Position numbers and translations under genes: made by a program. DNA of 64,000 nt, from positions 1 to 64,000 of the forward strand of contig NZ_AUAZ01000024.1 of NCBI RefSeq assembly GCF_000428985.1, written 5' to 3'. The notes under the pieces were generated by a model. It did no database searches. It saw only the letters and a list, made by a program, of their open reading frames with translations, and was not told where the DNA came from. Source of the stretch: Marinobacterium litorale DSM 23545 (GTDB taxonomy: Bacteria > Pseudomonadota > Gammaproteobacteria > Pseudomonadales > Balneatricaceae). Positions 1-64,000 of this stretch are shown here, piece by piece. Numbering within the stretch: position 1 is the first letter of the stretch; every line of letters starts with the position of its first letter.

Positions 1-317
1 TTTCCTGATCCTCGATAACCACCCGGTTCATCATGCTCGTCGGGTTCGAGACTATGTTGAGAGTCTCGACGGCAAGCTCAGGTTGTTCTTCCTGCCGCCG
101 TACTCGCCGGAGCTGAATCCTGACGAGTCTGTTTGGGGCTATATCAAATACCATCACGTCGGTAAAAAGATCATTAACAGCAAAGAACAACTTCGGAGCA
201 CTGTTTACCGGCAGCTTCGACGTTTGCAAAAATTGCCACGACTATTGAAATCGTTTTTTGGCCATCCGGATTTGGCTTATATCTCCGGGTAATGTTCGCT
301 TACTTTATTTCGAATTA
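1..317 (+). mobile_element. right end of an IS630-family insertion sequence
   Basis: The window opens inside an insertion sequence. It is identified by the transposase C-terminus encoded from base 2. The element appears to stop around 316-320, because a TRAP binding-protein reading frame is recognisable from base 318 onward without its natural N-terminus. IS630-family elements insert at TA dinucleotides, and TA steps occur at 316-317 and 319-320, which fits. The left end lies outside the window, so the terminal repeats cannot be compared. Confidence 0.7.
2..292 (+). CDS. IS630-family transposase, C-terminal part (cut by window edge)
   Basis: Reading from base 2, the frame encodes the last part of a DDE transposase. 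An LDNHPVHHA stretch carries the second catalytic Asp, and SPELNPDESVWGYIK carries the final catalytic Glu of the IS630/Tc1-like catalytic core. The protein ends in ...FGHPDLAYISG at the TAA at 290-292. Only the N-terminal part is missing, and that is because of the window edge, so the gene may be intact. It lies directly upstream of the truncated dctP and reads into it. Confidence 0.85.
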   Translation, partial: FLILDNHPVHHARRVRDYVESLDGKLRLFFLPPYSPELNPDESVWGYIKYHHVGKKIINSKEQLRSTVYRQLRRLQKLPRLLKSFFGHPDLAYISG

Positions 318-1193
318 GTAACCCCGCCCAGCCACATCTGGCACAAGGTTGCAGAGCGTTTTGACGCTAATCTTCAGGCGGCCACCGGTGGTGATGATTC
401 GATGATGATCTTCCCGCTCGGCAAACTGGGTGGACCGGATCAGATGATGGATCTGCTCCAGTCCGGCGGCCTGCAACTGGCCATCCTCACCGCCAGCTCC
501 GTGGCCAACCGCTACGAACCGATGAACGCCTGGTTCCTGCCATACACCTTTAACAACGTGACGGAAGCGGCCAAAGCCAGCCAGTCGCCGGAAGCACAGC
601 AGATGCTGAAGGATCTGGAAGAGCACAAGATGATCGGTCTGGGCTACGCCATGGCCGGTATGCGTCACGTGCTTTCCGCCGAGCCGATGACCGACATCGA
701 CTCGTTCGAGAACAAGAAGATCCGTGCCTTCCCGAACCCGGTCTTTAATGACTGGTGGTCCGAGCTGGGTGCTGCCCCCACCGCGCTGCCGTTGGCGGAT
801 GTCTCCTCCGCGCTGACCACCAATCTGTTGGACGGCGTCGATGTGGATCTGGACATCGTGGTTGGCCTGAAGATGTACCAGCAGGCACCGAACCTGACAC
901 TGACCAACCACATGGCCTTCCCGGCAGTGGTTGTCGCCTCGGAAAAATGGTGGTCAGGCCTGTCTGCCGAAAAGCAGCAGATCGTTATGGAGGCATTCAA
1001 GGAAGCCGAAGCCTGGGGCTTTGAACAGCAGGCGAAAGCGGAAGTCAGCAACCTGCAGTTGCTCAAGGATGCCGGTGTCACCGTTAACGAGATCGACCCG
1101 GTCGAGCTGCGCAAAGCGGCTGGCACAATCGTCGACAAGTACACCTCATCCAACGAAGCCATCGCTGAGTTCTACAAGGCTCAGACCGAGTAA
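318..1193 (+). pseudogene. dctP: TRAP transporter substrate-binding protein DctP, 5'-truncated by the insertion sequence
   Basis: From base 318 (TPPSHIWHKVAERF...) the frame matches the DctP family of periplasmic TRAP binding proteins, about 290 residues. It includes the conserved ligand-carboxylate Arg region (KIRAFPNPVFNDWWSELG). The signal peptide and first beta-strand, roughly 30-40 residues, are missing and replaced by insertion-sequence DNA. The same frame stays open back to an ATG at 258, but the residues it adds (MAIRIWLISPGNVRLLYFEL) are not a normal Sec signal peptide. The product is probably not exported and the gene is probably inactive. It is followed by intact dctQ and dctM, so it was once the first gene of a C4-dicarboxylate or other organic-acid TRAP operon. 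The substrate cannot be read from the sequence. Confidence 0.85.
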
Positions 1194-1203
1194 ACGTGAG
1201 GCC

Positions 1204-1237
1204 GGGCCCGGCCAGGACTCAAACTAGGACCGGGCCC
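1204..1237 (+). promoter_or_regulatory. GC-rich hairpin between dctP and dctQ
   Basis: GGGCCCGG at 1204-1211 and CCGGGCCC at 1230-1237 form a perfect 8-bp inverted repeat with an 18-base loop. The 5' arm also lies within a self-complementary palindrome at 1200-1213. It has no T-run. Such hairpins between a binding-protein gene and its membrane genes commonly stabilise the upstream mRNA or dampen downstream expression. That role is inferred here. Confidence 0.5.
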
Positions 1238-1249
1238 ACAGGGGTTGCC

Positions 1250-1774
1250 ATGATCAAGTTGATTGAACGGCTGGACCGGGGAGTCGCGCGCGTTGAATTC
1301 ACGCTGCTTATCGCCCTGATCGCGGCTCTTACGCTTATCCTTTCCGCTCAGGTTATCCTGAGATACCTCTTTAACAGCCCGCTGTTCTGGGCTGAGGAAG
1401 TGGCGGTTCAGATTCTGATCTCGGCCACCTTCATTGGCGTCAGCTATCTGACCTTCGCCGACTCGCTGGTACGGGTCGACTTCCTCATCGATCAGTTGCC
1501 ACCCGCCTTACAGAACACGCTTGTATTCCTGCTGCGTCTGATCGGCTTGGGCGTTCTGGCGATCTTCTGCTACTACGCCACCGACTGGATTCTGCGCCCG
1601 GAGATCAAAGCCGATATCTCGCCAACCACCGGGTTGCCGCGTTGGTACAACTACTCGGTGCTTGTTGGTGCGTTCTACTGTATGACCTGGCACATGCTCG
1701 TCAAGCTGGCGCTGTTCCGCCCCTATCAGCATCAAGACGCGACCGGCGCGACTAACGTGGGAGGCGAGGCATGA
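1250..1774 (+). CDS. dctQ: TRAP transporter small membrane subunit DctQ
   Basis: A 174-residue membrane protein of the DctQ family, the small four-helix subunit that links the TRAP binding protein to the DctM permease. Hydrophobic segments lie near residues 15-40, 45-70, 88-110 and 130-150. The ATG at 1250 is chosen because the peptide MIKLIERLDRGVARVEF is a typical DctQ amphipathic start, whereas the upstream in-frame start at 1196 would translate the GC-rich hairpin. The gene overlaps dctM by ATGA, so the two are probably translationally coupled. Its own binding protein upstream is broken, so it must borrow another one or be idle. Confidence 0.9.
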   Translation: MIKLIERLDRGVARVEFTLLIALIAALTLILSAQVILRYLFNSPLFWAEEVAVQILISATFIGVSYLTFADSLVRVDFLIDQLPPALQNTLVFLLRLIGLGVLAIFCYYATDWILRPEIKADISPTTGLPRWYNYSVLVGAFYCMTWHMLVKLALFRPYQHQDATGATNVGGEA

Positions 1775-3042
1775 TTACCACACTGACTTTCTTTGTAGCC
1801 CTGCTGATCGGGCTGCCGATCTTTATCACCCTGCTGCTGGGCACCCTGGTTTTCCTCTGGCAGACCGATCTGACTATCCTGATGAGTTCGCTGCCGATCC
1901 AGCTATATGGCTCACTGAACCAGAACGGCCTGTTGGCGATTCCGCTGTTTATGCTGGTGGGCGAACTGATGAACAAGGGTGGGCTCACCCGCCGTCTGAT
2001 GAACGCCGCCGAGGTGTTCGTCGGTGGCTTTCGCGGTGGGCTGGCCTACGTCAACCTGCTCACCAACGCCATGGCCGCCTCGATCCTCGGTTCTGCCACC
2101 GCGCAGATCTCAGTAATGAGCCGACTGATGGTGCCGACCATGGTCGAGAAGGGCTACAACAAGGAGTTTTCCGCTGCGGTAACCATGGCGGGCGGGCTAT
2201 TGGGGCCGATCCTTCCGCCATCCATGCTGATGATTATCTACGGAGTGGTGGCGTATCAGCCGATCTCCGCGCTGTTTATCGCCGGTATCCTGCCGGGCCT
2301 GGTCATCATCGCCGGTTTTGCCCTGGTGATCTTCCTGACCGGCCTGACCCAGGGGCTGCCCAAGGGGGAAACGCATCATCGCGAAACCCTTAAAAAAGAC
2401 CTGATCGGTGGCCTGCTGCCGGGCGCGATCCCCGGTGTAGTCATCGTCTGCATCATCACCGGCGTGATGACACCGACCGAAGCAGGTGCCATCGCCTCCA
2501 TCCTGTCGTTCCTGCTGGGCAAATTCGTCTACAAGGCGATTGCGCTACGCGATCTGCCGCAGATGTTCGGCTCCGTGGCGATCAACACCGCCACCATCAC
2601 CGGACTGATCGGTATCGCCTCGGTATTCGGCTGGGCGCTCTCGTTCGAGGGTGTGCCGGACATGATGGTTGAGTACATCACAGGGCTCACCGATTCTCCG
2701 GTAATGTTCCTGATGCTGGTCTATCTGCTGGTGATCCTGCTGGGCATGTTTCTGGAGAGTATCAGCGTGATGATCGTCATCGTACCGATCATCCTGCCGG
2801 CGGCGATCTCCTACGGCATCGACCCGATCCATTTCGGGGTGATTATCAGCCTGGCGACCCTGGTGGGCCTGGTGACACCACCGGTGGGCCCCGGTCTCTA
2901 TATCGCGATGACCGCAGCTAATCTACCGATGGGCAGACTGTTCAAGGCGATGCTGCCATTCCTGGCTACGATGCTGCTGAGTATGTTAATCATCGCGCTA
3001 ATCCCGGCGATATCGCTCTGGTTACCCGGTTTCATGGCGTGA
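1771..3042 (+). CDS. dctM: TRAP transporter large permease DctM
   Basis: A 423-residue permease of the DctM family, the normal length. It has a dozen or so hydrophobic segments and the conserved family stretches GLLGPILPPSMLMIIYG and TPTEAGAIAS. It imports an organic acid using the sodium gradient, working with DctQ and a periplasmic binding protein. It is the last gene of the dctP'-dctQ-dctM operon, overlaps dctQ by 4 bases, and is intact. Nothing in the sequence shows the substrate. Confidence 0.95.
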   Translation: MITTLTFFVALLIGLPIFITLLLGTLVFLWQTDLTILMSSLPIQLYGSLNQNGLLAIPLFMLVGELMNKGGLTRRLMNAAEVFVGGFRGGLAYVNLLTNAMAASILGSATAQISVMSRLMVPTMVEKGYNKEFSAAVTMAGGLLGPILPPSMLMIIYGVVAYQPISALFIAGILPGLVIIAGFALVIFLTGLTQGLPKGETHHRETLKKDLIGGLLPGAIPGVVIVCIITGVMTPTEAGAIASILSFLLGKFVYKAIALRDLPQMFGSVAINTATITGLIGIASVFGWALSFEGVPDMMVEYITGLTDSPVMFLMLVYLLVILLGMFLESISVMIVIVPIILPAAISYGIDPIHFGVIISLATLVGLVTPPVGPGLYIAMTAANLPMGRLFKAMLPFLATMLLSMLIIALIPAISLWLPGFMA

Positions 3043-3374
3043 TGGTTTAAAACCTTGGTGCGATGAACATGTTGAGACCTGGTGCGACTTTTATGATCAC
3101 ACCAGATCCCTTTTTCACCCTGGGACCAACCGGCGAAACCGGGGGCCGGTCGCTAAAGTATTGCGGTCTATCGAGGACTGGGGGCGATTCAGTTGGTGAT
3201 CTCATCGTCCCTTCTATATATTGCCAGTATGAGTGCTCATCCATCGCTAACCGCCATCGCAGAAAGGCCTCGGCCCGGACTGTCACATGTATTCCGCACG
3301 CCTCGACCAGTGGCGGAGCTGACGATTCAGTCATGTGTGAATGAGCACCCTCTGTTCGCAGGCGATGTCAGTCA
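3043..3374 (+). other. 332-base intergenic region with a short repeated motif
   Basis: No credible gene is seen; the short frames here lack family features. The heptamer GGTGCGA occurs at 3057-3063 and 3081-3087, 24 bases apart, followed by TTTTATGATCACACC. This pattern resembles the repeated termini of IS21-type elements and may be a worn-down element end. A small palindrome, ATGAGTGCTCAT, lies at 3230-3241. The promoter of the giant kinase gene should be here but no clear -35/-10 pair stands out. Confidence 0.4.
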
Positions 3375-6300
3375 ATGAACACACCGCAAGGCTACGAGGT
3401 TGCTCGCCACCTGCACCGCCGCAAGGGCGTACTGATCAGTCGCGCCGTGCGGGTGCAAGACAACCATCAGGTCATACTCAAGCAACTCGATCCCTCCCAG
3501 TGCGGTCGCGAGGATCCGGGGCGACTGCAGCACGAATACGAGCTGCTCAAGTCACTCAAGATTACCGGTATTCTGCGCCCACTTGAGCTGATATCGACCA
3601 ATAATACCTTAGTGGGCGTCTTCGAAGACTCGGGGGCGATTCCGTTACGTCAGTTCATCTCCGAGCAGCAGATGGAGTGGCACCATTGGATTCCCGTCGC
3701 TATACGTCTGAGTGAACTGATTGGCCGTCTCCACGAGGCTCGGGTCATACATAAACAGATCAGCCCGGATCATGTACTGCTGCATCCGACCACCCTGCAA
3801 CCGGTACTGATCGGGTTCGACTACTGCACGCGCTTGAGCCGGGAGCAGCCCAACTGGCATGCCCAGGCGCTGCACACTTCGGCCCTTGCCTACATCGCGC
3901 CGGAGCAAACCGGACGGATCAACCGTACCATCGACTACCGCACCGACTACTACAGTTTAGGTGCGACGCTGTATGAACTGATGACGGGTCGCCCACCCTT
4001 CATCGGCGGTCAGGATATAGAGCTGGTCCATAATCAGATTGCGCGTCCGCCCGAACCGCCCAGCCGCATCAATCCGAGCCTGCCGGAGATGGTCTCTCGC
4101 ATCATTCTGAAGCTGCTCGCCAAGGATGCGGCCCAACGCTATCAATCCACCGTGGGTTTGATCCACGATCTGCGCCGCTGTCAGAAAGAGTTTAATCAGC
4201 ACAGTCGCATCTCGACCTTCGAACTGGCCGAACAGGATATTGCCGCCCAGTTCCAGATACCCCAGCGGCTCTATGGACGCGAGGCTGTGTTGCAACAGCT
4301 GCGGGGGCTGATGGACCGGGCCGTGCAGGGCAAACAAACGCTGGTGCTGATCAGCGGCTATGCCGGTATCGGCAAATCCAGCCTGGTGCACGAGCTGCGG
4401 CAGTATGTGAACGAACTCGGCGGCCACTTCAGCAGCGGAAAGTTCGATCAATACCGGCGCAACCGCCCCTACTTCGCCATTGTTCAGGCACTGCAATCAC
4501 TGGTCAGACAGCTGCTCACCGAGCCGGAAGAGTCGATCCAGCAGCTGCGTATCGAACTCAATACCAGCATGCGTGGCCAAGGTCAGATGCTGCTAAAGCT
4601 GATACCGGAGCTTGAGCTCATCATCGGCCCCCAACCGAGCCTTCCTGCCGCCACCCCGGCCGAGGAGCAGCGCCGGTTTTCACGTCTGTTTATCCGCGTG
4701 CTCGATGTGCTGGCCACACCCGAGCGACCGATGCTGCTGTTTCTCGATGATCTGCACTGGGCCGACCAGGCCTCACTGCAGCTGATCGAGACGCTGGTAG
4801 AGAGCGGCGAGAGCGCTCACCTCTTACTGATGGGCAGCTTTCGGGATCAGGAGCTGGAGCCTGCACCCCAAAAGACACTGGACCGGCTACGCGCGCTGCA
4901 AAAAACAGTGATAGAACTGCAACTGGGGCCGCTGGACCTGCAACAGGTATCCCAGCTGCTGGCCGACACCCTGCGTCGTGACGTTTACTCCTGCCAGAGT
5001 CTGGCCCGCATCTGCATGCGTAAAACCCAGGGCAACCCCTTCTTCCTCAGCCAGTTTCTCTATGCGCTGCATGAGGAGGGGCTGATAAGCTTCCGAGAGC
5101 AACGCTGGCAGTGGGATGAAAACGCCATTGAAGCCCGGGAGATGACCGACAACGTGGTAGCGCTGATGGTCAGCAAGATCCAGCGACTCCCCAAGGCCAC
5201 GCAGCGTACGTTGCCCCTGGCCGCCAGCATCGGCGGAAGTTTTAACCTGCGCACGCTTTCCGTGGTCAGCAAGCTGCTACCCTCAGAGGCAGTGGACGCG
5301 CTCTGGCCGGCGATGACCGAGGGCTTGATCGTCCCACTGGACGATCAGTACCGCGTGTTCGAAAAGACGGATCAGATCAACACACGTTACCGTTTTATCC
5401 ATGATCGCGTTCAGCAGGCTGCCTATTCACTGATACCGGAGCAGGCTCGCGAATCCCTGCATCTGGAGGTAGGACGTCAGCTCTGGCGGAGCCTGAGTGC
5501 CGATGAAATCGACAACCGTATCTTTGAAATAACCAACCACCTGAATCTTGCATCGGCGCTGATTGAGGATCCACAAGAACACGTCGAGCTTGCCCAACTC
5601 AACCTGCGCGCCGGCACCCGGGCACGAGAATCCGCCGCGTTTGACGTGGCTATGGACTATCTCAAGCGCGGTTTGGGATTGCTGCCGGAACAGAGCTGGC
5701 AACACCACTACTCGTTAACCCTGGCCCTGCACTCTCTGGCCGCGGAAGTGGCTAACATTCGTGGCGAGCAGGCGCTGATGGACAACCTGATTCTCGCCGT
5801 GGAGCAGCACGCCCAGAATCTGCTCGACCATGTGCGTGTGCATGAGGTCAGAATTCAGTCACAAGTAGCCAATAACCAGTTCAGAGAAGCGCTGAGTACC
5901 GCGCTGACATTGCTACATCAGCTGGGCGTAGAACTGCCCGAACATCCAACGCCGTTTCAGAACACCTGGATCGCTAACCGGGTCAAATGGCTGCTTAAGC
6001 GCACGCCACCGGAGCGCGTCCCTGATCTGAAGTCGATGAAAGAGCCGACATTGCTGGCAGCCATGCCCCTGTTAACCGGCATGTTCGGCATCGTTAAGTT
6101 TTCCAGCTCCGGACTGCGCCCCATGCTGATGGCCAAGCAGGTGGAGCTGACACTGACGTACGGTTTATCAAACGCTTCCGCCCTGGCCTTCGCTGGTTAT
6201 GGCGGTGTGCTTTGCGGCAAGATGAACGATATAGATCAAGGCTATCGGCTCGGACTGCTGGCTCTGGAACTCGACAAGCGAATGCCTGACACCGCTAAGC

Positions 6301-9300
6301 ACCACCGCACCATGTCGTTGTTCAACAGCTATATCCGCCACTATCGGGAACCGCTGGCGGTCTGCCGTGACTCGCTACTTGATGCTCACCAGCAGGCGCT
6401 GGATTGCGGCGACATGGAGTGGGGTGCATACGCACTCGCCGCGTACATACAGTACGCGTTCCCGCTGTGCCAGAATCTGGATCAGCTGCAACCGAAACTT
6501 GAAAAAGATACCCGGCTGCTTCGCCAATACGGTCAGAAGCAGTCGCTGCAATACTCGCTGTTCATTCTCCAAACCATGGAAAACATGCGCGGCCAGAACA
6601 ACGACCCGACCCGGCTCGACGGCCGTTTTTACCGCGAGGATCGTGATCTTGCGGAACTCACGCGCGAGAACCACCGTACCGCTATCTGTCTGCACCATTT
6701 CTACAAGGCGTTGCTCAGTTTCATCTTTGGTGACATGGAAGCGGCCTATCATCACAGTGAAATCAGCCTTGAGCTGCGTGACTCCATATCGGGGACCTTT
6801 ACCGTCCTCTGGATCATGATGATCAACGCCTTGAGCATTATCCAGCTACTGCCAAACACCAGCATTCTGACGCAACCGACTCGGCTGAAAACCGTCCGCA
6901 AAGCCCAGCGTTACATCCGCAAACTGGCCCGTTTCGCGCCGGATAACCGCTTGCACCACTATGAGCTGCTCAGCGCTGAGCTGCTTCGCAGCAAGCGGCG
7001 TTACACCAGCGCCATGAACTTATACGAGAAAGCGATTGAGCACGCCCACAGGCAAGGGCTAAAACTCGATCAGGCAATGGCCTGCGAGCTGGCCGGCCGC
7101 TTTTATCAGCAGTGGCAAAAGCCGGGGATTGCGCGCACCTACCTGCTGGATGCCTACCGGCTCTACGCTGAACTCGGCGCCCAGGCCAAGCTGCAACAGA
7201 TGCAGACGCAGTACGATATCGACCTGCCCTCCCCCCACCCGATGGCGGTGGAGTCACGCGCCTCAAGCACGGAGCAGCGCCGCGCGCTGGACAACCAGAC
7301 TCTGGATATCAGCTCGGTGATCAACGCCTCGCAGGCAATCTCCGACGAGATCGTACTGGAAAAGCTGCTGAGTCGGCTGATGCGACTGGCGATTCAGAAC
7401 GCCGGTGCGCAAAGGGCGATACTGGTGATGTACCGTCGGCAGCAGTTGTTCATCGAGGCGGAGACCCGCATCGACGAGGCACCGGCCCTGTTTACCGCCA
7501 TACCACTCACCGACGGTGCGGATATGCTGCCTCTCAGTATCATCAACTTTGTAGCGCGCACCAAAGATCCTGTGGTCCTGGGTAATGCGGTTGAGCATCA
7601 GATGTTCCAGTCAGATGGCTATATCCGCCAGCAACAGCCCCGTTCACTGCTTACCCTGCCGATTCTCTACCACAGCGAACTGACCGGTATTCTCTATCTT
7701 GAGCACCGCGAAAGCCGGGATGTTTTCAGCCGCGAACGCCTGAAAACCTTGCAGATACTATCGGCACAGGCGGCGATTTCCATCGAAAACGCCAAACTTT
7801 ACAAAAGCCTCGAACAATCGGAACGCGAATACCGTTCTCTGTTTGAAAATGCGAGCGAGGGGATCTTCCGCATCGCACCCGACGGTCGCCTGATCTCCGC
7901 GAACCCGGCCCTTATATCGCTGCTGGGCTACGACGCTTGCGAGCAGTTTCTGCACGAGGCCACCGATCTGATTATGGACTGCTTCATCGATCCCGAGCAG
8001 GGACGACAGTTCCTCGCCACCCTGCAAGCCGGGCAGCGCGTCAAAGATCTGGAGACCCGCTGGCGGCGGCAGGATGGCGGCGAGCTGCATGTATCCATAT
8101 CGGCACACCGCATTGCTGACGAGCATGATGCTATTCGCTACTACGAAGGCTCCCTTACCGATATCGGCGAACGGAAGGCTAAAGAGCTGGCGGAACTCGC
8201 TCGCCAGAAAGCAGAAGCGGCGAGCGAAGCCAAGAGCCAGTTCCTGGCCACCATGAGCCACGAAATACGGACCCCGATGAACGGCATTCTTGGTATGGCG
8301 CAACTGCTCAAGCGTTCAACAATGAACCCTTCACAACGTGATCAGGTCGAGTCCATCTACCAGTCGGGCCAGTCCCTGCTGACCATTCTTAACGATGTGT
8401 TGGACTTCACCAAAATCGAAGCGGGTCAGATGACCTTCGAGGCGGAGAATTTCGAGCTACCCCAGTTGCTGAAAAGGCTCAAGACCCTGCTCACGCCCAT
8501 GGCGCGGGAGAAAAAGATCGACCTGATCCTGAGGCTCGACCCCAAGCTGCCCCAAACGGTTCAGGGCGATGCGAGGGCATTGAACCAGGTTCTGATGAAC
8601 TTGTGCACCAACGCCCTGAAGTTCACCGACGCAGGTTATGTGGTGCTCAAAGCTCGTCCCTTAGCGCATGAGGACGCCGGCCACCTGATCCGTTTTGAAG
8701 TCGAAGACAGCGGCATCGGGATCCCACCCGAAGCCCACGAACGTATTTTCCAGCACTTTAGTCAGGCCGACAGTTCGATCACCCGACGTTACGGCGGCAC
8801 AGGACTTGGCCTTTCCATCTGCCGCAAACTGGTCGAAAAACAGCAGGGCCGGATCGGGTTCAACAGCCAGGCAGGTAGCGGCTCACTGTTCTGGGTTGAA
8901 CTGCCCTATCAGGCCGCCGATCAGACCACCGCACCTGAGCCGCCGACGGAGTCCGTCACGCCCAGCGAGCCAAAGCAGACCCTCAGCATATTGCTGGTGG
9001 AAGACACACCCATCAATCAGGAGGTGACCGCCAGCCTGCTGCGCGCAGAAGGCCACCATGTCAGCATCGCGGATGATGGGTACACGGCGCTGTCGATGCA
9101 CAACGACAACGATTACGATCTGGTACTGATGGATATCCATCTGCCCGATATGGATGGACTGGAAACCACCCGCCGCCTGCGTGCCCACCGTGACGCTGAC
9201 AAGGCCAAGGTAACGGTCGTGGCATTAACAGCAGCCGTTACCCGCCCGGAGATAAGACGCTGCAAAGACGCGGGTATTGAAACGGTGCTAAGCAAACCCC

Positions 9301-9731
9301 TGCAGTTCGAGGAGCTTGAACAGGTGGTACGCGCCGTCGGCCGGCTAGAGTGCCTGCCACCTCCATCGGTCCACTCCTCCGCCGATACGGAAGGAACACT
9401 CGATATCGTTTTGCTCAATCAGCACCGGCGAATGCTCGGCGAAAAACGCATGCTGGAGCTGCTCGATACGATGGGTAAACAGTGCGAATCACTGCTGCGT
9501 GAGCTGGAGCAGGCAGATACTCCCCAGCGGGCTTCTGTGCTGCACAAGCTTGCCGGCGCCAGCGCCAACTTCGGATTGCAGCAGATGGCCGAAAGGTGCC
9601 GAAAACTGGAAACAGAGGCCAACGTAACGACTGAACAACTGGCCTCACTCAAGACGCTATGGGCCGATACCCTTCAAGCACTGTCCGCCTTCAAAACGAC
9701 ACCCTGTGCGCAGACGGAAGCGCGAGACTAA
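3375..9731 (+). CDS. giant multidomain hybrid histidine kinase (pseudokinase-AAA-GAF-PAS-HK-receiver-Hpt)
   Basis: A 2118-residue cytoplasmic signalling protein without membrane segments. Domains in order: protein-kinase-like fold (about 1-270), AAA/NACHT-like ATPase (P-loop GYAGIGKSS at 328-336), a long alpha-helical TPR-like region (about 600-1290), GAF (about 1310-1475), PAS (about 1482-1600), histidine kinase with phosphoacceptor His1629 in FLATMSHEIRTP, ATP-binding domain ([18 protein letters not shown]), receiver (about 1869-1990, phospho-Asp1920) and C-terminal Hpt with His2057 in VLHKLAGAS. The kinase-like domain keeps Lys36, but the HRD triad reads HKQ (126-128) and DFG reads GFD (147-149), so it is probably catalytically dead. 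The phosphorelay residues are complete. The architecture is known in proteobacteria and cyanobacteria. The signal and the final response regulator are unknown. Translation starts at ATG 3375 with only a weak ribosome site. Confidence 0.9.
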   Translation: MNTPQGYEVARHLHRRKGVLISRAVRVQDNHQVILKQLDPSQCGREDPGRLQHEYELLKSLKITGILRPLELISTNNTLVGVFEDSGAIPLRQFISEQQMEWHHWIPVAIRLSELIGRLHEARVIHKQISPDHVLLHPTTLQPVLIGFDYCTRLSREQPNWHAQALHTSALAYIAPEQTGRINRTIDYRTDYYSLGATLYELMTGRPPFIGGQDIELVHNQIARPPEPPSRINPSLPEMVSRIILKLLAKDAAQRYQSTVGLIHDLRRCQKEFNQHSRISTFELAEQDIAAQFQIPQRLYGREAVLQQLRGLMDRAVQGKQTLVLISGYAGIGKSSLVHELRQYVNELGGHFSSGKFDQYRRNRPYFAIVQALQSLVRQLLTEPEESIQQLRIELNTSMRGQGQMLLKLIPELELIIGPQPSLPAATPAEEQRRFSRLFIRVLDVLATPERPMLLFLDDLHWADQASLQLIETLVESGESAHLLLMGSFRDQELEPAPQKTLDRLRALQKTVIELQLGPLDLQQVSQLLADTLRRDVYSCQSLARICMRKTQGNPFFLSQFLYALHEEGLISFREQRWQWDENAIEAREMTDNVVALMVSKIQRLPKATQRTLPLAASIGGSFNLRTLSVVSKLLPSEAVDALWPAMTEGLIVPLDDQYRVFEKTDQINTRYRFIHDRVQQAAYSLIPEQARESLHLEVGRQLWRSLSADEIDNRIFEITNHLNLASALIEDPQEHVELAQLNLRAGTRARESAAFDVAMDYLKRGLGLLPEQSWQHHYSLTLALHSLAAEVANIRGEQALMDNLILAVEQHAQNLLDHVRVHEVRIQSQVANNQFREALSTALTLLHQLGVELPEHPTPFQNTWIANRVKWLLKRTPPERVPDLKSMKEPTLLAAMPLLTGMFGIVKFSSSGLRPMLMAKQVELTLTYGLSNASALAFAGYGGVLCGKMNDIDQGYRLGLLALELDKRMPDTAKHHRTMSLFNSYIRHYREPLAVCRDSLLDAHQQALDCGDMEWGAYALAAYIQYAFPLCQNLDQLQPKLEKDTRLLRQYGQKQSLQYSLFILQTMENMRGQNNDPTRLDGRFYREDRDLAELTRENHRTAICLHHFYKALLSFIFGDMEAAYHHSEISLELRDSISGTFTVLWIMMINALSIIQLLPNTSILTQPTRLKTVRKAQRYIRKLARFAPDNRLHHYELLSAELLRSKRRYTSAMNLYEKAIEHAHRQGLKLDQAMACELAGRFYQQWQKPGIARTYLLDAYRLYAELGAQAKLQQMQTQYDIDLPSPHPMAVESRASSTEQRRALDNQTLDISSVINASQAISDEIVLEKLLSRLMRLAIQNAGAQRAILVMYRRQQLFIEAETRIDEAPALFTAIPLTDGADMLPLSIINFVARTKDPVVLGNAVEHQMFQSDGYIRQQQPRSLLTLPILYHSELTGILYLEHRESRDVFSRERLKTLQILSAQAAISIENAKLYKSLEQSEREYRSLFENASEGIFRIAPDGRLISANPALISLLGYDACEQFLHEATDLIMDCFIDPEQGRQFLATLQAGQRVKDLETRWRRQDGGELHVSISAHRIADEHDAIRYYEGSLTDIGERKAKELAELARQKAEAASEAKSQFLATMSHEIRTPMNGILGMAQLLKRSTMNPSQRDQVESIYQSGQSLLTILNDVLDFTKIEAGQMTFEAENFELPQLLKRLKTLLTPMAREKKIDLILRLDPKLPQTVQGDARALNQVLMNLCTNALKFTDAGYVVLKARPLAHEDAGHLIRFEVEDSGIGIPPEAHERIFQHFSQADSSITRRYGGTGLGLSICRKLVEKQQGRIGFNSQAGSGSLFWVELPYQAADQTTAPEPPTESVTPSEPKQTLSILLVEDTPINQEVTASLLRAEGHHVSIADDGYTALSMHNDNDYDLVLMDIHLPDMDGLETTRRLRAHRDADKAKVTVVALTAAVTRPEIRRCKDAGIETVLSKPLQFEELEQVVRAVGRLECLPPPSVHSSADTEGTLDIVLLNQHRRMLGEKRMLELLDTMGKQCESLLRELEQADTPQRASVLHKLAGASANFGLQQMAERCRKLETEANVTTEQLASLKTLWADTLQALSAFKTTPCAQTEARD

Positions 9732-9778
9732 CGCTCAGCAATAAGTGACTCGACCCGGATGCAGGGCGGAGGCTATGA

Positions 9779-10811
<1,033 letters not shown>

Positions 10812-10812
10812 A

Positions 10813-10858
10813 AATAGATACCCTCTATTTTTAAAAGAAAAACTATCAATTTGATCAA
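10813..10858. promoter_or_regulatory. candidate LysR operators between lysR and mdlC
   Basis: AATAG (10813-10817) and CTATT (10825-10829) form an inverted repeat with 7-base spacing. A second AT-rich dyad, ATCAA-T-TTGAT, lies just downstream and overlaps TTGATCAA at 10851-10858. Both fit the short-dyad, AT-rich style of LysR sites. No experimental consensus exists for this regulator, so the assignment is tentative. Confidence 0.35.
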
Positions 10859-10906
10859 TTAAAACAGGCGCAATAAGGTGTGTTCAAGCATTAATCGATC
10901 TAATAA

Positions 10907-12508
<1,602 letters not shown>

Positions 12509-12552
12509 GTGTTCATTAGAAAAACAAAACAAAAATAAAGCGGGAGAAAAGT

Positions 12553-13572
12553 ATGAACAACACACTCAAATCAGGCATCCTGGCTGCGTCGATAGCTCTA
12601 ATTGCAAGCCAGGCCTCGGCCGAAACCACGCTGCGCCTGTCGCACATCTGGCCAGCCACCTCGGCGGTGCACACGGATATTTTCGACGTGTGGGCAAAGA
12701 GTGTCGAGGAAGCGTCCAACGGGGAACTGAAAGTAAATATCTACCCCTCACAAACGCTGGTTAAAGCAGCCAAAGCGTATGATGGGGCCGTCAGCGGCTT
12801 GACCGATATCAGCGCTGTCGTACAAGGCTATTCCGCAGGTCGCTTTCCGCTGTCCGAGATTGCACAGTTACCGGGCGTAACCGAGTCAGCTACACAGGGT
12901 AGCTGCATTCTGCAGTCGCTGTACGATTCTGGAATGATTGCGGAGGAGTACGCCGACAGCCATGTACTGTTCATGTACTCGACCGGTCCGGCCTATATCC
13001 ATACCCGTGAGAAAGAGGTCAAGAAACCCTCTGATCTTGCCGGCTTGAGAATGCGTCGCCCCAATGCCGTGGCCGGTGAGATGCTCGCTCAGATGGGCGC
13101 ATCACCGGTGGGCATTCCGGCACCTGACATTTACCAGGCGATGGAGCGTGGCGTTGTCGACGGTCTTAGCTTCCCGGCAGAAGCCATGAAAGTATTCCGC
13201 ATCAATGAATTGACCAAATACCACGTTCAGATCCCCTACTCGAGCAGTATCTTTGTCGCGACCATGAACAAACAGCGCTATGACAGCCTGTCGCCTGAGA
13301 TGCAGGCAGTTATTGATGACCACAGCGGCATGGAGTGGGCGAAGGTAGCCGGACAGGTCTTTAACAAGCTAGATATGGAGGGAATGGCGGAAGCTCGAGA
13401 TCAGGGCGATATCATCCATGTGGTCAACGATCCGCTGAACGATCCTGACTGGTCGGCGCCGCTCAAGGAAGGAACGAAGAAATATCTTGACGATATCACC
13501 AAGAAAGGTGCTGAAGGAGCCAAGGACGTCTACCAACGCGCGCTTGAGCTCGGCCAGGAATGCGCATCATAA
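12553..13572 (+). CDS. orphan TRAP transporter substrate-binding protein in the mandelate block
   Basis: A 339-residue periplasmic DctP-family protein. It has a clear Sec signal peptide (MNNTLKSGILAASIALIASQ, cleavage after ...ASA) and the conserved Arg region LAGLRMRRPNAVAGEM that binds a substrate carboxylate. A strong GGGAG ribosome site precedes ATG 12553. It lies between mdlC and the aldehyde dehydrogenase, so an aromatic acid such as mandelate or phenylglyoxylate is the likely ligand. No dctQ or dctM accompanies it. The nearest membrane subunits are dctQM at 1250-3042, whose own binding protein is truncated. Confidence 0.9.
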   Translation: MNNTLKSGILAASIALIASQASAETTLRLSHIWPATSAVHTDIFDVWAKSVEEASNGELKVNIYPSQTLVKAAKAYDGAVSGLTDISAVVQGYSAGRFPLSEIAQLPGVTESATQGSCILQSLYDSGMIAEEYADSHVLFMYSTGPAYIHTREKEVKKPSDLAGLRMRRPNAVAGEMLAQMGASPVGIPAPDIYQAMERGVVDGLSFPAEAMKVFRINELTKYHVQIPYSSSIFVATMNKQRYDSLSPEMQAVIDDHSGMEWAKVAGQVFNKLDMEGMAEARDQGDIIHVVNDPLNDPDWSAPLKEGTKKYLDDITKKGAEGAKDVYQRALELGQECAS

Positions 13573-13592
13573 CGAGAATTAAAGGTAGCAAT

Positions 13593-15044
13593 ATGAACAA
13601 AATAGCACTGTTAGTCGGCGGCCAGGAACGCCATGCCGAACAAAAGGCACTCTTTCAACGCCGCAACCCACTTAGTGAAGAGGTCGTTACAGAAGCCGCT
13701 GCCGCTTCAGTAGCCGATGCCAAAGCGGCTGCAACGTCCGCCGCACAAGCGTTTAAGCATTGGTCAGCATCAAGCGTCGGTGAGCGCAGGGCAAAGCTGC
13801 TCAAGGCCGCTGATCTGATGGAGTCCTATCAGGACGAGTTCATCGCCCGCATGGTCGCAGAGACCGGTGCCACTCCCACCTGGGCGGGGTTCAATGTGAT
13901 GGTGGCCGCTGGCGTTCTGCGCGAAGCAGCAGCGCTGACTACACAAGTGGGCGGGGAGATCATACCGTCCAATGTACCCGACAACATGGCGATGGGCATT
14001 CGTGTACCCTGCGGCGTGGTGGTCGGTATCGCACCGTGGAATGCACCGATTATTCTCGGTACCCGCGCCGTCGCCACCCCGCTTGCTTGCGGTAACACGG
14101 TCATTCTGAAGGCCTCCGAGCAATGCCCGGCAACCCATCACCTGATTGGGCAGGTGCTGGTGGAAGCAGGCTTTGGCGAAGGTATCGTCAACGTCATCAC
14201 CAACGCGCCGGAACAGGCGGCCGAGGTTGTAGAGGCACTGATCGAGCACGATGGGGTTCGTCGAATCAACTTTACCGGCTCAACCGGTATCGGCCGCATC
14301 ATCGCCGAAAAAGCCGCACGTAAGTTAAAACCCGTGCTGCTGGAACTCGGCGGCAAAGCCCCCTTTGTGGTGCTTGAAGATGCCGACCTCAATGCTGCTG
14401 TCGAAGCTGCCGCATTCGGCGCTTTCTTCAACCAGGGCCAGATCTGCATGTCGACCGAGCGTCTGATTGTGGTCGATGCAGTCGCCGACGAGTTTGCCCG
14501 TAAACTGGCGGCGAAGGCAAAAAGCCTGAAAGCCGGCGATCCGTTAACTGAGGGTAACGCTCTGGGTACGTTGATCAGTGCACATGCCGGTACCAAGCTC
14601 AACGCTCTGCTTGAAGACGCGCAAAGCAAAGGGGCCAGTGTGCTGTCGGGCGGCCCGGCAGCCGGTGTCATTATGCAAGCCACATTGGTGGACAACGTGA
14701 CGGCCGACATGCGTCTATACAGCGAAGAGTCGTTCGGCCCAATGGTGGCGATGATCCGGGCCAAGGACGAAGCCGACGCTATCCGGTTGGCCAACGATAC
14801 CGAATACGGCCTCTCCGCGGCAGTCTTCAGTCGCGACATAGCGCGCGCCATGCACGTCGCCAAGCAGATCGAATCCGGTATCTGTCATATCAATGCCCCC
14901 ACTGTGCATGATGAGCCGCAGATGCCGTTCGGCGGCGTCAAGGCAAGCGGCTACGGCCGTTTCGGTGGCAAGGCCGGGATCGATGAGTTTACTGATCTGC
15001 GCTGGATGACCATCCAGATGGGGCCGCGACACTATCCTATCTAA
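13593..15044 (+). CDS. NAD(P)-dependent aromatic aldehyde dehydrogenase (benzaldehyde dehydrogenase by context)
   Basis: A 483-residue aldehyde dehydrogenase of the vanillin/salicylaldehyde/benzaldehyde dehydrogenase type. Visible features are GIAPWNAPIILGTRA, the nucleotide-binding FTGSTGIGR, the general-base Glu in LLELGGKAPF and the catalytic Cys in FFNQGQICMSTERL. The start at ATG 13593 is preceded by AAAGGT. The frame extends back to 13560 but would overlap the upstream gene and lacks a ribosome site. Coming after benzoylformate decarboxylase, it most likely oxidises benzaldehyde to benzoate, the MdlD role. The substrate is inferred from context. Confidence 0.9.
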   Translation: MNKIALLVGGQERHAEQKALFQRRNPLSEEVVTEAAAASVADAKAAATSAAQAFKHWSASSVGERRAKLLKAADLMESYQDEFIARMVAETGATPTWAGFNVMVAAGVLREAAALTTQVGGEIIPSNVPDNMAMGIRVPCGVVVGIAPWNAPIILGTRAVATPLACGNTVILKASEQCPATHHLIGQVLVEAGFGEGIVNVITNAPEQAAEVVEALIEHDGVRRINFTGSTGIGRIIAEKAARKLKPVLLELGGKAPFVVLEDADLNAAVEAAAFGAFFNQGQICMSTERLIVVDAVADEFARKLAAKAKSLKAGDPLTEGNALGTLISAHAGTKLNALLEDAQSKGASVLSGGPAAGVIMQATLVDNVTADMRLYSEESFGPMVAMIRAKDEADAIRLANDTEYGLSAAVFSRDIARAMHVAKQIESGICHINAPTVHDEPQMPFGGVKASGYGRFGGKAGIDEFTDLRWMTIQMGPRHYPI

Positions 15045-15067
15045 ACGCTAGACAAGGCCCTGCTCAC

Positions 15068-15101
15068 ACACGCCGGTGAACGCGCGAGTTCGCCGGCGTG
15101 T
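15068..15101 (+). terminator. strong hairpin after the aldehyde dehydrogenase gene
   Basis: Fourteen bases at 15068-15081 pair with 15088-15101, with a single G-T wobble, around the six-base loop GCGCGA. It starts 24 bases after the aldehyde dehydrogenase stop. The downstream TGTCTCACTT is only weakly T-rich, so it may terminate inefficiently or protect the mRNA 3' end. Confidence 0.6.
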
Positions 15102-15200
15102 TGTCTCACTTAGGCTCGGGCATGCCCTTTCCATGGTGCCAAGCAATCGATAGCAGCCTATTTAACCCGACCGATTAGCGCGTTTCTTTGGAGTTTACTT

Positions 15201-16178
15201 ATGTCAGATCAATCATTTGATCAAGCCAACAGTCAGTTGACAGATTTTCCTGCTAACCCTCGCATTACCGTCGTCGGCGCTGGTGCTATGGGATGCTATT
15301 TCGGCGGTATGCTGATCCGCGCCGGACAAAGGGTTACGCTGGTTGACGTCAATCCCGCGCAGATCGAAACGATCAACACCCGCGGGCTGATCCTGGACAC
15401 CGACGAGGGTCGTAGTGAGCTGAAGGCGACCGCCGCACTGGCAAAGGATGTGGACGAGGCAGCTGACCTGGTTGTGCTGTTCACCAAAACACTGCACACC
15501 GAAGCGGCCATGGCCTCCATTGAGCATCTGCTAACCCCCACTACCGTCGTGCTGTCGTTGCAAAACGGACTGGGCAATGCCGAGCGAATATCGAAATACC
15601 ACGACAGCGCCAGCATTGCGGTCGGCACTACGCTGGTACCCGCTGACCTTCAGGGCCCCGGACATGTCGTCTCTCACGGCCCCTCCAGCTCACGCATGAT
15701 GGATACCAACACCCTGCATCCAAAGTGGGTGGATGCATTGGCCGCGCTCTTTAACAGTGCGGGGCTAACCACCGAGCTGGACCCCGATATCCATTCCGTC
15801 ATCTGGTCCAAGGTGGCGTTCAATGCGGCGATGAATGCAATCTGCGCTGTCACCGGTGCGACTCCTGGCCGCATCGGGCAGGTCGACGCAGCGGTCGAAT
15901 TGGCTCGCATCGTAGTGCATGAAACCGTTCAGGCCGGCAAAGCAAAAGGGATCTCGCTGGACGGAACCCATATCTGGCAGAGCGTGGAGATGGCGATGCG
16001 AGAACACGCCAATCACAAACCCTCGATGCTGCAGGATATCGAACACGGCCGTGCAACCGAAGTCGATGCCATCAACGGCGCCATCGTTGACGCGGCTTTG
16101 CAGGCAGGTCTGGACGCGCCCGCCAACAGAACGCTGTTTCAGCTGGTTAAACTGAAGGAATTGCTCACCCGGGACTAA
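15201..16178 (+). CDS. ketopantoate reductase-family (PanE/ApbA-like) oxidoreductase
   Basis: A 325-residue protein of the 2-dehydropantoate 2-reductase family. It has an N-terminal Rossmann fold with VVGAGAMGCYFGG and a C-terminal helical domain with the expected Lys (HSVIWSKVAFNAAMN). Family members reduce 2-oxo acids with NADPH. It sits between the aldehyde dehydrogenase and mandelate dehydrogenase genes, so it may act on a 2-oxo acid of this pathway (for example phenylglyoxylate) rather than in pantothenate synthesis. That role is inference. TTTGGAG precedes ATG 15201. Confidence 0.85.
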   Translation: MSDQSFDQANSQLTDFPANPRITVVGAGAMGCYFGGMLIRAGQRVTLVDVNPAQIETINTRGLILDTDEGRSELKATAALAKDVDEAADLVVLFTKTLHTEAAMASIEHLLTPTTVVLSLQNGLGNAERISKYHDSASIAVGTTLVPADLQGPGHVVSHGPSSSRMMDTNTLHPKWVDALAALFNSAGLTTELDPDIHSVIWSKVAFNAAMNAICAVTGATPGRIGQVDAAVELARIVVHETVQAGKAKGISLDGTHIWQSVEMAMREHANHKPSMLQDIEHGRATEVDAINGAIVDAALQAGLDAPANRTLFQLVKLKELLTRD

Positions 16179-16220
16179 ACCCCAAGTTCTCCAAAGTATC
16201 GCATTCAGGACATTCTTATT

Positions 16221-17354
16221 ATGGCGTTGAGCTCGCGTAAGCCGATCAATATCGAAGACTACAGGCAACTGGCCAATAAGCGCCTGCCACGCATGGTGTT
16301 TGATTATCTGGATGGCGGTGCCGACAACGAAGTGAGTCTGCGGCATAACCGCACAGCGTTGGACAGTATCCGCTTACGGCCCAAGCGGCTCATCGATGTC
16401 AGTAAGCGGCGCATGGATACCGAGCTGTTCGGCAAGCGATTGGCGGCGCCCCTGGCAATCGCGCCCACCGGGCTTAACGGTATCTTCTGGCCCAAGGGCG
16501 ATCTGGCGCTTGCCCGTGCTGCAGCGAAGTTCAATATCCCCTTTATTCTCTCGAGCGCATCGAATGCGTCGATCGAAGAGGTCGCAAGCTGCTGCAATGG
16601 CGATAAGTGGTTCCAGCTCTACGTGATCCACCGCCGCCTGGCAAAGCAGCTTGTCGAGCGTGCGCTGAACGCTGGTTACAGCACCTTGGTACTCACCACA
16701 GATGTAGCCGTTAACGGTCTGCGGGAACGCGACCTGCGCAACGGATTCGGGCTGCCGCTCAGATACACACCGCGCGTGGTTCTGGATGGTTGTTTACATC
16801 CACGCTGGTCGCTGAACCTGCTACGGCAAGGTGTCCCGCAACTGGCAAATTTCAAGAGCGCGGATGCCCAGGACACAGAAGTTCAGGCTGCGCTGCTGGC
16901 CCGGCAGATGGATGCCAGTTTCGACTGGGAGGCACTCGAACAGCTGCGGGAGCTTTGGCCCCATACGCTTCTGATAAAAGGGATTATCGATCCGACTGAC
17001 GCCGCACGTTGTATAGAGTCAGGCGCAGACGGCGTCGTTCTGTCCAATCACGGAGGCCGACAGCTGGATAGCTGTCAATCTCCAATCGAGACACTGCAAC
17101 AGACCATATCCACGATCAACGAGCCGGTGCTGATCGATAGCGGTTTTCGCCGTGGAACCGATATCGTGAAAGCGATTGCTATGGGTGCACAAGGGGTCTT
17201 GCTTGGCAGGGCGCTGCTCTACGCGCTGGCCGCCGACGGGCAGTCCGGTGTCGAACATGCGCTTGAACTGATTATCAGTGAAATCGATCGCACCCTGGCC
17301 AACCTGGGTTGCCCATCAATCGACGAACTCAACAGTAGTTTCGTTCAGTCGTGA
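16221..17354 (+). CDS. mdlB: FMN-dependent (S)-mandelate dehydrogenase MdlB
   Basis: A 377-residue FMN alpha-hydroxy-acid dehydrogenase, closely similar along its length to P. putida MdlB. It oxidises (S)-mandelate to phenylglyoxylate and passes electrons to the membrane quinone pool. Seen are the N-terminal INIEDYRQLANKRLPRMVFD, FMN-binding APTGLNG, the catalytic His277/Arg280 in SNHGGRQLD, and LIDSGFRRGTDIVKA. The central loop (about 175-215) that anchors P. putida MdlB to the membrane is present and very similar. It supplies the substrate for MdlC. No mandelate racemase (mdlA) is present in the window, so only the S form would be used unless a racemase lies elsewhere. Confidence 0.93.
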   Translation: MALSSRKPINIEDYRQLANKRLPRMVFDYLDGGADNEVSLRHNRTALDSIRLRPKRLIDVSKRRMDTELFGKRLAAPLAIAPTGLNGIFWPKGDLALARAAAKFNIPFILSSASNASIEEVASCCNGDKWFQLYVIHRRLAKQLVERALNAGYSTLVLTTDVAVNGLRERDLRNGFGLPLRYTPRVVLDGCLHPRWSLNLLRQGVPQLANFKSADAQDTEVQAALLARQMDASFDWEALEQLRELWPHTLLIKGIIDPTDAARCIESGADGVVLSNHGGRQLDSCQSPIETLQQTISTINEPVLIDSGFRRGTDIVKAIAMGAQGVLLGRALLYALAADGQSGVEHALELIISEIDRTLANLGCPSIDELNSSFVQS

Positions 17355-17804
17355 CGCGCGTATTCGTCACACTTAGCCAACACGCAACCTAATCGACAAA
17401 AGATCAAATGGTCAAGCTCGGTCAGAGGGCGTGGGACCACTACGTTCACGACAGTGAACGGGTAGAGTTTTTATCGAGCTCCCCCGGTCTTGATCTGCAC
17501 CTATCTGCTGTCAAAATGTTCACAGGCCCGCGCAAGGGTGATTTGCTCAGCCTGAAGGTCTCGGGACCGCGCAAGGATGGCATGCGTCTGGCTATTCTGG
17601 ACCCGGCGCGGCCAGCCGTACCGAAAGGAGGACGGCAGCACTTCAGGATTTGATTCGATCTGGCAGCGCGCGATGGCAAAGAAAGTGACGCCGTAAAACC
17701 TGAGAACTGGAAACGCTGATCGGGCAGATTTTCACGAAAAATATAGTACAAACCAGCTTTTATAGTACAGGGTTAGTACCTACTATCTATATATATCACG
17801 CAAC
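17355..17804 (+). other. 450-base region with one doubtful small frame and TAGTAC repeats
   Basis: An 81-codon frame at 17408-17653 (starts MVKLGQRAWDHYVHDSERVE) matches no family I recognise and may not be a gene. Close to the tRNA-Thr, the hexamer TAGTAC occurs three times, at 17744-17749, 17763-17768 and 17774-17779, in AT-rich sequence unlike the flanks. A short dyad, GTGACG/CGTCAC, straddles the mdlB stop (17351-17370) without a T-run. No other function is visible. Confidence 0.35.
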
Positions 17805-17880
17805 TGGTGCCGTTGAGAGGACTCGAACCTCCGACCTGCTCATTACGAGTGAGCTGCTCTATCAGCTGAGCTACAACGGC
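17805..17880 (-). tRNA. tRNA-Thr (anticodon CGT)
   Basis: On the minus strand the cloverleaf is complete: acceptor GCCGTTG/CAACGGC, D arm GCTC...GAGC, anticodon stem GCTCA/TGAGC with loop CTCGTAA (anticodon CGT, reads ACG), and T arm with TTCGAGT. The CCA end is encoded (17807-17805). Its 3' end points toward the mandelate block. Confidence 0.95.
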
Positions 17881-18071
17881 GAAGTGAGCACTGACCTCAA
17901 TCGGAGGTCGGCGCGATCAGGATATTAGCAATGCATCTTTTACTGCTCAAGAGCAAACAATCACCCTTGTCGCCCCCGCTTCGACCTTCTATTTTATAAG
18001 GACTTTGCACGTAGGTGTTGTGCCTGGGCGGCCCAGTACCACAATACAATAACAATTCAGAGGGCCCCAGG

Positions 18072-19184
18072 ATGGAGATACCGGGCTACCTGCCACGCGA
18101 GCAGCTTCAGGCTTTACTCGAGCGGTTACAGCAACAGGGTTACCGCTGCGTCGGGCCCCGGGTCCGTGAAGGGGCTATGGTGTACGACGACATCAATCAC
18201 GCCGACCAGCTGGCCGTCGGTTACACCCAGACCCAGGAGCCGGGGCACTATCGGCTTAAAGCGGGTAGCACGGTTCGTCAATTTGCCTGGGCCAACGGCC
18301 CGCAGGCCCTCAAACCTTTGACATTTGCCCCTCGGGAAGAGCTCTGGTGTGCGCAAGAGCAACCGGACGGTAGCCTGAAGTTTCATCCGGCGGCCACCGA
18401 TTACGAGCCGGTGGCTGTTATTGGAGTCCGGGCCTGTGATCTTGCGGCACTGAGGCTGCAGGAGCAGCACTTTCTGGACAGTTGTGCCGACCCTCAGTTC
18501 GCTGTGCGGCGCCGCTCCCTCTTCCTGATCGCCGTCAACTGCACACATCCGGCGCAAACCTGCTTTTGCGCCAGCACGGGTGACGGCCCGGAGGTGGATC
18601 AGGACTGCGACCTCTCACTGTATGAAACCGACGAGGGCTTTTTTGTTTCGGCTGTCTCCCCTGCCGGACAGCAACTCGCTCTCACTTTGCCGCTTGAACA
18701 TGGTGATGCGGAGCTGTTCAAACAGGCCTGCGCCGAGGTGACCCGGGCAGGTGAGGCGCAGGTACGTCGAGTTCCGGCGAAGAATCTGCGTGACTCACTG
18801 TTTGCACAGCTGGATCACCCTCGTTGGAAGGAGGTTGCGGAGCGGTGTTTAAGCTGCGGAAACTGTACCCAGGTCTGTCCCACCTGCTTCTGTCACAGTG
18901 AAACCAGCGTCCCGTCAGTGGATGGCCATCAGACCACACACCAGCGCCAGTGGGACTCCTGTTTCAGCCCGGGCCATAGCTATATTCATGGCATCACGCT
19001 ACGGAAGGAAACCGAGCAACGTTACCGGCAATGGCTGACCCATAAATTTGGCAGCTGGCACGATCAGTATGGCCGCAGCGGCTGCGTTGGCTGTGGTCGC
19101 TGCATTAGCTGGTGCCCGGTGGGCATAGACCCCACCGAGGAGCTGGACGTGATCTGTACGGATGTGACCGGGAGGCCGGAATGA
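18072..19184 (+). CDS. hydB: sulfhydrogenase-type [NiFe] hydrogenase beta subunit (iron-sulfur protein)
   Basis: A 370-residue iron-sulfur electron-transfer subunit of group 3b soluble [NiFe] hydrogenases. Two 4Fe-4S binding runs lie in the C-terminal third: [14 protein letters not shown] and [16 protein letters not shown]. The ATG at 18072 follows an AGAGGGCCCCAGG purine-rich site. An upstream in-frame start at 18015 exists but lacks one. It overlaps hydG by ATGA, so the operon is translationally coupled. It relays electrons between the catalytic heterodimer and the flavin subunit. Confidence 0.9.
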
Positions 19185-20029
19185 CAATTAACCCCTATCT
19201 CCCGTTAGAAGCCGAGGTCATCGAACGTATTCAGGAAACACCGACCATCGTTACCCTGCGTTTAAGACTGACCGACCCGGACGCCCGTCACCGTTTTTAC
19301 TGCTCACCGGGCCAGTTCAATATGCTTTATCTATACGGCGTTGGTGAGGTGCCGATCTCCATTAAATCCGGGCCTCAGAGCTTTCTTGACCAGACGCTGC
19401 TACTGGATCACACAATCCGTGCTGTGGGTCGAGTAACCCGGGCATTGGTCGAGTTGCAGCCCGGTGCACGGCTGGGTGTGCGGGGCCCCTACGGACGCGG
19501 CTGGCCTCTGAAGGAAGCACAGGGCAAAGATGTGCATGTGATCACCGGAGGCCTGGGCTGTGCCCCGGCGGTTTCCATGGTTCACGAGCTGGTCAAACAG
19601 CGCGGCCGCTTTGGCCGGATTTCGGTGGTGCAGGGGGTCAAGCACGCCGATGACCTGATCTGGCGTGAGCAATATGAGCACTGGGCAAAACAGCCCGACA
19701 CTCAGGTACTGCTAGCGGCGGACCAACCGGATGCCACTTGGCGCTGGCACCAGGGCATGGTCACCGGCCTGCTGGATCAGCTCACACTCAATCCGGATCG
19801 ATCGATCGCCATGTTGTGCGGCCCGGAGCCGATGATGAGAGCTTCCGCCGAACGCTTAATTGAACTGGGACTGGAACCAGAACAGATCTGGCTGAGCATG
19901 GAGCGCAATATGCAGTGCGCCATCGGCCATTGCGGCCATTGCCAGTTTGGCGGCGCTTTCGTCTGCAAGGACGGGCCTGTATTCAATTACCCACAGGTTC
20001 GTGAACTGCTTGGCGTAAGGGGGTTTTAA
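19181..20029 (+). CDS. hydG: sulfhydrogenase-type hydrogenase gamma subunit (FAD/NAD(P)H reductase)
   Basis: A 282-residue protein of the ferredoxin-NADP reductase superfamily. It has an FAD-binding barrel, a nucleotide-binding half with [17 protein letters not shown], and a C-terminal 2Fe-2S motif in [19 protein letters not shown], as in dihydroorotate dehydrogenase electron-transfer subunits. In group 3b hydrogenases it exchanges electrons with NAD(P)H. It overlaps both neighbours (ATGA upstream, TAATG downstream). The symbol here is that of the sulfhydrogenase subunit, not the [FeFe]-hydrogenase maturase of the same name. Confidence 0.9.
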
Positions 20030-20832
20030 TGAAAGCGTTTCCGGAAAAGCCAACCGTTGCCGTTCACAAGTTCAGCTCCTGCGATGGCTGTCAGCTCGCT
20101 TTTCTCAACATGGGTGCCGATCTGGTTACGTTAACCCAGCGGGTCGAGATCCTGCACTTTCTCGAAGCCGGTCTCGATAATCCCAACACGCCGGTGGATA
20201 TCGCTTTTGTCGAGGGAAGCCTATCCACTGCCGATGAGATCGAACGTGCCCGACGGGTGCGCAGCGCCAGCCGCTACGTTGTCAGCATCGGTGCCTGCGC
20301 CACGGCCGGAGGTCTGCAGGCGCTCAGGAATCTGGATAATAGTCACGACCAATGGCGAGATGCGATCTACGCTAACCCTCAGTTCATAGAAACCCTGCAG
20401 CATGCTCGCCCCATCGCCAGCGAGATCCGCGTTGATTACGAACTTTGGGGTTGTCCCATCAACAGCCGTCAGTTACTTGCCGCCATCAACGCACTGCTGT
20501 TTGGCGTGCCGCCCATCGACGACCATGACAAGGTCTGCCTGGAGTGCAAACGACAGCAGCAGGTATGCGTCATGGTTACCCAGGATAAGCCCTGCCTCGG
20601 GCCTGTCACCCGTACCGGTTGCGGCGCGCTATGCCCCACCTTTGGCCGGGACTGCTACGGCTGCTATGGGCCTGCGGATAATCCCAACACGGCCAGTTTA
20701 AGTCGACGTTTTCAGGGCCTGGGCCTGTTGCCCGATGCCATCGCCCGCCGTTTTTTGATGATCAACAGCGGCGCACCTGCATTTCATGACGCCGGACTGA
20801 TCGCGCGCAGTGGAGGGAACCAGGATGACTGA
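20029..20832 (+). CDS. hydD: sulfhydrogenase-type [NiFe] hydrogenase small (delta) subunit
   Basis: A 267-residue [NiFe] hydrogenase small subunit without a Tat signal, therefore cytoplasmic. The proximal 4Fe-4S ligands begin in SSCDGCQLAFLNMG, and further cysteines (GACATAGG, LWGCPINSRQLL, CLECKRQQQVC, GPVTRTGCGALCPTFGRDCYGCYGP) supply the cluster sites. It starts at ATG 20029, sharing a base with the hydG stop, and overlaps the large-subunit gene by 8 bases. It pairs with the large subunit to form the catalytic dimer. Confidence 0.92.
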   Translation: MKAFPEKPTVAVHKFSSCDGCQLAFLNMGADLVTLTQRVEILHFLEAGLDNPNTPVDIAFVEGSLSTADEIERARRVRSASRYVVSIGACATAGGLQALRNLDNSHDQWRDAIYANPQFIETLQHARPIASEIRVDYELWGCPINSRQLLAAINALLFGVPPIDDHDKVCLECKRQQQVCVMVTQDKPCLGPVTRTGCGALCPTFGRDCYGCYGPADNPNTASLSRRFQGLGLLPDAIARRFLMINSGAPAFHDAGLIARSGGNQDD

Positions 20833-22126
20833 CAGCCGCCGTATCCAGATCGACGTCCCGGCCCTGACGCGGGTCGAGGGGGAAGGTGCTCTGCATCTGC
20901 GTGTTGAGGGTGACTCAATCAAACAGCTGCAACTGTCGATCTTTGAACCTCCCCGCTACTTTGAGAAGTTTCTGGAGGGGCGTCACTTTTCGGAGGTTCC
21001 CGATATTGTCGCCCGCATCTGTGGGATCTGCCCGGTGGCCTATCAGATGAGCGCGGTTCAGGCCCTGGAACAGGCCTTTGGCGTTGAGCCGGACCCCTGG
21101 GTGAAACAGATGCGCAGGCTGTTCTACTGTGGCGAATGGCTGCAAAGCCACGCCCTGCACATTCACCTGCTCGCCCTACCCGACTACCTGGGCTACGACA
21201 GTGCGATCGGCATGGCAGCCGACCATCCGGAGGCGGTGCAACGGGGCTTGGCCTTGCAGGCGTTGGGGAATGAGATCATTCGCCTGTTTGGTGGCCGCTC
21301 GGTCCACCCCGTGGGCGCCCGGGTTGGCGGATTCCATCACGCACCCTCCCTGGCCGATGTCCAGGCTCTGCACAACCGGTTGCAGGGCGCACGCATTCAA
21401 GCTGAAGCGCTCACTCGCTGGTGCGCGGAGCTGCCGATGCCGGATCAGGCTGAGGATTTCGTCTGCGTGGCCCTGAGCCACGACGACCAGTACCCCTTTT
21501 ACGAAGGACGCCTGCTAAGCTCTGATGGCCTGGATATTGGAGCGGATGCCTGGGAACACCATTTCCATGAGGAGCATGCGCCCCACTCCACCGCCCTTTG
21601 GGCCCTTTTAAATGACCAACCCTATCTGGTAGGCCCCCTGGCCCGTTTGAATCTTAACAAACAGCGGCTACCTGATCCGGTGGCTGAGAACCTCGAACGT
21701 ACCGGGATTCATTTCCCCAGCCGGAATATGTTCCACAGCATGCTGGCCCGGGCCGTCGAGATTGAGGTGGCTATACATGAAGCCATTCTGCTGACTCAGG
21801 ATTACCGCCCTCCGGAACAGCCTTACGTGGACGTTTCTCCGCGGGCGGGGATTGGCTATGGCATGACGGAAGCTCCGCGCGGCATGCTCTGGCACCGGTA
21901 TGAAACCGATGACGCCGGGCTTATCCAAAGCGCTCGTATCGTGCCACCGACCAGCCAGAACCAGGCCAGAATCGAAGCCGACCTGCATCACTCGTTAACC
22001 GCTTTTGGCCTGGCGCACAGCGACGATGAAATCCGGCTGCATTGCGAAAAAGTTATTCGTAATTACGACCCCTGTATCTCCTGCGCCACCCATTTTCTGC
22101 GGCTAAAACTGGAGCGTGACGCATGA
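20825..22126 (+). CDS. hydA: sulfhydrogenase-type [NiFe] hydrogenase large (alpha) subunit
   Basis: A 433-residue catalytic subunit. The four nickel-iron ligands are present: Cys66 and Cys69 in RICGICPVAYQ, Cys417 and Cys420 in DPCISCATH. A ten-residue tail follows His423 and would be removed by the maturation protease encoded next. The GGAGGG site at about 20813 selects ATG 20825 over the upstream frame start at 20810. The short size and cytoplasmic setting fit group 3b bidirectional NADP-linked enzymes, which can also reduce sulfur. The preferred direction is unknown. No hyp assembly genes occur in the window. Confidence 0.93.
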   Translation: MTDSRRIQIDVPALTRVEGEGALHLRVEGDSIKQLQLSIFEPPRYFEKFLEGRHFSEVPDIVARICGICPVAYQMSAVQALEQAFGVEPDPWVKQMRRLFYCGEWLQSHALHIHLLALPDYLGYDSAIGMAADHPEAVQRGLALQALGNEIIRLFGGRSVHPVGARVGGFHHAPSLADVQALHNRLQGARIQAEALTRWCAELPMPDQAEDFVCVALSHDDQYPFYEGRLLSSDGLDIGADAWEHHFHEEHAPHSTALWALLNDQPYLVGPLARLNLNKQRLPDPVAENLERTGIHFPSRNMFHSMLARAVEIEVAIHEAILLTQDYRPPEQPYVDVSPRAGIGYGMTEAPRGMLWHRYETDDAGLIQSARIVPPTSQNQARIEADLHHSLTAFGLAHSDDEIRLHCEKVIRNYDPCISCATHFLRLKLERDA

Positions 22127-22653
22127 CCGCGCTACGTATAATCGGTGTCGGTTCACCCTCCGGTGATGATCGGGCAGGCTGGGAGGTTATCGATCGTTTG
22201 AAACCGAGAATCCCGGTGGAGTGGTCGATTGAATTGATCGCACTGGATCGTCCGGGCAGTGGTTTAGTGGAGTGGCTGGCAAATGTGCCGGAGTGTTGGT
22301 TAGTGGATGCAATACAGGTAGAAGGGGTGCCCGGCCGCTGCCTGCAGCCGGGACTTGATGAGCTGCTGCAGGCCGATGTTGCTACAGCAGGATCACACGG
22401 GTTCGGCCTGTCCGAAAGCCTTAATCTCGCCGCGACGCTGGGATTGCTCCCGCAGCGCCTCGAACTCCACTGCGTGACGATCCGCGAGGCGGATATCTTC
22501 GGCCAGCAGCTGAGCACGGCGGTTAACGCAGGTGTTAACGGACTGGTAAGCCGCTTTCACGAACGCTTGGTAAAACAATTTGATCATACAGCTACCTTTA
22601 AAGGTGGAGTTGGTTCATTGGGATCATCATCAGGATCGTCTGTCCGTTCCTGA
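22123..22653 (+). CDS. [NiFe] hydrogenase maturation protease (HycI/HyaD family)
   Basis: A 176-residue endopeptidase that clips the C-terminal tail of the hydrogenase large subunit once nickel is inserted. The N-terminus RIIGVGSPSGDDRAGWEV and the Asp in CWLVDAIQV provide nickel-binding acidic positions of the family. A histidine follows in TAGSHGFGLSESL. It overlaps the large-subunit gene by 4 bases. Its last 70 bases are antisense to the end of the ATP-grasp gene, and the tail it encodes there (Gly/Ser-rich) is probably not part of the fold. Confidence 0.88.
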   Translation: MTALRIIGVGSPSGDDRAGWEVIDRLKPRIPVEWSIELIALDRPGSGLVEWLANVPECWLVDAIQVEGVPGRCLQPGLDELLQADVATAGSHGFGLSESLNLAATLGLLPQRLELHCVTIREADIFGQQLSTAVNAGVNGLVSRFHERLVKQFDHTATFKGGVGSLGSSSGSSVRS

Positions 22654-23408
22654 GCCATCAAATAATTCAGAATCGCCTGTTTGACTCGCATATCCAGGCC
22701 CGGTAAACCGGTGTTTCCAAACAGCCGGTTAAACTCAAGCACCCAGGGATGGCCATCAACCATGGCGATATCAAAACCGGCATGGTTAATATCCAGCGAC
22801 CGCGCGAGGTTCAGCACCAGCTCAATCGCCGCCTGGGGCACCGGTGTCCGGCTATCGACCGTGCCACCCTGAGACAGGTTGTTGCGAAAGCCATCAAAGC
22901 CCTGCAGCCGCCAGAAACCATCCACCACTTGATCGCCGACCACGATAATTCTCAGGTCACGATCGATGGGCAGATACTCCTGCACGTACAAAACATCCGT
23001 GCTTTCCCGATATGCCTGCCAATCCTGCCGATCCCGAATCAGCCAAACCCCCTGCCCCATGGACGCCTTGGGCAGCTTGGCGACAAAGGGCACCGGCATC
23101 TGCGACCAGATGCGTTCAGCGCCACTGTCCGTATTGGGCTCGATCAAGGTCCAGGGAGTATTTGCCGGCGCCATCAATTCGAAGGCACGGGTCATCTCCA
23201 CTTTGTCATGGCCCAGAAAATAACTGGCCAGACTGGGAAAAATACGCCCCTTGAGTCCAAACAGGACTCCGCCGAGTTGCCAATACTGAGGAAACAGCAC
23301 CCAGTCAGCCGAGGCGATCTCCGCCTTATGCCGAAAGAGCTGCTCCGGTTTGATATAACGCGTATTGGGCAACCCGAGAGCACGAAACGCATCAAAGGAA
23401 ACGCACTG
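22584..23408 (-). CDS. ATP-grasp (RimK-like) protein of unknown substrate
   Basis: About 274 residues with an ATP-grasp fold: VAKLPKASMGQGVWLI (ATP-binding loop), VQEYLPIDRDLRIIVVG and WVLEFNRLFGNTGL (Mg-binding acidic/Asn cluster). RimK-like enzymes ligate an amino acid or similar amine to a carboxylate. The substrate here is unknown. The ATG at 23408 (MQCVSFDAFRALGLPNTRY) is preferred. An upstream GTG at 23486 gives 300 residues but adds an unremarkable tail. The acidic Asp/Pro-rich C-terminus overlaps the hydrogenase protease gene tail to tail. Confidence 0.8.
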   Translation of the reverse strand, partial: QCVSFDAFRALGLPNTRYIKPEQLFRHKAEIASADWVLFPQYWQLGGVLFGLKGRIFPSLASYFLGHDKVEMTRAFELMAPANTPWTLIEPNTDSGAERIWSQMPVPFVAKLPKASMGQGVWLIRDRQDWQAYRESTDVLYVQEYLPIDRDLRIIVVGDQVVDGFWRLQGFDGFRNNLSQGGTVDSRTPVPQAAIELVLNLARSLDINHAGFDIAMVDGHPWVLEFNRLFGNTGLPGLDMRVKQAILNYLMAQERTDDPDDDPNEPTPPLKVAV

Positions 23409-23701
23409 CATGGGCCAAACTCTCTGGAAATTATCGCCCCGGCGGACCGCCAAGAGGGCTGCATATCGAATCAGCGCCGAGGACACGGCTGACGATTCCG
23501 ATGGCGCGCATATTAGTCCAATCAGTCAGATTTTCCAGTGAATATTTTCCCGATTTCACTGGAATTACATGAATATTTTTTAAGTATAAAACAGGTGCCA
23601 GAGAAACCTGACAATGAAGCATCCGATGCGCCCAGATAGCGATTTTACCCGGCTGTGAGAGCTGCTAGACTGGGTCTCAACGATACACCGCTTTCTTCCC
23701 A

Positions 23702-23740
23702 GGCCGGTTGCAGGCAGAACTGCCGCGCCGGCCATTTTTA
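23702..23740 (+). terminator. terminator-like hairpin beside the tetR gene end
   Basis: GGCCGG (23702-23707) pairs with CCGGCC (23728-23733), with an inner GGCAG/CTGCC stem (23713-23717, 23720-23724), followed on the plus strand by ATTTTTA. The polarity suits plus-strand transcripts, although no plus-strand gene is evident immediately upstream. It may stop antisense transcription into tetR. Confidence 0.45.
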
Positions 23741-24376
23741 CCGTTTGGCACGAATCCCTTGCAGAAAGATATCAACCGCCTGGGGAAGCGATTTCACAGG
23801 TAGCTCTGGATCAAACGGTATACCCAGCAGCGCCCGCATATGCCAAGGCTGCTTGAGTAGCTCGATGAACTGAAACGCCGCCAGCTCCGGATCCTCGAGT
23901 GCAATAACACCTCGGTCGCGTTGATGCGTCAGAAACCGCCCCAGCTCGACCCCGATACGCTCCGGCCCCTGTGTATAGAAGATACGCTGAATGGCTTCGC
24001 GCTCGTCGCTTTTCACTGAAATAACGAGCCGGTACATAGCCACAGCGCCGGGACGAAAGACCATGCTCAGAAAACGCTGCCCAAATCGCAGCAGAGCCGA
24101 TCTAATATCCGGGTCTTCCAGCCACTCCTCTATGGCCAAATCGGAAAACAGCTCATTGCAGGAGTTATTGACCATCGCCTCAAACAGACCGAGCTTGTTA
24201 CCAAAGCAACGATAGAGCGTACTCATCGAACCGCCTGAACGCTTCACAATCTCGGCGAGACTGGCGTTTTCAAAACCCTGCTCCAAAAACACCTCGCGAG
24301 CCGACTCGAGCATGCGATTACGGCGCTCAATACCTTTAGGAGTGAGCGTGGGCGGGCAGGGGGCTTCGGTAGGCAT
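23738..24376 (-). CDS. TetR-family repressor of the adjacent exporter
   Basis: A 212-residue TetR regulator. The N-terminal HTH spans about residues 17-63 (MLESAREVFLEQGFENASLA and SMSTLYRCFGNK), with an AefR-type C-terminal ligand domain. It is divergent from a Bcr/CflA-type exporter, with a perfect palindrome in the shared 183-base region. The simplest model is that it represses the exporter and itself until an exported compound binds. Confidence 0.9.
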   Translation of the reverse strand: MPTEAPCPPTLTPKGIERRNRMLESAREVFLEQGFENASLAEIVKRSGGSMSTLYRCFGNKLGLFEAMVNNSCNELFSDLAIEEWLEDPDIRSALLRFGQRFLSMVFRPGAVAMYRLVISVKSDEREAIQRIFYTQGPERIGVELGRFLTHQRDRGVIALEDPELAAFQFIELLKQPWHMRALLGIPFDPELPVKSLPQAVDIFLQGIRAKR

Positions 24377-24431
24377 AGGGAGACTCCGACAAACCGGAAA
24401 TATATATCCGAGTACTGGACTTGGTCTAAAA

Positions 24432-24449
24432 GTGTAATGTATATTACAC
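24432..24449. promoter_or_regulatory. palindromic operator for the TetR regulator
   Basis: GTGTAAT (24432-24438) and ATTACAC (24443-24449) are a perfect 7-bp inverted repeat with a 4-base spacer. They lie 55 bases upstream of the tetR start and 110 upstream of the exporter start. Size and symmetry suit a TetR dimer. Confidence 0.65.
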
Positions 24450-24559
24450 GAATTCTAATCTGAACACCACGCAGCCACATCGCCTTTCGCCCAAGCGCGA
24501 GGTCATCCATCACCCGACGGTGTTCATACCAAGCTTAGAGCTTACCTACGGAGTATTTT

Positions 24560-25786
24560 ATGTCTACCGGTGTGCACACACTCCGGATACCCGGTTTCGT
24601 TTTCCTGCTTGCAGCGCTGACAGCCCTGGCTCCGTTGGCCACGGATGCCTACTTGCCGGCAGTCCCGACCATCGCCGATGACTTATCGCGCTCAGTACAT
24701 GATGTGGAACTATCGATCAGCCTGTTTCTGGCAGGCTTCTCCATAGGCCAGTTGGTAGGCGGTCCCTTTTCAGACCATTTCGGACGCCGCATCGGGATCT
24801 TCATCGGCCTCGCACTGTTCTGTGCAGGCTCACTGGCAATCAGTTTTGCCCAAAACATCGAATGGATGTGGGGAATGCGCGTTATCCAGGCACTCGGTGG
24901 CGGAATGACGGTCGTTAACACACCGGCCATCGTTCGGGATATCAGCGGTGGCCGTGACAGCGCCCGTACGCTTTCACGGATGGCGATCATTTTGATGCTC
25001 GCTCCCATGCTGGCGCCGCTTCTGGGCAGTCTGATCCTACAAACGCTGGGGTGGCGACCTATTTTTATCCTCCTGCTTATCTATGGCGTGATTCTGGCAG
25101 TCGTCATTTTCCGTGTGCTGCCTGAAACCCGGATTGTCCAGAAGGACAGACCCAACGCCATCAAGCGCTACTGGATGGTGTTGAAAAGCCGCTACGCACT
25201 GGGATACCTGTTTTCAGCCTGCTTTGCCTATGGCAGCCTGTTCGCCTTCATCACCGGCTCGCCCTCAGTTTACATGGGCTACTTTGAACTCAGCGAAACC
25301 GCTTATCCGTTTGCATTCGGCGCCAACGTATTCGCGTTGATGATTTTCAACAAGCTCAATATTCGTCTGCTCGGCCGACACCATCCTCAGAAGCTGCTTC
25401 TGGCCGGCCAGATCATCCAGCTGGCGACCGGTCTTGTGCTGGCCCTCTACACACTGGTCAGTGGGGCTCCAACACTACCCATGTTTATTCTGCTGATTAT
25501 GCTGTTTTTCGGATGCCACGGATTGGTCAGCGCCAATTCCATGGCGGGTATCACCGAGATTTTCCCCCATAACAGCGCCACGGCAACGGCACTGATGGGG
25601 GCTTGCGGCTTCGCCTTCGGGGCGTTGAGTGGCTCACTGGTAGGATTGGTGGCGGACGGTACACCGCAGCCCATGGTCTTAATGATGGCGGCTTGCGCCA
25701 TCCTTGCCCCCGCCACACGGCTGATGCTGCAGCGGGGACTACCGGTCGCGGCAGAAACCGGGTTAACACCGGAAAACCCGCGTTAG
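24560..25786 (+). CDS. Bcr/CflA-type drug-efflux MFS transporter
   Basis: A 408-residue, 12-helix major-facilitator protein of the Bcr/CflA drug-proton antiporter group. The marker motifs are PLATDAYLPAVPTIADDL in helix 1, GPFSDHFGRRIGIFIGL in loop 2-3 (motif A) and the helix 4-5 antiporter region RVIQALGGGMTVV...MLAPMLAPLLG. GGAG precedes ATG 24560. It probably exports a hydrophobic or phenolic compound. The specificity is unknown. The end lies 3 bases from the end of ggpPS on the other strand. Confidence 0.92.
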   Translation: MSTGVHTLRIPGFVFLLAALTALAPLATDAYLPAVPTIADDLSRSVHDVELSISLFLAGFSIGQLVGGPFSDHFGRRIGIFIGLALFCAGSLAISFAQNIEWMWGMRVIQALGGGMTVVNTPAIVRDISGGRDSARTLSRMAIILMLAPMLAPLLGSLILQTLGWRPIFILLLIYGVILAVVIFRVLPETRIVQKDRPNAIKRYWMVLKSRYALGYLFSACFAYGSLFAFITGSPSVYMGYFELSETAYPFAFGANVFALMIFNKLNIRLLGRHHPQKLLLAGQIIQLATGLVLALYTLVSGAPTLPMFILLIMLFFGCHGLVSANSMAGITEIFPHNSATATALMGACGFAFGALSGSLVGLVADGTPQPMVLMMAACAILAPATRLMLQRGLPVAAETGLTPENPR

Positions 25787-25789
25787 AAC

Positions 25790-28060
25790 TCAGGCAGACT
25801 CGGCTTCCAGCGCCGCTGCCGTATCGGCTTCGGATAATGCGGTGGCACCGGAGATGAACTCTTCGCCCCAGCGGCGGATATCGTAGTAATTGACGATATC
25901 GTATAGCAAACGCATACGCGTCGCCGCTTCGCTCGGCGGCATCACCAGCCCCTGATAACAGCGCTCGGCCAGGTCGTTAATATCATGGGGGTTGGTTAAC
26001 AAGGCACCATGAAGCTCGGCAGCTGCCCCGGTGAACTCAGACAACACCAACCGTCCGGCACGTTCCGTTAACCCCTGTGTGGCGACAAACTCCTTGGCAA
26101 CCAGGTTAAGACCATCCCGTAGCGGTGTAATCCACATCACATCAGCGCGCTCGTAGAAACTGACCAGCTGCTGGAGTGGGAACCCCCGGTAGTAGTAACG
26201 GATCGGTGTCCAGCCCACCTGGGCAAATCGACCGTTGATCCGGCCCACGGCCTGCTCGATATCGGCCACCAGGTCCTGATACACCTTAATCTCCTGGGCC
26301 GCCGGTACGCAGATGATGACCAGCGTCACCTCATTCTGCATCTCCGGGTGTCGTTCCAGCAGCTTCTCAAAAGCCAATAGCTTGGGCAGAACCCCCTTGG
26401 TGTAGTCCAGCCGTTCCACCGACAGGATCATCTGCCCCTTGTCACCCATCTCCTCCTCCAGCAGCCGACGCTGCTTGCGGTAGGCACGGGAGTCCAGCGC
26501 CTGCTTCATGCGATCCAGATCCAGCCCGACCGGATGCGCACCCAGCCGGATAACACGTTGATCGGTCTCAATCTCCTTGGTCATCTCACCAAGCCCTGCC
26601 GCACAGCCGTAGGTGAGGAAGCGCGGCGCACAGGACTGACGCTCCTGCACGGTAAACGGCATCACGCCACGAACCACATCGACAAAGTTCTCCACCTGGC
26701 GCGGGATATGGAAGCCGACATAGTCACACTGCAAAAGGCTACCCACAATTTCGCGACGCCAAGGCACCACGTTAAAGATATCGGCGGATGGAAAATGGGT
26801 GTGGTGGAAAAAGGCGATCCGCAGATCCGGTCGGCGCTCGCGCAGGTAGGCAGGCACCATCCACAGGTTATAGTCGTGAATCCAGACCAACGCGCCTTCA
26901 GCCGCCTCCTCCGCCGTTTTCTCAGCAAACTTGCGATTCACCTCGCAGAAGATCTCCCAGTGATCTTCGCGGAATTCTGCACGCTCCCAGAAGGTATGGA
27001 GCATGGGCCAGAACGCCTCTTTGGAGAAGCGCTTATAAAAGATATCCACATCATCCTTGTTCAACGGGACACGGGAGCAGATCAGGTTGGGGTAAGCGTC
27101 CTTATCAACACTGGTATGGGTCACAAAGGGTTGCTCGGTACCATCGTCAATACTCCAGGCGATCCAGGCACCGCGAGTTCCGTCCGCGAAGAAACTCAGC
27201 AACGTGGGCAGGATACCGTTCGGCGAGCTGTGAGGCTGACGGCGCACTTTACCGCGCTCCCTCACCTCCTCGTAAGGCAAGCGGTGATAGACCATAACCA
27301 GGTCAGATGTCCCCGGCTTTGCATCCTCGTACCCCTCATGCGCCACACCCTGTGGCCCCAGGAAGCCGAAGTGGCTCATCGCCTCCAGAATCCCGCCACA
27401 GCCGGGTTCTTCGGCATGCAGTATCCAGGCGTTCTTATCCGTTGCCTCCAGCAGGCCGGGCTCGGAATCCCCTACGCAGACGCCTTTGAAGCTGCCATCG
27501 AGCATCGCCAGATCATTCAGTGTATCGCCGGCAGCGAGTACATCATCGCTACTCTCGCCCATAAAGCTCACCAGGCGCTTGAGCGTGGCCCCCTTGTTAG
27601 TGCCTTTAGGCAGAAAATCGAGGTAATGCTCGGCTGAGTACAATAGATCGCAACCGAGTTCCTCGGCTACCCTGTGTACCTCATCGGTGACATCCGAAGG
27701 CTCACAGAACCAGGAGCAGCGACGGGCCTGGGGCACATCCTGACGCTGGATACCGGGGAACTTCGACATCGCTTCAACGATGGGGATTTCTCCGGGCCAG
27801 GTTTCCTCGATCTCATCGAGCAGTTTGGCCACCGGCTGAAGTGTACTGCCTTCAACGACCGTCGCGCCCACATCACAGATAATATATTCAGGCTCGGGTA
27901 TACCGGGGTCCGACAGCAGTGGCATGACCGCCTCCAGGCCTCGACCGGTTACGAACACAAGCCTGATGCCCGGGTGAGCGTTAATCAGCTGATAGAGGCG
28001 TGCTCGGTTTTCGGGTGTCCCGCCAAGAAAGGTGCCATCCAAATCTGTCGCTAAAATCAT
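25790..28060 (-). CDS. ggpPS: bifunctional glucosylglycerol-phosphate synthase/phosphatase
   Basis: A 756-residue fusion. The N-terminal HAD phosphatase (about 1-250; nucleophile motif ILATDLDGTFLGG, later GDTLNDLAML) is followed by a GT20 glycosyltransferase (about 290-730; WIHDYNLWMVPAYLRERRPD, SVERLDYTKGVLPKL, PLRDGLNLVAKEFVA). This domain order is that of the GgpPS enzyme described in halotolerant Pseudomonas. It joins ADP-glucose to glycerol-3-phosphate and removes the phosphate to yield the osmolyte glucosylglycerol. Trehalose-6-phosphate synthase is the alternative, but the fused N-terminal phosphatase favours GgpPS. The ATG at 28060 has AGGAG seven bases upstream. Confidence 0.85.
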   Translation of the reverse strand: MILATDLDGTFLGGTPENRARLYQLINAHPGIRLVFVTGRGLEAVMPLLSDPGIPEPEYIICDVGATVVEGSTLQPVAKLLDEIEETWPGEIPIVEAMSKFPGIQRQDVPQARRCSWFCEPSDVTDEVHRVAEELGCDLLYSAEHYLDFLPKGTNKGATLKRLVSFMGESSDDVLAAGDTLNDLAMLDGSFKGVCVGDSEPGLLEATDKNAWILHAEEPGCGGILEAMSHFGFLGPQGVAHEGYEDAKPGTSDLVMVYHRLPYEEVRERGKVRRQPHSSPNGILPTLLSFFADGTRGAWIAWSIDDGTEQPFVTHTSVDKDAYPNLICSRVPLNKDDVDIFYKRFSKEAFWPMLHTFWERAEFREDHWEIFCEVNRKFAEKTAEEAAEGALVWIHDYNLWMVPAYLRERRPDLRIAFFHHTHFPSADIFNVVPWRREIVGSLLQCDYVGFHIPRQVENFVDVVRGVMPFTVQERQSCAPRFLTYGCAAGLGEMTKEIETDQRVIRLGAHPVGLDLDRMKQALDSRAYRKQRRLLEEEMGDKGQMILSVERLDYTKGVLPKLLAFEKLLERHPEMQNEVTLVIICVPAAQEIKVYQDLVADIEQAVGRINGRFAQVGWTPIRYYYRGFPLQQLVSFYERADVMWITPLRDGLNLVAKEFVATQGLTERAGRLVLSEFTGAAAELHGALLTNPHDINDLAERCYQGLVMPPSEAATRMRLLYDIVNYYDIRRWGEEFISGATALSEADTAAALEAESA

Positions 28061-28129
28061 TACATCACTCCTGTCGAATAAGAAGACGGCCGGATGAGAG
28101 GATTTCTTCAGACAGACTAGCACTCCAGC

Positions 28130-28146
28130 ATTGCACCAATACAGTG
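28130..28146 (-). promoter_or_regulatory. NtrC-like dyad upstream of ggpPS
   Basis: On the plus strand TGCACCAATACAGTGCA matches the NtrC half-site pair TGCACCA-N3-TGGTGCA at 12 of 14 defined positions. It lies 70-86 bases upstream of the ggpPS start. No sigma-54 promoter was recognised near it, so it may be a chance dyad or a site for another regulator. Confidence 0.3.
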
Positions 28147-28344
28147 CATTTCAATGAGAAGGGGTGCGACGCAGGCTAATCTTCACCGGACCGCAGGCAC
28201 CGCCTGCCGTCCGGTAGATGCTCCTGGTGAGACAAACTCGAAGAGAGCAGGCCAGACCGGTTTACCGGAAGACAAACACTGTGCCTGCCAAGTACCGAAG
28301 CAAAAAGCACACCATCAATGCGCCATTGCCTTTCATCTAGTGCT

Positions 28345-29610
28345 TCAGGCTGATTGCGCCTCGCTCTTGCGCATCCGTAACCGATAGGCGTTAGCCTGCA
28401 TCTTCCAACCGGGGAATTCGCCTTTGCAGCCGGTGGACTGAACATAGTCTTCATCCAGCTCGGCGTTTAATTCCAGTGCAAACTCATTGGTGATGGACGG
28501 CAGCAAACTATCCGCAATGTGAGCAGCCGTAAGAGGCGTAAAGCCTTCGCTGACCGCTTCATCCGGTGTGTGGTGCATCAGCACGGCCTCCACAACCTGC
28601 GGCGGGAGATTCCACATATCCAGCAGATATGCGCCGAGCTCGGCATGGGTAACACCATACGCCATACGTTCGACCACATGCAGCGGCAACTCCTTGCGGG
28701 CCGCGTACCTGAGCACTTTGAGGTAACCGTCGCCCTGCTCGGCCGCTAACATCAACATGCCGATATCCAGCAGCAGCCCGGCCAGGAACGCCTGATCCCT
28801 CGCAACTTGAGCCCCTTCATGGGAGCCTGCGATATCCTGTGCCAGTCGCGCTACACTCAGCGCCCGCTCGCTCAAACGCTCAAACGAAAACGCCTGCCAT
28901 TGTGACTGCTCACCGTAATGGGAACGCAAATGCCCTGCCAGCGCCAAACCCCGTACGGTCCGCACACCCAGCAGAGTCAACGCTTCCTGCAGATTGCTGA
29001 TCTTGCGCTGAAGACCGAAATAACTGGAATTGACCAGCTGCATAATACGCGCGGCCAGCGCCGGGTCCCGTTCGACAATGGCCGCGATATCACGGGCATT
29101 AGTATGGTCGGCGGTGACTGCACGGGTGAGCTCACTGTAGATGCCCGGAGGTGACGGTAACTGTCTGAAGGCGGCAAAAGAGCGTACCACCTTATCGCGG
29201 TACAACTGACGGGTAACCGTTACGGTCTGTTCAACCGCGGAGATAACGTCGCGCAGATCACTATTCTGGGTAATGTTACGGTGAGCAACATCGAGCGCCT
29301 TGGCCTGTTTGGAAACGCTGAGCGGCGGAGATAACAGAATACGTGCGACGCGATGATCATAATCGGCGACCCGGCGCAGCACGCCCAGTTCACGTTCAAA
29401 ACTGCTCAGACTCGCGACGATCACCGCATCAAACCGCCCCTCCTGCAGCAGCTCCAGGGCGACCTGCGTATCATCCATTCGCACAATTTGCCAATCGCAA
29501 CCGTGCTCGGCAAGCTCACCGCCCCAGGTGACGAACGCGGAATGCGGGTCGATAAAGAGGATCCTCAGCGGGGTCGGATCACCGGATTGACCGATTGTTG
29601 TCCTGTTCAT
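28345..29610 (-). CDS. receiver-like/HDOD signalling protein
   Basis: A 421-residue protein. Residues about 15-135 form a receiver-like domain (ILFIDPHSAFVTWGGEL...FDAVIVASLSSF) in which the usual phospho-Asp position is not obviously kept. Residues about 145-345 form an HDOD domain (IVERDPALAARIMQLVNSSY, LQEALTLLGVRTVRGLAL), a catalytically silent HD relative used in signalling. AGGAG lies 9 bases before ATG 29610. The leader carries a c-di-GMP-I riboswitch, so its expression should follow cellular c-di-GMP. A motility or biofilm role is likely but unproven. Confidence 0.9.
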   Translation of the reverse strand: MNRTTIGQSGDPTPLRILFIDPHSAFVTWGGELAEHGCDWQIVRMDDTQVALELLQEGRFDAVIVASLSSFERELGVLRRVADYDHRVARILLSPPLSVSKQAKALDVAHRNITQNSDLRDVISAVEQTVTVTRQLYRDKVVRSFAAFRQLPSPPGIYSELTRAVTADHTNARDIAAIVERDPALAARIMQLVNSSYFGLQRKISNLQEALTLLGVRTVRGLALAGHLRSHYGEQSQWQAFSFERLSERALSVARLAQDIAGSHEGAQVARDQAFLAGLLLDIGMLMLAAEQGDGYLKVLRYAARKELPLHVVERMAYGVTHAELGAYLLDMWNLPPQVVEAVLMHHTPDEAVSEGFTPLTAAHIADSLLPSITNEFALELNAELDEDYVQSTGCKGEFPGWKMQANAYRLRMRKSEAQSA

Positions 29611-29748
29611 GATGCGCTACTCCTCGGACACGCTAGACTGCCCGGCGATTATGGCGCTACGAACTGCAGACAGATCCGAGCGCCTCAACTGTAATGTGGC
29701 ATACGTCAGATCCTGGAAGAAGTCGTGGACTAGCAAGCTCACTCTCCT

Positions 29749-29822
29749 TCGACGGCCCAGCCATCCCCAAGGGGGACCTGTGACTTTGCGTCCTCCGGTT
29801 ACCCGAAGTTTGCCCTTGTCGA
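29749..29822 (-). ncRNA. c-di-GMP-I (GEMM) riboswitch in the leader of the HDOD gene
   Basis: Read on the minus strand, the element begins TCGACAAGGGCAAAC. It continues with a hairpin CTTCGG-GTAA-CCGGAG capped by a GNRA tetraloop (29808-29793), then GGACGCAAAGTCACAGGTC, a second helix CCCC-TTGGGG-type, and ATGGCTGGGCCGTCGA. This follows the GEMM consensus: GGGCAAAC, GNRA hairpin, GACGCAAAGyCAC, tetraloop receptor and GCxGGG. TCGAC (29822-29818) pairs with GTCGA (29753-29749) to close the aptamer. About 138 bases separate it from the HDOD start. The expression platform is not clear. Confidence 0.88.
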
Positions 29823-29902
29823 GAAAGGATCCGCTCAGGAAAAACTCCTGTTGAATAAACTATAGCACACGGCTGTTCGAAAATTGAACAACCAAATATG
29901 AA

Positions 29903-30607
29903 TTATCGTTTAAGGTGACGCCCCCCATTCAGGTCCAGCGTCGTGCCGGTCACATAGGGGTTATTCATCAGATAGTTAACCGCCTGAAACACCACATCGG
30001 GGCCCGGCACAATACCCAACGCAGATTTGGACAGCGCTTTTTTGCGGTATTCAGGGGAGTCCCCCTCGTTGAACATGATCAGCGCCGGAGCGATGCTGTT
30101 AACCTTGACCGACGGCGCAAAGCGGCTGGCAAAGCTGAGCGTCAGATTTTCCAACGCCGCCTTGGTGGCGCTGTAGGCGATATGGCGTGGTGAGCCCTGG
30201 CGAGCGATAAAGTCGGTCATATGAATGATGTCAGCAGGCCCCTCCTGATCGAACCAGCGCTCACTGGCCAAATTGATCAGGTAGGGTGCCTGCAGATGAA
30301 CCATAAACATCTGCTGAAAGGCATCAGCACCGGTGCTGTCATCAAGCCAGACCGATGCGTTATGGATCAACGCGCGCAGGCGGGCCTGGCGCCGATCCAG
30401 ACGCTCAATAAAGGATTCGATCCCCGCTTGCGTGGAGAAATCCGCCAGCATCACCTCGATACCCTGCAGTGGCGTATGCTCCCACTCCGCCCGGGGAGCA
30501 CGGCAGGTGATAATGACTCGGTAACCCGCTTCAGCAAACCGCTGGGCACAGTGTAAACCGACACGCTGCGCGCCACCGGTGATTAAAATAGTCTGCTCAA
30601 TACTCAT
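29903..30607 (-). CDS. folM: dihydromonapterin reductase FolM (short-chain dehydrogenase)
   Basis: A 234-residue short-chain dehydrogenase. It has the glycine-rich ILITGGAQRVGLHCA, with Arg replacing the usual Ile/Gly as in FolM/pteridine reductases, and the catalytic Tyr-x3-Lys in HIAYSATKAALENL. FolM reduces dihydromonapterin to tetrahydromonapterin, the cofactor of phenylalanine hydroxylase in Pseudomonas-type bacteria. It is the last gene of a folE-folX-CYTH-folM run and overlaps the CYTH gene by 11 bases, so coupling is tight. Confidence 0.9.
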   Translation of the reverse strand: MSIEQTILITGGAQRVGLHCAQRFAEAGYRVIITCRAPRAEWEHTPLQGIEVMLADFSTQAGIESFIERLDRRQARLRALIHNASVWLDDSTGADAFQQMFMVHLQAPYLINLASERWFDQEGPADIIHMTDFIARQGSPRHIAYSATKAALENLTLSFASRFAPSVKVNSIAPALIMFNEGDSPEYRKKALSKSALGIVPGPDVVFQAVNYLMNNPYVTGTTLDLNGGRHLKR

Positions 30608-31643
30608 CGGTTATCTGCTCCATCAGGGCGAGCAATGCACTGTTGTGCCTGGCCGACAGTGTCGCCTGTGGGTCATTTGACTGGGCGTCCAGCCACTGGC
30701 GTAGATTCAGCGCAGCGTGGCCCAATGTCGGGTGGTGTTCTATCCAGTATTTTAACGCCGTCCGATCATGCCCGGGCAGATTTTGGAGCTCTATGATCAG
30801 CCCTTGCCAAACCGTCCGCAACAACACCGGAGTCGGCAGCTGATCGATGATTCGCTCGATTAGCCGTGCCACTTCAAGTGGGTCATCGGCGGCGGTTCTC
30901 AGCTCAAGGACTGCCGCTTCACCCGCCATGACCAGGCGCTTAACGAGCATCTCCAGCAGCGTAATAATAGATAGCTCCACCTCGCCCGGCGGACGCCCTG
31001 TCGACGGTGGGTTAGCGGCCCGCCCCGGATCAAGCAACCGGAACCCGCGCTCGGCTTTGGCCACATCCAGCGGGCATAAGGGTATCTGCCGGGCGAGTTC
31101 AATGGCGAAAGCCAGCAGCCCCTGCGACTCTCCGGCCCGAAGCTCAAGCTCCAGTTCGCAGATCGGACTGCGCTGGTGACGGGTGCGCACATCGCCCACA
31201 TCCAGGGCCAGCTCGAGCTCTACCGGACTACCCCGCCAGTTCCAGAGTATGGCTACTTTTCTGCGCTCAAAGTCATTACGAAACAGGGGAAGCAGCTTTT
31301 TTCCGGCCAGGGCTTCCCGGATCACCGCTGGCGCGCCATCGATCAGAGCAGGGAGATCCAGCTGTTCCGAGCTGGGATACCAGTCCCACTCCTGGCGCAC
31401 CGACAAGCCGGCCCGGCTATCGCCTCGCCCCTTGAGCGTCTGGATAAACTGGTTGCCATCCCGACGCATCCGCAACGCAAAGCCCGCTTTATCCAGATCC
31501 AGCCCGGCTGTGTCGAAGTACTGGTTATAGAGCCTGACCTGCTGCCAGCCAGAGTGCTGATACCGGGTTATAAGAGGAAGGGTCTTGAGCGAGTCGACCA
31601 AGCCTCGGGGAAGCGCCAACTTAATTTCGGTTTCAACTAACAC
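30597..31643 (-). CDS. CYTH-domain triphosphate tunnel hydrolase
   Basis: A 348-residue protein with an N-terminal CYTH (triphosphate tunnel) domain: the ExExK signature VETEIKL at residues 3-9, ALRMRRDGNQFIQTLKGRG, and alternating acidic strands VELELALDVGD and ICELELELRAGE that bind metal. The C-terminal third is helical and may be a degenerate CHAD-like module. E. coli YgiF, a relative, is an inorganic triphosphatase. Translation starts at GTG 31643. Lying between folX and folM, it may hydrolyse a pterin triphosphate. That is inference from position. Confidence 0.85.
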   Translation of the reverse strand: MLVETEIKLALPRGLVDSLKTLPLITRYQHSGWQQVRLYNQYFDTAGLDLDKAGFALRMRRDGNQFIQTLKGRGDSRAGLSVRQEWDWYPSSEQLDLPALIDGAPAVIREALAGKKLLPLFRNDFERRKVAILWNWRGSPVELELALDVGDVRTRHQRSPICELELELRAGESQGLLAFAIELARQIPLCPLDVAKAERGFRLLDPGRAANPPSTGRPPGEVELSIITLLEMLVKRLVMAGEAAVLELRTAADDPLEVARLIERIIDQLPTPVLLRTVWQGLIIELQNLPGHDRTALKYWIEHHPTLGHAALNLRQWLDAQSNDPQATLSARHNSALLALMEQITDEY

Positions 31644-31690
31644 GATCGTTCCACTCTCCGTCAGGCGAACCGCGGGTTTGGCTGAGAACC

Positions 31691-32065
31691 TTAATCGCGG
31701 CTGTCGCAGAGCGTAATTGAAACCGAGTCTGCAAAACGCAGCGCATGGGGCTTATCGATCTCAACTTCCGCATAACAGACCATCGGGTCTTCCATGACCA
31801 AGCCCAGAACCTCGCTGGCCAGTCGCTCCAGCAACAAAAAGCGACCATCTTCTACATGATTGATGATCGCCTTATTGATCGTGCGGTAGTTCAAGGCATG
31901 ATCGATATCGTTATGGGTGATTGCCCCATTGACCCGATAGCGCAGCAGGACGTTGATCACGATATCCTGTTGTTTCTGCTTTTCCTCCTCGTTGATCCCG
32001 ATAAAGGTTCGCAACCGGAGGTTCTTTATTTTGATGGTCGCCTGTCCTGGCTGTGCCTGCTTCAT
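31691..32065 (-). CDS. folX: dihydroneopterin triphosphate 2'-epimerase FolX
   Basis: A 124-residue tunnelling-fold pterin enzyme of the FolB/FolX type ([19 protein letters not shown], a Lys-containing [13 protein letters not shown]-like stretch, [20 protein letters not shown]). The ATG at 32065 shares a base with the folE stop (TAATG); the longer frame to 32188 would lie inside folE. FolX, not FolB, is favoured by the company of folE and folM. It epimerises dihydroneopterin triphosphate to the monapterin form. Confidence 0.88.
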
Positions 32066-32622
32066 TATCCACGCCCTATCAACTGCAGAAATTCCTGCCG
32101 AGTGGTATTGGATTCCCGGAACGCGCCGAGCATTACCGACGAACTCATCACCGAGTTCTGCTTCTCGACACCGCGCATCATCATACACATGTGCTGAGCC
32201 TCGATCACGACACCGACCCCGGCGGCACCGGTAACGCCTTGAATCGCCTCGGCAATCTCAAGTGTCAGGTTCTCCTGAATCTGCAACCGGCGGGCGAACA
32301 TGTCAACGATACGGGCGATCTTTGACAACCCCAGAACACGACCGGTGGGGATATAAGCAACGTGCGCCTTGCCCACAAAGGGCAACAGATGATGTTCGCA
32401 CAGGGAGTAGAGTTCAACATCCTTGACGATCACCATTTCATCATTGTTGGTGGGAAACAGCGCGCCATTCACAACCTCTTCGAGGCTCTTGTCATAGCCG
32501 TTGCAAAGGTAAGCCATCGCTTTGGCGGCGCGCTTAGGTGTATCGCGTAATCCATCTCGGTTCAGGTCTTCGCCCAAACCTTCAATTATCTGGGCGTAGC
32601 AGCCCTGCAGTGCCTCGCTCAT
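32065..32622 (-). CDS. folE: GTP cyclohydrolase I FolE
   Basis: A 185-residue type I GTP cyclohydrolase that makes dihydroneopterin triphosphate from GTP. Zinc and catalytic residues are visible in [20 protein letters not shown] and [12 protein letters not shown], with the substrate loop [26 protein letters not shown] precedes ATG 32622. It heads the pterin operon and is followed by folX with a one-base overlap. It is probably a dedicated copy for tetrahydromonapterin; a second folE for folate may exist elsewhere. Confidence 0.93.
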
Positions 32623-32695
32623 ACTGTCCCCTCGCCTTCCGGCTAGCTTGTCCGTATATTGGTGCGAGGATTTACGCTTGAAGCTGAGCTTCGGT

Positions 32696-33337
32696 TCAGT
32701 CCGGTGAGCGGTTAACCGGCTGCAGGCGCACTCCCTGCTTGAGCACGACCATAATCGACTCTACGATCTGGTCCGCCCTGTCGGCGATGGAAAAACAATC
32801 GGGACGCTGTAACCAGCTCATCAGAACCCCTTCCAGCATCACCTTGATCATCAACGAGCCTGCGTCGGGATCCAGATCGGCGGGCAACTGCCCCTTGCGC
32901 ATGGCGTTCTCCAATGTGCGGCGGCGTTTCTGGTGAAGTTCTTCCTGAAATTGTTTGATTCGATCCGGAATATCCTGCCCCCAGACAGCGCTCTCCCGGG
33001 AGCACATCACAATCATGCGACGAAAACCTTCATCGTTTTCCATTTTAAACAGCACCAGATGGAAAAGCTGGGCAAGTTTGCCCAGTGGGTCTGCCTCATC
33101 CTCCGCCTGGCTTGCCTCACCCAACGCGTTAATGGGTCCGGAGTAGTGCTGCCAGATCGCATCGAACAGATCCCACTTATTTTTAAAGTGCCAATAGATC
33201 GCACCCCGGGTTACCCCCGCTGCTCGAGCGATACCGGTCAGACTGGTCGCAGCGATGCCTTGTCGGGCGAAGAGCTCAAGGGCTACAGACATAATCTGTA
33301 ACCGGGTCTGCTCCGCTTCTTCTTTTGTTCTACGCAA
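32696..33337 (-). CDS. ttgR: TetR-family repressor of the RND pump (TtgR/AcrR-like)
   Basis: A 213-residue TetR protein that starts [14 protein letters not shown] and continues [20 protein letters not shown] and [18 protein letters not shown], the signature HTH of AcrR/TtgR/MexR-type efflux repressors. The start is TTG at 33337 with AAGAG upstream; there is no ATG before the HTH. It is divergent from the RND pump, with a perfect palindrome between. In P. putida TtgR is released by flavonoids, antibiotics and aromatic solvents. The ligand here is unknown. Confidence 0.9.
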
Positions 33338-33370
33338 TACTTGACTCTTTACCTAAGTTTTCGATGTCAT

Positions 33371-33406
33371 TCAGTTTACATACAAACGTGATTGTATGTA
33401 AACTGA
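33371..33406. promoter_or_regulatory. TtgR/AcrR-type operator
   Basis: TCAGTTTACATACA (33371-33384) and TGTATGTAAACTGA (33393-33406) form a perfect 14-bp inverted repeat with an 8-base spacer. The core TACATACA...TGTATGTA matches the E. coli AcrR operator core as I recall it. It sits 56 bases upstream of the pump operon start and 34 upstream of the repressor start, so it can control both. Confidence 0.85.
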
Positions 33407-33461
33407 GCCATCAGCTGGGCTATTCCCCACCTCTAATCGATACCGTCTTTTCGAGGAACAC

Positions 33462-34610
33462 ATGGACAGACTAATTGCATCACTCAAACGCTGGCCGACA
33501 TTGGCACTGGTCATCGGCGGCGCGTTTCTGGCAGGGTGCCAGGACTCCAGCGAACAACAGCAGCAGGGAGCTGCACCTCCTCCTCCGGCCGTTGAGTTCG
33601 TTACCCTCCAGACCGAGTCAGTCAACATCAGTGAAACCTATTCCGGCCGGGTAACGGCTTATCGCAGCGCTGAAATTCGCCCGCAGGTCAGCGGCATCAT
33701 TCTTGAGCGCGCGTTCGAAGAGGGTGCCCGCGTCGAGGCCGGCGACCTGCTCTATCAGATCGACCCGGCGGTATATGAAGCAGAACTGGCTGCGGCCAGA
33801 AGCGAGCTGGCACTGGCCCGCGCCAACGCGGAGAGCGCTCGCCTGCTGGCCGAGCGTTACGCCAGCCTGGTAAAAACGTCCGCGGTGAGCCAACAGGAAG
33901 CGGATGATGCATCAGCCGCCTGGAAACAGGCCCAGGCTCAGATTCAAGCGGCTGAAGCCGCGGTTAAACGGGCCCAGATCGATCTGGACTACACCCGTAT
34001 TACCGCGCCCATAGCCGGTATTATCAGCCGTTCCAACGTTACCGAAGGTGCACTGGTATCCGCTCAGCAAAGTACCGCTCTGGCACGGGTCCATCAACTG
34101 TCACCGGTGTACGTGGATATCCGCCAGCCCGCTTCAGCCTTGCTCAAGCTCAAGCGTGACAGCGGCGTGCCGGAAACCAGCATTCAGGTCAGCCTGGATG
34201 ACGGCACAACCTACCCTGAAACCGGCACGCTGAAATTTGCCGAAAGTCAGGTGGATCAGGATACCGGCACCGTTAACATCCGTGCGCTGTTTAACAACAG
34301 TGACGAATGGCTGCTACCCGGCATGTTTGTGCGCGCCAGCGTAGTGATCGAGCAACTCGACAATGCGATTCTTGCGCCGCAGCCCGGCATCATCCGTCAG
34401 CCTAATGGTGCCGCTTCTGCGATGGTCATTACCGAAGAGGACAAAGTGGAATCCCGCCCGGTCAGCGTCGGACGAGCCATCGGTAATAAGTGGCTGGTCA
34501 ATGACGGATTGCAGGCGGGTGATCGCATTATCGTCAAAGGTCTGCAGAAAGTTTCACCGGGCGCGCAGGTCACACCTCAACCGGCCCAGGGCGACAGCGA
34601 AAGCCGTTAA
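33462..34610 (+). CDS. ttgA: RND efflux periplasmic adaptor (AcrA/MexA/TtgA family)
   Basis: A 382-residue membrane-fusion protein. It has a lipoprotein signal (LVIGGAFLAGC; acylated Cys about residue 27), the lipoyl/barrel-sandwich halves (AYRSAEIRPQVSGIILERAF, TRITAPIAGIISRSNVTEGA), a coiled-coil hairpin (about 95-165) and a beta-barrel. It links the inner-membrane pump to the outer-membrane channel. It is the first gene of a three-gene pump operon. The symbol follows the TtgABC naming by similarity and context and is not proof of toluene export. Confidence 0.9.
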   Translation: MDRLIASLKRWPTLALVIGGAFLAGCQDSSEQQQQGAAPPPPAVEFVTLQTESVNISETYSGRVTAYRSAEIRPQVSGIILERAFEEGARVEAGDLLYQIDPAVYEAELAAARSELALARANAESARLLAERYASLVKTSAVSQQEADDASAAWKQAQAQIQAAEAAVKRAQIDLDYTRITAPIAGIISRSNVTEGALVSAQQSTALARVHQLSPVYVDIRQPASALLKLKRDSGVPETSIQVSLDDGTTYPETGTLKFAESQVDQDTGTVNIRALFNNSDEWLLPGMFVRASVVIEQLDNAILAPQPGIIRQPNGAASAMVITEEDKVESRPVSVGRAIGNKWLVNDGLQAGDRIIVKGLQKVSPGAQVTPQPAQGDSESR

Positions 34611-34622
34611 GGAGCAGCATTC

Positions 34623-37600
34623 ATGGCCAGATTTTTTATCGACAGGCCCATTTTCGCCTGGGTGATCGCTATTGTGATCATGCTGGCGGGTGCGCTGTCG
34701 ATCCTCAAGCTTCCGATTCAGCAGTACCCGAGTATTGCACCGCCATCCGTGCGGGTCAGCGCCACCTACCCCGGCGCTTCGGCCCAGACGCTGGAAAACA
34801 GCGTAACGCAAGTGATCGAACAGAGCATGACCGGCCTCGATGGTCTGCTTTATATGTCATCCCAAAGCAGCAGCTCAGGCAGCGTTCAGATCACACTGAC
34901 CTTTGCCGCCGAAACCGATCCGGACATCGCCCAGGTTCAGGTTCAGAACAAGCTATCCCAGGCTGAACCCCTGCTACCGACAGCTGTTCAGCAACAGGGG
35001 GTTCGTGTTACCAAGGGCAACACATCCTTCCTGATGGTTATCGGCCTGGTATCCCCGGACGGGACCATGAACCGTGCCGATTTGGCGGACTACGCCGAGA
35101 GTCAGCTCAAGGATACGCTGTCCCGAACACAGGGCGTGGGGGATATCCGTATTTTTGGCGGTCAGTACGCCATGCGGATATGGCTCAAGCCGGATCGTCT
35201 GGCGGCTTACAACCTGACGCCGGTAGAGGTGAACGCGGCCATCGCCTCACAGAATAACCAGTTTGCGGCCGGTCAGCTCGGCGGGCTGCCCGCTGTTGAT
35301 GATCAGCAGCTCAACGCCACCATCATCTCCCAGACCCGGCTGACCGATACCAGTCAGTTCGAGAATATCCTGCTCAAAGTAAACAGCGATGGCTCCCAGG
35401 TTCGCCTGCGCGATGTGGCCCGCATCGAGCTCGGTGCTCAGGACTACTCTGTAGTCAGCCGCTTTAACGGTAAACCCGCAGCCGGTCTTGCCGTGCAGCT
35501 GGCCAGTGGTGCGAACGCGCTGGATACCGCCGACGCCGTCAAAGCGCGCATCGCAGAGCTCGAACCCTTCTTCCCGCCCGGCATGGAGGTGGTTTACCCC
35601 TACGACACTACGCCGTTCGTCGAAATCTCCATTACCGAGGTTGTAAAAACACTGGGTGAGGCGATCCTGCTTGTCTTCCTGGTGATGTACCTGTTCCTGG
35701 GTAATTTCCGCGCCACGCTGATTCCCTCTATCGCTGTACCGGTCGTACTGCTGGGTACGTTCGGTGTTATGGCGGCCTTCGGCTACAGCATCAACACACT
35801 GACTATGTTCGGTATGGTCCTGGCCATCGGCCTGCTGGTGGATGATGCCATCGTGGTCGTGGAGAACGTGGAACGTGTCATGCACGAAGATGGCCTCAGC
35901 CCACTGGAGGCCACCCGCAAGTCGATGGATCAGATTACCAGCGCCCTGATCGGTATCGGACTGGTGCTGTCGGCCGTGTTCGTTCCCATGGCGTTTTTCG
36001 GCGGATCTACCGGTGCCATCTACCGCCAGTTCTCACTGACCATCGTCTCGGCCATGGCACTGTCGGTGCTGGTCGCTCTGATTCTGACGCCCGCACTGTG
36101 TGCGACGATTCTCAAGCCAGCCAAACCAGGCCATGGTAAGCAGAAAGGGTTCTTTGGCTGGTTTAACCGGACCTTCAACCGAGCCACCGATGGCTACAAG
36201 CGTGGCGTTGGCGGCACCATGAAGCGCCCGGTGCGGATGTTGATTGTCTATCTGGTTCTGGTGTCTGGTCTGGGTTACCTCTATGTACGCATGCCCACCG
36301 CCTTCCTGCCCAACGAAGACCAGGGCGTCTTCCTGACACTGGTTCAGCTGCCGGCTGGCGCCACGCAGGAACGGACCCTGGATGTCATGAAGCAGATCGA
36401 AGGCTTTGCCGAGCAGGAAGAGGCGATCAACTCACTGTTCACCGTGTCCGGCTTCAGCTTTGCCGGTCAAGGTCAGAACATGGGCCTGGCATTTATTCAG
36501 CTCAAGGACTGGTCTGAACGTACCGAGCCCGGTCAATCCGTGCAGGCGGTGATCGGCCGCGCCTGGGGCGCCTTCAGCCAGATCAAGGATGCCCGGGTAT
36601 TCCCGATCAATCTGCCTCCGATCCCGGAATTGGGTACGGCATCCGGTTTCGACCTGATGCTTCAGGACCGGGGTAATATCGGCCATGACGCGCTGCTTGC
36701 TGCCCGTAATCAGATGCTGGGCATGTCCGCTCAGGACCCTCGCGTCACCGGCGTGCGCCCCAACGGTATGGAGGATGTGCCTATTTTCCGGATCGATCTC
36801 GATTACGAGAAGATCAAGGCTATGGGGATCAACATCGAAGACGTAAACAGCACCCTGAGTACCGGTTGGGCCTCAACCTACGTCAACGATTTTGTTGACC
36901 GCGGTCGCGTCAAGAAGGTCTATGTACAGGGCGAAGCCTCTTCACGCATGCTGCCCGAAGATATCAACGAGTGGTATGTCCGCAATAACGCGGGCGATAT
37001 GGTGCCCTTCTCCGCCTTTGCCACCAGTTACTGGGACTACGGATCGCCGCGCCTGGAGCGTTACAACGGCGTACCCGCCATGAACCTGCAGGGTCAGGCC
37101 GGGCCCGGATTCAGTACCGGTGATGCCATGGCGGCCATGGAGGAGATGCTGACCAAACTGCCACCGGGTGTGGGCCTGGAGTGGACCGGCATGTCGTTCC
37201 AGGAAAAGATGGCCGGTGCTCAAGCGCCCGCTCTCTATGGACTTTCGTTGCTGGTTGTCTTCCTCTGTCTGGCGGCCCTGTATGAAAGCTGGTCGGTGCC
37301 GTTCTCGGTCATGCTGGTTGTGCCGCTGGGGGTCCTGGGCGCGCTACTTGCTGCTACTCTGCGCGGGCTGGACAACGATGTGTACTTCCAGGTGGGTCTG
37401 TTGACGACCATCGGTCTTTCGGCGAAGAACGCGATACTGATCGTGGAATTCGCCAAAGCACTCTATGATCAGGGCTATGATCTCTGGGAAGCCACGGTGG
37501 AAGCCGCCCGTATGCGTCTGCGTCCGATTATCATGACCTCCATGGCGTTTATCCTGGGTGTTACGCCATTGGCGCTGAGCACCGGCGCTGGCGCTGTGAG

Positions 37601-37739
37601 CCGTCAGGCGATCGGTACCGGCGTTATCGGCGGGATGTTGGCGGCGACCTTCCTGGCGATCTTCTTCGTTCCCATGTTCTACTTGCTGGTGATGAAACTG
37701 ACCAAAGCCCGTCGCCACACAACGGAGGCTCGCCCATGA
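34623..37739 (+). CDS. ttgB: RND efflux inner-membrane pump (AcrB/MexB/TtgB family)
   Basis: A 1038-residue proton-driven pump of the hydrophobe/amphiphile efflux-1 group. It has the N-terminal [20 protein letters not shown], the proton-relay Asp pair in [18 protein letters not shown], the later Lys-containing [19 protein letters not shown], and two large periplasmic loops. It captures drugs or solvents from the periplasm and membrane for export through the outer-membrane channel. AGGAG precedes ATG 34623. It overlaps the next gene by ATGA. Next to a toluene-oxidation cluster, solvent extrusion is a reasonable role. Confidence 0.95.
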
Positions 37740-39139
37740 AACGGATGACCACACTTGCTGCAGCCATTGCGCTGGTCAGCGGCTGCTCCATGATGCCCGA
37801 TTATCAGCGGCCCGAGGTCACCGCGATCAGCCAGTGGAGCAGCCCGACTAGTGCGCAACTAGCAGCGGCGGACACTGGCTGGAAAAACGTGATCGAAGAC
37901 CCGGCACTGGAGCAGGTAATCGCTCTGGCGCTGGAGCAGAATAAGGATCTACGCGCAGCACTGTTGAACGTGCAGCGCTACCAGGCCCAGTACCAGATCC
38001 AGCGCGCCGCTCTGCTGCCGGAAGTCGGTGCGGACGGATCCAGCACGCGGCAGCGGGTACCGGAAACACTCAGTGGCGCCAGCGATGCCAGCATCAGCAG
38101 CCAGTACGGTGTGACGCTGGGCGTTTCCTCCTATGAGCTGGACCTGTTTGGCCGGGTCAGTAGCCTGGAGGAAGCCGCTTTGCAGCGGTATCTGGCACAG
38201 GAAGCCACGCTGCGCTCCACCCAGATTTCTCTGGTCGCCGGCGTTACCAACGCCTATCTGACATGGGTCGCAGACCGGGAGCAGTTGAACCTGGCCCGTG
38301 AAACCCTGGAGATCGAATCAGAAAACCGGGATTTGGTGCAGCAGCGCTATGATCTGGGTGTCGCTTCAGAGCTGGAGTTGGCGCAGGCTCAAGCGGCCTA
38401 CGAGGATGCCGAGGTCATGCGCTCGCGCTATCAACGGCTGACCGAAGTGGACCGCAATGCGCTGACGCTGCTGATCGGACAACCGCTACCGGACGACTGG
38501 AGCCCCGCCTCTGAGCTGGCCGCCGTATCTATCGCCGGTGTGGAACCCGGGCTGCCCTCGGACCTGCTGCTGCAGCGTCCCGATCTGATCGCGGCCGAGC
38601 GCCAGCTTCAGGCCGCCAACGCAGCGATTGGCGCGGCTAAAGCCGCCTACTTCCCCAGCATCCGGTTAACCGCCAATGCAGGCACACTGAGCTCTGAGTT
38701 CAGTGACCTGTTTGATGCCAACTCGGGCACCTGGCTATTCAGCCCTTCCATCAACCTGCCACTGTTTACCGGCGGGCGACTGGATGCGGAACTGGAAACC
38801 GCCGAGGTGGATCGGGATCTGGCTGTGAACAGTTACCAAAAGGCGGTGCAGACCGCGTTCACTGAAGTGGCCGATGCACTCAGCAACCGCACCGGGTTTG
38901 CCAACCAACTGGACAGTCAAAAGCGGGCTTTGGAGGCTTACCAGCGCTACTACGATATTGCCGACCAGCGGTATCGTAATGGTATCGATAGTATGCTGAC
39001 CCGCCTCGACGCTCAGCGTAACCTGGTGGCAAGCCGTCAGGCTGCCATTAATGCCCGCCTCTCCCTGCTGCAGGCCGAAGTCGACCTGTACCGGGCGCTG
39101 GGCGGCGGCTGGCTGGCGGAGAGCGCAGCATCACAGTGA
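37736..39139 (+). CDS. ttgC: RND outer-membrane channel (OprM/TtgC family)
   Basis: A 467-residue outer-membrane efflux lipoprotein (signal [20 protein letters not shown]; acylated Cys about 18) of the NodT/OprM family. The two repeated outer-membrane factor domains contain [20 protein letters not shown] and [20 protein letters not shown]. It completes the tripartite pump and is translationally coupled to the pump gene by ATGA. The next gene, a LysR regulator, ends 12 bases away on the opposite strand. Confidence 0.94.
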
Positions 39140-39151
39140 CGTAAAGACGGA

Positions 39152-40075
39152 TCAGAGCGCCAGCCCGAAGGTTGGCGCTGTCCGATCCAGTGTTTGCACG
39201 AGCTCCTTAATCACCGACCGGACTTTGACGAAGTCCGGTTTTTCTTCATCTTCCGCCCTTAACCAGAGTGCAATATCCCGGCGCACACCCGCGTCCTCCT
39301 GAACCTCGATCAGCTGTGAAAGCTCAACCGCTCCAGTCATCAGCGCCAACCGTGCTGGCAGGCGAACCAGCATATCCGTGGTTTCCAGCAGATGCAGTAC
39401 CGACCGAATACTGCCGGTAAATGCGATCTTCGCCGCCTCGTTCCCGGCCAGATTTTGCTGCCCATCCAGAAAGCCTGCACTGGCACCGGCCAGTATCCAA
39501 TTCTGCTGTTCAAGTTGGTCAACAGATACCGGGCCAGCCTGGCCCAGCAGCTGTGAGCGCTTACCAGCAAAAACACCGGAACGGTCACGAAACAAAACCT
39601 CCCGCTCCAGTGATTGCTGGGGTGTGGTCAGATGTGCCGGCGCCAACAGGAAATCCAGTTCCCCCTCCTGCAGCAACCGGATCTGGGACGCCGCCGAGCC
39701 GGTTCTGAGATGAAAGACGAACGCTCGCTCTGCCAGAAAGCCCGCGGTCATCTGAGCCACCGTTGCAAACTCCCAAAGCGGGTCTACACCGACGATAAAT
39801 TCGTTTTTATAGCCACTGTGCCACTGCCTGATCACCTCCTGTCCGTGTTCGCTCTCGGCCAGTATACGCTCACCGATCTGGGCCAGGCGCGCACCGATCT
39901 CGGTGGGGATCACGCCATGGCGAGTGCGGGTCAGAACCGGCGCGCCAACGCGCATCTCCAGCTGTTTTATACTTCGAGTCAGGGTAGGCTGGGTGATAAA
40001 GAGCTGTTCGCAGGCGCGACTCAGCGAACCCTGCTTTACAACGATCGCCAACTGCTTCAACAGGTTAGGGTTCAT
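39152..40075 (-). CDS. LysR-family regulator adjacent to mobA
   Basis: A 307-residue LysR-type regulator. The HTH is in LSRACEQLFITQPTLTRSIKQLEMRVG (about 17-43), with a C-terminal effector-binding domain. It is divergent from mobA across 98 AT-rich bases that hold a perfect palindrome. By position it should activate mobA in response to 3-hydroxybenzoate. The effector is inferred. Confidence 0.9.
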   Translation of the reverse strand: MNPNLLKQLAIVVKQGSLSRACEQLFITQPTLTRSIKQLEMRVGAPVLTRTRHGVIPTEIGARLAQIGERILAESEHGQEVIRQWHSGYKNEFIVGVDPLWEFATVAQMTAGFLAERAFVFHLRTGSAASQIRLLQEGELDFLLAPAHLTTPQQSLEREVLFRDRSGVFAGKRSQLLGQAGPVSVDQLEQQNWILAGASAGFLDGQQNLAGNEAAKIAFTGSIRSVLHLLETTDMLVRLPARLALMTGAVELSQLIEVQEDAGVRRDIALWLRAEDEEKPDFVKVRSVIKELVQTLDRTAPTFGLAL

Positions 40076-40140
40076 TTATTCATTTTCTTTTAGTCTTAAA
40101 ATAAAAAACTATTTTTCCTGATATCTTAATCGAAATAAAG

Positions 40141-40154
40141 TTGATCTCGATCAA
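40141..40154. promoter_or_regulatory. palindrome TTGATC-TC-GATCAA upstream of mobA
   Basis: A perfect 6-bp inverted repeat with a 2-base spacer, ending 6 bases before the mobA ribosome site AGGAG (40161-40165). It is close to the start codon, so if it is an operator it would act from the downstream side of the promoter. The binding protein is unknown; the LysR product of the adjacent gene is the obvious candidate. Confidence 0.35.
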
Positions 40155-40173
40155 AACTACAGGAGTTCAGCCC

Positions 40174-42111
40174 ATGCAGTTCCATCTCAACGGTTTCAAC
40201 CCCGGCGACCCCCGTTTTTCCGACCCGCAGGATGCTGTCGTCCCGCCACCGATTAAACGCCCGCTCCCGGCAGAGGTGGATGTATTGATTGTCGGCTGCG
40301 GCCCGGCCGGTCTCAACCTAGCCTCTCAGCTGGCCCAGTTCGGCACTATCTCCGTGGCAATAATCGACCAGAAAGATGACCGCCTGCTGGTGGGACAAGC
40401 GGACGGCATCGCCTGCCGTACCATGGAGATGTTCCAGGCCTACGGCTTTGCAGACCAGATTATTCAGGAAGCCTACCAAGTAAACGAAGCGGCCTTCTGG
40501 AAACCGGATGCGGACAAGCCCAATCAGATCAGTCGCAGCAGCAAGGTCCCGGACGTGGCTGATGATCTCTCCGAAATGCCGCACCTGATCATCAACCAGG
40601 CCCGCGTCCACGACGAATTTCTTAAAGTGATGCGCCAGTCCGCCATCAAGCTCGAACCACATTACCAGCGCAAGTTGCTGGGCCTTGAGGTGAGTGAAGA
40701 CAGCTCTGAGGCTTACCCGGTAACAGCTAAGATCGAGCGGATGGTGAACTTCTCCCAGTACACCCAGGAGATCGAAACAGTCAAAGCCAAGTATGTGGTT
40801 GGCTGCGACGGGGCTCGCTCCAGCGTTCGCAACGCGATTGGCAAGGAGCTGGTCGGCGATGCGCTGAATCAGGCCTGGGGCGTGATGGACGTGCTGCTCA
40901 ATACGGACTTCCCCGATATCCGCCTGAAGTCACTGATCCACTCCAACAACGAAGGCAACATGCTGATCATTCCGCGCGAGGGTGGCTACATGGTGCGCCT
41001 CTATATCGAGCTGGATAAGCTCAAGCAGAACGAGAGGGTCGCTCGTGACCAGATGACCCCAGAGGTGCTGATCGCCGCTGCCAATCGCATCATGCAACCC
41101 TACACCGTGGATGTGAAAGAAGTCGCCTGGTGGAGCGTATACGAAATCGGACAGCGTATTACCACCGCCTTTGATGACTCCACCGAGACACGTGCAGCGC
41201 GCGTTTTCCTCGCTGGGGATGCCTGCCACACCCACAGCCCCAAAGCGGGCCAGGGTCTTAACACCTCGGTGATGGATACCTGGAACCTGGGCTGGAAACT
41301 GGCCCATGTACTGACCGGCCGCGCCGATGAGAAGATCCTGAGAACCTACTCCGATGAGCGGCGTGAATATGGCCAGGCTCTGATCGACTTCGACCGGGAG
41401 TTCTCTCGCATGTTCAGCGCCAAACCCAAATCCGCCGACAACCCGGACGGTGTCGATCCGGCCGAGTTCCAGCGCTACTTCCAGTTGTTTGGCGAATACA
41501 CTGCCGGCGTTTCCATCCAGTATCGCCCGTCGCTGATGGTCAGCGAAGGGGAACATCAGACACTGGCAACGGGCCTGACTGTAGGCAAGCGTTTTCACTC
41601 AGCGCCAGTAATCCGGCACGGTGACGCCAAGCCCGATCAGCTGGGACACTGCCACACCGCTAATGGTGCCTACCGTGTCTATGCCTTCGCCGGTAACCAG
41701 ACACCGATGTCTGAAAACTGCGGTGTAAAAGCGCTGTGTGAGTTCCTGACCAACAGCCCGGAATCACCGCTTAAGAAATATACCCCGGCTGACGCTGATC
41801 CGGATAGCGTGATCGACCTCCGGGCGGTTTTCCAACCCCACCACCAGTCTATCGAGCGCAGCACTCTGCACCCGGCCCTGAAACCGAAAAAAGGCCGCTA
41901 CGGCCTTGAGGATCATGAAAAGGTGTTCTGCGTCGACAACCGTCCTGAATCATCAGGCGGTGGCAAAAACATCTATGAGATGCGTGGTATCAATAAGGAA
42001 CAGGGCTGTATCGTCATCGTCCGCCCGGACCAGTATGTGGCCGACGTCATTCCGCTGAATGACTATGACCGCCTTGTTGCCTTCTTCGATAACGTGCTGA
42101 ACCAGATCTAA
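40174..42111 (+). CDS. mobA: 3-hydroxybenzoate 4-monooxygenase MobA
   Basis: A 645-residue flavin monooxygenase of the phenol-hydroxylase fold, strongly resembling Comamonas testosteroni MobA (639 aa). It converts 3-hydroxybenzoate to protocatechuate with NADPH and O2. Seen are MQFHLNGFNPGDPRF, the FAD fingerprint VDVLIVGCGPAGLNLASQLA, GQADGIACRTMEMFQAYGFA, YVVGCDGARSSVR and the FAD motif VFLAGDACHTHSPKAGQGLN, with a C-terminal thioredoxin-like domain. AGGAG eight bases upstream selects ATG 40174; the upstream frame to 40141 lacks a ribosome site. It ends at a terminator. Confidence 0.92.
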   Translation: MQFHLNGFNPGDPRFSDPQDAVVPPPIKRPLPAEVDVLIVGCGPAGLNLASQLAQFGTISVAIIDQKDDRLLVGQADGIACRTMEMFQAYGFADQIIQEAYQVNEAAFWKPDADKPNQISRSSKVPDVADDLSEMPHLIINQARVHDEFLKVMRQSAIKLEPHYQRKLLGLEVSEDSSEAYPVTAKIERMVNFSQYTQEIETVKAKYVVGCDGARSSVRNAIGKELVGDALNQAWGVMDVLLNTDFPDIRLKSLIHSNNEGNMLIIPREGGYMVRLYIELDKLKQNERVARDQMTPEVLIAAANRIMQPYTVDVKEVAWWSVYEIGQRITTAFDDSTETRAARVFLAGDACHTHSPKAGQGLNTSVMDTWNLGWKLAHVLTGRADEKILRTYSDERREYGQALIDFDREFSRMFSAKPKSADNPDGVDPAEFQRYFQLFGEYTAGVSIQYRPSLMVSEGEHQTLATGLTVGKRFHSAPVIRHGDAKPDQLGHCHTANGAYRVYAFAGNQTPMSENCGVKALCEFLTNSPESPLKKYTPADADPDSVIDLRAVFQPHHQSIERSTLHPALKPKKGRYGLEDHEKVFCVDNRPESSGGGKNIYEMRGINKEQGCIVIVRPDQYVADVIPLNDYDRLVAFFDNVLNQI

Positions 42112-42120
42112 GCTGCACCA

Positions 42121-42156
42121 AAGCCCACCTGTCTGTCTCCCCGTTCAGGTGGGCTT
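42121..42156 (+). terminator. intrinsic terminator of mobA
   Basis: AAGCCCACCTG (42121-42131) and CAGGTGGGCTT (42146-42156) form a perfect 11-bp stem, followed by TTCTCTCC. It lies 10 bases after the mobA stop. Confidence 0.85.
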
Positions 42157-42204
42157 TTCTCTCCCCACCCCTTTCGGTCGATCCATCTCCGCTAAACTGG
42201 TGCT

Positions 42205-42858
42205 ATGGACAAGTTAAGTAACGACATACCATCACCGGTTATCGGCCACCGTGGCATTCCAAGTCTAGCGCCGGAAAACAGTCTTGAGGGTCTACACAAG
42301 GCCTCGGAGCTCGGCGTCGGCTGGGTAGAGATGGATGTCACCCTTAACCCAGATGGCATCGCCGTTATGAGCCATGATCCCGTGACTGGTGGTCTAGGCT
42401 CCAGCCCCGCTCTACCGACACTGGCCGAGACCCTGCAACGGCTCAACGAACTCTCGACCGGCCTCAACCTTGAAATCAAAGACCACGGATATCCGCCGGA
42501 GCTGATCGTCGCGCAGGTTCTGAAAGTCATTGAGCAATCGCAGGTCCCCGGGGATCACCTGCTGCTTTCCAGTTTCAACAGCCAGATACTGGCCCAGTGC
42601 CTTATCCAGGCACCTCATCTGCGCCGGGGGTTGATCGCCAAGACGCTGAGCAAAGACTGGCAAGAGATATCCGTACAACTGAATCTGTACAGCTTGCATC
42701 CTTACTGGAAAACGTTGACTCCCAACCTGGTTACTGAGATCAAGCGGCAGGGACTGCACCTTTACACCTGGACCGTCAATGATCCTAAAGCGGTACGAAT
42801 ACTCTGGTCCTCGGGACTGGATGGCGTGATAACCGATTACCCACAGCGCTTCAAATAG
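42205..42858 (+). CDS. glycerophosphodiester phosphodiesterase
   Basis: A 217-residue GDPD-family enzyme. It has VIGHRGIPSLAPENSLEGL (catalytic His, Arg and Glu), WVEMDVTLNPDGIAVMSHDP (metal-binding Glu/Asp and second His), LNLEIKDHG, and the C-terminal LYTWTVNDPKAVRIL. It cleaves glycerophosphodiesters to glycerol-3-phosphate and an alcohol. It is cytoplasmic, with no signal peptide, like UgpQ. Glycerol-3-phosphate is also the acceptor of the GgpPS enzyme, but no operon link exists. Confidence 0.92.
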   Translation: MDKLSNDIPSPVIGHRGIPSLAPENSLEGLHKASELGVGWVEMDVTLNPDGIAVMSHDPVTGGLGSSPALPTLAETLQRLNELSTGLNLEIKDHGYPPELIVAQVLKVIEQSQVPGDHLLLSSFNSQILAQCLIQAPHLRRGLIAKTLSKDWQEISVQLNLYSLHPYWKTLTPNLVTEIKRQGLHLYTWTVNDPKAVRILWSSGLDGVITDYPQRFK

Positions 42859-43044
42859 ATAGCCGAATCAACGAAGACTCACCCCGGCTGTTAATCCAAG
42901 CGTCACAAGATCATCACGCGCCTGCTTTCCCGCCGTCACAAGCCCCCCAGATAATTTCGCACGAAACAGGAAGCTGCGTGAACAAGGTGTTTAGTATTCA
43001 CACCTAGCTTGATCTTCCTTCTATCAAGCCTTCAATAACGTACT

Positions 43045-45085
<2,041 letters not shown>

Positions 45086-45095
45086 GAGTACCTCC

Positions 45096-45407
45096 TCACA
45101 GAGATTTATCAAAGTAAAAACGGATCTGGTCCTGGTCGGCCCAAATCTGTCCCGCGAAGGAAGCCAAATTAATCTCCAACTCCTGCATGTTGAACCGGCG
45201 GCCCAACTGCTCCTCCAGCGTTTTGCGGGTCAGGATCAGTTCTCCATCGGTCTCGATACGTACATATGCCCGCTTGTCTTCCACCCGGATCTCCTTGCCC
45301 GGATTATCGATCTCCGCCGTTTCGATCACTGGCTCCACAAGTTCACCAGCGCGGATAATCGGTCCAACGTTATTGTTGTTTAAGGCCTGATCACCCATCG
45401 TACTCAT
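45096..45407 (-). CDS. tmoD: toluene-4-monooxygenase effector protein TmoD
   Basis: A 103-residue cofactor-free effector, the KR1 length, with [20 protein letters not shown] and [20 protein letters not shown]. It binds the hydroxylase, tunes the diiron site and improves coupling and regiospecificity. AGAGGG precedes ATG 45407; the longer frame to 45521 overlaps tmoC and is not used. A 61-base gap separates it from tmoC. Confidence 0.95.
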
Positions 45408-45468
45408 CACGTTATCCCTCTTTTGCTCAGCTGTTTTGCTAATGGTTGGTGCAACAACTGGCGCTGCT

Positions 45469-45807
45469 TCAGGTGTGTGCCATATTTGGCGAAACGCCTT
45501 CTGTATTGACGTAAATATCATCGCCCTTCACCTCTACGGGGTACTCAGCAAGGCAGCAATCTTCCGGGTTGATGCCCTGTCCGCTTTCATCATCAAAGGT
45601 CCACAGGTGGGCACGACAGGTGATTACGCCACCCTCGTAACTGCCCTCAGACAACAGAATCTCCTGATGGGGACAGATCGCCTGGTAGGCTTTCACCCCA
45701 TGCTCCTCGCTGTTGACGATCAGGATTTCGGTACCGTCCGAGGTCTCGAAGGTCTCCATCTCGCCTGCCCAGATGTCGTCAAGGGAACAGACTTTTTCAA
45801 AGCTCAT
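45469..45807 (-). CDS. tmoC: toluene-4-monooxygenase Rieske ferredoxin TmoC
   Basis: A 112-residue Rieske protein that carries electrons from TmoF to the hydroxylase. The 2Fe-2S ligands are Cys45 and His47 in CPHQEILL, and Cys64 and His67 in [10 protein letters not shown]. Length and sequence ([20 protein letters not shown]) match KR1 TmoC. It lies 5 bases after tmoB. Confidence 0.96.
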
Positions 45808-45812
45808 TACGG

Positions 45813-46067
45813 CTAGTCCTCAAATACCACATCGATCACTTCGGTCGGTTTCAGGCCGCTCTCGGCGACCGTCATCTCCCGCGGGAACAGTTCTCTTGAT
45901 TGATGTTTGCGAACACGCATCACCCCGGCACGAGGCGCAACGCGGCGGTTAACACAGTGGTAAGCGACCTTCTCCGCCACCTGGTCCATGGAATCATTCA
46001 GATCCACGACGATCAGTTGCACCAAGAAGTCACGTTCAAACGCGGCATGAATTGGAAATGCTGACAT
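45813..46067 (-). CDS. tmoB: toluene-4-monooxygenase hydroxylase gamma subunit TmoB
   Basis: An 84-residue ubiquitin-like small subunit of the T4MO hydroxylase ([40 protein letters not shown]). Two adjacent ATGs occur. The second (46067) has AGGAG at 6 bases and gives the KR1 length; the first is only 3 bases from AGGAG. It binds the side of TmoA and completes the (alpha-beta-gamma)2 hydroxylase. Confidence 0.94.
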
Positions 46068-46087
46068 CATCTACTCCTTAAACCGGT

Positions 46088-47590
46088 TCAAGCCGACTTT
46101 TTCATTTCGGGTTTACACTTCTCGGCCCAGGCGAAGTCATGGGCGTCTTTACCCATCTCCTCCACACACTGGAACCCCATGTACTGCAGCGCGCCCTCCA
46201 GAGTCATCGGCTGGATCTGCCCGGCCAAGAAGCGGTCGACAATGTTCAGGTGGTTCTGGTACTGCTCCGGATCTTGCTGGAAGATCCAGCGATCCACTTC
46301 CGAACCGAAGTGGTACAGGCGACCGTTGTGCTCAAGGCTGAACACCTTGACGTCCCAGTCATCGCCGGGAATACCGACCAACGGAATCTGGCTCATATTG
46401 CACACGGTAGGCAGAGTTTCCGGGGAAACCAGTTCCATGCGATCGTTAATCACGTTGTCGGTGATCACATCCCAGCAACGGCCCCAGCGCTTGCTCCAGC
46501 CCGGATACTTCTCCTCCAGCCAGTCACGCTCCTCCGGTGTCACCCCTGCCGCCGGGTTCCACCAGGCGGTTGTACGCCAGTACCAGACACCCATGTGATA
46601 GCTGTGGGGCAGCTCATCGATATCCTTGAGGAACAGATCCCAGTACCAGGGCTTATCCAGACCGAGATCGAGCAGTGCACGTTCGAACTGACCGATGATC
46701 CACTCGTACATGAACTCCTTGAACGACTGGTGGCGGTGCTCCAGCGGCGTGTAGTAATCCATGATCGGACCGGTCAGCACCGCGAACAGACGCCAGGCAC
46801 GCCAGATCGCCATGTCGACCTTCTTCTGCGCTTCCTCCTTCTTGCCGTTCTCGATCAGCACCTGCAGCGCCGGACCACCCTGCTGCGCGTGGCGGGACTC
46901 ATCGGTCTGTATGCTGGAGATCAGGTTGGCAAAGGTGTAGTCCCCGGCATCGGCCGCATCGGCCGCCAGACCGAGGAACTGCATGTTGGTGAAACCGGTT
47001 TCGAACGAGAAGGTCAGCATGATCGCGACGCTGATCGCATCGCGTCCGGTGATGATGTCGTCGAAGAAGTGCTTGGCAGCGATCGCGGCCCATTCATTAC
47101 TCTGGTAAGCGCGCCAGGCCCAGTCAAACTGACGGTCCTTCTTGCAGTACTCATGCGGGAAAAACAGTTGGATCTGGCCGTGACGCAGCTCGTCCATCAT
47201 GCCGAACGCGGCCATGTTGCGGTTACCAGGCGCCTTTGAGAATCTCGCCATGCGCCCTTCACCCGTTACAGCTGCATACTCGCCAACGGCTATGGCACCG
47301 TAATGCGCTTTCAGGATGCTGATCCAGCCCGGATCGGAATTTTCATAGATCTGCGCACGCTCAAGTGCGGCCTTTACGGAATAAGCACCGGCATCTTTTT
47401 CACGCTGAATACTGACATATTCCGGGTAGGAGGTTTTATAAGGCTCATCGTAGCTTTCCCATTTTTCCAGCGGGATGCCCATATGGCCGGACATCTGCTC
47501 AGGGAACAACTGCTCTTCGGTGACATAACTGGGGGTCCAGTTAGTCGCCCTGGTCAGTTCATACCAGTCTTTACGGGGATGCATCGCCAT
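46088..47590 (-). CDS. tmoA: toluene-4-monooxygenase catalytic alpha subunit TmoA
   Basis: A 500-residue diiron hydroxylase subunit, very close to KR1 TmoA. All six iron ligands are at the T4MO positions: Glu104, Glu134, His137 (DELRH), Glu197 (SFETGFTN), Glu231 and His234 (TDESRH). Pocket residues reported to set para-regiospecificity are also conserved (Ile100, Gly103, Ala107, Thr201, Phe205), so toluene should be oxidised mainly to p-cresol. GGAG precedes ATG 47590. It is the second gene of the tmoXABCDEF operon. Related substrates such as benzene may also be used. Confidence 0.97.
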   Translation of the reverse strand: MAMHPRKDWYELTRATNWTPSYVTEEQLFPEQMSGHMGIPLEKWESYDEPYKTSYPEYVSIQREKDAGAYSVKAALERAQIYENSDPGWISILKAHYGAIAVGEYAAVTGEGRMARFSKAPGNRNMAAFGMMDELRHGQIQLFFPHEYCKKDRQFDWAWRAYQSNEWAAIAAKHFFDDIITGRDAISVAIMLTFSFETGFTNMQFLGLAADAADAGDYTFANLISSIQTDESRHAQQGGPALQVLIENGKKEEAQKKVDMAIWRAWRLFAVLTGPIMDYYTPLEHRHQSFKEFMYEWIIGQFERALLDLGLDKPWYWDLFLKDIDELPHSYHMGVWYWRTTAWWNPAAGVTPEERDWLEEKYPGWSKRWGRCWDVITDNVINDRMELVSPETLPTVCNMSQIPLVGIPGDDWDVKVFSLEHNGRLYHFGSEVDRWIFQQDPEQYQNHLNIVDRFLAGQIQPMTLEGALQYMGFQCVEEMGKDAHDFAWAEKCKPEMKKSA

Positions 47591-47616
47591 CTTGTTATTC
47601 TCCGTGCGGGTTGGGT

Positions 47617-48981
47617 TTAAAAGTTCTTGCTATAGGAGACCACGGCGTTGATCTGGCTGTGGCTTTGGTTCAACGTCTCGGTGCCTGCAAGGTAAGACGG
47701 CGTATCCAGGCTCTCTTTCAAGCCGAACGAAAGCGCCATACCCAGCCTCGACCCGCTGTCGAAGCGGTACTCACCACCAAGAGAGATGTGTTCTTTCAGA
47801 TAAGCTGGGATCACAGGCAGTATCAGGTTGTTGTCCTGTGCCTGCTGCGCATAGCTGTAGCCTGCGCGAAGTGTCAGCTTGTCGTTGTAGCGGTAAGCGG
47901 TGCCGATAGAGGCCACCGTAATATCCTGATACTGATGCGGCAGTACGATATCGATTCCACCAGCCGGGGAGCTGAAACCCACATTGATGTTCTCCATCAC
48001 ATCACTCCAGTAGGTGCGCTTGATATCGCCGGTCACCAGCCAACGGTCGTTGATCTGATGCGCAATCCCCAAGGCCAGACTGGCGGGCATCTCGAAGTCT
48101 TTAATGCGGATATCGCCACTTAGCGGCAACACAGAACCGTCACTAGCGACACCTGTAAGCGTTGCCCTCCCCTCCAGGTCCCCCACCGAGGTCTCGAAGT
48201 TGTACATCGCGCCCAGAACGGTGCTGTCGCCTAGCTTATAGGTCAGGCCCAAACGCCCACCCAAACCGATCGCGTCTACACCGCCGCCAGTCGGAGAGTT
48301 ACGGGTTAAGCTGAAGTGCGCGGCACCGCCAGGACCGACGAATCCGGCCAGCGGGGCCACCAGGCCACCTGAGAGATTACCTCCGGCAGCGAGTGCACCA
48401 ACTTGGGAGGCAGGAAGAAGAAGTTCGAGATTAAGTGCAGTCCAGACCAGATCGAGGCTGCCGCCGACGGTCAGGTCCGGTGTCACCTCATAGCTGAAGC
48501 CGACGGGTGCACGCAGCACCAGCAGACGGCTGGAGTTTTCGAAGCTGGTTTGTGTCCCGTTTTCGGTCCGTGACAGGAAACTGTCGTTACCGAACTCGGT
48601 GCCCAGGCCACCGTTAGCGAACAGCCCTACACCCAGGTGCCATCTGTCCAGCTCGGTGACATAACTCAGCTGCGGTGCGAAGTAGGGTCCACGGTTATTG
48701 GATTCCGTGCTGCTCTTGGCCACCTCTCCGCTGCTGTTTCGCGCCTTGATATCGGTGGTGACGATATCCAGCCCGACTTCGAGCTGACTGCCATCCGGCG
48801 CCAGCCCCAAGGTAGCGGGGTTGCTGATCAACGCCGCGTTTCCGGTATAGTAAGAGGAGCTGGTGCCACCCATCGCACGAGAGGTTGCACCAAATCCTTC
48901 AAGGTCAAACACCTGCGTTGCATGTACGCTAAAAGCACATGACCCCAATAGCAGTGCGCTGGCACTTTTTATTTTTATCAT
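47617..48981 (-). CDS. tmoX: outer-membrane aromatic hydrocarbon channel TmoX/TodX (FadL family)
   Basis: A 454-residue FadL-family beta-barrel that admits toluene-like compounds across the outer membrane. The signal peptide is followed by the mature start ATQVFDLEGFGATSRAMGG, containing the FadL NPA motif in ALISNPATLGLAPDG, and it ends with SQINAVVSYSKNF as in P. putida TodX. The second ATG (48981) is preferred: GGGTGA lies before it, and the ATG at 48993 has no ribosome site. It is the first gene after the TodT-box promoter. Confidence 0.93.
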   Translation of the reverse strand: MIKIKSASALLLGSCAFSVHATQVFDLEGFGATSRAMGGTSSSYYTGNAALISNPATLGLAPDGSQLEVGLDIVTTDIKARNSSGEVAKSSTESNNRGPYFAPQLSYVTELDRWHLGVGLFANGGLGTEFGNDSFLSRTENGTQTSFENSSRLLVLRAPVGFSYEVTPDLTVGGSLDLVWTALNLELLLPASQVGALAAGGNLSGGLVAPLAGFVGPGGAAHFSLTRNSPTGGGVDAIGLGGRLGLTYKLGDSTVLGAMYNFETSVGDLEGRATLTGVASDGSVLPLSGDIRIKDFEMPASLALGIAHQINDRWLVTGDIKRTYWSDVMENINVGFSSPAGGIDIVLPHQYQDITVASIGTAYRYNDKLTLRAGYSYAQQAQDNNLILPVIPAYLKEHISLGGEYRFDSGSRLGMALSFGLKESLDTPSYLAGTETLNQSHSQINAVVSYSKNF

Positions 48982-49089
48982 CTGTTCACCCATTTTTATT
49001 TTTATATACTTTCTCAGGCAAAACGCCGTTTGATAGTGATTAGAATTCTTTCAGCTCAGGGATAAAAAGAAATTATTTTTTGGATTATG

Positions 49090-49149
49090 GGTTTATTTTA
49101 AAAATGTAATTATCTAAACCAAGGTTTATCAAAACTAAACTATGGGTTA
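49090..49149 (-). promoter_or_regulatory. TodT/TmoT boxes of the tmoX promoter
   Basis: Box A, TAAACC-AA-GGTTTA (49115-49128), is a perfect dyad. Box B, TAAACTATGGGTTA (49136-49149), matches box A at 11 of 14 positions and is centred exactly 21 bases away. A half-site, GGTTTA, lies at 49090-49095, where a third box at 28 bases would fall. The PtodX promoter, as I recall it, has TodT sites at -57, -85 and -106 with the same 28/21 spacing. That predicts transcription of tmoX from about 49036. No clear -35/-10 pair was found. Confidence 0.75.
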
Positions 49150-49221
49150 ACTTTGGCTGAAAATTAAGTTATCTGGATCAACAAAAGAGCATCAAAAAAA
49201 GGCTATACTCATTACCCATAA

Positions 49222-52814
<3,593 letters not shown>

Positions 52815-53006
52815 AGCGCTCGAGCATCTCAATTATCCCCCAGACCATCCGTGAGAGCATTCGTTGGTTCGATGCATAGGAAAGCCCTACGCCCTTAGGA
52901 GACTGTGCTCCAACTAGCAGCATTCACCGTTCTCCCATGAAGACAAGCAAATCGTAAACGGTCACAGAACGGCCACGAAAGAAGGCCAAAGAACCATAAA
53001 CGAAAA

Positions 53007-53024
53007 AATCGCCCTAAGGCGATT
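53007..53024 (-). terminator. terminator of tRNA-Pro
   Basis: AATCGCC (53007-53013) and GGCGATT (53018-53024) pair around CTAA. On the minus strand the hairpin is followed by a run of T (GATTTTTTCG). It lies 22 bases past the 3' end of tRNA-Pro. Confidence 0.85.
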
Positions 53025-53045
53025 CTTCTATCTCTTTGATTTAAA

Positions 53046-53122
53046 TGGTCGGGACGGCAGGATTTGAACCTGCGACCCCCTGCACCCCATGCAGGTGCGC
53101 TACCAGACTGCGCTACGCCCCG
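53046..53122 (-). tRNA. tRNA-Pro (anticodon GGG)
   Basis: Minus strand: acceptor CGGGGCG paired with CGTCCCG, D arm GCGC...GCGC, anticodon stem CCTGC/GCAGG with loop ATGGGGT (anticodon GGG, reads CCC), T loop TTCAAAT, and encoded CCA (53048-53046). It is the first gene on the housekeeping side of the tmo cluster, with its 3' end facing tmoT. Confidence 0.95.
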
Positions 53123-53193
53123 ACTAGGCGGAGACCCTGAGGCCTCGAAGAGAGATGCGAATACTACCTTAAGGGTTTGATAATGTGAAGCTT

Positions 53194-53556
53194 TTATCGC
53201 ACTGTTTTTAACAGGTCTCGAATGCTTTCGAGTTCTGTAATAGTTTGCTTAAGCAACTGCCGATAACGTTTGGAATCCTCACTGGCTTCACCGCCTTTCA
53301 ACCACTGCCTGGCTCCGACAATCGTAAAGCCCTGATCATACAAAAGGCTACGAATCTGTCGGATAAGGAGGAGGTCCTGGCGCTGATAGTAACGGCGGTT
53401 ATTACGTTTGACCGGCTTGATTTGATCGAACTCCTGCTCCCAATACCGCAGGACGTGCGGCTTGAGATCGCAGAGCTTGGCGGCCTCGCCGATGGTGAAG
53501 TAGCGTTTGCCGGGGATCGGTTCCAGCTCAGTCTGAGTTGGACTGCTGGCCGGCAT
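53194..53556 (-). CDS. MerR-family regulator downstream of ihfA
   Basis: A 120-residue MerR-type protein with the N-terminal HTH and wing ([40 protein letters not shown]) and a short coiled-coil tail. It lacks the metal-binding Cys of MerR/CueR types. The pair ihfA-merR is common in gammaproteobacteria and its function is not well defined. It overlaps the end of ihfA by 29 bases. Confidence 0.9.
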
Positions 53557-53839
53557 AGGCTTCTACACGTTCCTTGAGTTTCTGTCCCGGACGGAAGGTC
53601 ACGACCCGACGTGCGGAAATCGGGACCTCCTCTCCGGTTTTGGGATTGCGGCCCGGCCTCTGGCGCTTATCGCGCAGATCGAAATTGCCAAAGCCGGACA
53701 GCTTCACATGCTCGTTTGACGCGAGGCTTACACGGATTTCATCGAAGAAGGATTCCACCATCTCCTTTGCTTCCCGTTTATTAAGACCCAGTTCTTCAAA
53801 AAGACGCTCGGCCATATCCGCTTTTGTCAAAGAGCTCAT
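53528..53839 (-). CDS. ihfA: integration host factor alpha subunit IhfA
   Basis: A 103-residue DNA-bending HU/IHF protein: [40 protein letters not shown] and [10 protein letters not shown], including the Pro in RNPKT that intercalates DNA. The ATG at 53839 is chosen because AGGGTG sits eight bases before it; the frame start at 53848 would abut the ribosome site. It pairs with IhfB, encoded elsewhere. It lies 14 bases after pheT, the usual pheST-ihfA arrangement. Confidence 0.96.
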
Positions 53840-53853
53840 GACATTCACCCTGT

Positions 53854-56232
53854 CTAATCTCTTAACGCAGCTCCCAGCTTTTCGCCCAGAGCCGATACCA
53901 CAGCGCTCACTGCACTGTTTATTTCTTCATCATTAAGAGTGCGTGATGGATGTTGCCAGGTCAAGCCCAGCGCCAGACTTTTTCGTCCCGGTTCAATACC
54001 TTGGCCCTGATAAACGTCAAACAGGGTGATCTGTTTAAGGTATTCACCGGCCGCCGCTTTCACCACTTCGCGCAGCTCGGCGAAGCAGGTCTCAGTGCTG
54101 ACCAGTACAGCCAGGTCACGGCGGGACTCCGGGAATTTGGACAGTTCGGAGAAGCGCGACACCCGTCCGCCAATCACAGCGTCCAGTTCAATCTCGAACA
54201 GGAACACAGGACCGGTCAGATCCAGAGATTTTTGCAGTGAGGGATGCAGGGCGCCGATACGTCCGACGGTCTGCCCATTCTGCTGAATAGCCGCGCTCTG
54301 CCCCGGATGCAGTGCCACCTGGTTGTCGGCTACGAAACTGAAGCTACCGGCATTGCTACCCAGGCTCAGCAGGGATTCCACATCGCCCTTGAGGTCGTAG
54401 AAATCGACCTTGTCACTGCCGCCGTTCCAGCCCTCTGGCTGACGGCTACCACAGATAATACCGGCCACCACGTTTTGCTGCTTCAAGCCATCAGTGGTCG
54501 GGACAAAACGCTGCCCGATCTCAAACAAGCGTACACGCTGCTGCTGACGGTGCTGATTGTACTGCAGAGCCTTCGCCAGTCCGGGCCACAGGGTCGTGCG
54601 CATGACGGCCATCTCAGCCGAGATCGGGTTGGCCAGCGCCATGGGCTCATGTTGATCATCAAACTGAGCAGACAGCCCTTTCTCGATAAAGCTGTAGGTG
54701 ATCGCTTCCTGATACCCCAGAGAGATCAGATGGCTGCGTACCCGACTTTGACTGACCCGCGCTTCCGGCAGCGGCGGGATCGGCAACTCCGCACGCGGTG
54801 TGCGAACCGGCAGGTTGTTATAACCGTATACACGCGCGATCTCTTCGATCAGGTCCACTTCCAGGCTGATGTCGAAACGGTAGCTCGGTACCTGCACCTG
54901 CCACTCACGGTCGCCGCTGACCTCGAGCTTGAGGCCGAGACGGGTGAGGATCTCTACGATCTCTTCCGCGGGAATCTCAAGTGCGAGAGCCGAAGTCACC
55001 TTATCGTGGCGCAGCTGAACACTGGTTACCGCCGGCAGATCCTGTTCGGAAACCGCTTCGGTAACAGGGCCTGGCTGGCCACCTACGATATCCAGCAACA
55101 GGGCGGTCGCTCGTTCCATGGCATCACGCTGTAACTGCCAGTCCACACCACGTTCAAAACGGTGAGAGGAGTCGGTATGCAGCCCGTAGTTACGAGCGCG
55201 CCCTGCAATAGCAAGCGGAGCAAAGAACGCACTTTCAAGCAGGATATCGCGGGTCGCATCAGTTACCGACGTGGGCTCGCCACCCATAATGCCGGCCATG
55301 GCCACCGCCTTTTTATCATCGGCGATCACCAGAGTATCCGCGTTGAGTTTAACCTCTTGGCCATCCAGCAGCGTCAGAGCCTCGTCCTGTTGCGCCATAC
55401 GCACCTGGATCTGCCCTTCAAGGGTGTTCAGGTCAAACGCATGCATCGGCTGGCCCAGCTCGAGGAGGACGTAGTTAGTCACGTCCACAACCGGATCGAT
55501 GGAACGAATACCGGAACGACGCAGCTTTTCCTGCATCCACAGCGGTGTCTCTGCAGATGAATCGATGCCGCGAATAACCCGTGCCAGATAGCGCGGGCAG
55601 CCGCTGGTCGCCTTCAATGACGCTTCCACTTGATCATCGATCTGGGGCGCTACCGGTGAACAATCCACCGATGCCACCGGCACTTTGTTGAGTACGCCGA
55701 CTTCACGGGCCATCCCGGCAAGGCTCAGGCAGTCACCCCGGTTCGGCGTCAGGTCCACGTCGATGATCTGGTCATCAAGCTTCAGGTATTCGCGGATATC
55801 GGTGCCGACCGGCGCATCTGCCGCCAGTTCCATCAGCCCGGCGTGATCTTCGGATAGACCGAGCTCATCCTCGGCACAGAGCATGCCGAAGGATTCGACC
55901 TGGCGCAGCTTGGCCTTCTTGATCTTGAAATCTCCCGGTAGAACGGCACCAACCTTGGCAAAGGGCACACGGATCCCGGCGCGAGCATTGGGCGCGCCAC
56001 AAACTACCTGGAACTCCTCACTACCATCGGAGACCTGGCACACCCGCAGCTTATCCGCATTGGGGTGCTGTTCGGCACTGAGGATCTCACCAACCACCAC
56101 GCCACTGAATGCGCCGGCAACGGGTTCTACTTTATCGACTTCCAGTCCGGACAGACTGAGTTGATCGACCAGCGACTGGGTGTCAATTTCGGGCTGCACC
56201 AGTTCGCGCAACCAGTGTTCACTGAATTTCAT
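53854..56232 (-). CDS. pheT: phenylalanyl-tRNA synthetase beta subunit PheT
   Basis: A 792-residue subunit. It has an N-terminal tRNA-binding (EMAP-II/OB) domain (about 40-150), B3/B4 editing region (about 210-360), B5 domain (about 400-475), the catalytic-like core and a C-terminal ferredoxin-fold anticodon-binding domain (about 700-792; [18 protein letters not shown]). It charges tRNA-Phe with PheS and edits Tyr-tRNA-Phe. It is in the pheS-pheT-ihfA order. Confidence 0.97.
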
Positions 56233-56271
56233 GCTGCTGTCCTGAAATCTCTAAAATTTGGGTATGGTCGA

Positions 56272-57321
<1,050 letters not shown>

Positions 57322-57343
57322 CTACCAATAGGCGGGTGACGCC

Positions 57344-57700
57344 TTAGGCCAGGGCCGCTTTGGCCTTCTCAACCACCGCCGCAAAAGCTGTCTGCTGGTT
57401 TACAGCCAGGTCAGCCAGTACCTTACGGTCGATTTCGATGTTGGCCTTTTTCAGACCGGCGATAAAGCGGCTGTAAGACAGACCGTTGATGCGGGCAGCA
57501 GCGTTGATACGTGCGATCCACAGAGCGCGGAACTGACGCTTACGCTGACGACGGTCACGGTAAGCATACTGACCTGCTTTGATGACCGCCTGTTTGGCTA
57601 CACGGAATACACGGCTGCGAGCGCCGTAGTAACCTTTCGCCTGTTTCAGGATTTTCTTGTGACGGGCGCGAGCCTGTACACCACGTTTTACGCGAGGCAT
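57344..57700 (-). CDS. rplT: ribosomal protein L20
   Basis: A 118-residue large-subunit protein ([40 protein letters not shown]), the standard length. It assembles early on 23S rRNA and in E. coli represses the rpmI-rplT mRNA. It follows rpmI by 40 bases. Confidence 0.98.
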
Positions 57701-57740
57701 AGCAATTCCTTCCTATAAAAAGTTGATTCAGACAAAAAGC

Positions 57741-57935
57741 TTACAGATACGGCAGCATGCGCTTGACCAGAGCCTGGTCAGCATCATGAACCTGCAGCAT
57801 CGGGCGCAGCTGACGCTTACGCTTGGTGCTTTTCTTGGTCAGAATGTGGCTTTTGAAGGCCTGCTTGTGCTTAACGCCGTTAGCAGTTTTCTTGAAACGT
57901 TTTGCCGCACCGCGGACAGTTTTAATCTTAGGCAT
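57741..57935 (-). CDS. rpmI: ribosomal protein L35
   Basis: A 64-residue very basic protein, [20 protein letters not shown] to the C-terminal KRMLPYL. The start is ATG 57935; the longer frame to 57983 has no family match. Standard infC-rpmI-rplT order. Confidence 0.97.
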
Positions 57936-58042
57936 TTTCAATCTCCACGCATTCGTTTGTAATGCGTCAGCCGGAATCAACAAAACCCGTTCCGCCTTTC
58001 CCCACTGGAGAAAGCCAGGACGGGTTGTGTATGAAACGCTGA

Positions 58043-58579
58043 CTATTTCTTCTTCGGGGCGACGACCATCACCATCTGGCGACCTTCCATCTTCGGCTGC
58101 TGCTCTACAACACCTAGCCCGTCCAGGTCACCCTCGACACGGCGGAGAAGTTGCATGCCCAGCTCCTGATGAGCCATCTCACGGCCACGGAAACGCAAGG
58201 TCACCTTGGCCTTATCCCCGGCTTCAAGGAAACGTATCAGGTTGCGCAGCTTTACCTGATAATCCCCTTCTTCCGTACCGGGACGGAATTTCACTTCCTT
58301 GACCTGCATCTGAGACTGTTTCTTCTTAGCCTCATTTGCTTTCTTCTTCAGTTCGTACTGATGCTTACCATAGTCCATGATCTTGCAGACAATGGGATCA
58401 GAATCAGAGATCTGTACAAGGTCAAGTTCAGCCTCTTGAGCCAGCTCAAGAGCTTCTTCAATCGGAACGACACCAACCTGGTTACCATCCGCCCCAATGA
58501 GGCGGGCTTCACGTGCACGGATGTTCTCGTTAATTGGCGGCAGGTTCTGACGACCGCCGCGCCTGTTATCACGCCTGAT
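58043..58579 (-). CDS. infC: translation initiation factor IF-3, with a non-canonical ATC start
   Basis: A 178-residue IF-3. The N-terminal domain runs from [20 protein letters not shown] through [14 protein letters not shown]. The C-terminal domain has [20 protein letters not shown] and [20 protein letters not shown]. The first ATG in frame (58378) would remove the whole N-terminal domain. AGGAG (58592-58588) is 8 bases before an ATC at 58579, which gives the full-length protein. An ATA two codons further upstream is only 2 bases from AGGAG. Rare start codons (AUU in E. coli) are the known basis of infC autoregulation. Confidence 0.93.
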
Positions 58580-58600
58580 AGCTATATCTCCTGACGAATT

Positions 58601-60517
58601 TTATTCCTGACGCCCTTTACGGGTTACTTCCCCGGTAATCTTTTCAATGAAGGCGTCAACCGACAACGTGCCGAGATCTTCACCGGAGCGCGTACGCACT
58701 GCAACGGATCCACTCTCTACTTCTTTGTCGCCTACAACGAGCAGGTAGGGCACTTTCTGTAAAGTACGCTCGCGAATTTTAAAGCCGATCTTCTCGTTTC
58801 TCAAGTCCGCAACAGCCCTATAACCTTTATTTTCTAGCCGCTCGGTCACTTCTTTGACGAATTCGGCCTGTTTATCGGTAATATTCATCACCGCAACCTG
58901 CACCGGAGCCAGCCAGGTCGGCAAGGCGCCCGCGTAATGCTCTATCAGGATACCAATGAAACGCTCGAAGCTACCCAGGATCGCCCGGTGCAGCATAACG
59001 GGTGTTTCACGCTCACCCTCTTCATTAACAAACTGAGCACCGAGGCGGCCCGGCATGGAGAAGTCCACCTGAATGGTGCCGCACTGCCAGACCCGGCCAA
59101 GACAGTCCCGCAAAGAGAACTCGATCTTGGGTCCGTAGAAAGCCCCTTCGCCCGGCAGCTCTTCCCAATCCAGCTGCGCCGTATCCAGTGCATCGGCCAA
59201 GGCTTTCTCCGCCTTATCCCAGCTTTCATCAGAACCAACGCGCTGTTCAGGACGGGTAGAGAGCTTGTAGATGATGTCGGTAAAGCCGAAATCCGCATAC
59301 ACCTCATGCAGAAACTCGATAAATGCGGCCACTTCCGACTGAATCTTGTCCTCGCCACAGAAGATGTGGGCGTCATCCTGCACAAAGCCACGTACGCGCA
59401 TGATGCCGTGCAGCGCACCTGAGGGCTCGTTACGGTGGCAGGAGCCGAACTCCGCCAGACGCAGGGGCATTTCACGGTAGGAGCGCAGACCCTGATTGAA
59501 CACCTGGATATGACAGGGGCAGTTCATGGGCTTGATAGCAAAGTCACGGCTCTCGGAGTGCGTGGTGAACATCTGCTCCTGGAACTTGTCCCAGTGACCG
59601 GACTTCTCCCACAGGGTACGTTCGACCACCTGCGGCGTCTTAATTTCCTGGTAGCCGTGCTTACGCTGCTTGGCGCGCATATACTGTTCGATCTGCTGAT
59701 AGAGCGTCCAGCCGTGTGGGTGCCAGAACACCATACCCGGTGCTTCTTCCTGCAGGTGAAACAGATTCAGCTGCTTGGCCAGTTTACGGTGATCGCGCTT
59801 TTCCGCCTCTTCCAGACGGTGCAAATAAGCCTTGAGAGCCTTCTTGTCGCCCCAGGCAGTACCGTAGATGCGCTGCAGCATTTCATTCTTGGCATCACCA
59901 CGCCAGTATGCACCGGCCACCTTCATCAGCTTGAACGCTTTGATGTGACCTGTTGACGGCACGTGGGGGCCGCGGCAAAGGTCGATGAAGTCACCCTGGC
60001 GATAGAACGAAAGCGGTTGATCACCGGGGATATCCTTGATGATCTCGACCTTGTATTTCTCCCCCATCTGCTCGAACATCGCCACCGCTTCATCGCGGCT
60101 CATGATGGAGCGACTCACTTCCAGGTTATCCTTGGCCAGCTCGTTCATCCGCTTCTCGATCTTGGCCAGATCTTCCTGGGTGAACGGACGCTCGTAGGAG
60201 AAGTCGTAGTAAAAGCCGTCATCAATCACCGGGCCGATGGTCACTTGCGCGCCGGGGAAAAGCTCCTGTACTGCCATCGCCATCAGGTGAGCACAGGAGT
60301 GGCGAATAATCTCCAGCCCTTCGTCATCGCGTGCGGTCACGATGGCCAGGTCAGTATCCTTCTCAATGACGTAACTGGTATCAACCAGAGTGCCGTCGAC
60401 TTTACCGGCAAGTGCAGCCTTGGCCAGGCCGGTACCGATATCGGCAGCAACATCATAAACACTGACAGGGTGATCGAATTCGCGCTTGCTCGCATCCGGG
60501 AGAGTAATGACAGGCAT
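58601..60517 (-). CDS. thrS: threonyl-tRNA synthetase ThrS
   Basis: A 638-residue class II synthetase. It has an N-terminal TGS domain (about 1-62), an editing/SAD domain with [19 protein letters not shown], a catalytic core with zinc-binding Cys/His in [18 protein letters not shown], motif 2 in [20 protein letters not shown], and a C-terminal anticodon-binding domain. It heads the thrS-infC-rpmI-rplT operon. A 6-bp hairpin CGGCTG/CAGCCG (60574-60590) lies 57-73 bases upstream of the start and could serve in leader control, as ThrRS binds its own leader in E. coli. Confidence 0.97.
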
Positions 60518-60711
60518 GTCTAATCCTTAAGCTTAGTGGTGGCCCCTACGACAGGTCACATAAGTGGGTGATCCGGCTGTCGGACAGCCGTTCGAAATAA
60601 GACGCGAGAGTATAACGCTGCAGTGCACACAGCTCCAGTCAAACGGACAAAACCGGGGTAAAGGCGTACAATCAGGAAGGGATCGTCCATAAAAAATATA
60701 GAAGTCGAATC

Positions 60712-62298
60712 GTGCCCCCTACCCGTTTGCGCATCAGCACCCGTCTCATGATCGTCCTCTGCCTGCTGGTTCTTTTGCAGGCAGCACTGGTTGGCGGTTT
60801 TGCATTGAAGCACCTGGCGGACTCACTTGAAGAACAGATGGCACTGCGGGCGCGTCAACTGGCCTCGATGGTTGCTCAGACCCCCTCCATTCGAACTGCC
60901 GTCGCCACCAATGATGGCCCCACTGTCAATCAACTGGCCAAAGAGCTGCAGGACGCCACTGATGCCAGCTTCATTTCAATTGGCAACGCTGAGGGGATAC
61001 GCCTCGCTCATCCGTTACCAGACCGCCTTGGCAAGCCGATGGTCGGCGGCGACAACGAAGCTGTCCTGCAAGAGGGCCGCACGATCATCTCCCAAGCCGT
61101 GGGCAGTATGGGGCCATCCATACGAGGTAAGGCACCAGTGATGAATGACATGGACGAAGTGGTCGGTGTAGTTTCAGTGGGCTACCTCACGCGGGAAATT
61201 GACGACACGATACTGACCTATCAGCGCATCGTAATCACTGTAACCCTCGTCCTGCTCGCGCTGTCCATCCTGGTCGCTAACTGGATTGCCCGGCGTTTCA
61301 GAGCTGCAATTTTCGACCTGGAGCCGCATCAAATAGCCGCGCTGTTCGAGGAGCGTAATGCAACACTGGAGTCAGTGCGCGAAGGTATCATCGCTATTAA
61401 CGCTGAAGGCCGTATAACAACCTTTAACCGTGCGGCTATCGACACACTCGGGCTCGGCTCCGAACCCCTGACCGGTCGATTGATTCAAGAGGTACTGCCG
61501 GAAAGCCGTCTACCCGCGCTGCTGGAAAGCGGTGAGCCTGAGTTCGATACGGAGGTGGTAATCGGGGGACGCAGCTTGATCATAAACCGCATCCCAATCC
61601 GCGTAAAAGGCCAGCTCACCGGTGTCGTTTCCAGCTTCCGTGTTCGGGACGAGCTTGCCATGGTGAGCCGACAACTGACACGAATTCAGCAATACGCCGA
61701 GACCCTGCATAGCCAAGCACACGAATATGCGAATAAACTCCACACCATTGCCGGACTGATACAGCTGGACAAAAGTCGGGAGGCACTGGAACTGATCGGC
61801 CAGGAAACTCAGGATCACCAGACGATGCTTCGCTGGCTGGTCGACTCGGTGGACGACCCTGTGGTTTCGGGCTGCCTGCTTGGCAAGTTCAACCGGGCTC
61901 ATGAGCTCGGGCTTCAGCTAGTTATAGATCCGGACAGCCACTTGGGTGCCCTGCCCTCTCACATTGCCCCCGAGCAACTGGTCACCCTGATTGGCAACCT
62001 GCTCGATAATGCGTTTGATGCCACACTCGGGGCTCAGGGCACTCAGATTAGCCTGTCACTCACCGATATAGGGCAGGACCTGATTATCGAAGTGGAGGAT
62101 GGCGGTCCCGGGGTTCCGGACGCCGATCTTGAGCAGGTTTTTGAACGCGGCTTTAGCCGCAAAGCAGAGGGAAGGGGTATCGGACTGCACCTGGTCAAAG
62201 AGATTGTTACCCAGCTCAGCGGAGAGATCGTGGTTGAAAACCTTTCCGAAGGTGGCGCCCGTTTTACGCTGTACCTACCCAAGGAGATTCGAAAATGA
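60712..62298 (+). CDS. CitA/DcuS-type sensor histidine kinase
   Basis: A 528-residue membrane sensor. Transmembrane helix 1 is about 12-33, followed by a periplasmic PAS/CACHE-like domain (about 35-170; IGNAEGIRLAHPLPDRLGKP and VGVVSVGYLTREIDD), helix 2 at about 172-192, a cytoplasmic PAS (about 210-315), a phosphoacceptor His in LHSQAHEYANKLHTIAGL (CitA-type HEYxNKLH) and an ATPase domain (LLDNAFDA, GRGIGLHLV). It senses a di- or tricarboxylate in this family. The start is GTG 60712. It overlaps its response regulator by ATGA. Confidence 0.92.
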   Translation: MPPTRLRISTRLMIVLCLLVLLQAALVGGFALKHLADSLEEQMALRARQLASMVAQTPSIRTAVATNDGPTVNQLAKELQDATDASFISIGNAEGIRLAHPLPDRLGKPMVGGDNEAVLQEGRTIISQAVGSMGPSIRGKAPVMNDMDEVVGVVSVGYLTREIDDTILTYQRIVITVTLVLLALSILVANWIARRFRAAIFDLEPHQIAALFEERNATLESVREGIIAINAEGRITTFNRAAIDTLGLGSEPLTGRLIQEVLPESRLPALLESGEPEFDTEVVIGGRSLIINRIPIRVKGQLTGVVSSFRVRDELAMVSRQLTRIQQYAETLHSQAHEYANKLHTIAGLIQLDKSREALELIGQETQDHQTMLRWLVDSVDDPVVSGCLLGKFNRAHELGLQLVIDPDSHLGALPSHIAPEQLVTLIGNLLDNAFDATLGAQGTQISLSLTDIGQDLIIEVEDGGPGVPDADLEQVFERGFSRKAEGRGIGLHLVKEIVTQLSGEIVVENLSEGGARFTLYLPKEIRK

Positions 62299-62999
62299 GC
62301 GCTCCTCTTGGAATCATAATCGCTGAGGATGACACCCAAATCGCCGAAATACAGCGCCGTTTTGTTGAACGGGTTCCTGGCTTTGAGATCCGCGGTATCG
62401 CACACAGCACCCGCGATGCGAGGGAACTGATCGATGTATTAAAGCCGGACCTGGTCATGCTGGATATCCAGTTCCCGGATGGCAGTGGACTGGAGCTATT
62501 GAGAGAGCTCAGAGCTGCCGCTCAACCAACCGATGTTATCCTGGTTACCGCTGCCAAAGAGGTCGACAGCCTCACCGAGGCGTTACGATGCGGGGTTTTT
62601 GATTACATTCTAAAACCGTTAATCTTCGAGCGCCTTGAACAAGCGCTGCTCAATTACCAGCAGCACCTGGAGCGCCTGAACGCATTGGGAAGCCTCAGCC
62701 AGCAATCGGTTGACGGACTGCTTCCCCGCAGCACCCAGAGCACGACTTCCGATCCCGAATCCGGATCCAAACGATTACCCAAGGGTATCGACGGTCTGAC
62801 CCTGGACAAAGTTCGAGGAGCCATGCAGAACGCTACCGGTAGCCTGAGCGCCGAACAGATGGGAGAACTGATTGGTTCCAGCCGAACCACCGCTCGACGA
62901 TATCTCGAATATCTGGTTTCAGAAGGCGAGCTGGAAGCTGATATCAACTACGGCAGCATCGGCCGCCCCGAGCGACGCTACCGCCGCATCGCTCACTAA
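62295..62999 (+). CDS. CitB/DcuR-type response regulator
   Basis: A 234-residue regulator. The receiver has IIIAEDDTQIAEIQRRFVER, phospho-Asp in LVMLDIQFPDGSGL and Lys in FDYILKPLIFERL. The C-terminal HTH has LSAEQMGELIGSSRTTARRY. It pairs with the sensor encoded just upstream and probably controls the tripartite tricarboxylate transporter genes that converge on it. Confidence 0.93.
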   Translation: MSAPLGIIIAEDDTQIAEIQRRFVERVPGFEIRGIAHSTRDARELIDVLKPDLVMLDIQFPDGSGLELLRELRAAAQPTDVILVTAAKEVDSLTEALRCGVFDYILKPLIFERLEQALLNYQQHLERLNALGSLSQQSVDGLLPRSTQSTTSDPESGSKRLPKGIDGLTLDKVRGAMQNATGSLSAEQMGELIGSSRTTARRYLEYLVSEGELEADINYGSIGRPERRYRRIAH

Positions 63000-63007
63000 A
63001 CAGAAAA

Positions 63008-63040
63008 AAGCCACCGCAATGACTCAACACTGGGTGGCTT
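63008..63040 (-). terminator. bidirectional terminator between the response regulator and tctA
   Basis: AAGCCACC (63008-63015) pairs with GGTGGCTT (63033-63040). On the minus strand the hairpin is followed by TTTTCTG, with T's from the plus-strand A-run at 63004-63009. This best fits termination of the tctA operon. On the plus strand TGAAAAT follows, so it works less well in that direction. Confidence 0.8.
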
Positions 63041-63114
63041 GAAAATACCGGTCGGTTGGAACCTCTTCCCCGACCGGCAGGTGCAAACAACAACGACGGC
63101 TTTCGTTGTTCGGC

Positions 63115-64000
63115 TTAGTCGGCTTCTTCCTGAATCTCCATACGGGCACGTGCGTTTTCCATACGACGGCGTAGAATCGGGCCAATAATGTACGGCAGTA
63201 GTAGTCCAGCCAACGCCACCACCCAGATAGCGATGCTCAGACCGCTGGAGAACAGCGCCGTCCAATCACCATCAGAAATAGTCAGCGCGTGGCGCAGGTT
63301 CAGCTCCATCTCAGGTCCCAGGAGCATACCAAGGATGACCGGCACCAGCGGAACATCGAGCTTACGCAGGACGTAGCCCATCAGACCGAAACCGACCATG
63401 AAGTACAGATCCAGCGCACTGTTACTGATTGAGTAGATACCCACCGCCGCGACCAGCGTTACCACCGGCATCAGGTACTTCGGCGGAATGCTCAGCAGCT
63501 TGACGAATACACCGATCATCGGGATGTTGAGCAACAACAGCATCAGGTTACCGACCAGCAGAGCTGCAATCACGCCCCAGACCAGCTCAGCATTCTGAGT
63601 GAATAGCATCGGCCCCGGCTGAATATTCAGTGAAATCAGCATCGCCAGCAGTACCGCTGTGGTACCACTACCCGGCACACCGAGGGTCAGCATCGGTACC
63701 AAGGCACCATTGGCAGCGGCATTGTTGCCCGCTTCCGGTGCAGCCACGCCACGGGGGTCGCCCTCACCGAAATTGCCTTTTGAACCAACCATCCGCTTTT
63801 CCAGGGTGTAACTGATAAAGCTACCCAGAGAAGCACCGGCACCCGGCAGCACGCCGGAAACGAAGCCCAGCAAAGAGCCACGCAAACTCGTCGGAAGAAT
63901 CTCGAAAACATCCTTCATCTTCAGGCTCAGCTTGTTCAGCTTCGCTGCTGCCAGCCCTTCACCGACATGCTTCTCGATAAAGAACAGCAGCTCGCTGACC
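63115..64000 (-). CDS. tctA: tripartite tricarboxylate transporter large permease TctA, C-terminal part
   Basis: The last 295 or so residues of a TctA permease; the N-terminal part lies beyond the window edge. The reading frame is open to base 64000. Conserved stretches are GVLPGAGASLGSFISYTLEK, PEAGNNAAANGALVPMLTLG and VPGSGTTAVLLAMLISLNIQ, and hydrophobic helices follow. TctA with TctB and a periplasmic TctC imports citrate or other carboxylates, including aromatic ones in some bacteria. It converges with the CitA/CitB-type pair, its probable regulator. Confidence 0.95.
   Translation of the reverse strand, partial: VSELLFFIEKHVGEGLAAAKLNKLSLKMKDVFEILPTSLRGSLLGFVSGVLPGAGASLGSFISYTLEKRMVGSKGNFGEGDPRGVAAPEAGNNAAANGALVPMLTLGVPGSGTTAVLLAMLISLNIQPGPMLFTQNAELVWGVIAALLVGNLMLLLLNIPMIGVFVKLLSIPPKYLMPVVTLVAAVGIYSISNSALDLYFMVGFGLMGYVLRKLDVPLVPVILGMLLGPEMELNLRHALTISDGDWTALFSSGLSIAIWVVALAGLLLPYIIGPILRRRMENARARMEIQEEAD

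Follow-up and report, generated by a model that had tools for sequence, protein, structure and literature searches.

Which enzyme removes the triphosphate in the synthesis of reduced pterins, a step shared with folate synthesis, and does a CYTH gene lying among the tetrahydromonapterin genes of Marinobacterium litorale encode it? In the available portions of two papers, the gene for the dephosphorylation of dihydroneopterin triphosphate was called missing in most genomes in 2007 (PMC1971073), and a 2026 review (PMC13259868) still shows the step with an 'unidentified phosphatase'. We analyzed a stretch of 64,000 nucleotides of M. litorale DSM 23545 (the window) together with other genomes, and consider it roughly an even chance (about 0.5) that the CYTH protein serves the tetrahydromonapterin pathway as a recruited triphosphate tunnel hydrolase, with dihydromonapterin or dihydroneopterin triphosphate as its candidate substrate.

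Organization of the operon

The genes folE, folX, CYTH, and folM lie in this order on the minus strand (32622-29903; Table 1). The ATG of folX at 32065 has one base in common with the folE stop codon, 47 bases separate folX from the CYTH gene, and the latter overlaps folM by 11 bases (30597-30607). Both the coordinates and the profile matches thus bear out the single-strand order with overlaps of 1 and 11 bases described in the sequence-only reading. The operon belongs to the tetrahydromonapterin pathway, as its folX and folM both exceeded their cut-offs (NF008418 and NF005066). The folE gene in the window is the second copy in the genome, the other being located at G000:C8:74447-74980, and a further FolB-family gene is found at G000:C3:99671-100000. 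A scan of positions 29500-33600 returned four promoter-like sites (1.9 expected) and five terminator-like sites (3.5 expected), from which we draw no conclusion.

Table 1. Features of the pterin operon in the window
Feature	Position	Strand	Evidence
folE, GTP cyclohydrolase I	32065-32622	-	NF006825 and TIGR00063 over cut-off
folX, dihydroneopterin triphosphate 2'-epimerase	31691-32065	-	NF008418, 185.8 bits (cut-off 152)
CYTH gene, GTG start	30597-31643	-	PF01928, 78.5 bits (cut-off 23.2)
CYTH tunnel domain, residues 1-206	31026-31643	-	PF01928; predicted model and PDB matches
CYTH protein, C-terminal helical part	30597-31025	-	aligned with the YgiF CHAD domain in the model
folM, dihydromonapterin reductase	29903-30607	-	NF005066, 306.9 bits (cut-off 249)

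Class of the CYTH protein

The window protein matched PF01928 above the cut-off, and CYTH was the sole family that Pfam listed at E-values up to 1, with no Nudix match. The ExExK signature previously claimed for the protein is present as E4-x-E6-x-K8, and these residues, as well as the other key residues of the tunnel domain (R58/R60, K71, and E163/E165/E167), are invariant in all 12 CYTH proteins encoded beside pterin genes (hereafter linked CYTHs). The predicted model (mean pLDDT of 84.1) adopts an eight-stranded tunnel fold, and its top PDB matches are tunnel enzymes. By alignment reading, E165 and E167 (the metal-site ExE) and R58 (the catalytic Arg) correspond to E160, E162, and R56 of Escherichia coli YgiF, the closest solved relative by sequence (E-value of 5.8e-17), of which E4, E6, and K69 likewise have kept equivalents in the linked CYTHs. 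Altogether, the family match, ExExK, the predicted fold, and the putative metal-binding and catalytic residues place the window protein among the triphosphate tunnel metalloenzymes.

YgiF comprises a CYTH and a CHAD domain (PDB 5A60/5A61), and the model of the window protein suggests a similar two-domain architecture, residues 1-346 aligning on residues 1-383 of YgiF (Z of 31.3, rmsd of 3.3, 325 residues aligned). On the other hand, the identity in the structural alignment is 23%, the window protein is encoded in a pterin operon, YgiF is specific for PPPi, and none of the eight CYTH proteins scanned gave a Pfam CHAD match; the copy of one Marinobacterium genome (G004) is devoid of the C-terminal part. 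Mammalian thiamine triphosphatase (5A64), a tunnel enzyme converting a small organic triphosphate into the diphosphate, provides a mechanistic precedent (available text of PMC4641920). We rejected thiamine triphosphatase as the identity of the window protein, as its W/YxRxR stacking residue is missing from the corresponding A56-x-R58-x-R60, with A56 found in 12/12 linked rows.

Distribution of the linked CYTHs

CYTH genes of this type adjoin pterin genes in 12 genomes, namely all eight of the Marinobacterium genus group (as defined by the search tool; species so named elsewhere may fall outside), one of another genus in the family (G009), two of 124 Marinobacter genomes, and one metagenome-assembled genome (L080). 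The CYTH-folM adjacency noticed in the window is therefore not unique to this genome. The folX-CYTH-folM triplet was found in 9 of the 57 genomes searched (the eight Marinobacterium, including the window genome, and G009). As the genes flanking the triplet vary between genomes while the linkage stays, and a start codon allowing a CYTH/folM overlap of 4-14 bases is found in 8/8 Marinobacterium, the adjacency exceeds what chance would give. Within the genus, folE adjoins folX in the window genome only; in the other seven, it is absent from the 12-15 kb around the triplet and located elsewhere. Two Marinobacter, M. alexandrii and G854, possess the CYTH-folM pair. The arrangement in L080, folE-CYTH-reductase-FolB/FolX-like, differs from the others in both gene order and reductase: the latter scored under the folM and pteridine-reductase cut-offs and fell outside the folM clade, and the FolB/FolX-like protein barely passed TIGR00525 for folB (72.5 vs. 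72.15) and stayed under the folX cut-off.

In the scan of the family, 9 of 116 genomes hold the pterin-linked type, below which the scores drop from 371 to 255 bits, and no pterin gene was found within 1.5 kb at any of the 21 loci examined among the 35 lower matches. All eight Marinobacterium and G009 possess a second CYTH gene, which lies at a PiT/DUF47 locus in the four genomes examined for its surroundings (G000, G001, G005, and G009).

What counts against a role in the pathway is that most of the folM-bearing relatives lack the adjacency. Nine of the 18 near-sample genomes with folM over the cut-off have no CYTH gene adjoining it, and CYTH is adjacent in 2 of 76 such genomes of the order sample, among the matches listed; this figure is a reading of coordinates in which two of the 76 have no CYTH match and five have a weak one at a place not listed. 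In the remaining order-sample genomes, the nearest folM-CYTH pair on one contig is separated by approximately 54 kb. The folM-folE-folX operon of Pseudomonas mendocina is described with no CYTH named in the available part of PMC9758184. At nine folM loci devoid of CYTH, no recurrent alternative phosphatase was seen in an unsystematic reading of neighbors in stretches of 7.8-10 kb. Eight chosen neighbors at various loci were subjected to Pfam, and the three from these nine loci gave a calcineurin-like phosphoesterase (G049, L065), DUF4345, and no match. Phenylalanine hydroxylase (PF00351) was rejected as the reason for the operon in most Marinobacterium, since it was found in 3 of 13 genomes (G005, G009, and G024) and in only one of the eight Marinobacterium.

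The nudB gene of E. coli was assigned later than 2007. The sequence-only reading had proposed that nudB might anticorrelate with the CYTH-folM adjacency, but no contrast emerged: the NudB profile NF006961 exceeded its cut-off in 0/57 genomes (and 1/14 controls) and weak Nudix matches occurred in 57/57, so that the comparison is uninformative and a diverged Nudix enzyme may perform the step.

Phylogeny and origin

The 12 linked CYTHs grouped together with support of 95/80, and all the members of this clade found adjoin pterin genes; when G854 was omitted, the support was just 56/75. Ten linked FolM sequences formed a clade with support of 100/96 in a tree that left out FolM of G854. The nearest group to the linked clade comprises the Pseudomonadaceae CYTHs encoded at argE/PiT/DUF47 loci, and the two together received support of 100/100 (the 44 rows labelled 'other' in the tree include two duplicated genes, L015/L051 and L017/L052). 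W33, Q41, D62, W134, R169, and P191 are shared by 12/12 linked and 16/16 Pseudomonadaceae-type rows (e.g., L109 and L043). In contrast, E82 in 16/16 of the latter is replaced by V82 in 12/12 linked rows, and A51 in 15/16 by D51 in 9/12; L043 has 458 residues against 348 in the window protein. The loci differ as well: argE, PiT, or DUF47 lay nearby in 71 of the best 80 of 137 loci, the other nine being linked to fol genes, albeit the peptide-pattern scan behind these 80 is biased to the pterin-linked type because one of its two patterns contains V82.

The dN/dS of the tunnel domain in three pairs was 0.07, 0.22, and 0.33 (dS being saturated in the first), and CYTH changes faster than folX and folM, with its C-terminal part loosely kept. 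The linked CYTH appears to move between families together with folM. We infer that it descended from the Pseudomonadaceae argE/PiT/DUF47-locus type and was transferred along with folM.

Which triphosphate is hydrolyzed?

The linked branch is a good candidate for the missing dephosphorylation enzyme of the pathway, as it adjoins reduced-pterin genes in a few marine bacteria. Of the earlier proposal to this effect, the positional part was supported by the conserved adjacency, the clade found only in pterin clusters, its apparent movement with folM, and the kept catalytic residues; the expected relation to nudB was not supported. FolE would yield dihydroneopterin triphosphate, and FolX would epimerize it to dihydromonapterin triphosphate. 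The CYTH enzyme would then hydrolyze this organic triphosphate inside the metal-loaded tunnel, releasing the terminal phosphate by analogy with thiamine triphosphatase. As a single terminal phosphate is what the characterized tunnel triphosphatases release, and a diphosphate would remain, the enzyme would probably start rather than complete the dephosphorylation; a general phosphatase would take off the remaining phosphates before FolM reduces dihydromonapterin. An organic substrate would require a shift in specificity, as E. coli YgiF hydrolyzes PPPi, ThTP only slowly, and ATP, ITP, or GTP not at all (available text of PMC3440374).

The CYTH protein might instead still be a YgiF-like inorganic tripolyphosphatase, placed beside folM by an old chance insertion that was retained because the genes were translationally coupled and co-transferred. 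We regard this as unlikely, albeit deserving serious weight: the closest solved relative is a PPPase, the catalytic residues are common to CYTHs at other loci, and both the Pseudomonadaceae neighbors in the tree and the rapid evolution of CYTH are compatible with it. However, three arrangements occur (folX-CYTH-folM, CYTH-folM, and that of L080 with its dissimilar reductase and FolB/FolX-like protein), the linkage persists despite the varied flanks, and the nine triplet-bearing genomes have a second CYTH. Distinctly improbable to us is a drain or control valve, in which hydrolysis of either GTP or dihydroneopterin triphosphate would restrict flux or feed the folate branch, with no specific role in the monapterin branch; the folE genes in the clusters of the window and L080, and the need of folate synthesis for the same dephosphorylation, would suit such a role, but the remaining seven Marinobacterium pair the CYTH gene with folX and folM and lack folE in the vicinity, and 7/8 Marinobacterium carry a second FolB-family gene elsewhere.

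Enzymes of pterin metabolism that release PPPi exist. The CYTH protein could clear PPPi left by such an enzyme (pyruvoyl-tetrahydropterin synthase or a QueD-like elimination enzyme) by YgiF-like chemistry without acting on a pterin, but this is very doubtful, as the clusters encode enzymes of the FolE, FolX, and FolM types, none of which, to our knowledge, releases PPPi. That the protein is a cyclase, whether a class IV adenylate cyclase or another, is scarcely credible: CyaB belongs to the CYTH family, and the fold is shared (e.g., 3n0z; Z of 14.7, rmsd of 3.0, 160 residues aligned), but class IV adenylate cyclases bear HFxxxxExExK and replace the first Arg of RxR by a small residue and the second Glu of ExE by Ala (available text of PMC8233210), whereas only three residues, without HF, precede E4 here, and R58 and E167 are kept.

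Implications

FolQ/NudB of the Nudix family and the predicted HDIG-type FolQ2 have been proposed for the same step, both FolQ and FolQ2 being first inferred from gene clustering; they belong to unrelated families, and Nudix enzymes take off pyrophosphate (available text of PMC1971073), unlike tunnel triphosphatases, which release Pi. If the pterin triphosphate reading holds, a tunnel hydrolase would be another unrelated enzyme type beside them, and the CYTH family would gain a new natural substrate. In a wider version that we consider a long shot, pterin triphosphate phosphohydrolase would be a new CYTH activity extending to the Pseudomonadaceae argE/PiT/DUF47-locus relatives, where the pterin perhaps enters from the cyclase side and cleavage of the alpha-beta bond lets PPi leave in one step; the CYTH type would then supply the missing tetrahydromonapterin dephosphorylation in pseudomonads as well. 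The finding may also bear on pterin-controlled c-di-GMP signalling, in which the same step is blank.

A CYTH gene in the pterin gene cluster

The pterin gene cluster is located on contig C23 of the window genome, which is 4.38 Mb in size (see the table). The NCBIfam profile search with the CYTH protein yielded no match. The overlaps of 1 base between folE and folX and of 11 bases between CYTH and folM, noticed in the sequence-only reading, were confirmed by the coordinates.

Features of the pterin gene cluster and its surroundings in the window
Feature	Position	Strand	Remark
folE	32622-32065	minus	FolE reaches NCBIfam cut-off
folX	32065-31691	minus	FolX reaches NCBIfam cut-off
CYTH gene	31643-30597	minus	PF01928, sole Pfam match
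folM	30607-29903	minus	FolM reaches NCBIfam cut-off
TetR/AcrR-like gene	32696-33337		upstream of cluster
TetR, AcrA-like and AcrB-like gene region	32696-37739		names partly by eye
c-di-GMP-I riboswitch	29748-29824	minus	RF01051, 56.9 bits
HDOD gene	28345-29610		downstream of cluster
Synthase-HAD fusion	25790-28123	minus	TIGR02398 over cut-off

The AcrR-like TetR gene lies directly upstream of folE together with divergent AcrA-like and AcrB-like (1038 residues) genes, and the same TetR gene precedes folX in G007, another Marinobacterium genome. Separately, a fusion protein with a sucrose-phosphatase-like HAD domain N-terminal to a glucosylglycerol-phosphate synthase perhaps constitutes a compatible-solute pathway in one protein.

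The riboswitch is situated between folM and the HDOD gene. Riboswitches of the same clan were found in the folM-HDOD gap of the four other Marinobacterium loci with HDOD after folM (L037, L038, L040, and L045). The scan of five other linked loci (L039, L041, L042, L044, and L250) detected none. In G854, a second genome of the genus of Marinobacter alexandrii, a PAS-GGDEF-EAL protein comes after the CYTH-folM pair (L250:9151-12639). The riboswitch and this protein recall the link between pterin and c-di-GMP by PruA-PruR-DcpA, as outlined in an excerpt of PMC13259868.

Distribution of the CYTH proteins linked to pterin genes

The folX-CYTH-folM triplet was found in 9 of 57 genomes (window genome counted), namely all 8 members of the Marinobacterium group (G000-G007) and G009, which belongs to another genus of the same family. 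A CYTH/folM overlap of 4-14 bases is possible from an existing start codon in 8 of the 8 Marinobacterium genomes, and the two genes are at least 135 bases apart in G009. The genes flanking the triplet vary: acrR precedes and HDOD follows it in G007, HDOD follows it in G002, G003, and G004, and a multicopper oxidase gene lies past folM on the opposite strand in G005. The window genome is the only one of the genus in which folE adjoins folX. We detected folE in all 13 genomes checked; the cluster copy was the sole one found in G414 (a MAG labelled Colwellia), while the other linked genomes checked have one elsewhere. A short folE remnant just upstream of folX in G009 (L044, ~8887-9123; a 78-residue ORF, 49% identical over 79 columns) suggests an ancestral cluster with folE.

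In the family scan, the CYTH type encoded beside pterin genes (fol-type) appeared in 9 of 116 genomes at 371-518 bits, the next match being 255 bits. The family scan listed 35 lower-scoring matches, and none of the 21 of these loci that were examined had a pterin gene within 1.5 kb. At 16 of the 21 non-linked loci examined in the family, CYTH adjoins PiT/DUF47 or argE. Among the best 80 of 137 CYTH loci in named genome contigs, 71 had argE, PiT or DUF47 nearby and nine had pterin genes beside CYTH: seven of Marinobacterium (the same contigs as in the 57-genome sample), L076 of M. alexandrii, and L080 of G414. In L076, folM follows CYTH and folE is ~6.5 kb upstream, behind branched-chain-dehydrogenase-like genes (named by eye). 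The order in L080 is folE-CYTH-SDR-FolB/FolX-like and then a panC-like gene (by eye); the folE there shares 83% identity with the window folE, the SDR is nearest to the PRK09134 and pteridine-reductase models with a score below the cut-off, and the FolB-family protein falls between the folB and folX models.

The genus of M. alexandrii was represented by 124 genomes, two of which possess an additional CYTH of the fol-type (497 and 354 bits, against 172 for the next match). In both, folM follows this CYTH directly, and none of the 28 other CYTH loci examined (of 121 lower matches) had a pterin gene within 1.5 kb. As G854 was found after the CYTH-folM rule had been formed, it is an independent check of that rule. 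In the order sample (390 genomes), folM was over the cut-off in 76 and CYTH (E up to 1e-20) was present in 162; adjacency of the two was seen in G000 and G001 only, 5 of the 76 folM genomes having a weak CYTH of which the position was not listed. CYTH (E up to 1e-25) was detected in 41 of 369 genomes of the class sample, and pterin genes were within 1.5 kb only at the window's own locus among the 30 loci examined. Altogether, CYTH is beside pterin genes in 12 genomes (G000-G007, G009, G413, G414, and G854), and the arrangement, known to the sequence-only reading from a single genome, is not unique to it. The family, genus, order, and class searches indicate a rare arrangement that is tied to a single CYTH clade.

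Phylogeny of CYTH and FolM

The 12 linked CYTH sequences (G854 included) were separated from the 44 other rows by a branch with support of 95/80, which became 56/75 without G854. They formed one group with the Pseudomonadaceae-type CYTHs (those at the argE/PiT/DUF47 locus) with support of 100/100, and were far from the second Marinobacterium copy. The latter was at a PiT/DUF47 locus in the three Marinobacterium examined and in G009; in the window genome (L001; G000:C7:112797), it adjoins DUF47 and PiT phosphate transporter genes. Ten linked FolM sequences, including that of M. alexandrii, grouped together with support of 100/96. As linked CYTHs and linked FolMs each form a clade, the two genes probably moved together. 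In the order sample, all 19 genomes that have the high-scoring CYTH type also have folM, vs. 57 of the 371 others; as 17 of the 19 are from the Pseudomonas family, we regard this co-occurrence as weak evidence.

Fold and conserved residues

The AlphaFold model of the window CYTH (mean pLDDT 84.1) matched full-length YgiF, the inorganic triphosphatase of Escherichia coli (Foldseek E 1.6e-20; Z 31.3, rmsd 3.3, 325 aligned). No Pfam match to the CHAD domain was found in the 8 CYTH proteins scanned. Active-site residues E4, E6, K8, R58, R60, K71, E163, E165, and E167 are invariant across the 12 linked, 16 Pseudomonadaceae-type, and 28 other rows. By reading of the alignment, the window CYTH has counterparts of E4, E6, R56, K69, E160, and E162, named for YgiF in the accessible text of PMC4641920. 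Position 82 is V in all 12 linked CYTHs but E in all 16 Pseudomonadaceae-type rows. In three pairs, dN/dS was 0.07, 0.22, and 0.33 for the tunnel domain (dS near 2 makes the first unreliable) and 0.23, 0.42, and 0.72 for the looser C-terminal part, which is absent in G004.

A candidate reaction for the linked CYTH

In E. coli, nudB was reportedly assigned to the dephosphorylation step after folQ had been described as missing. An excerpt of PMC1971073 names folQ as a missing gene in the majority of genomes, at that time including that of E. coli, and HDIG FolQ2 as a further candidate for this step. The partial text of a 2026 review (PMC13259868) draws an "unidentified phosphatase" here, and that of PMC9758184 presents a light-induced folM-folE-folX operon in Pseudomonas mendocina with CYTH unmentioned. 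Our literature search, which most subscription papers lay outside, found no published link between CYTH and pterin synthesis. Anticorrelation with nudB, raised by the sequence-only reading, cannot decide the role of CYTH.

By the motif rules separating CYTH hydrolases, cyclases, and thiamine triphosphatases, as far as the available portion of PMC8233210 gives them, the window protein is a hydrolase; the same rules exclude a cyclase, and the thiamine-stacking residue of thiamine triphosphatase is absent. The substrates of YgiF include PPPi and, slowly, ThTP, but not ATP, ITP or GTP (PMC3440374, in part). In the accessible sections of PMC4641920, most tunnel enzymes are held to have one catalytic centre in common, with the tunnel entries setting the substrate, and many of their reactions are thought likely still to be discovered. 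Thiamine triphosphatase is a precedent for a tunnel enzyme acting on a small organic triphosphate. The gene context and the active-site residues of the linked CYTH are direct observations. From the motif rules, the shared catalytic centre, and this precedent, we infer its substrate and product: the CYTH most likely takes the terminal phosphate off a pterin triphosphate, which would be that of dihydromonapterin (or dihydroneopterin); a second phosphatase would then complete the dephosphorylation. The sequence-only reading had offered CYTH for the removal of the triphosphate. Complete dephosphorylation by CYTH alone is unlikely, whereas its role as a pterin-triphosphate hydrolase in these bacteria, albeit unproven, is plausible and grounded in comparative genomics.
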